64,000 nucleotides of DNA from Zoogloea sp. 1C4 (GTDB taxonomy: Bacteria; Pseudomonadota; Gammaproteobacteria; Burkholderiales; Rhodocyclaceae), in contig NZ_SSXU01000009.1 of the NCBI RefSeq assembly GCF_009469605.1, forward strand, positions 62,001 to 126,000, read 5' to 3'. The notes beneath the pieces were generated by a model. The model saw only the letters and a list, made by a program, of their open reading frames with translations, searched no databases and was not told where the DNA came from. Each line of letters starts with the position of its first letter. The stretch's first letter is position 1. A program made the translations under genes and the position numbers. Positions 1 through 64,000 of this stretch are shown piece after piece.

Positions 1-16
1 CAGGTCGCCGCCGCCC

Positions 17-3430
<3,414 letters not shown>

Positions 3431-3437
3431 CGCCGCT

Positions 3438-4565
3438 TCAGCGCATGCCGATCTTCGCGCCGGTGAACAAATCGCCGGCACCGCGCGGCGCGCTGCGCCA
3501 GTATTGACGCGGGGCATTCACCTTCGCGCCGAGCCTGGCGGCGGCGTGCCACGGCCAGTGGGGGTCGTACATCATCACCCGGGCCACGCCGACCAGATCG
3601 GCCTGACCCTTCGCGACGATCTCCTCGGCCTGTTCGGCTTCGGTGACGAGGCCCACCGCGATGGTGGGCATGCCGGTTGCGGCGCGGATGCGCTCGGCAA
3701 ACGGCACCTGGAAGCCCGGCGCCACTGCGAACTTCTGTAGCGGCGACAGCCCGCCGGTGGACACGTGGATGAAGTCGCAGCCGCGGGCCTTGAGGGCCTG
3801 GGCGAAGGACACGCTCTGCTCCAGATCCCAGCCGCCCTCGACCCAGTCGGTGGCGGAGATGCGCATGCCCACCGGGCGGTCGGCCGGGAAGGCCGCGCGC
3901 ACCGCGTCGAACACCTCGAGGGGGAAGCGCATGCGGTTTTCGAGGCTGCCGCCGTAGGCGTCGTCGCGGATGTTGCTGAGGGGCGACAGGAACTCGTGGA
4001 GCAGATAGCCGTGGGCGCCGTGCAGCTCGACGCAGTCGATGCCGATGCGCGCGGCGCGGCGGGCGGCGGCCACGAAGGCGTCGCGGATGCGCACGAGGCC
4101 GGCGGCGTCGAGGGCCGTGGGGGCGGGCTCGGCATCCGAATAGGCCACTGCCGACGGGGCCACGCAGGGCCAGCCGCCGTCTTCGACCGACAGCAGCTGG
4201 CCGCCGGCCCAGGGCACCGCGCTGGAGGCCTTGCGGCCGGCGTGGGCGAGCTGGATCGCCAGCGGCATCGACGAATGGTGGCGCACGCTGTCGAGCACCT
4301 GGCCCAGGGCGGCGGCGTTGGCGTCGGACCACAGGCCCAGGCAGTCGTGGGTGATGCGGCCTTCCGGCGACACGGCGGTGGCCTCGATGATCAGCATGCC
4401 GGCACCCGAGAGGGCCAGGCTGCCCAGGTGGATCAGGTGCCAGTCGGTGGCGTTGCCGTCGCCGTCGGCCGAGTACTGGCACATGGGCGCGATGACGATG
4501 CGGTTGGGCAGGCTGAGCTTGCCGAGGGAAAAGGGTGTGAACAGGGTGCTGGAGGAGTCAGGCAT
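3438..4565 (-). CDS. Old Yellow Enzyme family NADH:flavin oxidoreductase (YqjM/XenA-like)
   Basis: FMN-dependent ene-reductase of 375 aa, predicted to reduce activated C=C bonds or xenobiotics with NAD(P)H in the cytoplasm. The N-terminus carries PNRIVIAPMCQYSA, with the Cys typical of the YqjM/XenA subgroup. It is followed by QLAHAGRK and ELHGAHGYLLHEFLSPLSN, the substrate/FMN-binding strands of the TIM barrel. Near the C-terminus GQADLVGVARVMM matches the phosphate-binding segment. Length is as expected for the family. It is convergent with the hybrid kinase at 17-3430, leaving only 7 bp between stops, so the two are not co-transcribed. Confidence 0.92.
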   Translation of the reverse strand: MPDSSSTLFTPFSLGKLSLPNRIVIAPMCQYSADGDGNATDWHLIHLGSLALSGAGMLIIEATAVSPEGRITHDCLGLWSDANAAALGQVLDSVRHHSSMPLAIQLAHAGRKASSAVPWAGGQLLSVEDGGWPCVAPSAVAYSDAEPAPTALDAAGLVRIRDAFVAAARRAARIGIDCVELHGAHGYLLHEFLSPLSNIRDDAYGGSLENRMRFPLEVFDAVRAAFPADRPVGMRISATDWVEGGWDLEQSVSFAQALKARGCDFIHVSTGGLSPLQKFAVAPGFQVPFAERIRAATGMPTIAVGLVTEAEQAEEIVAKGQADLVGVARVMMYDPHWPWHAAARLGAKVNAPRQYWRSAPRGAGDLFTGAKIGMR

Positions 4566-4782
4566 CGGAAGCGGCTCCGGATGGGCAAAGACCGGATGAT
4601 CCCAGAAAAGGATGACAGCGGCCCATCCGGGTAAACCGGCGCCGCCCCACGGCCCGGCGCTTGCAGACAGGATATTTTTGGCGGGCTATCAAGTCGTGTG
4701 GACGGGCTTCCGTAATGACCGGATGTGACGAAGCCTGTGCCCGGAGAGAGCCGGTGCGCGCAAGACCTCGGGAGACGACAAG

Positions 4783-6504
4783 ATGCTGGCGACCCCAGAA
4801 CGACAGAAGCCCTCGGTGGAGCCGGGGGCGCCCACCATCCTGGTGGTGGACGATTCCCGGATCAACCTGAAAGGCGTCAGCCGGATGCTGGAGGGGCACT
4901 TCAACGTGCTCACCGCCGAATCCGGCCCGGTGGCGCTCGGCATTGCCGCCGCCGATCCGCGCCCGGACCTGATCCTGCTCGACGTGATGATGCCGGAGAT
5001 GGACGGCTACGAGGTCATCCAGCGCCTGCGCGCCAGCCCGGTGACCCGCGACATCCCGGTGATCTTCGTGACCGCCCGGGTCAATGACGAGGACGAGCAG
5101 CACGGCCTGTCGCTGGGCGCCGCCGACTACATCACCAAGCCCCTGCGCGCCGCGATCCTGCTGGCACGGGTGAAGAGCCACCTCAAGCTCAAGCAGGCCC
5201 AGGACGAGCTGCGCACCCAGAACGAGACCCTCGAATCCCGGGTCATGGAGCGCACCGAGACCCTCGGGGCGATCCTCGACAGCGCCGACCAGCTCATCGC
5301 GATGATCACCCCCGATGGTGCGCTGATGGCGATCAACCGCATCGGCGCCGAGTTCTTCGGCTCGACGCCCGCCCGGCTGTCGGGGCAGAACCTCTTCGAC
5401 CTGCTGCCGCCCGAGTTCGGCATCCGCCTGGCCGACCAGATCGCCGAGGTGCTCGCCACCGGCCACAGCTCCGAGATCGACGCCGCCAACCGGGGGCGCA
5501 TCTTCCACGTCACCGTCTATCCGGTGCCCGGCAACCCGCCGCGGGTGGTGGTCTACGCCAACGACGTGACCGACAAGGTGGCCGCCGAGATCGAGCTGCG
5601 CCGTGAGCGCGAGCAGCTCGCCCAGTCCCTGGCCCACCAGCGCGAGCTCAACCGCAAGCTCGAAGACGCCCAGAACCAGCTCCTGCAGTCCGAGAAGATG
5701 GCCTCGCTGGGCCAGCTCGCCGCCGGCGTCGCCCACGAGCTGAACAACCCGATCGGCTTCGTGCGCTCCAACGTGACCACCCTCGAAGGCTACCTCACGG
5801 GCATCTTCGAGATCCTCCGGGCCTACGACGACAAGGCCGCCGCCGCGCTGCCCGCTCCCGACGCCGCCGAGCTGGCAGCCCTCAAGAAGCAGAAGGATTT
5901 CGACTTCGTGCACGAGGACATCTTCCAGCTCCTCAGCGAATCCAAGGACGGCCTCACCCGGGTGCAGGACATCGTCCAGAACCTCAAGGATTTCTCCCGC
6001 GTCGGCGGCGCCGGCTGGGGCTGGGCCGACCTGCACGCCTGCATCGACTCGACCCTCAACATCATCTGGAACGAGATCAAGTACAAGTGCACCGTGGTCA
6101 AGAACTACGACCCGGCGCTGCCCCAGGTGTATTGCATCGCCTCGCAGCTCAACCAGGTGTTCATGAACCTGCTGGTCAACGCCGCCCACGCCATCCCCGA
6201 GAAGGGCGAGATCGTCATCACCACCGAGCACGACGCCACCGGCACCGTGCGCATCCACGTGAGCGACAACGGGGTGGGCATCCCCGAAGAGAACTTCGCC
6301 CATCTCTTCGAGCCCTTCTTCACCACCAAGCCCATCGGCAAGGGCACCGGGCTCGGCCTGTCCATCGCCTACGGCATCATCGGCAAGCACCACGGCACCA
6401 TCGACGTGGCCAGCACGGTGGGCAAGGGGACGACCTTCACCGTCACCCTGCCGGTCGAGAACACCGACGACGCGGCGGCTGCCGCGGACGACGCTGCCAA
6501 CTGA
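4783..6504 (+). CDS. Response regulator-histidine kinase hybrid with PAS domain
   Basis: Soluble 573-aa signalling protein with the receiver domain at the N-terminus. Phospho-acceptor Asp67 lies in [13 protein letters not shown] and the conserved Lys is in YITKPL. A coiled coil and a PAS domain (about 155-265) follow. The HisKA segment has His318 in [12 protein letters not shown], and the HATPase domain has [16 protein letters not shown] and [11 protein letters not shown]. The REC-PAS-HK layout suggests it works downstream of another kinase, possibly the hybrid kinase at the window start, or in a second-messenger-like relay; that link is inference. No transmembrane helix is seen. A strong terminator follows 19 bp after the stop codon. 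Confidence 0.92.
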
Positions 6505-6523
6505 GCGCTCCCGCGCCAGCAAC

Positions 6524-6551
6524 GACAAAGCCGCCCGCGGGCGGCTTTGTC
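6524..6551 (+). terminator. Rho-independent terminator after the REC-PAS kinase
   Basis: A perfect 13-bp inverted repeat (GACAAAGCCGCCC and its complement) around a 2-base GC loop. The T-rich end of the stem is part of the hairpin and the sequence continues ACTTTC. It is the obvious end of the upstream transcript. Confidence 0.75.
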
Positions 6552-6672
6552 ACTTTCGGGCATCTTGTGGTTGCACCCTGTTGCTCGGACCGAAGTCCGA
6601 TCCACGGGGTGCCTGGCCCGGGGCACCAGTGGTGCGCATGGGTCGGCCGGATGCACCATGCTGGTGCGCGCC

Positions 6673-6849
6673 TCAGCGGAAGCGGTGGTCCTCGCCCGGG
6701 TGCTCGAAGCCGTAGCCATCCCGCCGGCAGGCCGCCATGCCCATGGTCGAAAGCCGCGCGGAACGGCTCTCCTGGGTCGTATCGGCCAGCCAGGCCAGGA
6801 TTGCCCGCAGCGCGGTGCCCAACTGGAAGTGAAAGTGCAGGGTGTTCAT
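6673..6849 (-). CDS. Small hypothetical protein (58 aa)
   Basis: I do not recognise this small protein. It begins MNTLHFHFQLG, contains a Trp-containing amphipathic stretch, and is rich in Arg/His at the C-terminus. The start at 6849 is chosen because GGACGGAGA lies about 8 bases upstream; a longer frame exists but has no ribosome binding site. It sits alone between a convergent terminator and a FliL-like gene. Function unknown; it could also be a short DUF1127-like Arg-rich protein, but the match is too weak to assert. Confidence 0.5.
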   Translation of the reverse strand: MNTLHFHFQLGTALRAILAWLADTTQESRSARLSTMGMAACRRDGYGFEHPGEDHRFR

Positions 6850-6973
6850 GTCGGTGTCTCCGTCCTGTTTTCTGTTCTTTGACATAGCAAAGGCCATGCC
6901 GGTGTTACGGTATTACCGAACAAGACTTGAGTGTGTGATGAATTCAACAGGCATGCGCGTTTGCCGGCCGCAC

Positions 6974-7435
6974 CTACTGGATGATGAAATTCGTGAACAG
7001 CGTGGTCTTCACCGGGCCGATGGCGGGCTGGCGATGGCCGCGCTTGTCGGTGTAGGCCGGGTTGCCGACGATGCCATTGATCGCGTCGCGGATCTCCTCG
7101 GCCAGGTCGCCGCGGGCCTTGGTCGTCTTCAGCTCGGCGCCGCTGTGGCCGGCCAGCAGCATCAGGATGTCGTTGCGCACCTGGGGCATGTAGGCGTTGA
7201 TCGCCGCCGCGCCCTTCGGGTCGTCCAGACGCAGGGTGATCGCCAGCTGCACAAAGCGGCTCGAACCGTCGGCGTCCGCGGCCAGGTTGGTGGTGATCGT
7301 CTCGAGGGTGACGAGGTCGGCGCCGCCCCCGCCACCGTGATCGTTGGCGAGCAGCGGCTGGGCAAGGCCCAGCCCGGCGATGAGGAGAAGCGGCGCACAG
7401 GCGGCGCGAAGGGGCTTGAACATGGCAGGGGCCAT
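6974..7435 (-). CDS. FliL-family (flagellar basal body-associated) secreted protein
   Basis: About 150 aa, with a probable Sec signal peptide (MFKPLRAACAPLLLIAGLGL, cut near ANDHGG). A C-terminal domain resembles FliL: an FVQLAITLRL strand, a region ending in LLAG, then AEEIRDAINGIV and the terminal VKTTLFTNFIIQ. FliL normally sits at the stator-basal body interface as an inner-membrane protein. Here a cleavable signal replaces the usual anchor and no flagellar genes are nearby, so this looks like an orphan periplasmic relative. Three starts are possible (GTG at 7489, ATG at 7435, ATG at 7423); the two ATGs both keep the signal peptide. Confidence 0.72.
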   Translation of the reverse strand: MAPAMFKPLRAACAPLLLIAGLGLAQPLLANDHGGGGGADLVTLETITTNLAADADGSSRFVQLAITLRLDDPKGAAAINAYMPQVRNDILMLLAGHSGAELKTTKARGDLAEEIRDAINGIVGNPAYTDKRGHRQPAIGPVKTTLFTNFIIQ

Positions 7436-7537
7436 CGGATGATTGATCGGGCAGGCCACCCGTCGTGGCAGGACGTGCGCGGGTGACACACGCTCTTCGG
7501 CATTTCTTGCCGGAACTTGACTTCCGCGCAGGGCGCC

Positions 7538-8458
7538 TCAGCCCGGTGCGCGGTAGACCAGCACCTTCAGCGCCCGCTCCGGGGCCACGTCGGCAAAGGC
7601 CGGCGGGTTGGCGAGGCGCTCCACAAACTGCATCGCCGGCGCGTTATCGGCCATCAGCCCGTGGAGGAAATCCGCCCCCAGCTTGGGCGAGTTGAGGCAC
7701 AGCAGCGCCTGTCCGCCGGGCTCCAGCAGGTCGGGCAGGCGGCGCACCAGCCGGGCGTAATCCTTCTCGGCCACGAAGCTGCCCTTCTGGTAGCTGGGCG
7801 GGTCGAGGACCACCAGATCGTAGGGCCCGCTGCGCTTGATCTTGCCCCACGAGGCGAAGATGTCGTGGGGCATGAAGCTCGCCCCCGCGCCCAGCCCGTT
7901 TAGCTGGTGGTTCTTCTGGCCGATGGAGAGCGCGCCGCCGGCCATGTCCACATTCACCACCTGCCCGGCGCCCGCCTGCAGCGCCACCACCGAGAACGCG
8001 CAGCTGTAGGCGAACAGGTTGAGCACCCGCTGCCCCGGCCGCGCCGCCATCTGCGCCCGCACCCAGCGCCGGCCCTCGGCCATGTCGAGGAAGAAGCCGT
8101 GGTTGAGCCCGCGCAGCAGATGCACCCGGAAGCGCGCCCCGTCCTCGCTGACCACATGGGGCTCGGGCACGCTGCCGGCCATCAGCCGCGTCTCGGCGCG
8201 GGCCTCGAAGCGGTACTGATACACCCAGTTGAGCGGCTCGCCCGGCGCGACCTGCGCCCAACGGGCTTCCAGCGCCGCGCCGATGGCAGCCAGCTCGTCA
8301 TCGGTGGCCGGCTCGAAGCTGGTGAGGAGCAGCACCGGCGGATAGGCGTCCAGCGTCCATTGCTCGCAGCCCGGATGAAGCCCGCCACGGCCGTGGAAGA
8401 TACGCCCGGCGTCGGTGGGCGGCGTGAGGGCGGCGATGGCGTCGAGGAGCGGCTGCAT
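7538..8458 (-). CDS. Class I SAM-dependent methyltransferase, RlmI/RlmK-like
   Basis: Predicted RNA (cytosine-5 or guanine) methyltransferase of 306 aa. The SAM-binding fold shows VLNLFAYSCAFSVVALQAGA (motif I) and NVDMAGGALSIGQ. The catalytic DPPSYQKGSF motif is typical of the RlmI/RlmK/Trm5-like group, and LCLNSPKLG lies on the late strand. The N-terminal PUA domain of RlmI is absent, so it is a short version acting on an unidentified RNA. The start at 8458 is the first ATG that gives a plausible N-terminus (MQPLLDAIAAL); the frame extends much further upstream, but only as antisense of the next gene. Confidence 0.85.
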   Translation of the reverse strand: MQPLLDAIAALTPPTDAGRIFHGRGGLHPGCEQWTLDAYPPVLLLTSFEPATDDELAAIGAALEARWAQVAPGEPLNWVYQYRFEARAETRLMAGSVPEPHVVSEDGARFRVHLLRGLNHGFFLDMAEGRRWVRAQMAARPGQRVLNLFAYSCAFSVVALQAGAGQVVNVDMAGGALSIGQKNHQLNGLGAGASFMPHDIFASWGKIKRSGPYDLVVLDPPSYQKGSFVAEKDYARLVRRLPDLLEPGGQALLCLNSPKLGADFLHGLMADNAPAMQFVERLANPPAFADVAPERALKVLVYRAPG

Positions 8459-8581
8459 GGGCGGGCGAAGGGCTGGCGGGACGGGCCCGGATTGTCCCGG
8501 AAAACTGTTGGGCAGGCGAGGCTTCGGGCGTACGCGGCCTGCGCGGGGATCGACGATGCCCGGCTGGCCGGCGCCGCCCGC

Positions 8582-9004
8582 ATGGGCAAGCTCGACGGGA
8601 ACGGCGTCGTCCGCAAGAGCGGCAAGCTCGTCTCGCTCTGCGCCGACAAGCCGAAGGAGCCCTTCGGTCGCTTCGTTTATCGCTACGGCAAGCCGGGTGA
8701 GGTGGAGATCGAGCACGTCGCCAGCGCCGCAGAGAGGGCCGCCCTCACCAGCCGTGCCACCGGCCCGCGGATGGGCGAGGACATCTTCGCCTTCCAGCGC
8801 GGCCCCTTCACCTATTACGTGGTCGAGGCCACCGGCATGGCCCAGGGCATCTCGGTGATGGTCTTCAAGTCCGGCAAGCGGATCGCCGACCTGTTCTCCG
8901 GCAACGATGCCGGTACCGATTTCCGGTCCGACATGCTGGAGGTGAACTTCCAGCGCCCGGCCTCGCCGGTGTTCGAGAAGAAGGCGCCGAAGGACGCGTT
9001 CTGA
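8582..9004 (+). CDS. Conserved hypothetical protein, probably missing its N-terminus
   Basis: The last 140 codons read like a genuine protein: GKLVSLCADKPKEPFGRFVYRYGKPGEVEIEH, then RGPFTYYVVEATG and ending KKAPKDAF. I do not recognise the family. Proteins with this strand pattern normally begin with a signal peptide and a Cys-containing segment. Upstream the frame stays open (YAACAGIDDA) but lacks a start codon, a ribosome binding site or a hydrophobic leader. The ATG at 8582 is therefore only the first available start; a frameshift or degraded 5' end in 8460-8580 is likely. Confidence 0.5.
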   Translation: MGKLDGNGVVRKSGKLVSLCADKPKEPFGRFVYRYGKPGEVEIEHVASAAERAALTSRATGPRMGEDIFAFQRGPFTYYVVEATGMAQGISVMVFKSGKRIADLFSGNDAGTDFRSDMLEVNFQRPASPVFEKKAPKDAF

Positions 9005-9015
9005 GAGTCGGCAGG

Positions 9016-9053
9016 TCGGGCGGATGCCCCACGTCACGTCGGGCAAATTACCC
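9016..9053 (+). promoter_or_regulatory. Tandem GTCGGGC...GCCC/ACCC dyads upstream of the two-component operon
   Basis: GTCGGGCAAATTACCC at 9038-9053 is a near-palindrome. A related GTCGGGCGGATGCCC lies about 23 bp (two helical turns) upstream. The first motif recurs, differing at one base, at 13888-13903 upstream of the PQQ dehydrogenase operon. The pairing of sites suggests binding by the LuxR-type regulator encoded at 10506-11135, with autoregulation here. The site lies 50 bp before the kinase start codon. Confidence 0.5.
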
Positions 9054-9102
9054 TGCGGTTTTGCGGCATCCTGTGGGTCCACCGAAGTTGACACCCCTCG
9101 CC

Positions 9103-10509
9103 ATGCTTGCCGCTCCCCGCCTGCGCCCGCTCGACCTCAAGCGCCATCTCTTCGTCCGGGTCAGCCTGTTTGCGCTGATCGTGCTGCTGCTGGGCGCGGT
9201 GGTCACGCTGCTGGAGGCCCGCTACCGGGTGCGCGGCGACATTCAGCGCACCGGCGTGGCGATCCGCCAGCTCATCACCGAAGAGATCAACCGCAACTAC
9301 TCGGCCTACGACGCGACCCTCGCCGAGCTCAACCTGGATCTTTCCGCCCTCAAGGCGATGGGGCAGGTGATCGATTTCTGCATAGAGATGAGCGATTTTC
9401 ATACCCACGCCACCTATCGCCAGTGCTTTGCCGAGGCGGTTAGCCTGCCGGCGCCGGTGGAGGCGTTCATGCGCCGCGTGGTGGGAAACGACGCGGAGTT
9501 TCGCGGCAGCATCGGGCAGTACCCGGGCATCACCGGCGGGCAGCTGGTGGTCACGCCCAACTACGGCCGCGAGGTGCTGGAGCTGGCCCTGAAGATGGCC
9601 AATCTGGTGGCGGTGAGCACGATGATCCTGCTCTTCAGCTTCTTCGTGTATCGGCCGGTGCGCAACGCGCTGGCGCCGTCCGAGGCGATCCTCGGCACCC
9701 TTGGGCGGATGGAGCGGGGCGACCTGAAGGCGCGTATGCCCGGCTTCGCGCTGATCGAGCTCAACCGCATCGCCGAGGGCTTCAATCATCTGGCCGACCG
9801 CCTCGCCCGCACCATCCACAGCCAGCAGCGCCTGGCCCACCGGCTGCTGTCGGTGCGCGAGGAGGAGCGCCAGCACCTGGCGCGGGAGCTGCACGACGAG
9901 TTCGGCCAGTATCTCGCGTCCCTCAACGCCGAGGCCGCCTTCGCCCGCGAACTCGCCGACGAGGGCGTGCCGGCCCTGCGCCCGTGTGCCGACTCCATCG
10001 TCAGGACAGTCGGGCACATGATGGAAACCCTGCAGCAGATCCTCCACCGCCTGCGCCCCACGGGGCTGGAGGAGTTCGGGCTGCTGCCCAGCCTCCGGCA
10101 GCTGATCGCCGGCTGGAACCAGCGCAGCCGCGACATTCGCTTCACGCTGCAGGCCGACGAGGGGCTCGATGACCTGCCCGACAACATCAATGTGAGCGTT
10201 TACCGGATCATCCAGGAGAGCCTCACCAATGCCGTTCGCCACGGCCAGCCAGGCCGGGTTGAGGTGACGCTGCGGCGCGAGGCAACCGGGCTGCTGCTCG
10301 AAATCCGCGACGACGGGCTCGGCTATGGCGGCGAGGACACCCGCCCCGCCGGCAAGCCCGGCGGCTTTGGCCGGCTGGGCATGGAGGAGCGGGTGCTGGC
10401 GCTGGGCGGCACCCTGCGCATCGAGCCCGCGCCCGAGCGCGGTACGCGGGTAAGCGTGCAGCTACCCGTCGCCAGTGCCGACGACGCCACCACCAAGGAG
10501 ACCCCGTGA
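9103..10509 (+). CDS. Sensor histidine kinase, HisKA_3 (NarX/UhpB) type
   Basis: Membrane kinase of 468 aa. An N-terminal transmembrane helix (FVRVSLFALIVLLLGAVVTL) and a second near residues 165-185 (MANLVAVSTMILLFSFFVY) enclose a short periplasmic sensor domain. HAMP-like linker, HisKA_3 box (RELHDEFGQYLASLNAEA) and HATPase (YRIIQESLTNAVRHG, DDGLGY, GRLGMEERV) follow in order. It shares a GTGA overlap with the LuxR-type response regulator, so they form a translationally coupled pair. The ATG at 9103 is preferred over upstream codons because the transmembrane helix follows directly. The neighbouring PQQ alcohol dehydrogenase operon is the likely target (inference). Confidence 0.9.
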   Translation: MLAAPRLRPLDLKRHLFVRVSLFALIVLLLGAVVTLLEARYRVRGDIQRTGVAIRQLITEEINRNYSAYDATLAELNLDLSALKAMGQVIDFCIEMSDFHTHATYRQCFAEAVSLPAPVEAFMRRVVGNDAEFRGSIGQYPGITGGQLVVTPNYGREVLELALKMANLVAVSTMILLFSFFVYRPVRNALAPSEAILGTLGRMERGDLKARMPGFALIELNRIAEGFNHLADRLARTIHSQQRLAHRLLSVREEERQHLARELHDEFGQYLASLNAEAAFARELADEGVPALRPCADSIVRTVGHMMETLQQILHRLRPTGLEEFGLLPSLRQLIAGWNQRSRDIRFTLQADEGLDDLPDNINVSVYRIIQESLTNAVRHGQPGRVEVTLRREATGLLLEIRDDGLGYGGEDTRPAGKPGGFGRLGMEERVLALGGTLRIEPAPERGTRVSVQLPVASADDATTKETP

Positions 10510-11135
10510 TCCGCATCCTGCTCGTCGACGACCACGCGGTGGTCCGCGAAGGCTACCGCCGTCTGCTGGAGCGCCGGGCCGACCTGCGCGTCGAGGCCGA
10601 GGCCGGCTCTGCCGAAGAGGCCCTGCAGATCCTGCGCGAAGGCCAGCCCGACCTCACCATCCTCGACCTGTCGCTGCCCGGCATGGGCGGCATCGAGCTC
10701 ACCCGGCGCATCCTCCAGCGCCAGCCGGAGGCCTGCATCCTGGTGTTCAGCATGCACCGCGACCCGCTCTTCGCGGCCCAGGCGATCCGCGCCGGGGCGC
10801 TGGGCTACGTGACCAAGAGCAGCAGCCCGGATGTGCTGATCCAGGCGGTGTACAAGGTGGCCCGCCGCGAGAAGGTGCTGAGCCCCGACATCGCGCCGGA
10901 GATGGCGCTGACCCTGCTGGAAGGCGCCGGCAACCCGGCCGACGAGCTCAACCCGCGGGAGTTCGAGATCCTGCGCCTGCTGCTGGATGGGCTGGGCACC
11001 GAGGAGATCGGCAACATCCTCAACATCAGCCCGAAGACGGTGCAGAACGTGCACTACCAGATCAAGACCAAGCTGGGCGTGCGCACCGACATCGAGCTCG
11101 CCCGGCTGGCCATGAAGCTCAAGCTGATCGGCTGA
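10506..11135 (+). CDS. LuxR/NarL-type response regulator
   Basis: A 209-aa regulator with an N-terminal receiver (LLVDDHAVVREGY; phospho-acceptor Asp54 in LTILDLSLPGMGG; Lys in YVTKSSSP). The C-terminal LuxR helix-turn-helix reads LNPREFEILRLLLDG, then TEEIGNILNISPKTVQNVH. It starts with GTG overlapping the kinase stop codon (GTGA), indicating translational coupling. Regulators of this family (AgmR/ExaE, PedR) control PQQ alcohol dehydrogenases in other proteobacteria. Its convergent neighbour is such a dehydrogenase, and the two promoters share a dyad, which supports but does not prove the link. Confidence 0.92.
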   Translation: MIRILLVDDHAVVREGYRRLLERRADLRVEAEAGSAEEALQILREGQPDLTILDLSLPGMGGIELTRRILQRQPEACILVFSMHRDPLFAAQAIRAGALGYVTKSSSPDVLIQAVYKVARREKVLSPDIAPEMALTLLEGAGNPADELNPREFEILRLLLDGLGTEEIGNILNISPKTVQNVHYQIKTKLGVRTDIELARLAMKLKLIG

Positions 11136-11159
11136 GGCCCGGGGCCGGGCCTCGCCGCG

Positions 11160-12920
11160 TTACTGCCCCAGGCGATAGACCTGGAAGGTGTCGCCGGCCT
11201 TGTAGCCGAAGATCTGATTGCCGCCGGCGGCCACGCCCACGTACTGCACGCCGTCGATCTGCCACGTCACAGGCGGCGCATTGACGCCGGCATCCAGCTG
11301 GTCGCTCCACAGGGTTTGCCCGCTGGCGGCGTCGTAGGCGTTGAAGCGGCCGTTGCCTTCGCCCATGAAGACGAGATCGCCCGCGGTGGCGAGCACGCCG
11401 CCCACCAGGGGCTGGGCGGTCTTGTGCTGCCACTTCATCCGGCCGGTGGCCAGATCGATGGCCGACAGCACGCCCCAGCGGGGCACGTCCATCAGCGGCT
11501 CGAGCGTGGTGTATTCCACCGCCGGCTTGGCGCTGGTCGCGGGGATCACTTTCTTGGTGTATTTCACCGGCCAGTGGATCGCCGGTACATAGGCCACCAG
11601 CTTCTTCGCATCCACCGAGGTGGGCGACCAGTTGATGCCGCCCAGCACGCCCGGCAGGATCACCTGGCCTTCCGGCGTGGGGTTGGTGAAGGTGTTTTGG
11701 TGCACCACGAACTCGTCGGATTTCTTCAGCAACTCGCCGGTGAGGCGGTTGTGGATGTAGTACCAGCCGATCTTGGCCGCCTGGCCCACCGCCGGCACCA
11801 CCTTGCCCTCGTGCGGGTAGTCGAACAGCACCGCCGGGCTCGCCACGTCGTAGCCCCACTGGTCGTGGGGCACCTGCTGGTAGTGCCAGCGGATCTTGCC
11901 GGTGGCCACATCCAGGCACACCAGCGACACGGTGTACAGGTTGTCGCCCGGCCGCGAGGTGCCGTCCATCTGGGGCGACGGGTTGCCGGTGCCAAAGTAG
12001 AGCAGGCCGTTTTCGGTGTCGATTGCCGGCGTGGACCACGCCGAGCCGCCGCCGTAGTGGGCCGCGTCCGGGTATCTGGGCAGGTCGGCGCGCTCCTTGT
12101 CGATGTCCCGGTGGAGCGACACGCCATCCGGCGTGGTGCGGCGGAACTCGCCTTCCCAGTTGGTCGGGGCGATGGTGTCGAACTGCCACACCCGCTTGCC
12201 GGTGGCCACGTCGAAGGCCGCGAGGAAGCCCGGGCGCCCGTAGCTGCCGGCAAAGCCCACCACCGCGCCCAGGGGCGCGCCGTCCCGGTCGGAATCCAGA
12301 TGCAGGCCGTAGCCCACGCCGGTCACGCCGATCAGCACCTTGCCCTTGTAGACCACCGGCGCCATGGCGATGCCCACGCCGGACTGCCCGGCGATGGTGG
12401 CCTTGCGCAGCGGGTCGGATTCGTTGAGGGTGGTCACGGATTCCTGCCGGGCGCTGTCGCTGTCGGCCACCTCCACATCCCACACCACCTTGCCGGATTT
12501 CGCGTCCAGCGCCACCAGCCGCGCATCCACGGTGCCGATGAAGACCTTGCCGTCGGCCACCGCCACGCCCCGGTTGCCCGGGCCGCAGCACATGGGGTAA
12601 TCCTTCTTGCGCGGGTGCTCGTAGCGCCACAGTTGCTTGCCGGTGACGGCATCCAGCGCCACCACGCCGTTGAAGGGCAGCGACAGATACACCGTGCGAT
12701 CCACCATGATCGGCGTGCTCTGGAAGGTGGCCTTCACGCCGCTCTGGTAGGCCCATGCGCGGGTGAGCCTGCCCACGTTGCCGGTGTTGATCTGGCTGGG
12801 CGTGGCGTAGCGCTGGTTGTTCAGATCCAGCCCGTAGGTGGGCCAGTCGATGTCGGCGGCGAAGGCCGGAGCGAGGGCCAGGGCGCAGAGGGCGGGGAGG
12901 AGTCGAATGGATGTGCGCAT
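11160..12920 (-). CDS. PQQ-dependent methanol/ethanol-family dehydrogenase
   Basis: Periplasmic quinoprotein of 586 aa with a Sec signal peptide (cut after about residue 21). Beta-propeller repeats are visible as recurring ALDAVTGKQLW-like W motifs. The vicinal disulfide Cys111-Cys112 (YPMCCGPGNRG) that lies over PQQ is present, as is RPGDNLYT and a WHYQQVPHDQWGYD segment. It oxidises primary alcohols and passes electrons to a c-type cytochrome. I could not decide from the sequence alone whether the metal is calcium or a lanthanide. It follows a XoxJ/MxaJ-like binding protein by 13 bp and is the last gene of that operon; no dedicated cytochrome gene is adjacent. Confidence 0.93.
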   Translation of the reverse strand: MRTSIRLLPALCALALAPAFAADIDWPTYGLDLNNQRYATPSQINTGNVGRLTRAWAYQSGVKATFQSTPIMVDRTVYLSLPFNGVVALDAVTGKQLWRYEHPRKKDYPMCCGPGNRGVAVADGKVFIGTVDARLVALDAKSGKVVWDVEVADSDSARQESVTTLNESDPLRKATIAGQSGVGIAMAPVVYKGKVLIGVTGVGYGLHLDSDRDGAPLGAVVGFAGSYGRPGFLAAFDVATGKRVWQFDTIAPTNWEGEFRRTTPDGVSLHRDIDKERADLPRYPDAAHYGGGSAWSTPAIDTENGLLYFGTGNPSPQMDGTSRPGDNLYTVSLVCLDVATGKIRWHYQQVPHDQWGYDVASPAVLFDYPHEGKVVPAVGQAAKIGWYYIHNRLTGELLKKSDEFVVHQNTFTNPTPEGQVILPGVLGGINWSPTSVDAKKLVAYVPAIHWPVKYTKKVIPATSAKPAVEYTTLEPLMDVPRWGVLSAIDLATGRMKWQHKTAQPLVGGVLATAGDLVFMGEGNGRFNAYDAASGQTLWSDQLDAGVNAPPVTWQIDGVQYVGVAAGGNQIFGYKAGDTFQVYRLGQ

Positions 12921-12933
12921 CGTTCGGCCCGGA

Positions 12934-13782
12934 TCAGTGGGTGCGCAGGGTCACGCCGTGGCGCTTGAAGATGGCGGCCACGGTGCCGTCCTTCTGCAGG
13001 TCGGCGAGGGCGCTGCTGAGGGCGGTGGCGAGTTCCTCGGAATCGGCCTTCACGGCCATCCCGATGGCCCAGCGTTTGGGGTTGAGTTCGCCCAGCTTGG
13101 CTTCTTCCACTGCAAAGCGGGTCTCGCCCACCAGCGCGCCTTCCAGCTCGGCCAGGGGCGCCATCACGGCGGCTACGCTGTCTTCCTTCAGGGCCTTGAC
13201 GGCCTCGCCGATCGACTTGAAGTGGGTGATGTTGGACCGCAGCCGGCCCTGCAGCGCGCCGCCCAGGAAGGCATCCGCCAGGGTGTCGCCCTCGACGCCG
13301 ATTTTCTCGCGGGTGAACACCTCCAGCGCCACCGCCGCCGAGCCGCTGGGGGCGGGGATGCGGCTGGCGACCCGCGCCATGCCCATCACCTCCTGCTGGT
13401 AGGCACCGAAGATGCGCGCCTGCTCGTTGTCCTTGGCGAACACCGGGTCCACCGGCACGCGCAGCATCACGTCGGCCGGCTCGCCGCGCAGGTAGTGGCC
13501 CTTCCAGACCATGTTGCGCAGGTCGTCGCCCATGTCCTCGCCGGCCAGAAAGCCGATGATCTCGGCCTGCAGCCCCATCTTTGCCGCCAGCGCCTGCCCG
13601 AGCTCCACGTCGATGCCCTTGCCGGCGTCGGAATAGGGCGGGAAGTTGTTGTACACGGCCACCTTGAGCCGCCCGCGCTTGTGGATGGCGTCCATCTGTT
13701 CGTCGGCCTGGGCCGGCAGGTGGGCTGTGAGCAGCAGGGCGGCAAGCGCCAGTATGAGCTGGCGGCGGGGGGCGCGTTTCAT
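12934..13782 (-). CDS. XoxJ/MxaJ-like periplasmic binding protein
   Basis: Secreted 282-aa protein of the extracellular solute-binding family 3. Signal peptide MKRAPRRQLILALAALLL, cleaved near PAQA-DEQ. The family start RGRLKVAVYNNFPPYSDAGKGIDVELGQALAAKMG is visible in outline, and ALSSALADLQKDGTVAAIFKRHG is the classic C-terminus. No transporter genes are present. Instead it heads an operon with a PQQ alcohol dehydrogenase, the position of MxaJ/XoxJ, which are thought to help mature the dehydrogenase. The start at 13782 has GGAGA nine bases upstream. Confidence 0.82.
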   Translation of the reverse strand: MKRAPRRQLILALAALLLTAHLPAQADEQMDAIHKRGRLKVAVYNNFPPYSDAGKGIDVELGQALAAKMGLQAEIIGFLAGEDMGDDLRNMVWKGHYLRGEPADVMLRVPVDPVFAKDNEQARIFGAYQQEVMGMARVASRIPAPSGSAAVALEVFTREKIGVEGDTLADAFLGGALQGRLRSNITHFKSIGEAVKALKEDSVAAVMAPLAELEGALVGETRFAVEEAKLGELNPKRWAIGMAVKADSEELATALSSALADLQKDGTVAAIFKRHGVTLRTH

Positions 13783-13858
13783 GGGTTGTCTCCGGGGAAA
13801 TGGATGAGGTCTTGTTTTTGCGGATTCTAGGCCCGGCGCGGGGTTCGGGGGGCCTCCC

Positions 13859-13903
13859 GCCGGGCAACGGGCAAAATCGGCAGGCAGGTCGGGCAAATTG
13901 CCC
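13859..13903 (-). promoter_or_regulatory. Operator-like dyad upstream of the PQQ dehydrogenase operon
   Basis: GTCGGGCAAATTGCCC at 13888-13903 contains the perfect outer dyad GGGCAA/TTGCCC. Two further half-sites (GGGCAA and GGGCAAAA) follow toward the gene at 13861-13875. The motif matches 15 of 16 bases with 9038-9053 in front of the two-component operon. It lies 106-121 bp before the start codon of the binding protein, where an activator site would be expected. Confidence 0.5.
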
Positions 13904-13911
13904 GGGCGCGG

Positions 13912-14850
13912 TCAGCCTGGCTTCGCCCCGTGCCCTGGGGAAGGCGCCGCCTGGAGGCGAGAGTCGCCCAGCGGAATCGGCCCGGCCAGCTGCGCCAGCA
14001 CGGCGGGAACCAGCGCGCCGTCGACCGGATGGCCCGCCGCGCAGTGAAACTCGCCCAGCCGCCACCACGGCAGGCCCGGGCGCAGGTGATGGCTGCCGTG
14101 CAGGTTGAAGTTGAGGATCAGCCCCCCGAGCACCGGAGGCGCGGCCAGGTTGCGCGCATGCCGGCGCTGGCCGAGGGGTGTGCCGTAGTGAAAGGCGTTA
14201 TCCAGCAGGCTCACCAGCAGCCCCCGCCCGGCCAGCGCCAGCAAAAGCATCCAGGCGTGGGCGCCGTACAGCGCGAAGGCGAGCGCATGGAGCAGCGCGA
14301 TCGCCGCGGCATCCGTCCGGTAACGCCGGAAGGTGTCCGGCGCCTGCAGCCGGGCAGCCAGGGCCTCGACGACGTTGTCGTCCCGGGCGAGCGCACGCGC
14401 CACACGCCGGATGATCGGGCGCGGCAGCAGCGCCACCAGCCCGCCCGCCACCTCGAAGAGATGGAGCCCGCCCAGCAACCGGAAGTAATAGGCCAGCCGA
14501 ACCGCCGCCTGCCCCCGCGGCCCCGGCGTGAAGACCTCCGTCCTGTCCCGCTCGTCCCGGCTGAACGCGTGGTGCAGCAGATGCCCCCCGCGCAGCAACT
14601 CGTAGGGCGCACCAAACAACACCCCCTGAATCCGCCCCCAGCGCAGGTTTCCCCCCGGATCCGGGTGCAGCACCCCATGCAGCGACTCGTGAATGAGCGC
14701 CCACCAGCCATTGGCGACCAACACCCACGGCAACAGCAATCAGCCCCAGGCCGCATCCACCGGCAGCAGGATCAACAGAAACACCGCCAGCGCCCCGTGG
14801 AAGAGGCACAGGGCGATGTTGATCCGGTGAGCCTTGAGCGCAGGGCACAT
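13912..14850 (-). pseudogene. Fatty-acid desaturase interrupted by an in-frame TGA
   Basis: Membrane di-iron desaturase-like protein. His boxes are visible: HESLHG, GHLLHHAF and NLHGSHHLRPGLPW. The original start is most likely the ATG at 14850 (MCPALKAHRINIALCLF), which has a strong GAGGAGG nine bases upstream and a hydrophobic segment. The frame then meets TGA at 14740-14742, after 36 codons, between DAAWG and LLLPWVLV. A TTG immediately after it could restart translation of 275 residues holding all His boxes, but it lacks a ribosome binding site. Either a recent nonsense mutation or a sequence error. The substrate is unknown. Confidence 0.75.
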
Positions 14851-15173
14851 GGCAGCGGCCTCCTCGGGTAAGGGCGGAGCAGAACGCGGCGCCCGCTCTG
14901 CTTGAGAGCTTTTTCCGTGCCCGGGTGGATGTGCGGGCGTAAAGGCGAGACAGCGGCAGGCGCCGGGGGGGCGGGAGCGCGGTGCCCGGACGGGATGTCA
15001 AGGAAAGGCCGGTGGTTGGGGGCTGGCTGGTGAGATCCCGTCGAGCGCAGCGGGAGCGTGCCCCCCGGTGGACTCAGGGCTGGAGCGTGCTTTCGGCGCC
15101 AGTGACTGGAGGGGTTTTCAGGGACTGATCGAGCCTGAATTGCCTCGATCGACACCTGACCAGGCAAAAAAAT
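14851..15173. other. Non-coding junction before the first tRNA-Gly-like repeat
   Basis: No open frame with coding character or a ribosome binding site was found in this stretch. It lies between the desaturase promoter side and the first copy of the tRNA-Gly 3'-flank repeat. I read it as the chromosomal edge next to the integrated islands; nothing else recognisable is seen. Confidence 0.5.
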
Positions 15174-15242
15174 CCAACCTCTTTAGGCTGGCCTTTTTGC
15201 TTGCAGATCAACGACCTGCCGGGATCCGATGTGGAGCGGGCG
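15174..15242 (-). repeat. Direct repeat copy 1: tRNA-Gly 3'-end remnant plus terminator
   Basis: This segment matches 24888-24955 with four substitutions and one indel. Read on the minus strand it starts with CGCCCGCTCCA, the acceptor 3' strand, discriminator and CCA end expected of tRNA-Gly. A spacer and a terminator hairpin (CCAGCCTaaagAGGTTGG then a T run) follow. It looks like the sequence just downstream of a tRNA-Gly gene and marks the left end of the island carrying the restriction system. Only 11 bases of the tRNA end remain here. Confidence 0.7.
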
Positions 15243-15246
15243 CAGA

Positions 15247-15768
15247 TCAGTGCGTCTCGTTGCCCCTGTTCTGCGACGCCTGCGCGGTTGCGAGCGGAAG
15301 AAACAGCGTCAATGGCGTGTCTGGCAGCGGGATGAAGCCGTGGTGTCGGTAGAAGGTGGCAGCCGTGTCATCCTTGGCATCGACTATCAGGGCGTAGGCC
15401 GCAATCTCCGATCGGATTGCCCGCTCCAGCGCATCGGCCAGCAGCGCACCGTCGAGTCCCTGCCCAGTGAAGGCTTCATCGACCGCCAGGCGCCCCATGC
15501 GAACGGCCGGCACGGTCGGGTAGCGGGGCAGCTTCTTGCCGATTCCAGGGGGCAGGTCGGCCAGCAGCAGGCTTGCCGACGCGAGGGTGTAGTAGCCCGC
15601 GATGCGCTGCTCACCGGTCAGCGCAACGAAACACGCCGCGACGCGGCGCCGGATGTCTTGAGTGACTTGCTCTCGCAGATACCGGTCGAGCGCAGCGGAA
15701 CCGCAGCGGAATTCATCGCGCTCATGGGCGGCATCGAGCGGCGCGACGCGAAAGGGTGCCCCGCTCAT
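15247..15768 (-). CDS. GNAT-family acetyltransferase toxin (TacT-like)
   Basis: A 173-aa GNAT protein starting MSGAPFRVAPLDAAHERDEF. The acetyl-CoA loop region reads VRMGRLAVDEAFTGQGLDGALLADAL, where the family R/Q-x-x-G-x-G/A is seen as GQGLDG, and the C-terminus reads FYRHHGFIPL. Members paired with DUF1778 antitoxins acetylate aminoacyl-tRNA and stall translation. Its ATG overlaps the stop of the upstream antitoxin gene (ATGA), so the pair is translationally coupled. It is the gene nearest the left island boundary; its stop codon lies 5 bp from the tRNA-Gly-like repeat. Confidence 0.9.
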   Translation of the reverse strand: MSGAPFRVAPLDAAHERDEFRCGSAALDRYLREQVTQDIRRRVAACFVALTGEQRIAGYYTLASASLLLADLPPGIGKKLPRYPTVPAVRMGRLAVDEAFTGQGLDGALLADALERAIRSEIAAYALIVDAKDDTAATFYRHHGFIPLPDTPLTLFLPLATAQASQNRGNETH

Positions 15769-16046
15769 TCCGCCTGCAGGAGCTTGCGACGGCGCTCAAA
15801 GGCACGGTCCAGGGCCGGCGCGGGCTGGGGCGGTGACAGCAGCGCTTGAGCAAAGCACTCCTGGTCTGCCAGCGAAAGCCGGACGACCTCAGCCTGCTCG
15901 ATGGCGCGTTGGGCTGCGTCTTGTACGGCGGCAACCACGAAATCGGTCATGGTTCGCCCCTGCAACTCCGCGGCGCGCTTGAGCATCGCGTGAAGGTCGG
16001 TGCTGATTCGGGCTTCAAGCCGGGCGGTGGGGTTGACTGTGGGCAT
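15765..16046 (-). CDS. DUF1778 antitoxin (TacA-like, ribbon-helix-helix)
   Basis: A 93-aa protein with an N-terminal ribbon-helix-helix (ARLEARISTDLHAMLKRAAELQGRTMTDFVVAAV) followed by a C-terminal toxin-neutralising tail rich in Leu, Arg and Pro. It is the antitoxin for the GNAT protein downstream. The start at 16046 has AAAGGAG ten bases upstream. A 15-bp palindrome overlaps the likely -10 box just upstream (16074-16088), consistent with the autorepression known for this family. Confidence 0.9.
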   Translation of the reverse strand: MPTVNPTARLEARISTDLHAMLKRAAELQGRTMTDFVVAAVQDAAQRAIEQAEVVRLSLADQECFAQALLSPPQPAPALDRAFERRRKLLQAE

Positions 16047-16067
16047 GGCGTTGTTTCTCCTTTGGAA

Positions 16068-16088
16068 AATTATACGGCAGATTGCCGT
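16068..16088 (-). promoter_or_regulatory. Promoter -10 box with overlapping palindromic operator for the TA pair
   Basis: Reading the minus strand, ACGGCAatcTGCCGT (a perfect 6+3+6 palindrome at 16074-16088) runs directly into TATAAT at 16068-16073. The box is 22 bp before the antitoxin start codon. The overlap is what one expects for a ribbon-helix-helix antitoxin repressing its own promoter. Confidence 0.6.
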
Positions 16089-16141
16089 ACGTTTCATCTG
16101 TCGGAGCTACTCCCATCCTGTCAGCAGCCATTGTCCAACTC

Positions 16142-17191
16142 CCGCCGTAGGGGCGTATAGCCTGCAGGCCTTCGGGCTGCACAAGGCCACTACCGAGGCC
16201 TACAACGCCCTGACCAAGAAGCGGCGCACCATCAAGGGCGTCGAGCCGACACCGATGCGGCGGATTCAGGAAGCCTTCCTGACCGGGGCCTACTCGACCG
16301 GCCTCGCGGACATGCCGCTGATCGACCTCGAGAACCCGCGGGCGAGCCTCGACGTCGAGGACTACCTCTGCCATGTGGCCGGGTATGCCCTCGTCGAATT
16401 CGCGCACCCGGACGACACCCGCTTCCCGGTGTTCGCCGTCTCCCGCGGCGGCAGGGGCCTGATCTTTCTGCTACAGGGTACAGCCTACGCGACGGCGGCC
16501 GAGATCCGCTGAGGCGTCCTTTACCCGTGGCGCCTGTTTCCCGGTGACACGCTGGTCGATGGCGTGCCGCGCACGCGCCTGTTCGGGCCCTCCGTGAAGG
16601 CAGCGCGAGCGCTGCGCACCGAGCAGGAAGCGCTCAAGGGCAAGGACTCGCCGGAGGCGCTGGCGGCAAAAAGCGGGCGCCGTGCAACCCGCGGATGATC
16701 GACGTGGCGAGCCGCCAGCGGGGTCACGTCAGCCTCGACACGCGGCCGTGGGCCAGCGTCGAGGAATTCGACTCGGCACGGGCCACCCTCGATGCGTGGC
16801 GGGGCAAGCGCTGCCTGAAGACGATGACGGACTGGCGGTCGCTCGACGAGGCGATCCAGCTGGGCCTGATCCGCTCCCGGCTCCGTGCCGAGGGGAAGGC
16901 AACGCTCAACGTCCGCGAGGGCATGCCCGCCAGCGATCTGCTGCGCCGGGCCTTCCTACGAGCGTACGCCCATGAAGACCTGGGGCTGACCAGGACCTAC
17001 AGCTATCCCGCGCTGGCTGACCGATCTGGGGTATCCGACTAAGGTGTCCGACTAAGGTGTCCGAGCCGCGCAGCGCCAAGTCGCAGAAGGTGGTGCTGGG
17101 CTGCGTGCAGCGTACCGAGGACGTCATGGCGCTGTTTGAGCGGTTGCAGGCGGAGTTGGGGAGGTTGCCGACAGGGGGAGGGACCGCTTAG
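16142..17191 (+). pseudogene. Decayed gene of unknown function with at least three lesions
   Basis: I do not recognise the family. One protein-like sequence runs through three frames. The first part (RRIQEAFLTGAYSTG to TAYATAAEIR) ends at TGA 16510-16512, but the same frame continues GVLYPWRLFPGD to SPEALAAK. A shift at the A5 run near 16668 leads to CNPRMIDVASRQRGH, which runs to SGVSD and stops at 17040. Removing two extra units of a 13-bp tandem repeat (17030-17065) would restore the frame into VSEPRSAKSQ to a stop at 17189-17191. The 5' end is also missing. It sits just ahead of the restriction operon. Confidence 0.55.
17030..17065 (+). repeat. 13-bp tandem repeat breaking the upstream reading frame
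   Basis: The unit GGTGTCCGACTAA occurs about 2.8 times in a row; the first copy has GTA for GTG. Each extra unit adds a TAA stop and shifts the frame. With a single copy, the frame ending SGVSD would continue as SGVSEPRSAKSQ. Confidence 0.7.
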
Positions 17192-17402
17192 GGTTTGAGG
17201 ATTCGCCTTGGGGGGGCTCGCTCTCGTGGGCGATGTTTGTTGCGGCTTCAAGTTTTGGTGATCGGCACCTGCTGTAGGGGCAAACCGGAACGAATAGCTG
17301 CATCTTGCCCGGAATCTTCTGCAATAGAGGTGAAGGCATCCGTCTATCTCCACTAAAATATTCGTCGAACATCAACAAAAAGCGGCGAGCGTAGAAAAAG
17401 CG

Positions 17403-20183
17403 ATGACTCCGGAGTCTCTGGCCAGAATCGAGATCGACAGTCGGCTGGAGAAGGCTGGCTGGATCGTGCAGGATCTGAAGAAGCTCGACCTGTCGGCGGG
17501 GCTTGGCATCGCAGTACGCGAGTACCCCACCGATACCGGGCCTGCGGATTACGTGTTGTTCGTTGCCCGTGACGCGGTGGGCGTGATCGAAGCCAAGCGG
17601 GACAGCGCCGGCGAAAACCTGACTGTCACCGAGGCCCAGACCGAGCGCTACGCCTCCGCCCGGCTCAAGTGGCGCAAGGGCGACGCGCCCTTGCGCTTTC
17701 TGTTCGAGGCCACCGGCCAGATCATCCGCTTCACCGACGGCGCCGACCCAGCCCCGAGATCCCGCGAAATCTTCCACTTCTTCAAGCCGGAAACCCTGGC
17801 CACCTGGCTGGCGCAGCCGGACACCCTGCGCGCGAGGCTTGCCGGGCAGATGCCACCGCTGCCCGAAGAGAACCTGCGCGACTGCCAGATCAGCGCCGTC
17901 ACCGGGCTGGAGAGGTCGCTGGCGCGGGGCAAGCCCCGGGCTCTGGTACATATGGCTACCGGCGCGGGCAAGACCTTTACCGCCATCACCTCGGTCTATC
18001 GCCTGCTCAAGTTCGGTGGGGCAAAGCGCATTTTGTTTCTGGTGGATACCCGAAACCTCGGCAAGCAGGCCCACCAGGAGTTCATGGCCTACACGCCGCC
18101 CGACGATGGCCGCAAGTTCACCGAGCTCTACAACGTGCAGCGCCTCGCCTCGCCCAGCATCGACCCGCATTCGCAGGTGTGCATCAGCACCATCCAGCGC
18201 ATGTACTCCATCCTTAGCGGCGAACCGATCGACGAATCGGCCGAGGATGTCTCGCTCAACGAAGTCCAGCAAACCGCAAAGCAGGAAAAGCTCGTCCGCT
18301 ACAACCCGGCCGTACCGGTCGAGACCTTCGAATTCATCATCATCGACTAGTGCCACCGCAGCATCTACAACCTGTGGAAGCAGGTGCTCGACTACTTCGA
18401 CGCCAGCCTGATCGGCCTTACCGCCACCCCTGACAAGCGCACCTTCGGCTTCTTCAACGAGAACATCGTCGCCGAATACACCTACGAGCAATCCGTCGCC
18501 GATGGCGTCAACGTCGGCTATGACGTCTACACCATCGAAACCGAGATCACCCAGAAAGGCGCCGCGCTGAAAGCCCGCGAATGGGTGGACCACCGCGACC
18601 GCCAGACCCGCAAGCGTCGCTGGGCCCAGACCGAGGACGACACCGCCTACACCGGCAAGGAGCTCGACAAGTCTGTGGTCAACCCCAGCCAGATCCGCCA
18701 GGTGATCCAGGCCATGAAGACCGCCGTCGAGACGCAGATCTTTCCGGCCCGCAAAGAGACGCCCAAGACGCTCATCTTTGCCAAGACCGACAGCCACGCC
18801 GACGACATCATCAACATCGTTCGAGAGGTGTATGACCAGGGGAATGCCTTCTGCAAGAAGGTCACCTACCGCGCCGAGGAAGACGCCGACAGCGTGCTCG
18901 CCAGCTTCCGCAACGACTACAACCCACGCATCGCCGTGACGGTGGACATGATCGCTACCGGCACCGACGTGAAGCCGCTCGAAGTGCTGCTGTTCATGCG
19001 CGACGTGCGCAGCCGGGGCTACTACGAACAGATGAAAGGCCGCGGGGTGCGCAGCCTCGATGGCGACAGCCTCAAGCGCGTCAGCAACAGCGCGGACGGT
19101 GCCAAGACCCGCTTCGTGCTGATCGACGCCGTGGGCGTAGAGAAATCCCTCAAGACCGAAAGCCGGCCGCTGGAAAAGAAGCCCGGCGTGCCGCTCAAGG
19201 ACCTGCTGCAAGGCGTGGCCATGGGCAGCCGCGACGACGACACCGTGCTCTCCCTTGCCAACCGGCTGGTACGCCTTGCCAAGCAGCTCGACGCCAAGGC
19301 CCAGGCTCGCATCGAGCAAGCCAGCGGCGGCATTCCGGTGGGTGAACTCGGCAAGCGCCTGATCGCCGCGCTCGACCCGGACGCCGTCGTGCAGGCTGCG
19401 CTGGCCACCGCCAGGGCCGCAGGCATCACCCGCACCGAGGACACCCTGCTGCCCGAGGAGATCGAGGCCGCCCGCGCCGAACGCGTGGCCGCCGCCTGCG
19501 CGCCCTTCGACAAGCCCGAACTGCGCGACGAGATCGAGAACGCCCGCCGCGAGCGCGAGCAGCTCATCGACCACATCAACACCGATCAGGTGGTCTTCTC
19601 GGGCTTTGCCGAGCAAGCCGAGGAAGAGGCCAGGGCCGTGATCCAGGGCTTTGCCGACTACATCAAGCAGCACAAGGACGAGATCGCCGCACTGGATTTC
19701 TTCTACCAGCAGCCCTACCAGCGTCGGGCGCTGAGCTTCGAGATGATCGAAGAACTCCACGCCCACCTCGCCCGGCCGCCGTTGATGCTCACCACCGAGC
19801 GACTGTGGAGCGCCTACGCCCGCGTGCATGCCAGCCAGGTGAAGGGCTTGAACAGCAAGCGCCAGCTCACCGATCTGGTCTCGCTGCTGCGCTTCGCGCT
19901 GGGGCTGGACGGCGAACTCAAGCCCTTCGCCGACGAGGTGGATAAACGCTTCCAGGCCTGGATCTTCCGGCACAATGCGCGCCGCGCCACCGCCTTCACC
20001 CCCGAGCAGACCGAATGGCTGCGCCTGATGAAGGACCACATCGCCAGCGCCTGCGCCATCCACCGGGATGACTTCGACTACGCGGAGCTGGCGGACAAGG
20101 GCGGGCTGCAGAAAGCCTGGGGGGTGTTCGGCAAGGAGCTGGATACGTTGATGGATGAGATGAATGGGGAGTTGGTGGCGTGA
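17403..20183 (+). pseudogene. hsdR: Type I restriction endonuclease subunit R with amber codon in the DECH box
   Basis: The 927-codon frame is a complete HsdR. The N-terminal nuclease domain is seen in IVQDLKKLDL, then ADYVLFV and GVIEAKRD (the E-x-K of the PD-ExK core). The SF2 helicase follows with Walker A MATGAGKTFTA, then FEFIIID, and after the lesion LIGLTATP, IAVTVDMIATGTDV and EQMKGRGVR. TAG at 18348-18350 stands where the Glu of DECH should be (IIID-stop-CHRSIYN); GAG to TAG is one change. A fragment could restart at the ATG near 18384 but would lack the nuclease and Walker A parts. The gene overlaps hsdS by 4 bp. Confidence 0.9.
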
Positions 20184-21694
20184 GGGAATTGCCGAGTGGG
20201 TGGTGTCAGACGACATTGGATTCAGTTGTCGACGTCTTGGATTTCGAGCGCGAACCCATCAACTCATCCGAACGAGAGAGTCGCGTTAGCGGCAAATCTG
20301 AGCGCGACCTCTACCCGTATTACGGTGCAACCGGCCAAGTTGGGCTCATTGATTCTTACAGATCAGAGGGCCAGCGAGTGCTACTCGGTGAAGATGCGGC
20401 ACCGTTTCTTGACCCGGTGAAAGACAAGGCCTACCTAGCGAACGGGCGCTTCTGGGTCAACAACCACGCCCATGTTCTTGCCGGAGCGGGCGGCTTAATT
20501 GACAACCGGTTTCTTTGCCACCAACTCAATGTCGTCGACTATCGCCCGTTCGTTACGGGCTCAACTCGATTGAAGCTCACGAGCGCAGCTATGCGGCAAT
20601 TGCCTTTGTTCGTTGCCCCAGTCGGCGAACAAACCCGTATCGTCGCTAAACTCGAAGAACTGTTATCCGACCTCGACGCCGGCGTGGCCGAGCTCAAGGC
20701 GGCGCAGAAGAAACTCGCGCAGTACCGTCAATCCCTGCTGAAAGCCGCCGTGTCCGGCGACCTCACCGCCGAATGGCGTCAGCGGAATCGCCCCACTGAG
20801 ACCGGCGCGCAGCTGCTGGAGCGCATCCTCGCCGAGCGCCGCGCCCGCTGGGAAGCCGGGCAGCTCGCGAAGTTCGAGGCGCAAGGCAAGACCCCGCCAA
20901 AGGATTGGCAGAAGAAATACCCCGAGCCGGTGCAGTCGGATACCGCTGAGCTGCCGGAATTGCCGGAGGGGTGGGCGTGGGCGCGAATTGAGCAAATGGG
21001 AGCGGTGCAGCTTGGTCGCCAGAGGGCTCCACAGTTTCATACCGGCCCAAATATGGTGCCTTATCTGCGAGTGGCGAACGTCTTTGAGGAGCGTATCGAT
21101 GTCTCGGATGTTATGGAGATGCACTTTTCCGAGGAGGACGAAGCAGCATTCAAGCTTGCTGCCGGAGATGTCTTGCTGAATGAAGGGCAAAGTCTGGAGT
21201 GGGTCGGGCGTCCTGCCATCTTCCGCGGCGAGCTTCCACGAGCATGCTTCACAAACACACTGGTTCGATTCCGAGCGGAGAGCGGTGTATTGGCCGAGTA
21301 CGCGCTTGCTGTTTTCTTGCATTACATGCACTCGGGCAAGTTCCGCAAGATTGCCAAGATCACGACAAATATTGCGCATCTGGGTGCTGGCCGATTTGGC
21401 ACGTTGGAGTTTCCCTTGCCGTCAGTCGAAGAGCAGTTGGAGATCGTCCGTGTATTACGGGAATTGACAGATGAGGCTCAACGGCAGGGGGCTGCGATAG
21501 CGCTCGCCCTAAAGCAATCCTCCACCCAACTCCAGAACATCCTCCGCGCTGCCTTCTCCGGCCAGCTTGTGCCGCAGGACCCCAACGACGAACCCGCCAG
21601 CGCGCTGCTCGAACGCATCCGCGACCAGCGGGGCGCACAAGCCGGTGCGAAGAAACCCCGCGGACGCAAGGCGAAAGAAACCTCCCATGCGTGA
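20180..21694 (+). CDS. hsdS: Type I restriction-modification specificity subunit S
   Basis: A 504-aa HsdS, the DNA-recognition subunit used by both methylase and nuclease. Two target-recognition domains are visible. TRD1 covers about residues 1-160 (YYGATGQVGLIDSY to LPLFVAPVGEQTRIV), followed by a helical spacer (KLEELLSDLDAGVAELKAAQKKLAQYRQSLLKAAVSG). TRD2 covers about 255-430 and the second spacer ends in SFSGQLV-type sequence (LRAAFSGQLVPQD). It starts with GTG in the hsdR stop (GTGA). TRD1 has markedly lower GC and more varied codons than the flanks, the usual sign of TRD exchange. Confidence 0.92.
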   Translation: MRELPSGWCQTTLDSVVDVLDFEREPINSSERESRVSGKSERDLYPYYGATGQVGLIDSYRSEGQRVLLGEDAAPFLDPVKDKAYLANGRFWVNNHAHVLAGAGGLIDNRFLCHQLNVVDYRPFVTGSTRLKLTSAAMRQLPLFVAPVGEQTRIVAKLEELLSDLDAGVAELKAAQKKLAQYRQSLLKAAVSGDLTAEWRQRNRPTETGAQLLERILAERRARWEAGQLAKFEAQGKTPPKDWQKKYPEPVQSDTAELPELPEGWAWARIEQMGAVQLGRQRAPQFHTGPNMVPYLRVANVFEERIDVSDVMEMHFSEEDEAAFKLAAGDVLLNEGQSLEWVGRPAIFRGELPRACFTNTLVRFRAESGVLAEYALAVFLHYMHSGKFRKIAKITTNIAHLGAGRFGTLEFPLPSVEEQLEIVRVLRELTDEAQRQGAAIALALKQSSTQLQNILRAAFSGQLVPQDPNDEPASALLERIRDQRGAQAGAKKPRGRKAKETSHA

Positions 21695-23144
21695 CGAACA
21701 GTATTGGGCCAGCCTGGCTCACGAACTGTGTTCCCTGCCACGCGAAACGGGCTGGCTGGAGTTCAAGCACAACAATGCGGAGCCGCAGGAGATAGGCGAG
21801 TACATCTCGGCGCTGGCCAACACCGCGGCATTGGAGGGCAAGGCCCATGCCTATCTGCTCTGGGGCGTGGATGATGCGACGCATCAGGCGATCGGCACGA
21901 CTTTCGACCCTGCTTGCAAACGTATCGGCAACGAAGAACTGGAGAGCTGGCTGCTGCGTCAGCTGGCCCCGAAAATTGGCTTTCACTTTGTCCGGCTGGA
22001 ACTGGATGGATTGCCGTTGGTGCTGCTGGAGATTGATTGCGCGTACCGACACCCCGTGCAGTTCGGCGGGGCCGAGTTCATCCGCATCGGTTCCTACAAG
22101 AAGCGCCTGAAAGACTTCCAGGAAAAAGAACGTGAGCTCTGGCGCGTGCTCGATGCCACGCCCTTCGAGCGCTTGCCGGCCGTCGAAAAGCTGAGCGCGG
22201 ATGAGGTGCTGAAGCGGCTGGATTACCCGGGCTACTTTGACCTGATTGACCGCCCCTTGCCTGATGGCCGGGCTGCCATTCTGGATGCCCTTGCCGCCGA
22301 CCGGTTGATCGAGCCCGCTGGTGGTGGCTACTGGAATGTGATGAATCTCGGCGCAATCCTGCTGGCCAAGCAGTTGTCGGATTTCGGGCGACTTCAGCGC
22401 AAGGCCGTGCGTGTGATTGTTTACAAGGGTAAAGGCCGCGTGGAGACCTTGCGGGAGCAGACGGGCACCAAAGGCTATGCGGCTGGATTCGAGGGGCTGA
22501 TCGGCTTCATCAATGGACTTCTTCCGGTCAATGAGGTGATCGGGCAAGCGCTACGCAAGGCGGTTCCGGTGTATCCGGAGCTGGCAATTCGGGAGCTGGT
22601 TGCCAATGCACTGATCCATCAGGATTTCTCCATCACTGGCAGCGGTCCCATGGTGGAGATCTTTGATGACCGGATGGAGATCACCAACCCGGGCCTGCCT
22701 CTGGTGGACACCGCCCGGATGCTGGATAGTCCGCCGCGCTCCCGCAATGAGGCACTGGCTTCGCTGATGCGGCGCATGGGCATCTGTGAAGAGCGTGGCA
22801 GCGGTGTGGACAAGGTGGTGTCCCAGGCGGAGTTTTACCAGCTGCCTGCACCGGCCTTCGAAGTGGTGGGCGACTCGACCCGCAGCACCTTGTTCGCACC
22901 TCGCAGCCTGACGCAGATGGATCAGGCGGATCGTGTCCGCGCCGTGTATCTGCACGCCTGCCTGCGATATGTGCAGCGGGAATTCATGACCAATAGCTCC
23001 CTGCGGGAACGCTTCGGCATCGATACGAAGAACAGCGCCACCGCCTCTCGCCTCATCAAGGAGGCTTTAGGTGCGGGAATGGTCCGTCTGCACGACCCCG
23101 ACGCGGCTCCCAAGCTTAGGCGTTACGTGCCGAGTTGGGCGTGA
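21687..23144 (+). CDS. AlbA_2 (Schlafen-like) ATP-binding protein within the type I operon
   Basis: A 485-aa protein. The N-terminal AlbA_2 domain (TGWLEFKHNNAEPQEIGEYISALANTAA, then YLLWGVDD) is the bacterial domain related to Schlafen and often labelled RecG-like. The middle/C-terminal part has a histidine-kinase-like ATPase fold (ELVANALIHQDFS, then EITNPG and RMGICEERGSGVDKV). A winged-helix region ends the protein. It overlaps hsdS by 8 bp and lies between hsdS and hsdM, so it is expressed with the modification genes. Such genes recur in type I loci but their role is not settled; a regulator or accessory defence factor is possible. Confidence 0.85.
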   Translation: MRDEQYWASLAHELCSLPRETGWLEFKHNNAEPQEIGEYISALANTAALEGKAHAYLLWGVDDATHQAIGTTFDPACKRIGNEELESWLLRQLAPKIGFHFVRLELDGLPLVLLEIDCAYRHPVQFGGAEFIRIGSYKKRLKDFQEKERELWRVLDATPFERLPAVEKLSADEVLKRLDYPGYFDLIDRPLPDGRAAILDALAADRLIEPAGGGYWNVMNLGAILLAKQLSDFGRLQRKAVRVIVYKGKGRVETLREQTGTKGYAAGFEGLIGFINGLLPVNEVIGQALRKAVPVYPELAIRELVANALIHQDFSITGSGPMVEIFDDRMEITNPGLPLVDTARMLDSPPRSRNEALASLMRRMGICEERGSGVDKVVSQAEFYQLPAPAFEVVGDSTRSTLFAPRSLTQMDQADRVRAVYLHACLRYVQREFMTNSSLRERFGIDTKNSATASRLIKEALGAGMVRLHDPDAAPKLRRYVPSWA

Positions 23145-23147
23145 TTT

Positions 23148-23251
23148 ACTTGATGGGTACTTGACGGAACGCCCGGCACTTGTCGTCCGAGAAAATAAAC
23201 CCATTAAAAAACAAAGCGGTGCGAAGAGAACGCTACTTGATGGGTATTTGA
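23148..23251 (+). repeat. Pair of 17-bp direct repeats in the hsdM leader
   Basis: ACTTGATGGGTAyTTGA occurs at 23148-23164 and 23235-23251, 87 bp apart, in the 132-bp gap between the AlbA_2 gene and hsdM. The gap is also AT-richer than the genes around it. The repeats could bind a regulator or be a duplication scar; nothing else in the gap is recognisable. Confidence 0.5.
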
Positions 23252-23276
23252 TGCCCGCCGCCACGGAACGCTGAAG

Positions 23277-24800
23277 ATGAACACCTCCTCCCTCATCCAG
23301 AAAGTCTGGAACTTCTGCCACACCCTGCGCGACGACGGGGTGGGCTATGGCGACTATCTGGAGCAGCTCACCTACCTGCTGTTCCTCAAGCTCGCCCATG
23401 AATACGCGCAGGAACCCTACAAGCGCGACACCCGCATCCCCGCGGGCTACGACTGGGCGAGCCTGCGCGGCAAGACCGGCGAGCCGCTGGAGGCCCACTA
23501 TCTGGCGATCCTGCACAAGCTGGGCTCGGAGTCGGGCATGCTGGGTGCGATCTTCTTCAAGGCTCAGAACAAGATCCAGGACCCGGCCAAGCTCGCACGC
23601 CTGGTGCAGATGATCGATGCCGAAAACTGGATAGGGCTGGATGCCGACACCAAGGGCGACCTCTACGAGGGCCTGCTGCAGAAGAACGCGGAAGACACCA
23701 AGAGCGGCGCCGGGCAGTACTTCACGCCCCGGGCGATCATCCAGGCGATGGTGGCCTGCGTCCGCCCCCAGCCGGAAAAGACCATTGCCGACCCGGCCTG
23801 CGGCACGGGTGGGTTCTTCCTGACGGCCAACGAGTGGCTGTCGGGTTCCGGGCAGTGGTTGAAGGATCACGCCGAGTGGCTGCGCCGGGACCTGCTGAAG
23901 CTCAACCCAAGGCAGGCGCGCTTCCTGCGTGACAAGACCTTCCACGGTAACGAGATCGTGCCCAACACGCGCCGCCTGTGCCTGATGAACCTGTTTCTGC
24001 ACAACATCGGTGAACTGGACGGTGAACCTTCGGTGGAGCGCGCGGATGCGCTGATCGCCGAGCCGAAGATCAGGGTGGATTACGTGCTGGCAAACCCGCC
24101 CTTCGGCAAGAAGAGCAGCATGACCATCACCAACGAGGAGGGCGAGGAAGATCGCGATGCGCTCACCTATGAGCGGCAGGACTTCTGGCAGACCACGTCC
24201 AACAAGCAGCTCAACTTTCTGCAGCACATCGTCAGCATGCTCAAGGTGGATGGCAAGGCCGCGGTGGTGTTGCCTGACAACGTGCTCTTCGAAGGCGGCG
24301 CCGGCGAGAAGATCCGCCGCAAGCTGCTGGAGAACTGCGATGTGCACACCATTCTGCGGCTGCCTACCGGCATCTTCTACGCCCAGGGCGTGAAGGCCAA
24401 CGTGGTGTTCTTCGACAACGCGCCAAAGGATGGGCGGGTGCATACGAAAGGTGTGTGGTTCTACGACCTGCGCACGAACAAGCACTTCACCCTCAAGACC
24501 CGCCAGTTGAGGCTCGACGACCTGAAGGATTTCGTTGTCTGCTACAACCCCGAAAACCGGCATGCGCGCAAGGAAACCGAGCGCTTCAAGTTCTTTACCT
24601 ACGACGAACTGATCGCCCGCGATAAGGCGAGCCTGGACATCTTCTGGCTGAAGGATGACAGCCTGGAAAACCTGGACGACCTGCCACCTCCGGATGTGTT
24701 GCAGCAGGAGATCATCGAGCACCTGGAGGCTGCGCTGGCTGCATTTCGTGATGTGGCATCCGGGCTACCTGGCTTTACGCGGACTGACGGCGGGAAGTGA
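23277..24800 (+). CDS. hsdM: Type I restriction-modification methyltransferase subunit M
   Basis: A 507-aa N6-adenine methyltransferase. An N-terminal HsdM_N helical domain (LIQKVWNFCHTLRDDGVGYGDYLEQLTYLLFLK) precedes the SAM-binding motif I (ADPACGTGGFFL) and the catalytic motif IV (VLANPPFGKK). GQYFTPR, typical of the family, precedes motif I. The protein is full length with no visible lesion. With intact hsdS it should methylate host DNA even though hsdR is broken. It is separated from the AlbA_2 gene by 132 bp holding a direct repeat, so it may have its own promoter. A terminator follows at 24887. Confidence 0.94.
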   Translation: MNTSSLIQKVWNFCHTLRDDGVGYGDYLEQLTYLLFLKLAHEYAQEPYKRDTRIPAGYDWASLRGKTGEPLEAHYLAILHKLGSESGMLGAIFFKAQNKIQDPAKLARLVQMIDAENWIGLDADTKGDLYEGLLQKNAEDTKSGAGQYFTPRAIIQAMVACVRPQPEKTIADPACGTGGFFLTANEWLSGSGQWLKDHAEWLRRDLLKLNPRQARFLRDKTFHGNEIVPNTRRLCLMNLFLHNIGELDGEPSVERADALIAEPKIRVDYVLANPPFGKKSSMTITNEEGEEDRDALTYERQDFWQTTSNKQLNFLQHIVSMLKVDGKAAVVLPDNVLFEGGAGEKIRRKLLENCDVHTILRLPTGIFYAQGVKANVVFFDNAPKDGRVHTKGVWFYDLRTNKHFTLKTRQLRLDDLKDFVVCYNPENRHARKETERFKFFTYDELIARDKASLDIFWLKDDSLENLDDLPPPDVLQQEIIEHLEAALAAFRDVASGLPGFTRTDGGK

Positions 24801-24886
24801 ATACTGTGGTGCGCCAGCGATCGGTCTTGATGTGACCTGACCGAGCCCTACCCACCTCCGACCAGGAATCGACCAGACAGCAAAAG

Positions 24887-24914
24887 GCCAACCTCTTCAG
24901 GTTGGCTTTTTGCT
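24887..24914 (+). terminator. Bidirectional terminator after hsdM / tRNA-Gly terminator copy 2
   Basis: GCCAACCTcttcAGGTTGGC is a perfect 8-bp stem with a 4-base loop followed by TTTTTG on the plus strand, and CCTTTTG on the minus strand. It ends the hsdM transcript. In the other direction it is the terminator that would follow a minus-strand tRNA-Gly, as in the copy at 15174-15192. Confidence 0.75.
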
Positions 24915-24955
24915 TGCAGATCAATGACCTGCCGGAATCCGATGTGGAGCGGGCG
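24888..24955 (-). repeat. Direct repeat copy 2 of the tRNA-Gly 3' flank
   Basis: This is the partner of 15174-15242: same terminator, the same spacer (TTGCAGATCAAYGACCTGCC) and the same CCA end, with four substitutions and one indel. The two copies are 9.7 kb apart and enclose the toxin-antitoxin and restriction genes. The differences suggest that one copy was imported with an element from another host rather than duplicated in place. Confidence 0.7.
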
Positions 24956-24962
24956 ATGGGAA
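24945..24962 (-). other. Attachment site of the ICE (18-bp tRNA-Gly 3' end)
   Basis: On the minus strand these bases read TTCCCATCGCCCGCTCCA: the T-arm end, acceptor strand, discriminator T and CCA of a bacterial tRNA-Gly. PAGI-2/ICEclc-type elements integrate into the 3' end of tRNA-Gly and leave such a copy at the end far from the integrase. The rest of the tRNA is absent here, so this is the att copy, not the gene. It marks the left end of the ICE whose core begins near 45.7 kb. Confidence 0.72.
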
Positions 24963-25210
24963 CAGCACCCGGTCGCTAACTCGTTTATTACGAACGTTTT
25001 TTCCGATCCAAGCGTCACGGAATGGACTCGATTGTGGACTCAAGTCTTCGGCCTGGTCAACGCAGGCCGTTGCGGGTGATCCAAAGCGAGCCAAGCACAT
25101 CCATCAACAGCCAGAGCATCGGATTTCATACCGAAGTCTATCTGTCCACTGGCACATCACGCCACAGGCCGCTACGGACAGGTGAGCTGCGTCCTCAAAG
25201 GATTGACTCA
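24963..25210. other. ICE end, non-coding
   Basis: No coding frame is supported. An AT-rich stretch at 24980-25010 contains the dyad CGTTtattacgAACG and, on the minus strand, a possible promoter pointing out of the element (CTTGGA, 16 bp, TAATAA). In ICEclc an outward promoter next to att drives the integrase after circularisation. The similarity here is only positional. Confidence 0.3.
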
Positions 25211-26107
25211 TCATCGACAGGCGCGGTCCCGCCCGCCTTTCGCCCGCTCGATGAACCGCTTCATGGGCTCCGAGGGTTCGCCCCGGCGGCGCAGCAGGTA
25301 GGTAGAGAGCACCGGTGGGCTGCCGGCCAAGGGACGAATGGAGATGTCCGGGCGCTGTAGCGTCTGCACCTGCGAGGCGATGGCGAAGCCGATGCCGTAG
25401 CCGGCACCGACCAGGGTCAGCATCACGCCCAGGCTGGTCACTTCATCGACCAGCTTGAGCGGCGTGCCTGCGTCCTGCAGCAGCGCTTGAATCTGATGGC
25501 GGCAGCCCGATCCCGATTCGGGATGGCACAGAACCAGCGGGAACTTCAGGGCTTCGGCCAGCGGCACCTGCACGTGTGCCAGCAAGGGGTGGCGTGCGGG
25601 CACGATCACCGACAGCGGATCGGTCCACACCGGCTCGGCGACGAGGCCATCATGTACCGCGTTTGACAACGCAAAGCCGATGTCCAGCAGATCGTCGTGC
25701 AGCGTCTTGAGCTGCTGCGCGAACGGCAGCTCGAAGACGCGAATCTCCATCTCGGGCTCCTCCTCGCGGCTGCGTGCCAGCAAGGTGGCGATGCGGGGCT
25801 GCGCCAGGCCGTCGCAGATCGCGATGCGCAGATGGCCCTGGTAGCCCTGTGCCGCCGCCTTGGCACTCTTGACTGCCTGCTCCACGGTGGCCATCACGCG
25901 TCGGCATTCGCCTAGGAACACCTGGCCGGCCCAGGTCAGCCGCGTCAGGCGGGTGCTGCGGTCGAACAACTGCACGCCAAGCTGGCTTTCCAGGTCGCGC
26001 ATTGCTCGCGATACGGGAGATTGCTCGATCCCGAGACGCTCGGCCGCGCGGGCGAGATGCAGCTCTTCCGCGACTGCAACGAAATAGCGTAGCAATCTAG
26101 GCTCCAA
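25211..26107 (-). CDS. LysR-family transcriptional regulator
   Basis: A 298-aa LysR regulator. Its N-terminal winged helix reads LLRYFVAVAEELHLARAAERLGIEQSPVSRAMRDLE, and a periplasmic-binding-like effector domain follows (LRIAICDGLAQPRI, then LPFAQQLKTLHDDLLDIGFA). I chose the TTG at 26107 because GGGAGG stands five bases upstream and the protein then begins like its relatives; an ATG at 26176 would add 23 unusual residues. It is closely related to the LysR at 44230 and to the remnant at 43330, the other regulators of this element. Its target is not evident; the pha operon is adjacent on the same strand. Confidence 0.88.
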   Translation of the reverse strand: MEPRLLRYFVAVAEELHLARAAERLGIEQSPVSRAMRDLESQLGVQLFDRSTRLTRLTWAGQVFLGECRRVMATVEQAVKSAKAAAQGYQGHLRIAICDGLAQPRIATLLARSREEEPEMEIRVFELPFAQQLKTLHDDLLDIGFALSNAVHDGLVAEPVWTDPLSVIVPARHPLLAHVQVPLAEALKFPLVLCHPESGSGCRHQIQALLQDAGTPLKLVDEVTSLGVMLTLVGAGYGIGFAIASQVQTLQRPDISIRPLAGSPPVLSTYLLRRRGEPSEPMKRFIERAKGGRDRACR

Positions 26108-26371
26108 GGCAGCCTCCCATCGGCCCTTTCCACCAGGTCTTGGTACGAGCCAGCCACCAAGCGATGGGGATGTCAATCAGGATCAGGGTGACGACGCCTG
26201 CTAAACGTGCGGTCAACCGGAGGACTTGCAGATCACTATCCGTCAGCACGCAAACACCCTCGTGTCAATGCGCATGCTTCGTGTCCGAGCACCCGAGTGT
26301 GTAAAGGATGCTCTTCGGTGAACTGCCCAAGCGAATGGTCCAGACTTTCATGCCGCAGGCCCCTCGACTAC

Positions 26372-27118
26372 TCAATACATATGCTGGCCGCCGTTCATCG
26401 CCACGTTGCTGCCGGTCATAAAGGCGGCGGCTTCGCTGGCGATGAAGGCGACAAGTGCCGCAATCTCGTCCGGCTGGCCCAGACGGCCAACCGGAATCGC
26501 ATCGATGATCTTCTGGCGCATGTCCTCCCGCACCGCCATCACCATCTCGGTGGCCAGATAACCCGGCGACACGGTGTTGACCGTCACACCCTTGCGCGCG
26601 ACCTCCTGCGCCAGCGCCTTCGTGAACCCGTGCACGCCGGCTTTGGCCGCCGAATAATTGGTCTGCCCGAACTGGCCCTTGCTGCCGTTGATCGACGAGA
26701 TGTTGACGATGCGACCCCAGCCGCGCTCGACCATCGGATCAATGAACGGCTTGGTGACGTTGAACATGGAGTCCAGGTTGGTGTGCAGTACGGCATCCCA
26801 ACCGGCCTTGTCGAGCTTGCGCAGCGTTGCATCGCGGGTGATGCCGGCGTTGTTCACCAGGATGTCGATCCGATGACCGTCGGCGTGGATGCGCCGCGCC
26901 AGTTCCTGCGTTGATTCGTAGTCGGATACATCCACCCAGTAGGCAGCAAAGGTGTAGCCCTGTGTCGCTTGCGCTTGCTGCCACTGGCCAATCGTGGTGT
27001 TGCCGGGGGTATGCGTGACGATCACGCGGTGGCCGGCATCGTGCAGGGCACGGGCGATCGCAGCGCCCAACCCCCGGTTGCCTCCCGTCACCAGCGCCGT
27101 CCGTTGCGTCGTATTCAT
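26372..27118 (-). CDS. phaB: Acetoacetyl-CoA reductase
   Basis: A 248-aa short-chain dehydrogenase. NADPH-binding TGGNRGLGAAIARAL is at residues 11-25, NNAGITRD in the middle, and the Ser-Tyr-Lys catalytic set is in NISSINGSKGQFGQTNYSAAKAG. The C-terminus TGSNVAMNGGQHMY is characteristic of PhaB enzymes. It reduces acetoacetyl-CoA to (R)-3-hydroxybutyryl-CoA, the monomer for the polymerase encoded upstream. It follows the phasin gene by 10 bp as the last gene of phaC-phasin-phaB. phaA (thiolase) is not in the window, so that step must come from elsewhere. Confidence 0.93.
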   Translation of the reverse strand: MNTTQRTALVTGGNRGLGAAIARALHDAGHRVIVTHTPGNTTIGQWQQAQATQGYTFAAYWVDVSDYESTQELARRIHADGHRIDILVNNAGITRDATLRKLDKAGWDAVLHTNLDSMFNVTKPFIDPMVERGWGRIVNISSINGSKGQFGQTNYSAAKAGVHGFTKALAQEVARKGVTVNTVSPGYLATEMVMAVREDMRQKIIDAIPVGRLGQPDEIAALVAFIASEAAAFMTGSNVAMNGGQHMY

Positions 27119-27128
27119 TGCCGTCCCC

Positions 27129-27572
27129 TCATTTCTTGGTCTTGCCCTGGGGTACGGCGCTTGGGGCGGTCCAGGGCTGCGTCCAGCGCTGGCAAAGCTG
27201 CGTGAAAGAGGCTGCGTCGCCACTCGCGCCGAATGCCTCGGAGACAGACTCCTGCCAAGTCGTGAGCGCCTGGCGCAGTCCATTGGCAAAGGCCGTCTGG
27301 CTCTTGGCTGCTACTTGCCCGACCGCTTGGGCATCGCCCATGCGGCCTTGGCACAGACGCCAGAACACCTCGGACGGCAAGGTCGCGAGCGCTTGCCAGT
27401 CGGCCGCCTGTTGGAGGCCCTGGATGCGCGAGGTGGTCTCCAGCACGCTGCCAGCGCTGAGCTGTTGCATGACTTCGAGCCAGTGATGGCTGCTCTCCTG
27501 CAGCAAGCGCGTGATCTGCAGTTGCAGCTCGGCATTGGCTTTGTAGAGATGGATTGGCAGTTCGTTGCTCAT
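27129..27572 (-). CDS. Phasin family protein
   Basis: A 147-aa helical protein of the phasin type, which coats polyhydroxyalkanoate granules. It has amphipathic helices (LYKANAELQLQITRLLQESSHHWLEVMQQL), the Gln/Ala-rich middle AADWQALATLPSEVFWRL and a Lys-ending tail. Its place between phaC and phaB in one operon supports the assignment. Phasins are weakly conserved, so the subfamily is not named. Confidence 0.85.
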   Translation of the reverse strand: MSNELPIHLYKANAELQLQITRLLQESSHHWLEVMQQLSAGSVLETTSRIQGLQQAADWQALATLPSEVFWRLCQGRMGDAQAVGQVAAKSQTAFANGLRQALTTWQESVSEAFGASGDAASFTQLCQRWTQPWTAPSAVPQGKTKK

Positions 27573-27680
27573 TGCAGTGCCCTTCGGTCATGGTGGGCCC
27601 CCTTCGGGGCGGGTGTAGGCCATCCCTAGCGATGTCCCTGTTGAAATGGTCTTGTCTTGTCTCGGCTTCGGCGCGTCGTA

Positions 27681-29435
27681 TCAGCGCATTGCCACATAGG
27701 TTCCCGGTGCATCACCAAGCGGGACCTGCGTGCCGCCCATGGCGGGCGGCGATACCCGCTCGGTCGAATGTCGTGCCAGCCACTGCTGCCAGGCTGGCCA
27801 CCAGGAGCCCTCATTCAGAGGGGTTTCGGTACGCCACGTTTGCGGATCGACGTAGCGAGCGCCGACGCTGCGGGTCGCAATCTGGTAGCTGCGCCGGGGG
27901 TGCCCCGGCTCGCTGACCACGCCGGCGTTGTGCCCGCCGCTGGTCAGTACGAAGGTCAGCTCTGCATCACTGAGCAGATGCATCTTGTACACGGATGGCC
28001 AGGGGGCAACGTGGTCGCGCACCGTGCCGACGATGAGCATCGGCACTTCGATGTCGGCGATCGCCACCGGCCGTCCGCCGACCCGGTAGCGTCCCTCGGC
28101 CAGATCGTTGTTCAGATACAAACGCCGCAGGTACTCGCTGTGCATGCGATACGGCATGCGCGTCACGTCGGCATTCCATGCCATCAGGTCATTGAACTCC
28201 TGCCGTTCGCCCAGCAGGTACTCGCGCACGCGGCGCGACCAGATCAGGTCGCGCGAGTTGAGCATCTGGAAAGAGGCGGCCATCTGCTTGCCGTCGAGAT
28301 AGCCCTTGTCCCACATCCCGGCTTCCAGCCAGGCGAGTTGACTGTCGTCGATGAAAAGCGCGATTTCGCCCGACTCGCGGAAGTCGGTCTCCGACGCCAG
28401 CAGCGTCAAACTGCGCAGCCGTTCGTCGCCATCGCGCGCCATCGCGGCTGCGGCGATCGTCAGCAAGGTGCCGCCCAGGCAATAGCCAACCGCCTGCACC
28501 TTGCGCTCGGGCACGATGGCCGTGACCGCGTCCAGTGCATCCATGACCCCCAGCCACCGGTAATCCTCGAGGCCGAGGTCGCGATCGGCCGCGGTCGGGT
28601 TCTTCCAGGAAAGGATGAACACCGTATGCCCCTGGTCGACCAGGTACTTCACCATCGAGTTGTGCGGTGACAGGTCGAGGATGTAGTACTTCATGATCCA
28701 GGAAGGCACGATCAACACCGGCTCGGCATACACATCGGGCGTCGTCGGCGTGTACTGGATCAGTTCGATGAGGTGGTTTCGGAGCACCACCTTTCCTGGC
28801 GTGACCGCCACGTCCTGGCCGACCTTGAAGCCTTCGACCCCGGCCGGTTCATCGTCAAGCGCAAGACGCTGTGCATCGTCGAGGAAGTTCATCGCGCCGC
28901 GCCACAGGTTGACGCCGCCGCTGGTTTTGATGGCTTCCAGCACTTCCGGGTTGGTCCAGACGAAATTCGATGGCGACCACATGTCCAACCACTGCCGCCC
29001 GGCGAAAGTGACCATGTTCTCGTGATGGCGCGACACGCCGCGCACGCCGGTCGTGGCGTTGTGCCACCACTGCTGCTGCAGCAAGAAGCCCTGGTGGATC
29101 ACGTTGAACGGCCATTGCTGCCAGGCCGGCGCCTCGAAGCGCCGATCCTGTTCCAACGGCTCAATGCACGTGGGGCAGCCGTGGGCACTTGCAGCGTGCG
29201 CGACGTAACGCGCCAAGCGTCGCTGCTTGTGCAACCCCTTGTCGATCAGGCTGCGCTGCTTGCCCGGTGAAAGGCTCAGGTGCAGCGCCCAGTCGTACCA
29301 AGCCAGCAAACCCGCCGCCGGCGACAACCCGCCAGTGCCGCGTGCCCGGCACGCGTTCGCAAGCGTATCCAGGACATCGGGGTGACAGACGGACGGTGCC
29401 GGCGCGGGCTTGTCAGGTATGGCAAGGGTGTTCAT
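27681..29435 (-). CDS. phaC: Class I poly(3-hydroxyalkanoate) synthase
   Basis: A 584-aa PHA synthase that polymerises (R)-3-hydroxyacyl-CoA on granules. The lipase-like box GYCLGG carries the catalytic Cys319; the catalytic Asp region (IVGTVRDHVAPW) and His (TSGGHNAGVV) follow. The N-terminal PhaC_N domain includes WPFNVIHQGFLLQQQWW and FVWTNPEV. Length fits class I (single-subunit) enzymes. It is the first gene of phaC-phasin-phaB. Its start lies 18-35 bp from an operator-like site shared with the divergent TetR gene. The gene is on the ICE cargo, not in the chromosomal part. Confidence 0.95.
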   Translation of the reverse strand: MNTLAIPDKPAPAPSVCHPDVLDTLANACRARGTGGLSPAAGLLAWYDWALHLSLSPGKQRSLIDKGLHKQRRLARYVAHAASAHGCPTCIEPLEQDRRFEAPAWQQWPFNVIHQGFLLQQQWWHNATTGVRGVSRHHENMVTFAGRQWLDMWSPSNFVWTNPEVLEAIKTSGGVNLWRGAMNFLDDAQRLALDDEPAGVEGFKVGQDVAVTPGKVVLRNHLIELIQYTPTTPDVYAEPVLIVPSWIMKYYILDLSPHNSMVKYLVDQGHTVFILSWKNPTAADRDLGLEDYRWLGVMDALDAVTAIVPERKVQAVGYCLGGTLLTIAAAAMARDGDERLRSLTLLASETDFRESGEIALFIDDSQLAWLEAGMWDKGYLDGKQMAASFQMLNSRDLIWSRRVREYLLGERQEFNDLMAWNADVTRMPYRMHSEYLRRLYLNNDLAEGRYRVGGRPVAIADIEVPMLIVGTVRDHVAPWPSVYKMHLLSDAELTFVLTSGGHNAGVVSEPGHPRRSYQIATRSVGARYVDPQTWRTETPLNEGSWWPAWQQWLARHSTERVSPPAMGGTQVPLGDAPGTYVAMR

Positions 29436-29453
29436 CTCTGATCTTCCGATGTT

Positions 29454-29471
29454 GTAAGTAACTTATTACTA
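29454..29471 (-). promoter_or_regulatory. Operator-like site in front of phaC
   Basis: GTAAGTAACTTATTACTA contains the dyad AGTAA-4-TTACT. The same 18-mer recurs inverted, with two mismatches, at 29736-29753 in front of the divergent TetR gene. Its position just before the phaC start would block transcription when bound. Confidence 0.6.
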
Positions 29472-29735
29472 TCATAATGCCTACGGGAAAAGATGCAAAG
29501 CCTTGAAGAACGCCCGGGGGATTTCCGCCTTCGCTCGAACGAAATCGCTTCTCTTGCTCTGACTGAGGTGGCCGACTTGCCGACCGATTACTCATGATCC
29601 GCCTGAGGGGTGTGTTCGCTTCCTGGGTCTCGTCAGCTCACTTGGCCACGATCCATGGATGGGGCAGGAACCATCCTTTCCCGTGCGATGAACCGTATTC
29701 CCGATCTTGCGACGCGGATGTTTTGCATGTTAGGA
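29472..29735. other. Divergent intergenic region between phaC and the TetR gene
   Basis: The 335-bp space from the phaC start to the TetR start holds the two matched operator-like sites at its edges. The DNA is AT-richer close to both sites. No coding frame or RNA hairpin with support was found in the middle. Confidence 0.5.
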
Positions 29736-29753
29736 TAGTAATAGGTCACTTAC
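29736..29753 (+). promoter_or_regulatory. Operator-like site in front of the TetR gene
   Basis: Read on the minus strand this is GTAAGTGACCTATTACTA, 16 of 18 bases identical to 29454-29471. It lies 17 bp before the GTG start of the TetR gene. Matched sites at both ends of a divergent region are the usual pattern for a TetR autorepressor that also controls its neighbour. Confidence 0.6.
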
Positions 29754-29770
29754 TTTATGGAGTCTGATCG

Positions 29771-30379
29771 GTGAGCGAACGTCCTCAACATCTGTCCGCT
29801 GAAGAGCGGCGTGCTGCCACAGTGCAAGCGGTGGTGGACTTGGCCGCGGAGCAAAACCCGGCCGAAATCACGACCACGGCCATCGCCGATCGAATGGGTT
29901 TGACGCAGGGCGCGCTGTTTCGCCACTTCCCCACCAAGGACGCGATCCTGGAGGCAACGATGACCTGGGTCGGTGAGCGTCTACTGGTGCGCGTGGACAA
30001 GGCGGCCGAGGGCGCCGCGTCTCCTGCCGCAGCACTCGAAGCCATGTTCATGACGCACATCGACTTCGTGGCCAAGCATCCCGGCGTGCCGCGCATGCTG
30101 TTCGGAGAACTGCAACGCTCTGGCGAGACGCTCGCCAAGCGGATGGTGCAGACCTTGCTCCGTCAATACGAACAGCGCCTGCGCCGCCTGATGGAGGCAG
30201 GCAAGGCGCAAGGCGACCTGGATGCGGATCTGGACGTGGATGCCGCCGCCGTGTTGTTCATCGGCACGATCCAGGGACTGGTCATGCAGTCGCTGTTGGC
30301 CGGCAAGGTCAGTCGCATTCGTCGTGATGCGCCAGCCGTGTTTGCCATCTATCTCCGTGGCATCACGCACACCCGATGA
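29771..30379 (+). CDS. TetR/AcrR-family transcriptional regulator
   Basis: A 202-aa TetR repressor. The N-terminal helix-turn-helix is visible in PAEITTTAIADRMGLTQGALFRHFPTKDAILEATM, with the family FRHFPTKD core; the rest is an all-helical ligand domain. It starts with GTG, with GGAG nine bases upstream. It is divergent from phaC and precedes the ABC efflux operon. Matched palindromic sites lie on both sides of the intergenic region, so it probably represses itself and phaC, and may also control the efflux genes. The ligand is unknown. Confidence 0.9.
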   Translation: MSERPQHLSAEERRAATVQAVVDLAAEQNPAEITTTAIADRMGLTQGALFRHFPTKDAILEATMTWVGERLLVRVDKAAEGAASPAAALEAMFMTHIDFVAKHPGVPRMLFGELQRSGETLAKRMVQTLLRQYEQRLRRLMEAGKAQGDLDADLDVDAAAVLFIGTIQGLVMQSLLAGKVSRIRRDAPAVFAIYLRGITHTR

Positions 30380-30566
30380 AACGCCTTCCATCCTGCCGCC
30401 ACGCAGTTGCCCGGTCGGCCGAGAGGCACACCACGGTCATGCGATCGCGTTGCGCCTCCAGCGCGAATCCGCGTCATTCAACACTCAGCCCGACCGCCCG
30501 GCGGAACGCACACGCACGCCGCGACGACGGCGAAGGCTTGGGAGTTTCCGCGATCAAGTAAAGGCC

Positions 30567-30992
30567 ATGAAGATGACCACTCATCCACAACGCAGCCTCT
30601 GGAACTGGCTGATCTCCCTGCTCGCGATCGGCTTCGGCCTGCTCACTCTTCGGGAGGGCGGCGCCGTTCTGTTTGTCGACGGCGCGGCGCGCCAGGCTGC
30701 CGGCCACTATGTGCCTTTCGTGCTCTGGTTCAATTTTCTGGCCGGGTTCGCCTACATCGTCGCCGGCGTCGGCTTGTGGATGCGCCGGCGCTGGGCCGCG
30801 TGGTTGGCGATTGTCATCACGGTGGCGACCGCACTCGTGTTCCTCGCTTTCGGAGTGCATGTGGCTCTGGGTGGCGCCTGGGAGCGACGCACGGTGGTCG
30901 CCATGACGCTGCGCACGTTGGTGTGGGCTGGCATAGCGGCCATCGCCTGGCGCCGGTCAGCGGCGAATGCGCCGGTCGCACGCGAGCACTGA
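30567..30992 (+). CDS. Small integral membrane protein, unknown function
   Basis: A 141-aa protein with four hydrophobic segments (about residues 11-30, 46-66, 71-94 and 110-130). Signatures are LREGGAVLFVDGAARQ after helix one and WFNFLAGFAYIVAGVGLW in helix two. I do not recognise a named family with confidence, although the layout resembles small DoxX/DUF-type membrane proteins. The start has AAAGG seven bases upstream. It lies between the TetR gene and the membrane-fusion gene on the same strand and is likely the first gene of the efflux operon. Confidence 0.75.
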   Translation: MKMTTHPQRSLWNWLISLLAIGFGLLTLREGGAVLFVDGAARQAAGHYVPFVLWFNFLAGFAYIVAGVGLWMRRRWAAWLAIVITVATALVFLAFGVHVALGGAWERRTVVAMTLRTLVWAGIAAIAWRRSAANAPVAREH

Positions 30993-31019
30993 GCACCTTT
31001 ATCCAGCGGAAACCCATCG

Positions 31020-32060
31020 ATGAAAACTCCAAACCTCCTCTTCAAGAAAACCCGTTGGGTCGTGATCGCCGTCGTCGTGCTCGCTCTTGGCGGCGCACTG
31101 GCGTTCTGGCTGTCGCGCGACCATGGACAACAAGATGCATTGCGCCTCTACGGCAACGTCGACATCCGCGAGGTGCAACTGGCCTTCCGTCAGCCCGGGC
31201 GCGTGATGCAAATGGCTTTCGATGAGGGCGATGCCGTCAGCGCGGGCGCGCGCCTGGCGGCGCTTGACGCGCAACCCTATCGGGAAGCACTTGCGGCAGC
31301 ACAGGCCCAGGTGCAGGTGGCGCAGGCGGAACTGGCCAAGCTGCGCCGCGGCCTGCGACCGCAGGAAATCACCCAGGCGCGCGAAGCCCTCAGGCAGGCC
31401 CAGGCGCTCGCCACCGAGACCGAGCGCAATTTCCAGCGCCAGAGTGGCCTGCTGGCATCGGGCGCCAGCAGCCAGCGCACGGTCGATGCCGCCCGCACGG
31501 CGCGCGACCAGGCAACCGCTGGCGTCGAAGCGGCCAAGGCGGCCCTGTCGCAAGCATCCGAAGGTTTTCGCAAGGAAGACATCGCCGCGGCAGAAGCTCG
31601 CCTTGCGGCCGCACAGGCCGCCGCAGCGCAAGCCACGACAGCCTTGGCGGACACCGAGTTGATGGCGCCCAGTAGCGGCACCGTCATCGCACGAGTGCGG
31701 GAGCCCGGCAGCATGGTCGCAAGCCAGAGCGCGGTCTACAGCCTGAGCCTGGACAAGCCGGTTTACGTGCGCGCCTACGTGGGCGAGTCGGACTTGGGGC
31801 GCATCGCGCCCGGTACTGTGGTGCGCGTCAAAAGCGATTCATCAGAGAAGGTCTATCGCGGCCAGATCGGCTTCATCTCGCCGCGCGCCGAGTTCACCCC
31901 CAAGACGGTGGAGACGACGGATTTGCGCACGGATCTGGTCTACCGCCTGCGCATCGTCATCGACGAAGCCGACAGCGACAGTGCCTTGCGCCAGGGCATG
32001 CCGGTGACGATCGAGGTCGATGCGAAAGCCGGCACTCGTATCCCGGCGGGGGAGCGTTGA
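31020..32060 (+). CDS. HlyD-family membrane-fusion protein (YbhG-like)
   Basis: A 346-aa periplasmic adaptor. An N-terminal signal anchor (WVVIAVVVLALGGALAFWLS) precedes the first lipoyl half (LYGNVDIREVQLAFRQPGRV). A long coiled-coil hairpin of Ala/Gln/Arg heptads (about 90-200) follows, then the second lipoyl half (ALADTELMAPSSGTVIARVREPGSMV) and a beta-barrel. It links the inner-membrane ABC transporter encoded by the next three genes to the NodT-type outer-membrane factor. The ATP-binding gene starts 1 bp after its stop codon. Confidence 0.92.
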   Translation: MKTPNLLFKKTRWVVIAVVVLALGGALAFWLSRDHGQQDALRLYGNVDIREVQLAFRQPGRVMQMAFDEGDAVSAGARLAALDAQPYREALAAAQAQVQVAQAELAKLRRGLRPQEITQAREALRQAQALATETERNFQRQSGLLASGASSQRTVDAARTARDQATAGVEAAKAALSQASEGFRKEDIAAAEARLAAAQAAAAQATTALADTELMAPSSGTVIARVREPGSMVASQSAVYSLSLDKPVYVRAYVGESDLGRIAPGTVVRVKSDSSEKVYRGQIGFISPRAEFTPKTVETTDLRTDLVYRLRIVIDEADSDSALRQGMPVTIEVDAKAGTRIPAGER

Positions 32061-32061
32061 A

Positions 32062-33830
<1,769 letters not shown>

Positions 33831-33834
<4 letters not shown>

Positions 33835-35000
33835 ACGGCGCCACAATGCACAAAGACGGAAGTGGCCCCCTGCAGACCGACTTGCGCCGTTTTGATCTGC
33901 GGCGCTTGGGCGCCCTGGTGACCAAGGAAAGCTACCAGGCGCTGCGCGACCCCTCGACGCTGCTGATCGCGTTCGTGCTGCCAGTGGTGTTGCTGCTGCT
34001 GTTCGCCTATGCGGTGTCGCTGGATGCGAAGGATGTCCGTGTCGGCGTGGTCCTGGAGTCGCCCGGCGCATCGGCACACTCGCTGGCCGCAGCGTTTTCG
34101 GGCACCCGCTTCCTGAATACGCACTTCGCCCATGACCGGCGCGAAGTGGCCGACCAACTGGTCTCAGGCGACCTGCGCGGCTACGTGGTGATTCCGCAGG
34201 ATTTCGAGCAGCGTCTGGCCCAGCGTGGCAGCGAGCCGCTGGTGCAGATCGTCACCGATGGCTCCTACCCCAATACCGCCAACTACGTCGAGAACTACGC
34301 CCGTGGCGTGGTCCAGTCCTGGCGTGCCGGACTGGACGTCGGAGCACCAGCGCAGGCCGTCATGCTGGAACCGCGCTACTGGTTCAACCCCGAGCTGGAA
34401 AGCCGACGCGCACTGATTCCCGGTGCCATCGCCATCGTCATGACCATCATCGGCACCATGCTGACTGCACTGGTGGTGGCGCGTGAATGGGAGCGCGGCA
34501 CCATGGAGGCGGTGCTGTCCACGCCGGCCTCGGTGGCCGAAATTCTGATCGGCAAGCTGCTGCCGTACTTCGTGCTCGGCATGCTGTCCACGCTGGGTGC
34601 GGCGGCGCTGGCGGTGTTCGTGTTCGGGGTCCCGATGCGGGGCTCGCTGGCGGCGCTGCTGCTGCTGTCGGCGGTGTTCATGGTGCCGGCGCTGGGTCAG
34701 GGTCTGCTGATTTCCTCCTTGGCACGCAACCAGTTCCTGGCAGCGCAGATCGCGCTGTTCACGGGTTTTCTGCCGGCTTTCATGCTGTCGGGCTTTCTGT
34801 ATGAGATCGACGCGATGCCCGCGCCGATCCGGGCCATCACCCGGCTGGTTCCGGCGCGTTACTTCGTCGATTCGCTGAAGACGGTGTTCCTGGCCGGCGA
34901 CATCTGGGCCGTGTTCCTGCCCAACCTGGCGGCCATGGCGGCGATCGGGGTGCTGTTCTTCGTGATCGCCAAGCGCGCCACGCGCAAGAACCTGGAGTGA
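33831..35000 (+). CDS. ABC-2 type permease (YbhS-like)
   Basis: A 389-aa ABC-2 permease. One N-terminal helix (LLIAFVLPVVLLLLFAYAVSLD), a large periplasmic domain (about 60-200), then five C-terminal helices beginning LIPGAIAIVMTIIGTMLTALVV. The cytoplasmic loop AREWERGTMEAVLSTPAS after that helix is the family hallmark. It pairs with the next permease to form the channel of the YbhFSR-type exporter. The gene overlaps the ATPase gene by 4 bp and is followed 4 bp later by the second permease. Confidence 0.93.
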
Positions 35001-35004
35001 AGCG

Positions 35005-36123
35005 ATGTTGACGTCCGCATTCTCGTTGACCCGCCTGCGCGCCCAGTTCATCAAGGAGGTGCTCAGCGTCCTGCGCGACCCGCGCAGCCGCATGGTGGTG
35101 TTCGTGCCGCCGATCCTGCAGTTGCTGGTGTTCGCCTTTGCCGCGACGCTGGAAGTGCGCAACGTCGATATCGCCGTCTACGACCAGGATACGGGGCGCT
35201 GGTCGCACGAGCTGGTACAGCGCTTGGACAGCGCCCGCTTCATCACCCACATCCGGCATGTCGACAGCCAGCAGCAACTGCACGAGCTGATCGACCGTGG
35301 CGAGGTGATCGCCGCGCTCGCCATCCCGGTGGATTTCTCGCGCTCCATCGCTGCCGGCGAAAGTGGCCGCGCGCAGGTACTGGTAGATGGCCGGCGCAGC
35401 AACTCCGGGCAGATCACCGTGGCCTATCTGTCCACCATCGCCGCCGATGTCGGCGCCGAGGTCGTGCCCGACGCCCAGGCACCAACGCCCGTGGTCGTGC
35501 GCCACTGGTTCAACCCGAATCTGGTCTACCGCTGGTTCATCGTGCCCGGGCTGACGGGCATCCTGGCGTTGTTCAGCTCGCTCTTGATTACCTCGTTGTC
35601 GATCGCGCGCGAGCGCGAGCTGGGCACCTTCGACCAGTTGCTGGTGTCGCCCACCTCGACGCCCGAGATCATCATCTCCAAGTCGCTGCCGGCACTCGCA
35701 ATTGGCACCGGGCTGGGCCTGTTCATGATCAGCGCGGGCGTCTTCCTGTTCGGCATCCCGTTTACGGGCTCGTTTGCACTCCTGCTTGCCAGCCTGGTGC
35801 TGTTCATCGCCTCGGTGGTCGGCATCGGTCTGATGATTTCCGCGGTCAGCATGACGCAGCAGCAGGCCATCCTGGGGGCGTTCGCCGTCGGCGTGCCGGC
35901 GGTGCTGATGTCAGGCTTTGCGACGCCTGTGGAAAACATGCCTGTCGTCCTGCAATGGCTGGCTCAGGCCATTCCGCTGACCCACTTCCTCATCATCGTC
36001 GAAGGCAGCTTTCTCAAGGCCATGCCGCCCGGTGACATTCTCGCCAGCCTGTGGCCGCTGGCGGTCATCGCCCTGGCCACGCTGACGATGGCCACCGTAT
36101 TCGTCCGAGGACGCCTGCAATGA
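35005..36123 (+). CDS. ABC-2 type permease (YbhR-like)
   Basis: A 372-aa ABC-2 permease paralogous to the preceding gene: an N-terminal helix (MVVFVPPILQLLVFAFAATLEV), a periplasmic domain, and a C-terminal membrane half with FIVPGLTGILALFSSLLITSLSIARERELGTFDQLLVSP, the coupling-loop motif. Its stop overlaps the start of the outer-membrane factor (ATGA), so all five export genes are tightly linked. Confidence 0.93.
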   Translation: MLTSAFSLTRLRAQFIKEVLSVLRDPRSRMVVFVPPILQLLVFAFAATLEVRNVDIAVYDQDTGRWSHELVQRLDSARFITHIRHVDSQQQLHELIDRGEVIAALAIPVDFSRSIAAGESGRAQVLVDGRRSNSGQITVAYLSTIAADVGAEVVPDAQAPTPVVVRHWFNPNLVYRWFIVPGLTGILALFSSLLITSLSIARERELGTFDQLLVSPTSTPEIIISKSLPALAIGTGLGLFMISAGVFLFGIPFTGSFALLLASLVLFIASVVGIGLMISAVSMTQQQAILGAFAVGVPAVLMSGFATPVENMPVVLQWLAQAIPLTHFLIIVEGSFLKAMPPGDILASLWPLAVIALATLTMATVFVRGRLQ

Positions 36124-37658
36124 AATCCAAGCCCCGCACTCCCTTTCTTCGCGCAACCGTCACCGGCCTGACCCCTGGGCGCGCGCGTCCGCTCGCGCTG
36201 GCCCTGTCCTGCGTGCTGCTGACTGCCTGCGCAAGCGTGGGCCCCGACTACCGCGAGCCGCCGCCGGTCGACGTCGGCAGCGGCTGGAGCTTGCCGTTGG
36301 CAAGCGAATCTCAGTCCGCAGACTTGAGCCAATGGTGGTCTGCACTGGACGATCCCATCCTCGATCGCCTGATGGCCACGGCGCTGGCACAGAACCTGGA
36401 TCTGCGCCAGGCTGCGGCACGCATCGATGAGGCACGCGCCCTGCGCGATCGTGTGGCCGGCGAGGCATTGCCCACCGCCGCCGCTGGCGCGAGCGTCAAC
36501 CGGCGCCGTCAAAGCGAGAACGGACCCCTGCCCGTAGGTTCGATCCCCGGCCTTGACGCCACGCAGACCATCTACGACGCGGGCTTCGACGCGGCCTGGG
36601 AGGCCGACTTGTTCGGGGCCAGGCGGCGGGCGCTGGAAGGCGCCAGCGCCCGCCTGCAGGCGACCGAAGCCGAGGCGCAGGGCGTACGCATGCGCATCGT
36701 GGCCGAGGTCGCGCGCACCTGGTTCACCGCCGTCGGCGCCCGCTACGAGTTGCACGCACAACAGGCCACACTGGATACGCTGCAGCAGACCTTGGAATTG
36801 GTGCGCCTGCGGCATGCGCTGGGCGACGCGTCGGCCGCCGACGTGGAGGCGGCGTACGCCCAATGGACAGCAGTCAACGCGCTCATCCCGGATATCCAGG
36901 CGCGTCAGCGCGCCGCGATACTCAGCCTGGGCGTGCTGCTGGGCGCGCCGCCGGAGCGGGAGCTGGCACTGCTGGATGGCCCCTTGACGCCGAGCACGCT
37001 GCGGGCGCTGCCGGTGGGCGAGCGCGCAGAGATGCTGCGCCGGCGCCCGGACGTGCTGGCTGCGGAACGTCGCCTGGCAGCGAGTTCCGCCGACATCGGC
37101 GTGGCCACGGCCGAGTTGTTCCCCAAACTCTCCATCGGTGTCGGCGGCGGGTTCCAAGCGCTCAGTACGGGCGATTGGTTCGATGCATCCAGCTCGCGTT
37201 TTTCCATCCTGCCGCTGATTTCCTGGCGCCTGTTCGACGGCGGCCGTGTGCGCGCCGAAATTCGGGCACGCGAGGCGGCCGAGCGGCAGGCCGCGCTGGC
37301 CTATGAGCAGGCGGTGCTGACGGCGCTGGGCGACGCCGAGCGCGCGCTGGGCGACTACCACGGCGGGCTAGACACGCTTGAGCGCCGCGGTATGGCACTG
37401 GATGCCGCGCGCACCAGCTACGGCCACGCCAAGGCGCGCTATGCGGCAGGCGACATTGCGCTGGTCGAACTGCTGGCCGCCCAGCGCAGCCTGCACGAAG
37501 CCGAAACCGCAGCCGCGCGCGCACATACCAACGCCGCCGTGCAACTGGTGGCGCTGTACAAGGCCCTTGGTGGCGGCTGGGACGTATCCACGACGGCATC
37601 GACCGCAACCCATCCGCTGCGGGGCGCTGCCGCCCCCGTCGCGTTTTCAAGCCGTTGA
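36120..37658 (+). CDS. NodT-family outer-membrane efflux lipoprotein
   Basis: A 512-aa TolC-like outer-membrane factor. A lipoprotein-type signal ends in LLTACASVGPDYREPP, with the lipobox Cys in LTAC. Two OEP repeats follow, with ADLFGARRRALEGA near residue 165 and a second coiled-coil domain (SWRLFDGGRVRAEIRAREA). It provides the exit duct for the HlyD/ABC exporter encoded just upstream. It starts in the overlap with the permease stop, confirming a single operon. Confidence 0.93.
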   Translation: MKSKPRTPFLRATVTGLTPGRARPLALALSCVLLTACASVGPDYREPPPVDVGSGWSLPLASESQSADLSQWWSALDDPILDRLMATALAQNLDLRQAAARIDEARALRDRVAGEALPTAAAGASVNRRRQSENGPLPVGSIPGLDATQTIYDAGFDAAWEADLFGARRRALEGASARLQATEAEAQGVRMRIVAEVARTWFTAVGARYELHAQQATLDTLQQTLELVRLRHALGDASAADVEAAYAQWTAVNALIPDIQARQRAAILSLGVLLGAPPERELALLDGPLTPSTLRALPVGERAEMLRRRPDVLAAERRLAASSADIGVATAELFPKLSIGVGGGFQALSTGDWFDASSSRFSILPLISWRLFDGGRVRAEIRAREAAERQAALAYEQAVLTALGDAERALGDYHGGLDTLERRGMALDAARTSYGHAKARYAAGDIALVELLAAQRSLHEAETAAARAHTNAAVQLVALYKALGGGWDVSTTASTATHPLRGAAAPVAFSSR

Positions 37659-37678
37659 CTCAACACAAGGAGACCGTC

Positions 37679-37888
37679 ATGCAAATCAACGTTGGAAGTC
37701 TCGACCGCATTGTCCGCATCGTCGTCGGACTGGTTCTGCTCAGCCTCCCGCTGTGGCTGGATTCATCCTGGCGTTGGCTGGGACTCATTGGATTCATGCC
37801 GCTCATCACCGGCCTGGCTGGCCGCTGTCCGGGCTACCGTCTGCTTGGCCTGAGCACTTGCCCGATACAAAAGAAAAAACCGGAGTGA
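37679..37888 (+). CDS. DUF2892 small membrane protein
   Basis: A 69-aa protein with the DUF2892 pattern: MQINVGSLDRIVRIVVGLVL, a second helix (WLGLIGFMPLITGLAG) and the C-terminal CPGYRLLGLSTCP with two Cys. Related YgaP-type proteins couple this domain to rhodanese, but here it stands alone. The start has AAGGAG seven bases upstream. It follows the efflux operon by 20 bp and precedes the metallo-hydrolase by 7 bp. Its role is not established. Confidence 0.85.
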   Translation: MQINVGSLDRIVRIVVGLVLLSLPLWLDSSWRWLGLIGFMPLITGLAGRCPGYRLLGLSTCPIQKKKPE

Positions 37889-37895
37889 GCATCCC

Positions 37896-39305
37896 ATGAA
37901 ACTGCATTTTCTGGGCGCTGCGCGCGAAGTCACCGGGTCGTGTTTCTTGGTGGAAGCGCTCAACGTACGCTTCCTGGTGGATTGTGGCATGGTTCAGGGC
38001 GGCCGCACGGCGGCGGCGCGCAACCATGAGCCATTCCCGTTCGACCCGGCGTCGATTGATTTCGTGCTCCTGACCCATGCCCATATCGACCATAGTGGGC
38101 TATTGCCCAAACTCACGCGCGCCGGGTTCAAGGGGGCCATCTACGCCACTCCCGCCACGGTTGATCTGCTGGGCGTGATGCTGCCCGACAGTGCCCACAT
38201 CCAGGAGAGCGATGCAAAACGCAATGCGCAGCGACTCCGCGGAAAGGACGCACTGCCGCCGCTGTATACGCTGCAGGATGCCAGCGACTGCTTGCAGCAG
38301 GTGCGAGGCATCGAATACGACCGGGAGTTCGCGCCCCGCGTCGGGGTGCGCGCCCGATTCCGCGATGCCGGGCACATTCTTGGGTCGGCCATCATCGAGG
38401 TCTGGGTCACCGAACATGGCGACCCGACAAAGCTCGTTTTCAGTGGCGACCTCGGCCAGCCGGGGCGCCCGATACTGCGCGACCCGACAACCATCGAGGA
38501 CGCCGACATCCTCGTCATCGAGTCCACCTACGGCAACCGCCAGCACAAGGATTTCTCGGCGACCGAAGAGGAAATGATCGGCATCGTCGAAAAGACATTG
38601 TTCGAACGCGGCGGCAATGTCATCGTGCCGGCCTTCGCGGTCGGCCGAACCCAGGAAATCCTTTATCACCTGCACCGACTCACCTGCGAGGGGCGGCTGC
38701 GGCAACCGAAGGTATTTGTCGATTCGCCGATGGCCACGCAGGCCACGCGCATCACGCGCGAGCATCTCGAATTGTTCGACGAACAGGCGAAGCGGTTGGC
38801 CGGCTGGCACGCGCGCGGCGAGAACCTCCCATACCTGAGTTTCACAGCGAGCGCTGAGGAGTCCATGGCGCTGAACCGGATCCGCTCCGGAGCCATCATC
38901 ATTTCTGCCAGCGGCATGTGCGATGCGGGACGCATCCGGCACCACCTGCGGCACAACTTGCCACGCCGCGAATGCAGCATCTTGTTTCCCGGTTTCCAGG
39001 CGCAGGGGACGCTTGGCCGGCGCCTGATCGAGGGGGCCGAACGCGTGCGCATCTTCGGTGAGGACATTCCGGTACGTGCTGCGATCCACAGCGTGGATGG
39101 CCTCTCGGCGCATGCCGACCAAAAGGCGTTGCTGGATTGGGCTCGGGGTTTTATTCACCCCCCGGCGCAAACCTTCGTGGTGCATGGGGAACTGTCCGCC
39201 GCCCAGACCTTCGCCGAACTCTTGCAACGGCAACTCGGCTGGCAGGTCACGGTGCCCGAGCATGGTCATGCGCTGCGCTGGCCGGACTTTCTGGCGCACG
39301 AGTGA
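37896..39305 (+). CDS. Beta-CASP metallo-beta-lactamase fold hydrolase (RNA-specificity type)
   Basis: A 469-aa MBL-fold protein of the CPSF73/YsiQ-like group. The zinc motif LLTHAHIDHSGLLPKL is at about residues 51-66, DAGHILGSAII comes next, and the beta-CASP insert contains VIVPAFAVGRTQEIL and GMCDAGRIRHHL. The RMMBL C-terminus (VDGLSAHADQKALLDWARG) ends with the expected VVHGE. Such enzymes are RNA exo/endonucleases. It overlaps the start of the LOG-family gene (TGATG), so they are coupled. Confidence 0.92.
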   Translation: MKLHFLGAAREVTGSCFLVEALNVRFLVDCGMVQGGRTAAARNHEPFPFDPASIDFVLLTHAHIDHSGLLPKLTRAGFKGAIYATPATVDLLGVMLPDSAHIQESDAKRNAQRLRGKDALPPLYTLQDASDCLQQVRGIEYDREFAPRVGVRARFRDAGHILGSAIIEVWVTEHGDPTKLVFSGDLGQPGRPILRDPTTIEDADILVIESTYGNRQHKDFSATEEEMIGIVEKTLFERGGNVIVPAFAVGRTQEILYHLHRLTCEGRLRQPKVFVDSPMATQATRITREHLELFDEQAKRLAGWHARGENLPYLSFTASAEESMALNRIRSGAIIISASGMCDAGRIRHHLRHNLPRRECSILFPGFQAQGTLGRRLIEGAERVRIFGEDIPVRAAIHSVDGLSAHADQKALLDWARGFIHPPAQTFVVHGELSAAQTFAELLQRQLGWQVTVPEHGHALRWPDFLAHE

Positions 39306-40171
39306 TGAAGCCCGCCGAAGATCTCGATGAACGCCTGCGCGCCATCCGCGAGTCGCCAACGTACCGTCTTGCGTACGAAGACATCGAGCTGCTTGGCCAG
39401 GAAGAACTGCGGCCGCTGCGACTGCAGCTCGAACTGCTCAAGCCTGACCGCATCCTGCACGAGCAAGGCATTCGCTCGACGGTAGTGGTCTTCGGCAGCG
39501 CACGCGTGAGCGATGCCGAGACGGCAGAAGCCCGTCTTGGCGCGCTGGAGCGTCAGGCGCGCGTCACTCCGGAGGATGTCGGGCTGAGGCAAGAGCTTGC
39601 CCGAGCCAATCGCCGGGTCGAACAGGCACGCCACTACGAGCAAGCGCGGCGTTTCTCGGGCCTTATTTCGGCGCGTTTCCAGCAGCAAAACCGCCGTGAT
39701 TTCGTCGTCGTCACCGGGGGTGGGCCCGGCATCATGGAGGCCGCCAACCGCGGTGCTTTCGAGGTCGGCGCACGTTCGATTGGCCTCAACATCACGCTGC
39801 CCCACGAACAGGCACCCAACCCCTACATGTGCCCAAATTTGGCGTTCCGATTCCACTATTTTGCGCTGCGCAAGATGCACTTCTTGTTGCACGCCAAGGG
39901 CTTGGTGGCCTTCCCCGGTGGCTATGGAACGCTCGATGAGCTGTTCGAGGTGCTCACCTTGATCCAGACCGAAAAGATGCAGCGTATTCCGGTGGTGCTG
40001 GTCGGCCGTGCATTCTGGCGTCGCGTAGTTGATTTCGATCTTCTGCTCGACGAAGGCTATGTCTCTTCATCCGATCTCGACTTGTTCACCTGCGTAGACG
40101 AAGCCGAGGAAATCGTTAGTGCCCTCGAACGCTTTTACGTCAACAGGGCAGCAGGCGATGGGGCGACATGA
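39305..40171 (+). CDS. LOG-family protein (TIGR00730, Rossmann-fold nucleotide hydrolase)
   Basis: A 288-aa protein with the LOG signatures VVTGGGPGIMEAANRGA and PGGYGTLDELFEVLT. In characterised LOG proteins (cytokinin-activating phosphoribohydrolases, PpnN) these form the nucleotide-binding and catalytic site. An N-terminal extension of about 60 residues and the helical RLGALERQARVTPED region resemble the longer bacterial subgroup. Substrate here is unknown; nucleoside 5'-monophosphate cleavage is the family reaction. It overlaps the next gene by 4 bp. Confidence 0.9.
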   Translation: MKPAEDLDERLRAIRESPTYRLAYEDIELLGQEELRPLRLQLELLKPDRILHEQGIRSTVVVFGSARVSDAETAEARLGALERQARVTPEDVGLRQELARANRRVEQARHYEQARRFSGLISARFQQQNRRDFVVVTGGGPGIMEAANRGAFEVGARSIGLNITLPHEQAPNPYMCPNLAFRFHYFALRKMHFLLHAKGLVAFPGGYGTLDELFEVLTLIQTEKMQRIPVVLVGRAFWRRVVDFDLLLDEGYVSSSDLDLFTCVDEAEEIVSALERFYVNRAAGDGAT

Positions 40172-41367
40172 TCGGCGTCGACGGGTATTGCCGGAGCCTG
40201 TGCGGCACCAAGGTGCAGCAGTCGATGCAGTGCGCCACCTTGTTGATTGCCTGTGCATTGTTCAGCCCGATTTCTGCTTTCGGTTCCGACTTCTCGCTCT
40301 CTGCAAATCCTACCTCCTGCTCGCCAGGGCAATCCCTGCGCTTGCGGGGCGGCACCCTGCGTCTGGAGAACGATTTGTTCACCGGCTCCGATCGCAACTA
40401 CACCAACGGTGTCGCGCTAACAGCAGTCTCACGCGATCTGCAAGGCGGGCTCCGTCCGGAGTGCCTGCCCCAGCCGATTGGTTTGTATGCCCGCTTCATC
40501 GGCTGGGCTGATCCAGGCTTCTGGCACGACGCCGGCGCCCACTCGTCGTCGCAAAACCTCGTTGTGCGCTTTGGCCAAGCCATGTACACGCCTGAGAACA
40601 AGACGCGCACCGATGTGATTCCAGATGACCGACCGTACGCTGGTTTGCTCTACCTGGGTTTGGCGTGGAATCGCCGCATCCACCCACAAGCCGCCAGCTA
40701 CGAAATGCTTGACGTGCGTGAGCTGACCCTGGGCGTGATCGGCCCCTGGTCGCTGGCCGAGCAATCTCAGGATCTGGTGCATCGGGCACGCGGCATTGAG
40801 CGCTTTCGCGGCTGGGACAACCAGTTGCGCAACGAGCCGACATTTCAGATGGCCATGGAACGCAAGTTCAAGCCGTACACGGAGGGTGCGGTCCGCCCTG
40901 GATGGGGCAGCGACGTGATCGGCAGTTATGCCCTGCGGGTCGGAAACATTGAAACCGCCGCCAGTACCGGCGTGGAGTTTCGCGCGGGCTGGAACATACC
41001 GAACGACTTCGGCAGCTATCCGATCCGCCCTGGCGCGGAGAACCGCCCGCCCTCTGGTGTTGCCGATCTGCGCACGACAACGCCGCAATCGGTCCTGGCG
41101 CCCAAACCTGGGGCACATGTCTTCCTGAACCTGGAGGGTAAAGCCGTCGCCTGGGACTTCTCACTCGACGGAAACATGTTCCGGAATAGCCACCATGTCA
41201 GCCGGCGGCCTTGGGTCGCGCAAGCAGCTCTCGGCATCAGCAGCCAATGGATCGTTGCTGGACGTGGCGTGCGGCTTGCCGTGATGCGCGTTTGGAGAAC
41301 CCGCGAGTTCGACCAGCAGGCGGGCTATCACGCATTCGGATCGATCGCGCTGAGCTTGGAATTTTGA
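40168..41367 (+). CDS. LpxR-like lipid A deacylase family outer-membrane protein
   Basis: A 399-aa protein with a signal peptide (QCATLLIACALFSPISAFGS). The DUF2219/LpxR hallmark LRLENDLFTGSDRNYTNG carries the Asn-Asp pair and Thr of the LpxR active site, and PDDRPYAGLLYLGL follows. The C-terminus ends in Phe after alternating strands, as outer-membrane beta-barrels do. LpxR removes the 3'-acyloxyacyl chain of lipid A; whether this protein does so is inferred from the motif. It overlaps the LOG-family gene by 4 bp. Its N-terminus may start later, near residue 20. Confidence 0.85.
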   Translation: MIGVDGYCRSLCGTKVQQSMQCATLLIACALFSPISAFGSDFSLSANPTSCSPGQSLRLRGGTLRLENDLFTGSDRNYTNGVALTAVSRDLQGGLRPECLPQPIGLYARFIGWADPGFWHDAGAHSSSQNLVVRFGQAMYTPENKTRTDVIPDDRPYAGLLYLGLAWNRRIHPQAASYEMLDVRELTLGVIGPWSLAEQSQDLVHRARGIERFRGWDNQLRNEPTFQMAMERKFKPYTEGAVRPGWGSDVIGSYALRVGNIETAASTGVEFRAGWNIPNDFGSYPIRPGAENRPPSGVADLRTTTPQSVLAPKPGAHVFLNLEGKAVAWDFSLDGNMFRNSHHVSRRPWVAQAALGISSQWIVAGRGVRLAVMRVWRTREFDQQAGYHAFGSIALSLEF

Positions 41368-41415
41368 GGACACCTGCAACCATTCGTTAGACCCAAAGCA
41401 TTCGTCACAACATCA

Positions 41416-41892
41416 ATGGAGAAATTCGTGAACCAGCCCTTGAAACCCAGATCGTTCTTCACAGTCTCGCTGTCCGTGCTCTTGGCAACCTTCGCCACGG
41501 CACTCGGTGCGCAGTCCGTAGAGGCGGCAAAGCCAATGGCGCTTCGTACCATAATGGAAAGACTCGGGCGCGACATGCAAGTCGTCACGGGCGCGATCTC
41601 CAAAGAAGACTGGCCACTGGTCGCCGAGCTAGCACCACGAATTGCCAAGCATGCCGAGCCGCCCATGTCGGAAAAGATGCGCATCCTTGCCTGGCTTGGG
41701 GCAGACGCTGGAAAGTTTCGGGGTCTTGATGGACAGGTTCATGACGCCGCGACCGCCATGGGCGAGGCTGCACAGCGGAATGACGGCCAAGCAGTCATCG
41801 CGGCTTTCTCCAAAACCCAGCAAAGCTGCCTAGCCTGCCACCAGAGTTACCGTCGCTCGTTCGTGGAAAAGTTCTATGGTGGAAGCCGCTAG
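41416..41892 (+). CDS. Secreted monohaem cytochrome c (c'-like)
   Basis: A 158-aa protein with a signal peptide (FFTVSLSVLLATFATALGAQ) and a C-terminal haem-binding CLACH in QQSCLACHQSYRRSFVEKF, the layout of cytochrome c' (class II) proteins, which bind haem near the C-terminus of a four-helix bundle. It is periplasmic; electron transfer or NO binding are family roles. It is the last gene of the cargo group, 50 bp before the left end of the IS element. Confidence 0.85.
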   Translation: MEKFVNQPLKPRSFFTVSLSVLLATFATALGAQSVEAAKPMALRTIMERLGRDMQVVTGAISKEDWPLVAELAPRIAKHAEPPMSEKMRILAWLGADAGKFRGLDGQVHDAATAMGEAAQRNDGQAVIAAFSKTQQSCLACHQSYRRSFVEKFYGGSR

Positions 41893-41987
41893 CAAGGGAT
41901 GGCTACACCTGTTGACGGAAGACTAGCTTCTGTCCAATCAATATACTGGAGTTGACCCACTTCCGTGGACGTGTATTGGTTTGATTC

Positions 41988-42888
41988 TCAAACCGTTTCG
42001 GGTGTTGTCTGGACATGCACGACGGCATCTTCAACAACATCAAACAGCGCTTCGTTGCTCCTTTCAAAGTTCAGGGGTGAGAGGTAGCCCAGACCGCTGT
42101 GCCGGCGCCGGGGGTTGTACCAGCCTTCAATCCAGGTGAAGACTGCCATGCGGGCCTGTGCTTTGCTCTGGAAGGTGCTGCGCTCGATGAGTTCGCCTTC
42201 CAGGCTGGCAAAGAAGCTCTCGGCCATCGCGTTGTCGTAGGCATCGCCCACCGTTCCCATCGAGGGTCGCACCTGCATCTGCCGGCAGCGCTCGCCGAAG
42301 GCCACGCTCGTGTACTGGCTGCCCTGGTCCGAGTGGTGGATGACACTCTTGGGTTTGCGCTGCTCCAGGGCCATGTTCAACGCCGCGAGCACGAGGTCGG
42401 CGGTCATGCGCTCTCCCATGGCCCAGCCCACCACGCGCCGGCTCCAGACATCGATGACCACGGCCAGATAGAGGAAGCCCATCCAGGTGGGCACGTAGGT
42501 CATGTCCGCCACCCACAGCTGGTTCGGACCTGTGGCGTGGAAACGCCGGTTGACCAGGTCATGGGCCGGGGTCTGACGCTTGTCACGGCGGGTGGTGACG
42601 GTGAAGCCTCTGCGCTTGCTGATGCCGTGGATGCCGGCTTGCCGCATGAGACGAGCCACGCGCTGGCGGCTGATACACACGCCTTGCTCGATGAGCTCGG
42701 CACGCACCCGGGGCATGCCGTAGGACTCGTAGGAGTCCTGATGAATCTGGCGGATGCGCTCGGTCATCACCGCGTTGGCGATGCTGCCGCTGGGACGGGG
42801 CACGCTCTCGCCAGACATAGAACCCGCTGGCTGAGACACCAAGGACGCGGCACATGGTGCGCACGGATAAGTCGGCCTGGTTCGCCAT
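41988..42888 (-). pseudogene. IS3-family transposase orfB, frameshifted
   Basis: The DDE transposase reads in two frames. The start MANQADLSVRTMCRVLGVSASG at 42888 is in one frame and continues to FYVWRERAPSQ. The remainder, SIANAVMTERIRQIHQ onward, is in another frame ending at 41988. It contains the integrase core: VADMTYVPTWMGFLYLAVVIDVWSR with the first Asp, HHSDQGSQYTS with the second, and AMAESFFASLEGELI with the Glu. The shift lies near 42795-42810, far from the orfA/orfB junction where IS3 elements use programmed frameshifting. It is therefore likely a disabling mutation or sequence error. Confidence 0.88.
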
Positions 42889-43211
42889 CACGAGTCCGAA
42901 GACTTCGTGGATGTCGCATCGCTGCGACCGGCGAACCAGGCCGTAGCCTTTGCCAAGATGTCGCGCTCCGTCTGGACCTGGCGCAACTGCCGGCGCAGCC
43001 GCACCAATTCTTCCCGCTCTGCGGTGGTCAGGCCTTCCTTGCCTGGTAAAGGCTTGCCGTCGTCGATGGCGGCCTGGCCGACCCAGTTGGTGATGGACTG
43101 GGCCGTGACACCGAACTCACGAGAGAGCTGCGAGGGTGAGCGCCCGGCTCGAACCAGCTCGACCATCTGCTGGCGGAATTCCGCCGGGTACGGCGGTCGT
43201 ACTTTTGACAT
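42888..43211 (-). CDS. IS3-family transposase orfA (helix-turn-helix)
   Basis: A 107-aa protein. The N-terminal HTH_Tnp_1 domain (RPPYPAEFRQQMVELVRAGRSPSQLSREFGVTAQSITNW) binds the IS ends, and a Leu-zipper (LVRLRRQLRQVQTERDILAKATAWF) follows. The ATG at 43211 is preferred over a start 12 codons upstream because it gives the usual MSK-type N-terminus. Its stop overlaps the orfB start, as usual for IS3 elements. Confidence 0.92.
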   Translation of the reverse strand: MSKVRPPYPAEFRQQMVELVRAGRSPSQLSREFGVTAQSITNWVGQAAIDDGKPLPGKEGLTTAEREELVRLRRQLRQVQTERDILAKATAWFAGRSDATSTKSSDS

Positions 43212-43329
43212 TTGCGACTCCTTGAACACAAAGAATGATGTGTCCACGGAACCGGGTCAACTCCAATACCTCGACGCGTTTCAGGTTCCCAGGAAGCCAC
43301 CCGTGCAGCGATCACGGGTTCCTGCTTCA

Positions 43330-43800
43330 CCCGCGGCAGCACTCGTTGGATCTGACGTGCATGACTCCCGTATGCATGTGGGTCACCAGCACCAGCGGAT
43401 AACGCAGCACCTCGTCCAGTGAGATACGTTTGTGCTTGAGCAGCGGATGCCATGCCGGCGCCGCGACCATGAGGGGGGGCGCTCCAAAGCGCCTTAGCCA
43501 CGATGTCGTCATCCACTTCACCAGACTGGGCCCTAGGTCATGCAGATCGCCATGCAGCCCCTTGATTTGCTGCGACAGTGACACCTCGAACAGGCGCAAC
43601 TCGACGTCGGGCTCCTCCTGCCAGCTTAACGCCAGCAAGGTCGGCAAGCGCGACGGGGTGATGCCATCGGACAGCGTAATGCGTTGCTGACCGTGAAGGC
43701 CGTTGGCCGCTCCCCTCACGCTGTCGCGGGCTTGCTGCAAGGCAGTGAAGATGCGCGGCACATGTTACAGGAATTGCTTGTCCGCCCGCGTCAGCCGCTT
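43330..43800 (-). pseudogene. LysR-family regulator remnant
   Basis: The minus strand encodes SRSKRLTRADKQFL, an in-frame stop, then HVPRIFTALQQARDSVRGAANG and the effector domain (QQRITLSDGITPSRLPTLLAL to RYPLVLVTHMHTG). It aligns over its length with the LysR proteins at 25211 and 44230. The DNA-binding half is missing or scrambled and the C-terminus is cut, leaving about half a gene. The IS element lies just beyond its 3' end. Confidence 0.75.
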
Positions 43801-44229
43801 GCTGCGACTGCTCCGGCCGCAGTGCTTCAGCAGCGCGGTTACAGGTGGCGATCTCGAATTCGCCGAACATGCCCATCGACAGTTCATCCGGCGCGATGCC
43901 CGCTGGCGCGAACTTCAGACGCTGCGCCGCCGCCCGTGTCGACAGACCAAATCGCTCGCCCTCGGGGAGTGACGTAAGACGCCGCGACTGTCTTCCTCGG
44001 GTCGCTGCGGCCACAGAAGACTAGCCGAGGCGCGCTGGCGCGAGTGATCTAGCTAGCCATCCGCCATGACCGCCGCCCGCGTTCAAGCAGCGTTGCAATA
44101 ACTCCGGACACCATTGCCCGCGTGCTGTGAGCCAGCGACGGCAGCCGCTGCAAGACATGCCGGCCTCGTCTCCGCACGCATGCGGCTCCCTACGATCATA
44201 AGGACTGGTCACGTCACGAGGGACTGCGC
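43801..44229. other. Scrambled region between the LysR remnant and the intact LysR gene
   Basis: The minus strand at about 43835-43990 holds a protein-like fragment (LTSLPEGERFGLSTRAAAQRLKF, then IAPDELSMGMFGEFEIATCN) without start or end. I do not recognise it. The rest shows no coding signal. The region looks like recombination debris next to the IS insertion. Confidence 0.35.
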
Positions 44230-45141
44230 ATGAACTTACGTCATCTTCGCTGTTTCATTGCTGTAGCCGAGGAACTGCACTTCGGTCGAGCCGCTAGGCG
44301 GCTGCATATAGAACAATCTCCCCTATCACGCACGATCCGCAAGTTGGAGACAACTCTAGGCGTGACGTTGCTCAGTCGCACGCCGCGGGGCGCAACCCTG
44401 ACTTGGGCAGGGCGAGTCTTCCTCGACGACGCCCGCCGCATCATGTTGAGCGTTGAGCAGGCAGTGGCCAGCGCGAAGGCTGCTGCCTCCGGTTCTCAGG
44501 GCATTTTGCGAATCGCGCTGTCGAGAGACATAGGACGGGCGAGGCTATCAGCACTGCTTGCACTGTGCCGCGAAGAGTCGCCGCAGGTAAACATCCGGCT
44601 CTCCGAAGTACCGCTGACCGAACTCGTGCAGGGGCTGAACGCAAATCTGTTCGACGCCGGCTTTGCAATGGTCAATGAAGTGGAGGACGGGATCATTGCT
44701 GAGCCGCTGTGGGCCGACCCCTTGGTAGTGATCCTGCCCGCACGGCACCCGCTTGTAGCCTTCAAGGAAGTGCCGTTGCAGGAAGTGGTGAGCTATCCGC
44801 TGGTACTTTGTGATCCACGGGCATGCCAAGGTTGCGGTCGGCAGAGCGAACGACTGTTCCGCTCTGTCGATGTCCAACCGATCGTGGCTGAGTATGCCGC
44901 TTCTCACGGGCTGATGCTGACGTTGGTGGCCGCAGGGTACGGGCTAGGTTTTTCCACTGCCGCGCACTTGGCAACTTGCCAGCCGGCGGATGTTGTTGTC
45001 CGCCCGTTGGCCGGTCAGAGCGCATCGATAACCACCTATCTGTTACGAACCGAGGGTGGCATGACGGAGCCGTTGCAGCGGTTCATCGAACGCGCCGAAC
45101 GTGTATGTCATCAGGACGCAAGCACATCACGCGCGATTTGA
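44230..45141 (+). CDS. LysR-family transcriptional regulator
   Basis: A 303-aa LysR regulator: DNA-binding domain MNLRHLRCFIAVAEELHFGRAARRLHIEQSPLSRTIRKLE, then an effector domain (ILRIALSRDIGRARLSALLALCREE). The DPRACQGCGRQ segment with two Cys is a feature of this subgroup. It is related to the regulators at 25211 and 43330. LysR genes of this type commonly stand between cargo and core in PAGI-2/ICEclc-like elements, and could control cargo or transfer. No partner gene is adjacent on the same strand. Confidence 0.9.
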   Translation: MNLRHLRCFIAVAEELHFGRAARRLHIEQSPLSRTIRKLETTLGVTLLSRTPRGATLTWAGRVFLDDARRIMLSVEQAVASAKAAASGSQGILRIALSRDIGRARLSALLALCREESPQVNIRLSEVPLTELVQGLNANLFDAGFAMVNEVEDGIIAEPLWADPLVVILPARHPLVAFKEVPLQEVVSYPLVLCDPRACQGCGRQSERLFRSVDVQPIVAEYAASHGLMLTLVAAGYGLGFSTAAHLATCQPADVVVRPLAGQSASITTYLLRTEGGMTEPLQRFIERAERVCHQDASTSRAI

Positions 45142-45695
45142 CGCAGATCTATCGAAAGGTGCGCGGCTAGTTTTCTCGGATTGCGCGATTCATCTTTGGT
45201 CTTGCGGCTGCCCCGATCTGCATGGCTCATGCGCTGTACTGATTCCAGTTTCGACGCAATTGCTGCGCCCTTCCGTACTCCGGCACTCGCCTGCGGGCTC
45301 GCCGCCGCGGTCATTTCACTGACGCGGAACGCATGAGCTTTTGCTGGTTGCAAACCGGCTCATCCTGTTGACGCATTGGCACTTTACGCCGTTGGAATTC
45401 CTACGGAAAACTTTGGCCAGGTTTCGGGTAAAGCGCGGCACCCATGCTTGACTCCAGGGGAGCGCGACCACCAAGCCGCGTGCCGGTCCAAAGGCAAAGC
45501 GCCCGCATCATGGTTGAGGAGTTTCAAGCGTAGCAAGATGTAGTTCGCCCTTAGCCGGCCGTCAGCGCCGATGCAACGCTTCCTTCCACGATCCCGGCCG
45601 GTCCTGCGCTTCATCCGGATTTCTGGGCAATCGCCTCGCCCACTTGGGCGGTGCGCGTCTGCCAGAGTTCGATCCGACGATGGGACGCACGCGAC
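45142..45695. other. Non-coding junction between ICE cargo and core
   Basis: Both strands carry only shadow frames here; none has a family match or ribosome binding site. The segment separates the LysR gene from the first core gene and could hold core promoters, but I could not identify one. Confidence 0.4.
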
Positions 45696-46451
45696 ATGGA
45701 GAAATCGAGTTGCCTTGCCTTTGGCGCCAGGATCTACTACCGCCCGATCGAGGCGGCCGTCCGTTGGGCGGGACTGTTGCGCTTTGAGCCGCGGATTCTG
45801 GAAACGCTCGGGCCACGTGCCATGCCTGAGCCGAACGACTTTCCGCGCTGGCCCTTGCTGCGCCTTTTCTCCGAGCGCATCTTCGACGCATTGGCACACG
45901 ATGAGCTTTCTTACGGCAAGGCAGGCATGGCGCAGGAACCTCAGCGCCCCGCACTCGACGATCCTGCGTTGATCGTGCGCCACGTCGACCTGAAGGCGTG
46001 GATGTCGCATTACTACCCCGGTGAGCGGCCTCCATTCCTGTTCGACGGCATCGAGCGCGAACTGCATCCTTCGGTGAGCGTCGCCATGCTGAACGTGTTG
46101 CTAGCCGATCGCGAGGCCGCCAAGCTGCAGCTTGCCGAACTCGCACAACTACATGCGGCGCTGAAGGCACAGCACGAAGCGTTGGCGAAGGAGCATGCCA
46201 GTAGCATTCGTGAGGGCGATGCGAGTGAACCGGGCCTGCGCAGCGAATCGACTTACCTGAACATCATTGGCGGCCTGCTGACATTGCTGTTGGGCAAGTC
46301 CCCCGCGGGCTCTGCCTACTCGTCCTTCCGCAACATGGATGCGGTGATCAGTGCGCTACTGGCCCACCATGAAGGGCGGCCCGGCATCAGCGAGCGAACG
46401 CTGTGGAGCAAGCTGGCACAGGCGCGTCGCCACCTGGAGGCATCGCGCTGA
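45696..46451 (+). CDS. ICE core hypothetical protein (251 aa)
   Basis: A 251-aa protein that I know only as a conserved first gene of the parA end of PAGI-2/ICEclc-like elements. It begins SSCLAFGARIYYRPIEAAVRWAGLL. A charged helix (REAAKLQLAELAQLHAALKAQHEALAKEH) predicts a coiled coil near residues 150-180. A C-terminal part (LRSESTYLNIIGGLLTLLLG, then ISERTLWSKLAQARRHLEASR) resembles a small helical DNA-interaction motif. Function unknown. The start at 45696 gives the shortest frame with the full conserved part. Confidence 0.7.
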   Translation: MEKSSCLAFGARIYYRPIEAAVRWAGLLRFEPRILETLGPRAMPEPNDFPRWPLLRLFSERIFDALAHDELSYGKAGMAQEPQRPALDDPALIVRHVDLKAWMSHYYPGERPPFLFDGIERELHPSVSVAMLNVLLADREAAKLQLAELAQLHAALKAQHEALAKEHASSIREGDASEPGLRSESTYLNIIGGLLTLLLGKSPAGSAYSSFRNMDAVISALLAHHEGRPGISERTLWSKLAQARRHLEASR

Positions 46452-46465
46452 GCCTGTAACAGCAG

Positions 46466-46500
46466 ACTGCAATTGCAGTTGCGTGTTCTGCAGTTGCAGT
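46466..46500 (+). promoter_or_regulatory. Tandem ACTGCAATTGCAGT-type operator sites
   Basis: ACTGCAATTGCAGT at 46466-46479 is a perfect 14-bp palindrome. TCTGCAGTTGCAGT at 46487-46500 matches it at 12 of 14 positions, 21 bp (two helical turns) downstream. They lie 77-110 bp before the AlpA-family gene and just after the preceding stop codon. Cooperative binding by a regulator of the ICE core promoter, possibly AlpA, is the simplest reading. Confidence 0.6.
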
Positions 46501-46575
46501 GAATCTCGCAGCAGCAGCATATGGAATGCGAGGCACTTTCTGAACAACGCCATCGAGCGTCAAGGAGTGCCTCTC

Positions 46576-46794
46576 ATGTCTTCGCAGACCATCGCGCCGG
46601 CCTTGCCGCCCGAGCACCGCATCCTGCGCCGCGCCGAGGTCGAAGCCAAGACCGGCTTCAAGCGCGCGCACATCTACAGCCTGATGAAGGAAGGCAAGTT
46701 CCCCAAGGCGCTGCGCCTGGGCGTGCGCGCGGTGGGCTGGGACTCGGTGGAGATCGAACAGTGGATCGCTGATCGCCTCAAAGAGCGCGCCTGA
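46576..46794 (+). CDS. AlpA-family transcriptional regulator
   Basis: A 72-aa MerR/Xis-like winged-helix protein: ILRRAEVEAKTGFKRAHIYSLMKEGKFPKALRLGVRAVGWDSVEIEQWI is the standard AlpA fold. Such proteins act as excisionase-type activators in islands. The start has AAGGAG nine bases upstream. It stands directly before parA, as in other ICEs of this kind, with tandem palindromes in its own upstream region. Confidence 0.9.
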   Translation: MSSQTIAPALPPEHRILRRAEVEAKTGFKRAHIYSLMKEGKFPKALRLGVRAVGWDSVEIEQWIADRLKERA

Positions 46795-46834
46795 CGCCTC
46801 GTCTCGGTTCATGCCATTCGACGAGGAGAAGCTT

Positions 46835-47701
46835 ATGCAGGTGGTGTCCATCATTTCGACCAAGGGCGGCGTGGGCAAGACCACGACGGCGGCCAACCTG
46901 GGCGGCTTCATCGCCGATGCCGGGCTACGCGTGCTGCTGCTGGACCTGGACGTGCAGCCCACGCTGTCGAGCTACTTCACGCTGGACGTGCGCGCGCCCG
47001 GCGGCATCTACGAGATGCTGGCATTCAACGAACGGCGCATCGAGCAACTGGTGTCGCGCACCGCAATCGCTGGCCTGGACCTGGTGCTCTCCAACGACGA
47101 CCGCGGCGAACTGAACACGCTGCTGCTGCACGCACCGGATGGGCGCCTGCGACTGCGCCATTTGCTACCCGTCTTCCGCCCGCACTATGACTTGCTGCTG
47201 ATCGACACGCAGGGCGCGCGCAGCGTGCTGCTGGAGATGGCAGTGCTGGCGTCCAACCTGGCGCTGTCGCCGGTAACGCCGGAAATCCTCGCGGCGCGCG
47301 AGCTGCGGCGCGGCACGCTGCAACTGATCGAGGACATCGCGCCGTATCGGCACCTGGGCATCGAACCGCCGCCGCTGCGCCTGCTCATCAACCGTGTGCA
47401 TCCGGTGTCGTCGAACGCGCGGCTTGTCCAGCAGGCGCTGCGACAGGTGTTCCAGGAACAGGTCGGCGTGCAGGTGCTGGACATCGACGTGCCGGCCATC
47501 GAGGCCTATCCGCGCGCTGCGACACGAGGATTGCCGGTACATCGAGTGGAGTACCGGCAGCCGACTGGACGCACGGCGCCCGCGGCGCTGGACACCATGC
47601 GCACGCTGGCCGGCGAGCTGTTCCCCGCGTGGCGGGAGCGCTTCGCGCAGGTCACCGGCCGGACCGATGCGGGAGGGGCCGGCCATGGCGAGCGCGCATG
47701 A
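46835..47701 (+). CDS. parA: ParA-family partition ATPase
   Basis: A 288-aa ParA/Soj-like ATPase. The deviant Walker A motif STKGGVGKTTTAANLGGFIADAG is at the N-terminus, the Walker A' region is seen as LLLDLDVQPTLSSYF, and Walker B as LLLIDTQGARS. It probably stabilises the ICE in its excised circular state or organises its replication. The ATG at 46835 has AGGAG seven bases upstream, better than the ATG 24 bases earlier. It overlaps the HicA-like gene by 17 bp. Confidence 0.92.
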   Translation: MQVVSIISTKGGVGKTTTAANLGGFIADAGLRVLLLDLDVQPTLSSYFTLDVRAPGGIYEMLAFNERRIEQLVSRTAIAGLDLVLSNDDRGELNTLLLHAPDGRLRLRHLLPVFRPHYDLLLIDTQGARSVLLEMAVLASNLALSPVTPEILAARELRRGTLQLIEDIAPYRHLGIEPPPLRLLINRVHPVSSNARLVQQALRQVFQEQVGVQVLDIDVPAIEAYPRAATRGLPVHRVEYRQPTGRTAPAALDTMRTLAGELFPAWRERFAQVTGRTDAGGAGHGERA

Positions 47702-47921
47702 ACTGGCGCGCGGCCGTGAACGGCTGCGCGCGCTGATCGAGTTCGCGCTGGGCGAAGGCTGGCGCGTGGTACGCACGTCCGGCGGGCACCTGAAATTCAC
47801 GAAACGAGGCTGCGCCTCGATCTACACCAGTTCGACTGCGAGCGACCACCGTGCCGACCGCAATGCCCGCGCGCAACTTCGCCGCGCCGACCGGCAGGCG
47901 CAGGAGAACGGCCGTGGCTGA
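47685..47921 (+). CDS. HicA-like small protein nested between parA and parB
   Basis: A 78-aa protein whose core (GEGWRVVRTSGGHLKFTKRGCASIYTSSTASDHRADRNARAQLRRADR) resembles the HicA dsRBD-like fold. SGGHLKF would hold the catalytic His of the mRNA interferase. No HicB antitoxin is next to it. It overlaps parA by 17 bp and parB by 8 bp, so it is translated together with the partition genes. Conserved in related ICEs. It may be a repurposed RNA-binding protein rather than a toxin; this is inference. Confidence 0.7.
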   Translation: MASAHELARGRERLRALIEFALGEGWRVVRTSGGHLKFTKRGCASIYTSSTASDHRADRNARAQLRRADRQAQENGRG

Positions 47922-49572
47922 GCTGACGCCGCAGGACATGGCTGCCAAGCTGCTGGCCACCGGCTTCGAGCGCAGCGGCCCTTCGGCCGCGACCTTGAGC
48001 GACCCCATCGCCGACACGCCGATGGTGGTGACGCTGGACCAGTTGCGGCCCTACGACCACGACCCGCGCGTGACGCGCAACCCGGCCTATGCGGAGATCA
48101 AGGCGTCCATCCGCGAACGCGGGCTGGACGCGCCCCCCGCGATCACGCGCAGGCCGGGCGAGGCGCACTACATCATTCGCAACGGCGGCAACACGCGGCT
48201 GGCGATCCTGCGCGAGTTGTGGAGCGAGACCAAGGAGGAGCGCTTCTTCCGCATTGCGTGCCTGTTCCGCCCGTGGCCGGCGCGCGGCGAAATCGTGGCG
48301 CTGACCGGGCATCTGGCCGAGAACGAGCTGCGCGGCGGGCTGACCTTCATCGAGCGGGCCTTGGGCATCGAGAAGGCGCGCGAGTTCTACGAGCAGGAAA
48401 GCGGCCAGGCGCTGTCGCAGAGCGAACTCGCGCGGCGACTGACTGCCGACGGCTATCCGGTGCCGCAGTCACACATCAGCCGCATGAACGATGCGGTGCG
48501 CAATCTACTGCCGGCGATCCCGACGCTGTTGTACGGCGGATTGGGCCGGCATCAGGTGGACCGGCTCGCGGTGCTGCGCAAGGCGTGCGAGCGCACCTGG
48601 GAGCGGCGTGCGCTGGGCCGCACCGTGACTGTGGACTTCGCCACCTTGTTTCAGGACGTGCTGACGCAGTTCGACACACAGCCGGACGACTTCTCGCCGC
48701 AGCGGGTGCAGGACGAGCTGGTCGGCCAGATGGCCGAGCTGCTGGAGGCGGACTACGACACGCTGGCGCTGGAGATCAACGACAGCGAAAGCCGCCAGCG
48801 TGCGCTGACCAGCGAACCGGCGGCGCCGACGCCATCGGCAGCGCCTGTCGTGCCTGCTGCTCCTCCCCCGCCGGTCTCCGCCCCTCGGCAGCCACCCGCC
48901 TCGTCTGTGCCGCGCGACACCACGCCGGTCGCGCCTCCGGCGCCAGCAGCGACACCGCCTGCACCGCCCGAAGCGCCGGAGGAGCAGCACGGGCAACGCG
49001 ACGAGCGCCTGCAAGGGCACATCGTGACGCCGGCGCCGACCACCGAGCGCCTGCAGTCCATCCAACGGATGGTCGCGGACCAGCTCGGCGACAAGCTACC
49101 CGACTTCGAGGCCGACGCGCTGCGTGCGATCCCCGTGCAGGCTGGCGGGCTCTATCCCATCTCGGATGTCTGGTACATCGAGCCGGGGCTGGACGCGCCG
49201 GATCGCCTGCGCGTGCACATCGCGCAATTCGCGCGCGAGATCGCCGGGGACGCAGCGGTAGCCGACCACATTGAGGCCAGCGACGGCGGCATCGGCTTCG
49301 TCTGCGTGGCGCCGCCCGTGGGCCAGGCGAAGGCGCTGCCGGCGTTCGCGCGGGCGGTGCTGACCCTGCTGCATGCGCTGAGTGCGGCGCCGCCCGCCGC
49401 GAACGGACTGGACCGCGCGCGGCTGGCCGACGAGCTGGCGGCGCTGCTCCATGGCCATGGCGGCTCGGCCACACGCCTGAGCGATGCTGCGCTGGTGAAG
49501 CTGTTCCGTCTGCTGCGCCTGGCGCGCCGGCTGCTGGATCTGGAAGCCGGCGTAGCGAGCCAGGATTCCTGA
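47914..49572 (+). CDS. parB: ParB-family protein of ICEs (TIGR03764 type)
   Basis: A 552-aa ParB relative. The N-terminal ParB/Srx domain reads LDQLRPYDHDPRVTRNPAYAEIKASIRERGLDAPPAITRRPG, then YIIRNGGNTRLAILREL with the CTP/phosphate motif, and GHLAENELRGGLTFIERALGI in place of the plasmid GERR box. A helix-turn-helix lies near 190-225, and a Pro/Ala linker (about 310-370) leads to a helical C-terminus. The GTG at 47914 has AGGAG seven bases upstream and overlaps the HicA-like stop; an ATG at 47851 is also in frame but has no binding site. Confidence 0.88.
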   Translation: MAELTPQDMAAKLLATGFERSGPSAATLSDPIADTPMVVTLDQLRPYDHDPRVTRNPAYAEIKASIRERGLDAPPAITRRPGEAHYIIRNGGNTRLAILRELWSETKEERFFRIACLFRPWPARGEIVALTGHLAENELRGGLTFIERALGIEKAREFYEQESGQALSQSELARRLTADGYPVPQSHISRMNDAVRNLLPAIPTLLYGGLGRHQVDRLAVLRKACERTWERRALGRTVTVDFATLFQDVLTQFDTQPDDFSPQRVQDELVGQMAELLEADYDTLALEINDSESRQRALTSEPAAPTPSAAPVVPAAPPPPVSAPRQPPASSVPRDTTPVAPPAPAATPPAPPEAPEEQHGQRDERLQGHIVTPAPTTERLQSIQRMVADQLGDKLPDFEADALRAIPVQAGGLYPISDVWYIEPGLDAPDRLRVHIAQFAREIAGDAAVADHIEASDGGIGFVCVAPPVGQAKALPAFARAVLTLLHALSAAPPAANGLDRARLADELAALLHGHGGSATRLSDAALVKLFRLLRLARRLLDLEAGVASQDS

Positions 49573-49589
49573 GCGCGGGAGGCTCCCGT

Positions 49590-50150
49590 ATGTCGGCACC
49601 GCACCCGCTCAACCAGGCCGTGATCGCCCAGGCCCTGCATGACCTGCGCAACGGCCAGTTGCGCCGCTGCAAGGCCATGGGCTTCGGCGAGGAGGAGCTG
49701 GATGCGCTGAAACACCCCGAGCTCGTGAGCATGCTGGTGAATGCCACGGTGTCGTGGTGTTCGGTGTCGGTGAACCGGGAAGTGTTGAAGCGGCTGCTGA
49801 GCCAGGTGCACGACGTGGAGCGGGAGATCGCCACGGTGGACCGCATGCTGCGCCTGGGGGCGAGCACGGAGATGGTCAGCAAGTTCTACGGCCTCACGCA
49901 TCAGGAAGTGGCGCTGCGCCGCGATATCCTCGGGCTGCCCAAGCGCAAGGGCCGGCATCCGGTGCTCGACGAGGCGCAGGACGTGGCCTTGTGGGAGCGC
50001 TGGAAGGCCGGCGTCGCCGAGCGCCATATCGCCCCGACCGACGACATGGCGATGCTGGCGCTGACCATGGACCTGGCCGAGGCCATGAGCCTGCCCATGT
50101 CGGTGATCTGGTCGGCGATACGGAACTGGATCGACCAGGGGCTGGTGTAG
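49590..50150 (+). CDS. DUF2857 domain protein
   Basis: A 186-aa conserved ICE core protein with the DUF2857 pattern: LNQAVIAQALHDLRNGQLRRCKAMGF, then LGASTEMVSKFYGLTHQEVALRRDILG, which looks like a helix-turn-helix. It follows parB by 17 bp and the replication gene begins 2 bp after its stop. FlhC-like DNA binding has been suggested for such proteins; I would only call it a probable DNA-binding accessory protein. Confidence 0.85.
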   Translation: MSAPHPLNQAVIAQALHDLRNGQLRRCKAMGFGEEELDALKHPELVSMLVNATVSWCSVSVNREVLKRLLSQVHDVEREIATVDRMLRLGASTEMVSKFYGLTHQEVALRRDILGLPKRKGRHPVLDEAQDVALWERWKAGVAERHIAPTDDMAMLALTMDLAEAMSLPMSVIWSAIRNWIDQGLV

Positions 50151-50152
50151 CC

Positions 50153-51346
50153 ATGACCACGGGCGGCGCACCACGGCGCGAAGGCCCGGTTGCGCTGTCG
50201 GCGTTGTTCGACGAGGCGCTGCGGCACCTTGAGCCGAAGGAACCGGCGCAGGGCACGGCGCCGGCCGCCGACGGTTTCCTCTACAGCGGCAACCGCCATG
50301 AGAGCGTGCCGCGCAGGCTGTTCCTCGACCGGCGCCTGACGCCGCTGGAGCGCAACGCCTGGCAGGTGTTCCGCCTGCAGCTCAACGACGACGGCGTGAC
50401 CGCCTTTCCCACCTACGACCAGCTCCGCCCCTATCTGGCGTCCATGCCCTGTGCTGCGCAAGCCTCGCACGAGACCGTGGCGCGCGCCTTGACGCTGCTG
50501 CGGCTGACGCGCTGGCTCAGCCTGGCGCGGCGGCGGCGCGACCCGAAGACCGGCCGCATCCAAGGCAACCTCTACGTGCTGCACGACGAACCGCTGTCGC
50601 CCTTCGAGGCGATGCAGCTCGATGCCGACTACCTCGGCCTGGTCAGCCAGGCGCTGACCCATGCCGCCAAGGCGGTACAGATCGTGGGCATGAACACGCT
50701 CAAGGAGATTGCCGAAGACCCGCTGCTCAGCGGTCGCACATTGCCGACCCGCTTGCAGGTGCTGGCGCAGCGCATGGCGCTGCATGGCTGGACGACGCCA
50801 GGTTATCCACAGGAGGGTGCGGACCACGAATCCGAAGAAGGCCAGGAAGCCCTTCTTCGGAATGCTGCGCGCCCGTCTTCGGAATCCGAAGCAGGACCGA
50901 AACCCGCGCCGGACGGCTCTCTTCGGATTCCGAAGGAGGACCGTACAGTACGTAATGATCGTATAAATGAAGTACGTACAGTACCGCGCGCGAGGGCCTT
51001 GCAGAACCTGCGGCTACCCGAGCGTTTCCTGCGCTTGAAGGACGAGCAGCAGGCCGGCGCGCTGGTGGCGCTGCAGCAGGTGGACGAGGCGCAGAGGCAG
51101 GCCGTTCTCGACGAGTGGGCGGCACGCTGCCACAACAGCGCGGTACGCAACCCGGCCGGCTACCTGTTTGGCATCATCCAGAAGGCGATCCGCGGGGAGT
51201 TCAAGGCCTGGGCCGGAGAAAGTGCATCGGCACCGCCAGCGCCCCCGTCACCTGCGCCCTCGTCACCGCCGGCATCCCGTGCGGCTGACCCCGAGGTCGC
51301 ACGTGCCTACCTGGCTCAGCTCCGAGAAGCCTTGCGTGATCGCTGA
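50153..51346 (+). CDS. STY4528-family pathogenicity-island replication protein
   Basis: A 397-aa protein with the STY4528 features: FLYSGNRHESVPRRLFLDRRLTPLERNAWQVFRLQL, then TYDQLRPYLASMPCAAQASHETVARALTLLRLTRWL, which forms a winged helix, and a C-terminal AVRNPAGYLFGIIQKAIRGEFKAW. It is thought to start ICE replication. The middle (codons about 225-278) is low in homology and contains a cluster of DNA palindromes (50828-50985), so the gene may hold its own origin. It starts 2 bp after the DUF2857 stop. Confidence 0.86.
   Translation: MTTGGAPRREGPVALSALFDEALRHLEPKEPAQGTAPAADGFLYSGNRHESVPRRLFLDRRLTPLERNAWQVFRLQLNDDGVTAFPTYDQLRPYLASMPCAAQASHETVARALTLLRLTRWLSLARRRRDPKTGRIQGNLYVLHDEPLSPFEAMQLDADYLGLVSQALTHAAKAVQIVGMNTLKEIAEDPLLSGRTLPTRLQVLAQRMALHGWTTPGYPQEGADHESEEGQEALLRNAARPSSESEAGPKPAPDGSLRIPKEDRTVRNDRINEVRTVPRARALQNLRLPERFLRLKDEQQAGALVALQQVDEAQRQAVLDEWAARCHNSAVRNPAGYLFGIIQKAIRGEFKAWAGESASAPPAPPSPAPSSPPASRAADPEVARAYLAQLREALRDR
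50828..50985 (+). repeat. Iteron-like palindrome cluster inside the replication gene
   Basis: Four copies of a TTCGGAwTCCGAA-type element lie here: GAATCCGAAGAAG at 50828-50840, CTTCTTCGGAAT at 50852-50863, and two perfect palindromes CTTCGGAATCCGAAG (50877-50891) and CTTCGGATTCCGAAG (50921-50935). An AT-rich segment with direct repeats of GTACAGTAC (50943-50951, 50976-50984) and AGTACGTA (50947-50954, 50971-50978) follows. The group resembles the iterons plus AT-rich unwinding region of a replication origin. Confidence 0.6.
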
Positions 51347-51352
51347 TGTTGA

Positions 51353-51369
51353 CTATCCCCAGGGGATAG
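51353..51369 (+). repeat. CTATCCCCAGGGGATAG palindrome, copy 1
   Basis: A perfect 8+1+8 palindrome just after the replication gene, 108 bp before the OST-HTH gene. It is followed by a second hairpin (ACAGGCGA-5-TCGCCTGT, 51417-51437). Copies 2 and 3 are at 52388-52404 and 54307-54323. Confidence 0.75.
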
Positions 51370-51476
51370 CTGGAACAGACATCTTTCCGCCGCGCTCGAT
51401 TGTCGCCCGCCGAATGACAGGCGAAACTGTCGCCTGTGAATCAGACGAGGACAGCCACGCACGAGCCCGGCCGACG

Positions 51477-52337
51477 ATGGACATGACGACTTCCCCCGCC
51501 ACAAACGCACTGCAACCACTACAGCAAGACGTTCAGCGCTTGCTGGGCAGATGCCTGTTGCGCCTTCAACAATACGAGCGCCTCATGAAAGCCATCGTGG
51601 CCCACCACGAGATTTCAGGCCCGGCGCATTCGCTGGAGGCCATTCGCGCAGCGCGGATTGAAGATGCCGCGACCAAGACCCTGGGCACGTTGATCGGACA
51701 ACTGTTTGGTTCGTATGTCGTCACCGATGGAAATGGCGGCGAGGAACGCGACGACGATCTTCCCGGCGACGTGATCTCCTTTCGCACGCGCGTGCAACTG
51801 AGCCTGTCTGCGCAGGACTACGCCAAGACCCAGGCCGACCTCAAAGACCTGGTATCGCTGCGCAACACACTGGTGCACCACTTCATCGACCAGCACGATC
51901 TATGGACCGTGGACGGGTGCCGCGCTGCACAGGACGAACTCGGTTTCGCCTACACGCGCATCGATCAACACTTCGAGCAGTTGCGCGGCTGGGCCGAGCA
52001 CATGGATCAGGCGCGGCGCCTGGCAGCGGAATTCGTCCAGTCGGATGTGTTCCACGACCTGGTGGTCAATGGCATCGCGCCGGACGGCACGGTGGACTGG
52101 CCGGCCGCCGGCATCGTTCGTGCGCTACGCGAGGCCGCCGCGCAGTTGGCCGTCGAGGGCTGGACACCGATCGCCGCCGCTGGCCGCTGGATCGCGGACC
52201 GGCATCCCGAGCAGCTTCCAGCCAAGTACGGCTGCAGCAGTTGGCGGCAGGTGGTGCACGAGTGCCGCCTGTTCGAGCTTCGCTACCGTGAGGTGGAGGG
52301 GCAACGGGCCGCCTGGTACAGACCTCGCGAGGCATAG
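51477..52337 (+). CDS. OST-HTH/LOTUS domain protein with a HEPN-like N-terminal motif
   Basis: A 286-aa ICE core protein. The C-terminal 75 residues (VRALREAAAQLAVEGWTPIAAAGRWI, then KYGCSSWRQVVHECRLFELRY) fit the OST-HTH/LOTUS fold, a winged helix that binds RNA. The N-terminal helical half contains LVSLRNTLVHHF, where Arg129-Asn130 and His134 match the R-x4-6-H motif of HEPN ribonucleases. That domain call is from the motif alone. It has a long leader with a palindrome and a hairpin. ATG 51477 or 51483 may be used. It could regulate ICE RNA or act as a defence RNase; both are inference. Confidence 0.8.
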   Translation: MDMTTSPATNALQPLQQDVQRLLGRCLLRLQQYERLMKAIVAHHEISGPAHSLEAIRAARIEDAATKTLGTLIGQLFGSYVVTDGNGGEERDDDLPGDVISFRTRVQLSLSAQDYAKTQADLKDLVSLRNTLVHHFIDQHDLWTVDGCRAAQDELGFAYTRIDQHFEQLRGWAEHMDQARRLAAEFVQSDVFHDLVVNGIAPDGTVDWPAAGIVRALREAAAQLAVEGWTPIAAAGRWIADRHPEQLPAKYGCSSWRQVVHECRLFELRYREVEGQRAAWYRPREA

Positions 52338-52387
52338 CCCCGCGACGCGGTCTCACCTCCGCGCGAGTCGCGAACGACTCCGCCGAG

Positions 52388-52404
52388 CTATCCCCAGGGG
52401 ATAG
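52388..52404 (+). repeat. CTATCCCCAGGGGATAG palindrome, copy 2
   Basis: The same 17-bp palindrome in the 188-bp space between the OST-HTH gene and the TIGR03761 gene. It shares the flank CGAGCTATCCCC with copy 3, and a TTCCGCGC-containing flank downstream similar to that of copy 1. Confidence 0.75.
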
Positions 52405-52525
52405 CCGGCACACACAGCCTTCCGCGCAGAACAAACCGGGCGCGCATGGGCTGCGGTTTGTTGACTGACAGCCTTCCGGCCGATGCCGATGCTGGCGACT
52501 CGCCCCTTCACCGCGAGTCGCTCTC

Positions 52526-53314
52526 ATGGCCAACGAACGCACAGAACCCCTGCAACTGAATCTCGGATCGCTGCGCAGCGCGATGTCGCTGACGCTGCAC
52601 ACGCACCACGCTTCGCGCATCTGGCACGGCCGTGCGCCGACCGAGGGGCGCCCAGGCATCATCGGTCTCAACGGCTTCATCGGCGCCATGAACAAGATGA
52701 AGCGCGGCGCCGAGCAGGACGACCCGTACTCGGACTGGTGGATGTTGCGGATCGAGGACAAGCTCGCCGACACCAAGACCCGTCTGCAGACCCTGCGCGA
52801 ACAGGTGGATCAGGCCTTGGCCGACGTGCCAGCGGCGCTGTCCCTGGGCGAGAACATGAACGTGCAGCCGGTGAAGCTGCCGCTGTTCGTGAACGCCCAG
52901 CTCGGCTTCATGGCGGTGTACCTGCTGGCTGACTACGACGACCTGGCGCGCAAACTCATCCTGGCGCACCACACGGCGCTGATCGACCGCAGCACCTTGG
53001 AGCGCTGGCTCAATGATGGCGCGCACGCGCTGCGCAGCCTGTTCTCGCTGGCCCAGCAGTACCGCTACTCGGGCACCACGCGCGACGACTTCGCGGCGAA
53101 GAACGCGGCGGCGCGAGCGGCGCTGGAGAAGTTCGGCGAGTTGCCGCAGGACGTGCTGGAAGGCACGCGCCGCTCGCGCTTCGCGCCACCGATCGCGCGG
53201 CGGACGACCAAGCCCGGCACGCCGCCTGCAGCGCCCGCCATCGAGCCCGATGCGCCGGCTCACACGGATGGCACAGCCGATGGTGCGGCGGGCGATGAGG
53301 CTGCGGGCGCATGA
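52526..53314 (+). CDS. Integrating conjugative element protein, PFL_4669/TIGR03761 family
   Basis: A 262-aa protein of the TIGR03761 ICE family: LGSLRSAMSLTLHTHHASRIWHGR, then GRPGIIGLNGFIGAMNKMKRG and DDPYSDWWMLRIEDKL. The C-terminal 45 residues are Pro/Ala-rich and probably unstructured. Function unknown; it always sits near the ICE replication genes. It overlaps the DUF3158 gene by 4 bp, forming a coupled group with that gene and ssb. Confidence 0.9.
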   Translation: MANERTEPLQLNLGSLRSAMSLTLHTHHASRIWHGRAPTEGRPGIIGLNGFIGAMNKMKRGAEQDDPYSDWWMLRIEDKLADTKTRLQTLREQVDQALADVPAALSLGENMNVQPVKLPLFVNAQLGFMAVYLLADYDDLARKLILAHHTALIDRSTLERWLNDGAHALRSLFSLAQQYRYSGTTRDDFAAKNAAARAALEKFGELPQDVLEGTRRSRFAPPIARRTTKPGTPPAAPAIEPDAPAHTDGTADGAAGDEAAGA

Positions 53315-53859
53315 CAGCATCGATCCCCATCAGCCACTCCACGCGCTTCGTGGCGCTGGAACAGGCGGACTTCCAGCGGCTGGAACACGCAGGCTACCTA
53401 AAAGGCCTTTTACAGCCTTTTAAGGGTAAGGGGAGTCTGGAGACCTGGGCCAGCCAGTGCGCAGCGCTGCGCGACGACGTGATTGGCCTGGCGCAGCGGC
53501 GCGTGCTGCCCCAGGCGCGCGCCTATCCCTTCAGCCTGCTCGACGTGCAACTGGCCCAGCAGGCCACTGGCGCAGGGACGACCTTCCTGCGCTGGCGCAA
53601 CCTCGACCGTTCCTCCATGGGCGTGGCGTTGTGGGAGGCCCTGCTGGCCAACCCCGCGACGCCGGCCTCGCTGATCGACGAGCTGTACGCGATCGAACTG
53701 CAGCGCATCGTGCTGAACATGCAGATCAGTCTGACCCACAGCATCGCTCGCCAAGCCCTGGAATGCGCCAACAAGGCCGCGCAGGCCGAAGCGGCTTACC
53801 TGCGGCGCGTCCACGGGCATACCGCGTCCGTTCCACCCACCACCAAGGAGTCACCATGA
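53311..53859 (+). CDS. DUF3158 family protein
   Basis: A 182-aa conserved ICE protein: ALEQADFQRLEHAGYLKGLLQPFKGKGSLETWASQC is the family start, and a helical C-terminal half (LIDELYAIELQRIVLNMQISLTHSIARQALEC) follows. It may be a replication or recombination accessory, since it is coupled on both sides by ATGA overlaps to the TIGR03761 gene and to ssb. No catalytic motif seen. Confidence 0.88.
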   Translation: MTASIPISHSTRFVALEQADFQRLEHAGYLKGLLQPFKGKGSLETWASQCAALRDDVIGLAQRRVLPQARAYPFSLLDVQLAQQATGAGTTFLRWRNLDRSSMGVALWEALLANPATPASLIDELYAIELQRIVLNMQISLTHSIARQALECANKAAQAEAAYLRRVHGHTASVPPTTKESP

Positions 53860-54239
53860 GCACGCACTTCGTCGGCGAGGGCAACATCGGTTCTGCGCCG
53901 GACTACCGCGAATTTCCGAACGGCAACGACGAGCCGCGCCGGCTGCTGCGCCTGAACGTCTACTTCGACAACCCGATCCCGAAGAAGGACGGCGAGTACG
54001 AAGATCGCGGCGGCTTCTGGGCGCCCGTGGAGCTGTGGCACCGCGACGCCGAGCACTGGAAGACGCTGTACCAGAAAGGCATGCGGGTGCTGGTCGAGGG
54101 CCGCACCGTGCGCGACGAATGGGAGGACGCCGACGAGAACGAGCGCGTGACGTTCAAGGTCGAGGCGCGGCGCGTGGGCATCCTGCCGTACCGCATCGAG
54201 TCGGTGGCGCTCAGCGCCAAGCCCGCCGGCGGACAGTAA
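53856..54239 (+). CDS. ssb: Single-stranded DNA-binding protein (ICE type)
   Basis: A 127-aa OB-fold protein: FVGEGNIGSAPDYREFPNG begins the fold, RRLLRLNVYFDNP and GFWAPVELWHRDAEHWKTLYQKGMRVLVEGRTVRDEW cover the remaining strands. It lacks the acidic C-terminal tail of housekeeping SSB (it ends AKPAGGQ), as ICE versions often do. It should coat single-stranded DNA during ICE replication or transfer. It overlaps the DUF3158 stop. Confidence 0.9.
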   Translation: MSTHFVGEGNIGSAPDYREFPNGNDEPRRLLRLNVYFDNPIPKKDGEYEDRGGFWAPVELWHRDAEHWKTLYQKGMRVLVEGRTVRDEWEDADENERVTFKVEARRVGILPYRIESVALSAKPAGGQ

Positions 54240-54306
54240 TTCGCCCATCGCCGTTCCCCCGAGGGCGGCTGTAGCAACCGTCATACGCCCGCGATGCACC
54301 AGCGAG

Positions 54307-54323
54307 CTATCCCCAGGGGATAG
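54307..54323 (+). repeat. CTATCCCCAGGGGATAG palindrome, copy 3
   Basis: The third perfect copy, in the 294-bp space between ssb and topB. The rest of that space shows no coding frame. The three copies are all intergenic, each ahead of a separate transcription block of the ICE core. Confidence 0.75.
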
Positions 54324-54533
54324 CTCCAAGGTCGTCCACGGAGTTCCAGCCGCCCTCCAGAAACGACGCTCTTGCTGTGCCAACTCCTGCGGTCTATGCG
54401 CACCGCTGCGGCAACGGACCGCCTGCCGATCACAAAGCGGTGTCTGCATCAATCGGCTTCCTTGCTGCCGGCATCTCCTGGCCCCGCCAAGCTGACGCCC
54501 ATCCGATGAACCGCACATTTCCAAGGAGGCTTC

Positions 54534-56549
54534 ATGCGCGTGTTCCTGTGCGAGAAGCCCTCCCAGGGCAAGGACATCGCCCGTGTGCTGGGTGCCGTTC
54601 AACGCGGCAACGGCTGCTACAGCGGCGCGGGTGTCGTCGTGACCTGGTGCATCGGTCATCTGGTGGAGGCGGTTCCGCCCGAAGGCTACGGCGAGCAATA
54701 CAAGCGCTGGGCCATCGAGCAACTGCCCATTCTTCCTGAGCGTTGGCGTGTCGAGCCCAAGGCGGCGACCGCAGCGCAATTCAAGGTCGTGCAGCAGCTC
54801 GTCGCCAAGGCGGGCGAGCTGGTGATAGCGACCGACGCCGACCGCGAGGGCGAGATGATCGCCCGCGAGATCATCGACCTGTGCGGCTACCGCGGGCCGA
54901 TTCAGCGCCTGTGGCTGTCGGCGCTCAACGATGCGTCGATCCGCAAGGCGCTGGGCGCGCTCAAACCGTCCGCCGAGACGCTGCCGCTGTATTTCTCCGC
55001 ACTCGCCCGTTCGCGTGCCGACTGGCTGATCGGGATGAACCTGAGCCGCTTGTTCACCCTGCTGGGGCGCCAGGCCGGCTATACGGGCGTGCTGTCGGTG
55101 GGGCGCGTGCAGACGCCGACGCTGAAGTTGGTCGTGGATCGTGATCGCGAGATCGCGCGATTCGTCTCCATGCCGTATTGGGCCGTGGATGTGCTGCTAT
55201 CCCATGCCGGCCAATCCTTCACCGCGAGCTGGATACCGCCCGAAGGCAGCACGGATGCAGCGGGTCGCTGCCTTCAGCAGCCGGTGGCGCAGCAGGCTGC
55301 GGATCGCATTCGCGCGGCACGCGATGCGCAGGTCGTGTCGGTGGACACCGAGCGCGTGCGCGAGGCACCGCCGCTGCCGTTCGACCTGGGCACGCTGCAG
55401 GAGGTGTGCTCCAAGCAGTTGGGCCTCGACGTGCAGGAGACGCTGGACATTGCCCAGGCGCTGTACGAGACACACAAGGCGACAACGTATCCGCGCTCGG
55501 ATTCGGGCTACCTACCCGAGAGCATGCTGGCCGAGGTGCCGACCGTACTCGACAGCCTGGTCAAGACCGACCCCAGCCTGCGGCCGCTGATCGACCGCCT
55601 GGATCGCCAACAGCGCTCGGGTGCATGGAACGACGGCAAGGTGTCGGCTCACCACGGCATCATCCCGACGCTGGAGCCCGCCAACCTGTCGGCCATGAAC
55701 GAGAAGGAACTGGCCGTCTACCGGCTGATCCGCGCCCATTACCTCGCGCAGTTCCTCCCGCACCATGAGTTCGACCGGACGGTAGCGCAGTTCTCGTGCG
55801 GCAGTCAGTCGCTGGCGGCCGTGGGCAAGCAGATCGCCGTCACCGGCTGGCGTGAGGTGCTGGCGACGCCGGGGCCGGACGATGCCGATGGCGAGGATGC
55901 GCAGCGCAGCCAGGTGCTGCCCGCCCTGCATGCGGGCCTGTCCTGCCCGGTCGGAAAGGTGGATCTCAAGGCGCTGAAGACGCTGCCGCCCAAACCCTAC
56001 ACGCAGGGCGAGCTGATCAAGGCCATGAAGACCGTCGCCAAGTTCGTGACCGACCCGCGCCTGAAACAGAAGCTGCGAGATACCACCGGCATCGGCACCG
56101 AGGCGACACGCGCCAACATCATCAACGGTCTGATCGGTCGCGGCTACCTGGTCAAGAAAGGCCGCGCCGTCCGCGCTTCCGACGCGGCATTCACGCTCAT
56201 CGACGCGGTGCCCTCGGCCATCGCCGACCCCGGCACCACGGCGGTGTGGGAGCAGGCGCTCGACATGATCGAGGCCGGCCAGATGGCGCTGGACACCTTC
56301 ATCGAGAAGCAGTCCGTGTGGGTCGGCCAGCTCGTGCAGCAGTACCGCGGCGCAACGCTCTCGCTCAAGCTGCCGCCGGCGCCGGCCTGCCCGCAGTGCG
56401 GCGCACCGATGCAGCAGCGCACGGGCAAGAGCGGCGCGTTCTGGTCCTGCTCGCGCTACCCGGACTGCAAGGGCACGTTGCCGCTCGAGTCCCCGACGGG
56501 CCGGCGCAGCGCACCGCGCAAGCGGCGCGCTGCCTCCAAGGCGTCCTGA
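54534..56549 (+). CDS. topB: DNA topoisomerase III (ICE type)
   Basis: A 671-aa type IA topoisomerase. The Toprim domain shows FLCEKPSQGKDIARVLG with the catalytic Glu and ATDADREGEMIAREI with the acidic triad. The active-site Tyr319 lies in TTYPRSDSGYL. A zinc ribbon ends the protein (ACPQCGAPMQQ, then CSRYPDCKG), followed by a basic tail. It decatenates intermediates in ICE replication or transfer. It starts with GGAGG seven bases upstream. Confidence 0.95.
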   Translation: MRVFLCEKPSQGKDIARVLGAVQRGNGCYSGAGVVVTWCIGHLVEAVPPEGYGEQYKRWAIEQLPILPERWRVEPKAATAAQFKVVQQLVAKAGELVIATDADREGEMIAREIIDLCGYRGPIQRLWLSALNDASIRKALGALKPSAETLPLYFSALARSRADWLIGMNLSRLFTLLGRQAGYTGVLSVGRVQTPTLKLVVDRDREIARFVSMPYWAVDVLLSHAGQSFTASWIPPEGSTDAAGRCLQQPVAQQAADRIRAARDAQVVSVDTERVREAPPLPFDLGTLQEVCSKQLGLDVQETLDIAQALYETHKATTYPRSDSGYLPESMLAEVPTVLDSLVKTDPSLRPLIDRLDRQQRSGAWNDGKVSAHHGIIPTLEPANLSAMNEKELAVYRLIRAHYLAQFLPHHEFDRTVAQFSCGSQSLAAVGKQIAVTGWREVLATPGPDDADGEDAQRSQVLPALHAGLSCPVGKVDLKALKTLPPKPYTQGELIKAMKTVAKFVTDPRLKQKLRDTTGIGTEATRANIINGLIGRGYLVKKGRAVRASDAAFTLIDAVPSAIADPGTTAVWEQALDMIEAGQMALDTFIEKQSVWVGQLVQQYRGATLSLKLPPAPACPQCGAPMQQRTGKSGAFWSCSRYPDCKGTLPLESPTGRRSAPRKRRAASKAS

Positions 56550-57137
56550 TCCTCGCTTCCCCCTGCCGCGCCGGCCCTTCACTGGCGGCGAGGCAAACGT
56601 CCCGCACCGCGCGGGACTCCAAAGCGCGCGTCTCCTTCTGCAACGGTGTGCGCGCCCCGTCTGCCCACCATCGGGCGACGGGGCGAGAAGGTCATTGCTC
56701 CACGAATCGCGCCCGCCGCCATTCCCTTGATCGGTGTGCCTTGCCTCGGCCACGAGGGGCTTCCTGACGCCTTGCCGCCGCGCGAGCCGTGAGGAGGCCC
56801 CTTGGGCCGAGGGTATTCCGTGCCGGTGCCCGCCGGCGGAACAACGGGCTCCCTTTGTGTGTGGATGCACGCCAGAGGTTTCCGGCCCCAGCCACGAAAC
56901 GGGCCGGGTGCGATTGCTGACGCAGCGAACGGCTTTGACGACGGCCTGCGCTGACGCAGCCCACAGGTGGTTTTCCTTCCTCTCCAGCCGAAGGCCCGCG
57001 TGGCCTTCGGCGCCCTGGTCCTTGCCTTGTCCCGTGACGCGGGCCTGCCCTAAAGCGGGCCGTCCGCGATTCGGTTTTCCCTGCGACGGCAGCCATGCTT
57101 CGCGCCCATCCTCACGCCATGCGTTGCTGAAAGTCGT

Positions 57138-57203
57138 CAGCGGCATGCCCTGGCAGTCTCGGTCTTCAAGACTGCAACGCGGTTCGCCGCGTCGACCGAT
57201 CCA
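57138..57203 (+). repeat. Paralogous leader repeat, copy 1
   Basis: Begins CAGCGGCATGCCCTGGCAG and contains the stem GCAGTC/GACTGC around an 11-base loop. Related copies are at 59083-59143 and 60604-60672, each ahead of a gene that also has a hairpin. Copy 3 changes both arms together (GCAGCC/GGCTGC). Confidence 0.65.
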
Positions 57204-57272
57204 GTCCGCTTCGCATCGCCCACCGCGGACGCTCGCCGGCCTGGCGACGATGCACTTTTCTCAACCACCCGA

Positions 57273-57307
57273 GGGGAACCCCATCCCCTGCGGGATGCGT
57301 GCTCCCC
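57273..57307 (+). promoter_or_regulatory. Leader hairpin module H1
   Basis: An inner stem CATCCC-ctgc-GGGATG (57282-57297) sits inside an outer GGGGA/TCCCC pair (57273-57277, 57303-57307). The hairpin ends 23 bp before the ATG at 57331, which has AAGGAG. Confidence 0.6.
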
Positions 57308-57330
57308 GCCCCACCACCAAGGAGCACGGC

Positions 57331-57567
57331 ATGTCTGAACCTTCCGCATCTTCCTCTGCAACCGCAGTGCGCAGTGGTGCGCTGGCGCTGGCCTGGACCG
57401 GCAAGCGTCTGCCGCTACAGGTGCTGCGCAGCGCGGCCGGTCACTACATCGGCACGCAAGACGACGAAGGCCCGGTATCGCGGGAGTCCGTCGAGTATTT
57501 CCCGACCCACCTCGCAGCACAGCGCGCCCTGGATACCCATGCCTGGACACAGCGCGCTCACCCCTGA
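57331..57567 (+). CDS. Small ICE core protein (78 aa), unknown function
   Basis: A 78-aa protein I do not recognise. After a Ser/Ala-rich start it has the compact segment LALAWTGKRLPLQVLRSAAGHYIGTQDDEGPVSRESVEYF, which looks like a small beta-rich domain, and ends DTHAWTQRAHP. The AAGGAG binding site and hairpin leader support translation. It is followed 25 bp later by another small core gene. Confidence 0.7.
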   Translation: MSEPSASSSATAVRSGALALAWTGKRLPLQVLRSAAGHYIGTQDDEGPVSRESVEYFPTHLAAQRALDTHAWTQRAHP

Positions 57568-57592
57568 TTCCCACCCTTCAAGGAGTTCTCTC

Positions 57593-57985
57593 ATGAATCT
57601 GTCTTTACCCGAAGACGTGCTCGATCAGATGGCGCTGGAACAGGCGCACTTCGACGCTGCACCGCAGGCCTTCTTCGAGGCCTGGAAGCGCGGCGCGCAG
57701 ATCGCCGGCCACGAGTGGTTCGGCGACGGCACACGCGAAGGTCTGCAGCGTGCCACCACCAAGTGGGACCTGCGGCCCAACATGCTGATGCTCAACGACG
57801 CCCTGGGCGTGCTGAGCAGCGGTCAACGCATGTTCCTGTCCGCGATGGTGAGCTTCTACAACTCCCGCGAGGGCGGCGCGATGCTCAAGCGTTGCGGCTT
57901 CGAGGGGCTGTCCGACTTCGGCGGCCTCGATCTGGAACGGCGCCAGGTCATCGCTGACCTCACGCTGCACTACAACGGCTGGTGA
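57593..57985 (+). CDS. ICE core hypothetical protein (130 aa)
   Basis: A 130-aa conserved ICE protein of unknown role. Features: PEDVLDQMALEQAHFDAAPQAFFEAWKRGAQIAGHEWFGDG, a helical middle (MLMLNDALGVLSSGQRMFLSAMVSFYN) and the C-terminal GLDLERRQVIADLTLHYNGW. It is predicted helical and cytoplasmic with no catalytic motif. It begins with AAGGAG nine bases upstream and stands 25 bp after the 78-aa gene, probably co-transcribed. Confidence 0.78.
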   Translation: MNLSLPEDVLDQMALEQAHFDAAPQAFFEAWKRGAQIAGHEWFGDGTREGLQRATTKWDLRPNMLMLNDALGVLSSGQRMFLSAMVSFYNSREGGAMLKRCGFEGLSDFGGLDLERRQVIADLTLHYNGW

Positions 57986-58025
57986 GCCGCGCCTGGCAAC
58001 CCACCGTCCTTTCATCCCACCCCAC

Positions 58026-58061
58026 GAGGGACATGCGTCCCCGTTCGGGGCCATGTCCCTC
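58026..58061 (+). promoter_or_regulatory. Leader hairpin module H2
   Basis: A perfect 10-bp stem GAGGGACATG/CATGTCCCTC (58026-58035, 58052-58061) with an inner CCCC-gttc-GGGG. CTTCCTTTC and GCAGGAG follow, then the ATG of a tiny frame at 58083. Confidence 0.7.
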
Positions 58062-58082
58062 CTTCCTTTCGCAGGAGCGGCC

Positions 58083-58109
58083 ATGTTCCGAATCAGCATC
58101 TTCCACTGA
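58083..58109 (+). CDS. Possible 8-residue leader peptide (MFRISIFH)
   Basis: Nine codons from ATG at 58083 to TGA at 58109. What supports it is the context: the same hairpin, pyrimidine tract and GCAGGAG spacing found before real genes nearby precedes this ATG. It may be a leader peptide or the leftover start of a deleted gene. Evidence for translation is only this context. Confidence 0.25.
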   Translation: MFRISIFH

Positions 58110-58177
58110 CCTGCACCGCCCGCCACCAGGGCGGCCCGACACCGCTGCCGGCTGACCGGCTGCCACTTCATCCGCCC

Positions 58178-58197
58178 GCTGGGGTTCAATCCCCGGC
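58178..58197 (+). promoter_or_regulatory. Leader hairpin module H3
   Basis: GCTGGGG (58178-58184), a 6-base loop TTCAAT and CCCCGGC (58191-58197) with one G-T pair. CTGGAGG and the start codon at 58236 follow. Confidence 0.5.
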
Positions 58198-58235
58198 AGG
58201 GGATTGCCTCGGCCATCCTCTGCTGGAGGAATCCC

Positions 58236-58952
58236 ATGTCCCATTCCAACAACCCCTTCGTCCGCGGCTACGATGGCCTGTCCGTGCAACGGCTGCTCGC
58301 CATTTCCTACGACGACGACTGCCCGCTGAGCTATCTGCCGCTGCACGTCTCGCAGTCGCACCTGCCGGACAGCCAGGTCGAGCGCCATGCCTGCGTCTTC
58401 TGCGACGACTTCGCGCTGATCACGGAAGGCCAGAACGTGCCGCCCGAGCTGGACGCGCAGTGCCCCAGCCACGGCATCGCCCGAAACCTCGTCTACGCCG
58501 TCATGGCCGAAGAAGCCGGCCAGCCGCTGCACGTCGGCGATACCTACTCCGAGGAAGCCGCGCGCGAGGTGGTACGCCGCCTGCGCTTCGAGACCGGGTT
58601 CTACAGCCGTGCTTGGGAAATCAGTTCGGCGCACATCACCGAGGAGGCCGGCCGCTTCCTCGCCGAACTGGCGGACATCGCCACGCCGGGCGGTTTTTTG
58701 TTCGTGGCCTTCCGCATTCCCTACAGCCCGGCGGTCGGCGTGAAGCTGATCGCCACGCCCTGGACGGATGCGAACCTGCAGCATGTCGAGGGCATCACCG
58801 CCGAAGAGCTGCGGCAGGAGCACCGGGCCAAGGGCGTGCCGGAGTCCCTCGTGGAAGTGTTGCACCTGGCTGCGCTCGCTGACGTTCGCATGTTGGTGTT
58901 CGATGCCGACGCGCCCGTGCTGGACGGGCTGACGCTCTACGACGACGAGTAA
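58236..58952 (+). CDS. ICE core hypothetical protein (238 aa)
   Basis: A 238-aa conserved ICE protein that I cannot assign. It begins NPFVRGYDGLSVQRLLAISYDDDCPLSYLPLHVSQSHL, has a Cys pair in HACVFCDDFALITEGQ, and ends VRMLVFDADAPVLDGLTLYDDE. No signal peptide, although such proteins are sometimes labelled transporter-related in databases. The compact alpha/beta pattern suggests a cytoplasmic role. A hairpin and CTGGAGG precede it and a terminator follows. Confidence 0.75.
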   Translation: MSHSNNPFVRGYDGLSVQRLLAISYDDDCPLSYLPLHVSQSHLPDSQVERHACVFCDDFALITEGQNVPPELDAQCPSHGIARNLVYAVMAEEAGQPLHVGDTYSEEAAREVVRRLRFETGFYSRAWEISSAHITEEAGRFLAELADIATPGGFLFVAFRIPYSPAVGVKLIATPWTDANLQHVEGITAEELRQEHRAKGVPESLVEVLHLAALADVRMLVFDADAPVLDGLTLYDDE

Positions 58953-58966
58953 CCCGCAACCCATTC

Positions 58967-58995
58967 GAGCCCCCACGTCGGGGCTCTTCTTTTTC
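58967..58995 (+). terminator. Rho-independent terminator
   Basis: GAGCCCC-6-GGGGCTC (58967-58986) followed by TTCTTTTTC. It ends the transcript of the 238-aa gene and begins a 290-bp leader that is paralogous to the one at 60485-60816. Confidence 0.7.
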
Positions 58996-59082
58996 GCGGA
59001 ACGCGGTGCCGGCGCATTGCCGATTCCCAACGGACGGCCGCCGCCATGTGCCGCACGCTGGCCGCATGTTCGCTGGCGTTGC

Positions 59083-59143
59083 CGGCAGCATGCCCAGGCA
59101 GTCGAGACCTTCGAGACTGCGGCGCGGTTCGCCGTGCTGGTCG
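59083..59143 (+). repeat. Paralogous leader repeat, copy 2
   Basis: CAGCATGCCCAGGCAGTC, then an 11-base loop and GACTGCGGCGCGGTTCGCCG. It shares the stem GCAGTC/GACTGC with copy 1 but differs inside the loop. It sits 100-160 bp before the gene at 59243. Confidence 0.65.
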
Positions 59144-59185
59144 TTTCTTTCGCCGGACGCATACCGCGTCCATCCACCTCACCCT

Positions 59186-59221
59186 CAAGGGACCGCCTCC
59201 CTTGCGGGCGGGAGTCCCTTG
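59186..59221 (+). promoter_or_regulatory. Leader hairpin module H4
   Basis: CAAGGGAC (59186-59193) and GTCCCTTG (59214-59221) form a perfect 8-bp outer stem; CCGCC/GGCGG can pair inside. AAGGAG and the start at 59243 follow. Confidence 0.65.
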
Positions 59222-59242
59222 GTTGCCACAAGGAGTCTCCCC

Positions 59243-60040
59243 ATGGATACCCAAGCCATCCGCGCACAGATGCCGACGCTCGTTGTCGGTCATGTGCCTT
59301 CCAACGTCCGTTCGTTCAAGTTCAACATCTTCAACGGCCAGCCCAAGGTTTCGACGCTGGGCTTTCACATCGACCCGAAGCCTTTCGAGGGCAAGGTCAT
59401 CGCCACCACCGACGAGGCCATCGTCGTCAAGACGGGACGAGCCGAGTTCGCGGTGCTCGATCGAACGCTCGTGACCGAGGTGCCCGACGAGGGCGCCAAG
59501 GTGCAGGTCGAACCCTATGTCAGACGCCGCTTCGACGGTCAGCGGGCGGACACGCCCGAGGAGCAGACCGAGTTCACCGCCGACGGCCAGCCCTACACGG
59601 TGAAGCGGTTCGTGCTCGGGTCCGCACCGGCGAAGCTGCCGATCCCCGAGCCCCGCTGCCCCGAGCTGCAGGAACTGATCGACCAACTGGAGCAGTTGCC
59701 CGCTCCCGACGGCTTCCGTCGCATCACCCACATGCTGGTGGATGCCGGTGCGCGGGACATCACCTGGGTCGATCCGCTGCCCGCCGACATCATCCGCACG
59801 CCGCCGGCCATCGGCTTCACCGTCGCCACGATGAAGTTCCAGGGTCGCGTCACCGTGCTGTATGAGCGTGGCCCCGACCTCTACGCGGTGGAGCTGCACC
59901 GCGACGGAGAGCTGATCGAACGGGTCGATGAGGTGTTCTTCGACACCCTCGGCGAGACGCTGGAACGGCTGTTCGACGACGGGAGCTGGAGACGCATCCG
60001 CGTGCAGTGCCTGTCGGGTCGCAAGGCTGTCCGGCACTGA
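59243..60040 (+). CDS. ICE core hypothetical protein (265 aa)
   Basis: A 265-aa conserved ICE protein of unknown role. It begins MDTQAIRAQMPTLVVGHVPSNVRSFKFNIFNGQPKVST. The middle (GKVIATTDEAIVVKTGRAEFAVLDRTLV) is beta-rich and may form a small barrel; the C-terminus has a helical DEVFFDTLGETLERLFDDGSWRR. No catalytic motif seen. AAGGAG lies eight bases upstream, after a hairpin leader. The next gene is 66 bp downstream with its own hairpin. Confidence 0.78.
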   Translation: MDTQAIRAQMPTLVVGHVPSNVRSFKFNIFNGQPKVSTLGFHIDPKPFEGKVIATTDEAIVVKTGRAEFAVLDRTLVTEVPDEGAKVQVEPYVRRRFDGQRADTPEEQTEFTADGQPYTVKRFVLGSAPAKLPIPEPRCPELQELIDQLEQLPAPDGFRRITHMLVDAGARDITWVDPLPADIIRTPPAIGFTVATMKFQGRVTVLYERGPDLYAVELHRDGELIERVDEVFFDTLGETLERLFDDGSWRRIRVQCLSGRKAVRH

Positions 60041-60050
60041 CCTCCCAGCA

Positions 60051-60075
60051 GCTTCCCGCCCTCGCGGCGGGAAGC
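60051..60075 (+). promoter_or_regulatory. Leader hairpin module H5
   Basis: A perfect 10-bp stem GCTTCCCGCC/GGCGGGAAGC with a CTCGC loop, followed by CTCTCTTCCTGCC and CTGGAG before the start at 60107. The best-formed module of the series. Confidence 0.75.
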
Positions 60076-60106
60076 CTCTCTTCCTGCCTCCCTGGAGATC
60101 ACACCC

Positions 60107-60472
60107 ATGACTGTTCGATTCAAAGGCACGGAGCTGCGGCCCGTGCTCGCCGAAGCGGTGGCGAATCAATGCCACGTCATCCTGGTCAAGGATCAGGGCG
60201 TGTACTTCCTGGCCGAGCGCGGCGAGCGCCGGCCCGATGGTCGCCAGAAGACCATCGCCTACGCCGCCGGCTGCAACCCGGATGTCGATGCCTTCGACTA
60301 TTGGTGGGAGCTGGCGCGCGCCGAGTTCGGCGGCGATGACTTTGGCGAGTTCTTCGATCCGCAGGAGGGCGTGTTTGCGCGCATCCTGCACAGCGAGGAC
60401 GACCTCGACGTGTCCGCCACCGCGACACACCTGTCGCTGCAGGCGGCTCCTTCCACGCCCAGCGGTAACTGA
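60107..60472 (+). CDS. DUF3085 domain protein
   Basis: A 121-aa protein of the DUF3085 family: VRFKGTELRPVLAEAVANQCHVILVKDQGVYFLAERGE, then TIAYAAGCNPDVDAFDYWWELARAEFGGDDFGE. Common in ICE cores and of unknown function; acidic and probably cytoplasmic. Its start has GGAG ten bases upstream after a perfect hairpin. A terminator-like hairpin follows at 60485. Confidence 0.85.
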   Translation: MTVRFKGTELRPVLAEAVANQCHVILVKDQGVYFLAERGERRPDGRQKTIAYAAGCNPDVDAFDYWWELARAEFGGDDFGEFFDPQEGVFARILHSEDDLDVSATATHLSLQAAPSTPSGN

Positions 60473-60484
60473 CCGCCCATCCCT

Positions 60485-60513
60485 GGCCCCCGCTCAGGGG
60501 GCCTATTTCTTCC
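60485..60513 (+). terminator. Terminator-like hairpin after the DUF3085 gene
   Basis: GGCCCCC-gctca-GGGGGCC (60485-60503) followed by TATTTCTTCC. It starts the 344-bp leader of the next gene; the stretch to 60816 has no coding frame with support and contains leader repeat copy 3 and hairpin H6. Confidence 0.65.
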
Positions 60514-60603
60514 CGGCAATGCGGACAGCCGCGAGTGCCGATTGCCGCTCGCCTGCGCGCCGTCCCGGCGCCACGCTTCCGGCCATGTTCCGCTGACGTC
60601 CGT

Positions 60604-60672
60604 CAGCGACATGCCCAGGCAGCCACGATCTTCAAGGCTGCGACGCGGTTCCGACCGCGTCGATCACCCCAG
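60604..60672 (+). repeat. Paralogous leader repeat, copy 3
   Basis: CAGCGACATGCCCAGGCAGCC, an 11-base loop, then GGCTGCGACGCGG. Both arms of the stem differ from copies 1 and 2 by one base, and the changes keep the pairing (GCAGCC/GGCTGC). It precedes the DUF3577 gene. Confidence 0.65.
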
Positions 60673-60740
60673 TTCGCACCGGCATCCATGCGCGAACGGC
60701 CATCGGTTCTCGATGGCGATGCCACCAAGCTGTTCCATCA

Positions 60741-60777
60741 ACCCACGCGGGGGTTCCACACCTTCCCCGCCTTGGGT
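60741..60777 (+). promoter_or_regulatory. Leader hairpin module H6
   Basis: ACCCA-c-GCGGGG (60741-60752) pairs with CCCCGC-ct-TGGGT (60765-60777) around a 12-base loop. CAGGAG and the start at 60817 follow. Confidence 0.6.
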
Positions 60778-60816
60778 CGGGTGTGTCTCCGCCTCATTGT
60801 TCCCAGGAGATTCACC

Positions 60817-61359
60817 ATGACCACTTCCACCGAGAAGTCCTACTTCGATCTGCACATCACCGGCCTCGGGTATCTCAATCGCATCCGCGAAGTGAAGCCC
60901 AAGAAAGGCGATGCGTTCCTGGCCTGCGACATCGCGGCCCTGAACGGTCCCAGCGATGACGTCTCGTATGTGCGTTTCGACACGCGCGTATCGGGATCGG
61001 AAGCGCAGCACCTGGTGCGCCGCTGCATTCAGGCGGTCGACGCCGAGAAGAAGGTGATGATCGGGTTCCGCCTGGGCGACCTGTGGACCGACACCTTCAC
61101 CTACTCCAAGGGCAAGCGTGCCGGCGAGCAGGGGGTGAGCCTCAAGGCCCGCCTGCTGTTCGTCAGTTGGATCAAGGTCGACGGCCAGCTCGTCTACAAG
61201 GCCGAACCCAAGCCGACCGAGACCGACGAGCGGGACCCGGAAGTCCCTGTGACGTCCGACGCTCAGCAAGCCTCGGCACCGGAGCCTTCCAAGCCCGTCG
61301 CCGATGCTGCCGACGACGCTGCCGATGCCCCCGCATTGGCCGTTGCCGAGTCGTTCTGA
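60817..61359 (+). CDS. DUF3577 (STY4534 family) ICE protein
   Basis: A 180-aa protein of the STY4534/DUF3577 family: KSYFDLHITGLGYLNRIREVKPKKGDAFLACDIAAL, then RFDTRVSGSEAQHLVRRCIQAVDAEKKVMIGFRLGDLW. The N-terminal 125 residues form an OB-like beta domain; the C-terminal 50 are Pro/Ala/Asp-rich. Probably a single-strand DNA-binding or replication accessory by its fold and its company. CAGGAG lies nine bases before the start. Confidence 0.87.
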   Translation: MTTSTEKSYFDLHITGLGYLNRIREVKPKKGDAFLACDIAALNGPSDDVSYVRFDTRVSGSEAQHLVRRCIQAVDAEKKVMIGFRLGDLWTDTFTYSKGKRAGEQGVSLKARLLFVSWIKVDGQLVYKAEPKPTETDERDPEVPVTSDAQQASAPEPSKPVADAADDAADAPALAVAESF

Positions 61360-61363
61360 TCCG

Positions 61364-61387
61364 CAAGGCCCCATCCCCGGGGCCTTG
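61364..61387 (+). promoter_or_regulatory. Leader hairpin module H7
   Basis: A perfect 9-bp stem CAAGGCCCC/GGGGCCTTG with an ATCCCC loop, 4 bp after the DUF3577 stop. TCCTCTCTTCG and GCAGGAG lead to the start at 61415. Confidence 0.7.
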
Positions 61388-61414
61388 TCCTCTCTTCGTC
61401 CGCAGGAGACCTTC

Positions 61415-62026
61415 ATGATCACCATCCCCGGCCAACTGGCCATCAAGACCATCCACGGCAGGAACGGCGACTTCAACGTCGGCCGCCTGGCGACCTCGAT
61501 CGGCGAGTTCGTCGTGAAGAACGCCGAACTCGATCAGTACCGCGAGGGCAAGTACGACGGTGATTTCGTCATCGTCGAGATTCGCCCCTCCACGTACAAC
61601 GCCAACGGCCGCATGGTCATCGAGATCCGCGCCCATCTGGGCGGGATGACGCTGTCCAACATCGACGCCCTGAGCCGCGACGAAGCCCGCCGGCTGAGTC
61701 CGCAGGAAGTCGATCCAATCGACGAGGAAGCGCAGGCGCCCGCGCCGGCATCGCCCCCGGCCAAGCCGAAGGCGAAGCCGCGCAGTCCGCGCGATCCCCT
61801 GGTCGATACCACGCCGTTTGGCAGCGAACCGGCTCCCGTGTCCGCTGCGGCCTCGGCCGAGGCAGACGACGCGGCGCTGTTCGGTGCCTTGTGGCCCCTG
61901 GGCGAGACCGTGAAGCTCGATGCGACCGTGGATCGTCGTGTGCTGCGTCAGCAGCGCGACCGTCTCGACAAGCTCGGCTACGAGTTCGCTCCGTTGTCCC
62001 AGGACTGGCACCTCAAAGCTGCCTGA
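61415..62026 (+). CDS. DUF3275 family protein
   Basis: A 203-aa ICE protein of the DUF3275 family. ITIPGQLAIKTIHGRNGDFNVGRLATSIGEFVVKNAELDQYREGKYDG opens a beta-rich domain, a Pro/Ala/Lys linker covers about 105-145, and the C-terminus reads LFGALWPLGETVKLDATVDRRVLRQQRDRLDKLGYEF. Function unknown. The start has AGGAG eight bases upstream after a 9-bp hairpin. Confidence 0.86.
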   Translation: MITIPGQLAIKTIHGRNGDFNVGRLATSIGEFVVKNAELDQYREGKYDGDFVIVEIRPSTYNANGRMVIEIRAHLGGMTLSNIDALSRDEARRLSPQEVDPIDEEAQAPAPASPPAKPKAKPRSPRDPLVDTTPFGSEPAPVSAAASAEADDAALFGALWPLGETVKLDATVDRRVLRQQRDRLDKLGYEFAPLSQDWHLKAA

Positions 62027-62062
62027 TCCATCCGCCGCCTTGCGCGGCATTCCGCCACCCGC

Positions 62063-62077
62063 CGGGGTTCTCCCCCG
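62063..62077 (+). promoter_or_regulatory. Leader hairpin module H8
   Basis: CGGGG-ttctc-CCCCG, with an alternative CCCCG-ac-GGGG pairing overlapping it. TTTCTTC and AAGGAG lead to the start at 62116. It is the weakest stem of the series. Confidence 0.45.
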
Positions 62078-62115
62078 ACGGGGAGGGCTCCGGCCATTTC
62101 TTCAAGGAGACCTTC

Positions 62116-62481
62116 ATGGGCTGGACCTTCGTTCGTCAGACGCGCGATCAGTTGATCCGCGAGCTGATCGCTCCGCAGGCGTCCGAACGCGCTTGCTGCG
62201 AAGTCATCGACCACACGCTGGACGGCGACGTTCTGTGGACCGTGGTTCGCGTCACCGCCAAGCAAGCGGGCGTCATGGGCCTCGCGGCCGGTGAGTCCGT
62301 CTGCTACATCGGCTGCCATCTGCTGGAAAGCTCGGGCGGCGATTGGGGCTACAAGTCCCTCGATGAGTCCGTGCATCCGTACTACTACTCGTGCCCGCTG
62401 CGCTATCTCGACATGGCGCCGGTGCAAAGCCCCGAGTGGCGCGAGCGGGTTCACCGCTTCCACGCGGGCCGCGCTGTCTAG
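62116..62481 (+). CDS. DUF6927-type ICE hypothetical protein
   Basis: A 121-aa conserved ICE protein: MGWTFVRQTRDQLIRELIAP, then CCEVIDHTLDGDVLWTVVRV and SVCYIGCHLLESSGGDWGYKSLDESVHPYYYSCPLRYLDMAP. The Cys/Tyr-rich centre and short length fit a small alpha/beta protein; I assign the family from the GWTF start and this centre with moderate certainty. Function unknown. AAGGAG precedes it. Confidence 0.78.
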   Translation: MGWTFVRQTRDQLIRELIAPQASERACCEVIDHTLDGDVLWTVVRVTAKQAGVMGLAAGESVCYIGCHLLESSGGDWGYKSLDESVHPYYYSCPLRYLDMAPVQSPEWRERVHRFHAGRAV

Positions 62482-62506
62482 CGGCACGCATCTTCCTTCA
62501 CCCAAC

Positions 62507-62525
62507 CGGGGCGAGCACGGCCCCG
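62507..62525 (+). promoter_or_regulatory. Leader hairpin module H9
   Basis: CGGGGC (62507-62512), a 7-base loop and GCCCCG (62520-62525), a perfect 6-bp stem. GCTCCTTCATTTCC and AAGAGG lead to the start at 62566. Confidence 0.55.
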
Positions 62526-62565
62526 CGGGCTGTGGTTGCTCCTTCATTTCCAAGAGGACATCACC

Positions 62566-63216
62566 ATGCCTGCACCTTCTTCCGCGAAACCGCTGTACCG
62601 CATCGACGAATGCCCCGACCTCATGGCCGACGGTTGCGTCGGTGACGAGCAGGGCAATCTCGTCTTTCTCTCGATCTGGGCGCGCGACACCGCCGTTCAG
62701 GAGTTCCTTGCCCGCCTGACCCTCGGCCGGGATGAACAGGGGCTCGACCAGTTCCACGTCATCACCGAGCAGGGCGCATCCATCCCGGTCTTCGTCGGCA
62801 ACGTCGAGAACCTGGAAAAGCGCATCACCCGCGCCTATCGGCGAACGCTGTTCGGTTCGCTGACGAATGTGTGGCTGTTCGATCGTCGCTGCGTGAAGCC
62901 AGACAAGGCCAACGCCAGCGCGCTAGCGCTTCTGCCCAGGAATTCCGCTCACCGGCTCGACCGGCTGTGGACGCTGGTGCAGGACACCTGCCCGCTGCCA
63001 CTGCTCGACCACTGGCGCGACACCGTGCTGGAGCTGTTGCAGACACGGCGGATGCTGACCGGTCTTCCCTTGGCCCTCGGGCCGCTGGAAGGCCATCGGC
63101 TGGCCCTCGATGTTCCGGCGCTGACGAAGGCGTTGGGCGAGCTGATCCGCAACGGCACCCTCGGCACCACGCAGTACGAACTGGCCGCGAACGCACCGCT
63201 TCGGCGTGTGGCGTGA
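62566..63216 (+). CDS. ICE core hypothetical protein (216 aa)
   Basis: A 216-aa conserved ICE protein of unknown role. It begins YRIDECPDLMADGCVGDEQGNLVFLSIWARDTAVQEFL, has NVENLEKRITRAYRRTLFGSLTNVWLFDRR in the middle, and a helical C-terminal region (RLWTLVQDTCPLPLLDHWRDTVLELLQ). No catalytic motif is visible. It is followed by a hairpin and the methyltransferase gene. Confidence 0.78.
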   Translation: MPAPSSAKPLYRIDECPDLMADGCVGDEQGNLVFLSIWARDTAVQEFLARLTLGRDEQGLDQFHVITEQGASIPVFVGNVENLEKRITRAYRRTLFGSLTNVWLFDRRCVKPDKANASALALLPRNSAHRLDRLWTLVQDTCPLPLLDHWRDTVLELLQTRRMLTGLPLALGPLEGHRLALDVPALTKALGELIRNGTLGTTQYELAANAPLRRVA

Positions 63217-63226
63217 GCCATCCCCA

Positions 63227-63251
63227 CGGGCATGCGCGCCGCGCGTGCCCG
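63227..63251 (+). promoter_or_regulatory. Leader hairpin module H10
   Basis: CGGGCATGCGC pairs with GCGCGTGCCCG over 11 bp with one T-G pair and a GCC loop. CCTTCCCTCATCC and CAGGAG lead to the start at 63283. Confidence 0.7.
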
Positions 63252-63282
63252 CCTTCCCTCATCCATCACCAGGAGAAATCCA

Positions 63283-64000
63283 TGGCACTCATGTTTCCGC
63301 GCCTGGCGCGCAATTTCATTCGTAACGGCTACTTCCCCACCGACGAGCCGACGCTGGAGCGGGCCTTGTCCGCACTGGTGCCGTCTCCCGGCTCCATGTC
63401 CATCCTCGATCCCTGCGCCGGCGAAGGCGTGGCGATCGCCGAAGCCGCCCACGCCCTCGGGCGCGAGCAGGTCCAGGCCTTCGCCGTCGAGTACGACGCC
63501 GAGCGTGCCCGCCACGCACGGCAACTGGTCGATCGCTGCATCCACGGTGACCTGATGGACACGCTGATCTCGCGCCAGTCCTTCGGGCTGCTGTGGCTGA
63601 ACCCGCCGTATGGCGACCTGAGCAAGGACGTGAACGGCAACATCGGCTATCAGGGCCAGGGCCGTGCGCGGCTGGAAAAGCTGTTCTATCAGCGCGCGCT
63701 GCCGCTGCTGCAGTACGGTGGCGTGCTGATCTTCATCGTGCCGTCCTACGTGCTCGACGCCGAGCTGGTCGGATGGCTGACGCGCCACTTCGCCGACCTG
63801 CGCATCTACCGTGCGGTGGAAACGCAGTTCAAGCAGGTGGTGATCTTCGGTCGCAGGATTCGTCAGCGCGACCAGGCATCGGATTCGGTCAAGGCCACCC
63901 GCGGTCTGCTGCTGCAGATCGGACAGGGCGACGCCGAAGCCGAGGAGCTGCCGATCGAATGGCCGTTCCTGCCCTACACCGTCCCTGCCAGCCCGGCCGA
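63283..64000 (+). CDS. DUF6094/N6-adenine methyltransferase-like protein (partial)
   Basis: The first 239 residues of a class I SAM methyltransferase, cut by the window edge. SAM motif I is seen in MSILDPCAGEGVAIAEAAHALG and the amino-methyltransferase motif IV in LLWLNPPYGDLSKD; FAVEYDAERARHA supplies the acidic residue that binds SAM ribose. Such DUF6094 genes are standard in ICE cores and are thought to methylate element or host DNA. CAGGAG lies seven bases upstream after an 11-bp hairpin. Confidence 0.88.

Follow-up and report, generated by a model that had tools for sequence, protein, structure and literature searches.

Conserved hairpin leaders, radC RNAs and candidate RBS-covering RNA switches downstream of topB in a conjugative element of Zoogloea sp. 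1C4

Organization of the locus

The window, i.e., the whole stretch of DNA analyzed here, comprises 64,000 nt of Zoogloea sp. 1C4 (NZ_SSXU01000009.1, positions 62,001-126,000), and this study centred on window positions 57273-63251. As shown in Table 1, the genes g1 to g10 and an 8-codon ORF follow topB, accompanied by structured leaders, radC RNAs, promoter-like boxes and terminator-like sites. The pattern of hairpin leaders does not stop at the end of the window but reaches a gene at 64930 (window coordinate).

Table 1. Features of the region downstream of topB, in window coordinates.
Feature	Position	Strand	Remarks
Promoter-like box 1	57052..57078	+	27 bp, -56 to -30 from radC RNA 1; position-fixed motif
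radC RNA 1 (RF01754)	57108..57253	+	115.1 bits
g1 leader element	57268..57307	+	Block plan C1-G1-C2-G2-C3
g1	57331..57567	+	78 aa, no Pfam match
g2	57593..57985	+	130 aa, no Pfam match; internal control without conserved leader hairpin
Plain hairpin 5' of 8-codon ORF	58026..58061	+	z -5.4; also present in related elements
8-codon ORF	58083..58109	+	MFRISIFH, has SD
g3 leader element	58175..58213	+	Block plan
g3	58236..58952	+	DUF5983 protein
Terminator-like site 3' of g3	58967..58986	+	Terminator scan
Promoter-like box 2	58999..59025	+	Position-fixed motif
radC RNA 2 (RF01754)	59055..59211	+	98.9 bits; 3' end overlaps g4 leader
g4 leader element	59182..59221	+	Block plan
g4	59243..60040	+	Weak KfrB match, under cut-off
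Plain hairpin 5' of g5	60050..60075	+	
g5	60107..60472	+	DUF3085 protein
Terminator-like site 3' of g5	60485..60503	+	Terminator scan
Promoter-like box 3	60518..60544	+	Position-fixed motif
radC RNA 3 (RF01754)	60574..60722	+	130.4 bits
g6 leader element	60741..60792	+	Block plan; nearly invariant in relatives
g6	60817..61359	+	DUF3577, STY4534 family ICE replication protein
Plain hairpin 5' of g7	61363..61388	+	
g7	61415..62026	+	DUF3275 protein
g8 leader element	62058..62094	+	Block plan
g8	62116..62481	+	No Pfam match
g9 leader element	62501..62542	+	Block plan; RBS helix unsupported
g9	62566..63216	+	No Pfam match
Plain hairpin 5' of g10	63227..63251	+	
g10	63282..64000	+	Weak methyltransferase-like matches; continues beyond window

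Conservation of the leader hairpins

An earlier note on this DNA had placed ten hairpins in this region, in front of nearly every gene. All ten were found, their 3' ends lying 21-31 nt upstream of the start codon, and most genes do have such a leader; g2 has none, and the hairpin at 58026 precedes the 8-codon ORF and not a normal gene. When the 56 nt ending just 5' of the SD were folded against dinucleotide shuffles, all ten upstream windows gave z-scores between -1.7 and -5.4 (g1, -2.0; 8-codon ORF, -5.4; g3, -2.2; g4, -1.7; g5, -3.0; g6, -3.6; g7, -3.1; g8, -4.0; g9, -3.8; g10, -3.8), so that the shuffle comparison did not refute the hairpins. By comparison, 35 control genes elsewhere in the same window, which are crude gene calls, had a mean z of -0.25 (sd 0.92), with z ≤ -2 in a single case (Mann-Whitney p = 2e-6). 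In 85-nt windows that include the RBS, z was ≤ -2.1 in eight of the ten leaders, the exceptions being g3 and g5 at about -1.4. The g2 leader, which shows no conserved hairpin, gave z-scores of 0.0 in 85-nt windows and -1.5 in 56-nt windows.

Conservation was assessed in the 80 of 261 relatives that were kept; one contig, L011, is the window's own and is counted beside the window in some of the relative counts. Covarying hairpins were found upstream of the homologous genes in related elements and were not missing there, which confirms that the leader hairpins are real and conserved.

radC RNAs and associated sites

The three radC RNAs, which had gone unnoticed in the earlier reading, are full-length matches to RF01754 (gathering cut-off 40 bits) located directly 5' of the g1, g4 and g6 leaders. 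In the available part of Weinberg et al., 2010 (PMC2864571), the motif figures among the candidates for structured RNAs, and no function for it was found in the literature searched. The order in each unit is promoter-like box, radC RNA, hairpin and gene, and radC RNAs 2 and 3 are preceded by terminator-like sites. The leader hairpins are distinct from the known motif in that the RF01754 model stops before the hairpin, save for a single 30-nt overlap at 59182-59211, and in that seven other hairpins here occur without a radC RNA. No Rfam family was matched at E ≤ 1 by the hairpins before g3, g5, g7, g8, g9, g10 and the 8-codon ORF, and no riboswitch family was matched in 56400-64000.

In the 47 of 85 sources surveyed, every radC RNA match (120/120) is followed at 26-113 nt by the called start of an SD-led ORF; in at least four of them (L049, L062:2744, L080 and L082), however, the GTG so called falls within the hairpin, slightly 5' of the g1 start. 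One outgroup copy is found upstream of a RadC-domain gene; the outgroup radC set left out nhmmer hits with no called start (second hits in L118 and L122; L096 and L100) and duplicates of identical leaders. A motif search of 67 reduced upstream regions detected a conserved box of ~27 bp at a fixed position upstream of the radC RNA, and a promoter scan found no sigma-70-like site. According to the available part of a study of ICEclc, transfer-competence promoters of that element share a 27-bp motif (PMC9286271); the box described here may be comparable to it in length and upstream position.

Two classes of leader

The earlier note had described the stems as unrelated in sequence and the architecture as a single repeated one. 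The first statement does not hold for six of the leaders: the consensus built on 46 of their hairpins, drawn from the six genes, shows a common plan, C1 (CCC)-G1 (GGGG)-C2 (CCCC)-G2 (GGG)-C3 (CTCC), followed by a pyrimidine linker and then the SD. The leaders of g1, g3, g4, g6, g8 and g9 belong to this block-plan class, and plain hairpins precede the 8-codon ORF, g5, g7 and g10, so that the serial arrangement of structured leaders stands, with two classes of architecture in place of one. Searched as a regular expression, the block order fits 52 of 88 distinct stretches 3' of radC RNAs, many of the misses being stretches for which the cut was made 15 nt before the radC end. A genuine departure is L092:2495-2635, where the next start belongs to g2, which lacks the plan. 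A covariance model of the g3 and g8 hairpins (R1) was left unused, as it held only 6 base pairs owing to the register varying between genes.

Competing helices in the block-plan leaders

In the block-plan hairpins, the 3' arm (the C3 region) has two complementary partners. With the 5' arm it would form a long hairpin in which the SD stays free, and with the SD and spacer of its own gene a helix that covers the SD; in most of the six leaders the 3' arm is able to pair with the RBS. In a swap test of 16 leader types (72 leaders), which are not all separate families, the cognate pairing was reached in 0 of 3000 draws for both G1:3'arm and 3'arm:RBS. Ten types from other genomes (13 leaders), which had been inspected by eye before testing and were thus not blind, and three of which are DUF3577 genes like g6, gave 22/2000 for G1, 1/2000 for the whole 5' arm and 5/2000 for the RBS. 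Controls using the backward sequence, the 5' flank and G1:RBS were null. The complementarity for both folds is therefore leader-specific. A more general mimicry of the RBS by the 5' arm was rejected, as 216/2000 gene-label swaps matched it and it was strong in g3 only, and a test of G1:C2 pairing went unused as biased, since the hairpin had been chosen by energy.

Permutation within genes, which like the other tests here ignores relatedness, supported 5'arm:3'arm pairing in g1, g3, g8 and g9 (p ≤ 0.004) and 3'arm:RBS pairing in g1, g3, g4 and g8 (p ≤ 0.005). When all window pairs were scanned, 3'arm:RBS came first among 231 in g1 and among 136 in g4; the same scan also gave a window pair at z -3.9 in hairpin-free g2. 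Unprompted RNAalifold, on alignments that left out L044 and L052, returned the closed fold for g4, g6 and g9, the long hairpin for g1 and g8, and neither for g3. The covariation tests covered leaders with adequate SD and upstream DNA, and L044 (g9) was left out of the RBS-mimicry swap, the leader-type swap and later tests. Conserved, mutually exclusive helices, one of them covering the SD, were found for the class overall, and both helices within g1, g3 and g8 individually; in g4 permutation supports the RBS helix only, in g9 the hairpin only, and g6 is too invariant among relatives for permutation.

Several results weaken a switch. Covariation did not support the long hairpin in g4 (p 0.90) or g6 (p 0.70), nor did within-gene permutation support the RBS helix in g9 (p 0.83), and the RBS helix was not significant in the three leader types lacking a radC RNA here (488/3000 swaps). 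The RBS helix had no coding-strand preference (better in 25/60, worse in 34), and its signal was weak when the SD core was removed (88/2000; controls, 163 and 399). In an RBS duplex screen, shuffle fractions were low for most leaders of g3, g4, g6 and g8, mixed for g1 and g9, and not low for g2, g5, g7 and g10; the cross-gene rank was weak (0.25-0.54) in the six block-plan genes.

Homologues of g1, g3, g4 and g6 had a mean predicted RBS-opening cost of 8.0-8.9 kcal/mol, and new radC leaders one of 8.3; the figure was 6.1 for 35 ordinary genes folded in the same frame and 2.9-4.6 for g5, g7, g8, g9 and g10. With the coding sequence included, the cost for g3, g4 and g6 of the window exceeds that of only 20-23 of the 35 controls. 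The best SD-open fold differs from the long hairpin in g1 and g3 of the window and in most outgroup leaders folded. In g4 and g6 the closed fold lies ~9 kcal/mol below the open one, so that a helper or kinetic trapping has to be assumed.

Possible roles of the leaders

We give about an even chance to a reading in which the genes after topB form RNA-led units, the block-plan leaders acting as an RNA switch with mutually exclusive folds, one of which covers the RBS, with plainer insulating or attenuating hairpins elsewhere. In each unit, a promoter-like box would be followed by a radC RNA serving as the 5' leader (~150 nt), and then by the hairpin element, the SD and the gene. In the closed state, C1-G1 and C2-G2 would form a 5' hairpin while C3 and its 5' neighbours pair with the SD and spacer, hiding the RBS; in the open state, G1:C3 would close around the inner C2-G2 stem to give one long hairpin, leaving the SD and linker free. 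The closed state may be the resting state at g1, g3, g4 and g6, the open state may form while the RNA is still nascent or with the aid of a helper, and the cell could control translation through these folds. Cistron insulation or weak attenuation is the more likely role of the plain hairpins (8-codon ORF, g5, g7 and g10) and of the leaders of g8 and g9, whose RBS opens at low predicted cost.

It is somewhat unlikely that all of the hairpins are static insulator, standby or protective structures, which would shield each cistron from exonucleases or upstream ribosomes, keep the pyrimidine linker and SD open for 30S loading, and match the RBS only because their arms are rich in C and the SDs rich in G. 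A hairpin is present in all ten leaders while the RBS complementarity is found in the block-plan class only, the low opening costs in g5 and g7 to g10 agree with an open SD, and in the nine hairpin-led genes the hairpin ends at a median of 16-30 nt upstream of the start codon, a distance near the upstream edge of the 30S footprint. However, cognate RBSs outperformed swapped RBSs that all bear an SD, the backward controls were null, and the closed fold appeared unprompted in g4, g6 and g9. Quite improbable is the partial-terminator option raised in the earlier note, whereby a long hairpin and a pyrimidine or T tract would end a share of transcripts before each gene and so set expression steps. 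At least five T in the 8 nt after the stem were present in part of the leaders of g8 (30/37), g9 (33/56), g6 (24/33), g7 (18/41) and g5 (9/31), and the terminator scan classed as terminator-like both the hairpin of g8 and a part of the one at 58026, but such tracts were few in g1 (1/34), g3 (2/29), g10 (2/44) and g4 (5/27), many tracts mix C and T, and two of the units end in a separate terminator-like site.

A role at the DNA level, as cruciforms, protein-binding sites or single-stranded structures used during entry into the recipient, appears very improbable. The genes are carried by a conjugative element, motifs of the radC type occur near DNA-handling genes, and inverted repeats are able to form in either strand; an Frpo-like single-stranded-DNA promoter, for example, is formed by folded ssDNA of the leading region. 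Against this, it is the coding strand that gives the more stable 5'arm:3'arm helix in 52 of 60 leaders, a preference which speaks for RNA, and in the searched sequences the radC RNAs and hairpins are in sense orientation directly before starts. Whole-window strand asymmetry was dropped as uninformative evidence on RNA or DNA, hairpin-free g2 also favouring the minus strand.

Relation to known systems and implications

In RBS-sequestering switches and attenuators, such as riboswitch expression platforms and erm/cat-type leaders, two exclusive helices share a strand and one of them hides the SD. The block-plan leaders are predicted to resemble these in placing one strand in two exclusive helices, with the SD hidden or freed, but here no ligand domain was identified, there is no leader peptide within the switch leaders, and serial copies serve many cistrons of one element. 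The STAXI motif (RF01728), as described in the available part of PMC2864571, is likewise a structured motif near genes for DNA-handling and antirestriction proteins, but it is built of repeated pseudoknots, and the Rfam search gave no STAXI match here. No description of these leaders was found in a literature search of chiefly openly accessible papers; in PMC7423338 and PMC13098234, hairpins and terminators go unmentioned, and the terms motif, leader and untranslated are absent from one or the other.

The switch-like leaders suggest one shared RNA control for a set of element genes. A much broader proposal, which we regard as doubtful, is that much of the regulon of a widespread conjugative-element family is under one modular RNA device, a radC RNA plus a C1-G1-C2-G2-C3 switch re-tuned per gene to its own RBS, with a common signal or RNA-binding factor as its reader and many unrelated proteins co-switched at translation. 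As the radC RNA continues into an element close to the RBS in which two helices compete, its candidate output would be translation of the next gene. In ICEclc, one study found a discrepancy between RNA coverage and reporter output at ORF81655, and its authors, comparing ORF81655 and intB13, suspect post-transcriptional control (PMC9286271, available part); judged by gene spacing only, ORF81655 may correspond to g6. If true, the proposed control would add an extra translational layer in elements of the ICEclc kind, in which such control of ORF81655 is already suspected.

Leader hairpins downstream of topB

The ten GC-rich hairpins that an earlier note had described among the genes following topB (designated g1 to g10) are present, ending 21–31 nt upstream of ten SD-led starts. 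Their stability exceeds that of dinucleotide shuffles, with z from −1.7 to −5.4 across all ten leaders in 56-nt windows ending just 5' of each SD, compared with a mean of −0.25 in 35 crudely called control genes elsewhere in the window, of which one reached −2 or below. When 85-nt windows taking in the RBS were used, eight of the ten leaders had z ≤ −2.1. Gene g2 (start 57593) has no conserved leader hairpin, and the hairpin at 58026 belongs to an 8-codon ORF. Near-identical 8-codon ORFs occur in many related elements; since five compared sequences (L073, L080, L082, L090 and L092) hold an ORF of 134–154 aa in the same place, this ORF is either the trimmed start of a gene or a leader peptide.

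Six leaders (g1, g3, g4, g6, g8 and g9) share a plan, derived as a consensus from 46 hairpins, which reads 5' to 3' CACCC, n, GGGG, variable, CCCC, loop, GGG, variable, CTCC, pyrimidine linker and SD, the blocks being named C1, G1, C2, G2 and C3. The leaders of the 8-codon ORF, g5, g7 and g10 form a second class of plain hairpins. On the same contig (L011), a 757-aa ORF at window coordinate 64930 has the leader blocks CACCC-GGGG-CCCC-GGGGG (z −3.9), and the pattern thus extends beyond the window.

Association with radC RNAs

Overlooked in the earlier note were three radC RNAs (RF01754, cut-off 40 bits), which directly precede the leaders of g1, g4 and g6, referred to here as unit-first genes.

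Features associated with the leaders (window coordinates)
Feature	Position	Strand	Remarks
Box copy	57052-57078		upstream of radC RNA
radC RNA 1 (RF01754)	57108-57253	+	Rfam, 115.1 bits; directly before hairpin and g1
8-codon ORF MFRISIFH	58083-58109		strong SD
Terminator-like site	from 58967		upstream of radC RNA 2
Box copy	58999-59025		upstream of radC RNA
radC RNA 2 (RF01754)	59055-59211	+	Rfam, 98.9 bits; directly before hairpin and g4
Terminator-like site	from 60485		upstream of radC RNA 3
Box copy	60518-60544		upstream of radC RNA
radC RNA 3 (RF01754)	60574-60722	+	Rfam, 130.4 bits; directly before hairpin and g6

Eight radC RNAs were found in this genome: three in the window, four on contig C64, which carries a diverged second copy of this gene run, and one on contig C72. 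The C64 module (L009, G000:C64:318001-334000) has additional genes, and its g6 homologue apparently contains two DUF3577-like repeats, as judged by eye. The hairpin ahead of its DUF3085 gene (~7029-7090 of L009, minus strand) has a long stretch of T at its end, just a few bases 5' of the SD, and resembles a strong intrinsic terminator.

A radC model built here gave 218 matches across 85 sources. In a 47-source reduced set, an SD-led start was called 26–113 nt (median 74) 3' of the RNA in all 120 matches, a few of these starts being wrongly placed within the hairpin. Homologues of g9 in L055, L059, L060, L071, L072, L074 and others have their own radC RNA just upstream and the window's g9 retains the hairpin alone, so the two elements look modular. 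RF01754 was found above cut-off in 6 of 398 phylum-sample and 6 of 200 order-sample genomes, both counts including this genome; the new radC-linked leaders precede other genes, including a RadC-domain gene, three diverged DUF3577 genes and one DUF3275 gene. The radC RNA is already known (PMC2864571) and has been named among families whose proposed structure has greater covariation support (PMC7657543). Within the stretches that were searched, no Rfam family matched the leader element behind it, and no description of it was found in the literature searched.

A box at a fixed position, −56 to −30 relative to radC, is common to 67 reduced upstream sequences (A at −55 in 87%, G at −50 in 93%, T at −31 in 88%), and is probably a promoter or activator site that the radC RNAs have in common. 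In ICEclc, eight transfer-competence promoters are reported to contain a 27-bp motif (PMC9286271), to which the box may correspond.

Competing helices in the leaders

A g9-protein search yielded 261 relatives, of which 80 loci were kept. For each gene, 53–83 sequences (29–61 distinct) supplied leaders of homologues. RNAalifold, run gene by gene, found 77–98% paired cells; pairs with two-sided changes numbered 8 in g5, 7 in g8, 6 each in g1 and g7, 5 in g10, 3 in g4, and 1 each in g3 and g9, with none in the g6 leader, which is almost invariant. By itself this count is no proof, because the hairpin-free g2 also gives 5. When 14-nt windows were scanned pairwise, the two arms of the hairpin were the top pair in g5, g8, g9 and g10 and took third place in g3, and the 3' arm with the RBS ranked first in g1 and g4; no pair in g7 passed z −2.1, with only 28 testable. 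Relatedness widens these z values (sd 1.1–1.8), and even the g2 control has a pair at −3.9.

Two pairings are open to the 3' arm, which comprises C3 together with its 5' neighbours. With the 5' arm it forms the long hairpin originally noticed; its other possible partner is the SD plus spacer of its own gene. Within-gene permutation over distinct homologues supported the 5' arm pairing in g1 (p=0.0002), g3 (0.004), g8 and g9 (0/5000 each) and not in g4 (0.90) or g6 (0.70), and the RBS pairing in g1 (0.003), g3 (0.001), g4 and g8 (0.004 each) and not in g6 (0.49) or g9 (0.83). RNAalifold, unprompted, combined a 5' hairpin with the RBS helix in g4, g6 and g9, chose the long hairpin in g1 and g8, and gave g3 a different fold in which the SD is also paired. 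Across 72 leaders of 16 types, partner swaps between types matched the cognate in 0/3000 cases, for G1:3' arm and 3' arm:RBS alike; the ten new types alone (13 leaders) gave 22/2000 with G1 only, 1/2000 with the whole 5' arm and 5/2000 for the RBS. The RBS swap test was not significant (488/3000) in the g3, g8 and g9 types, which have no radC RNA in the window. Controls with one partner reversed, with the 5' flank, or of G1 against the RBS were null.

Possible regulatory role

In the predicted ensembles, the SD is paired in all samples for the window's g1, g4 and g6 and in 77–80% for g3, g8 and g9. Freeing the SD and spacer has a predicted cost of 7–9 kcal/mol in g1, g3, g4 and g6, 1.1 in g8 and 2.7 in g9, and the long hairpin is the best predicted SD-open fold in g4, g6, g8 and g9 and not in the window's g1 or g3. 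From these predictions, the unit-first leaders may be read as switches and the internal ones as mostly insulators. Against a switch, the opening cost of ordinary genes (6.1) is little below the 8.0–8.9 of the g1, g3, g4 and g6 homologues, the RBS helix favours neither strand, and the spacer tested by itself gives a weak signal. In the ICEclc core, mRNA cleavage has been suspected (PMC2892462), as has post-transcriptional control from a comparison of ORF81655 with intB13 (PMC9286271); judged from how the genes are spaced, ORF81655 would correspond to g6. If the unit-first leaders are switches, their resting state would be closed, and candidate routes to the open state are folding on the nascent RNA, a protein, or the radC RNA.
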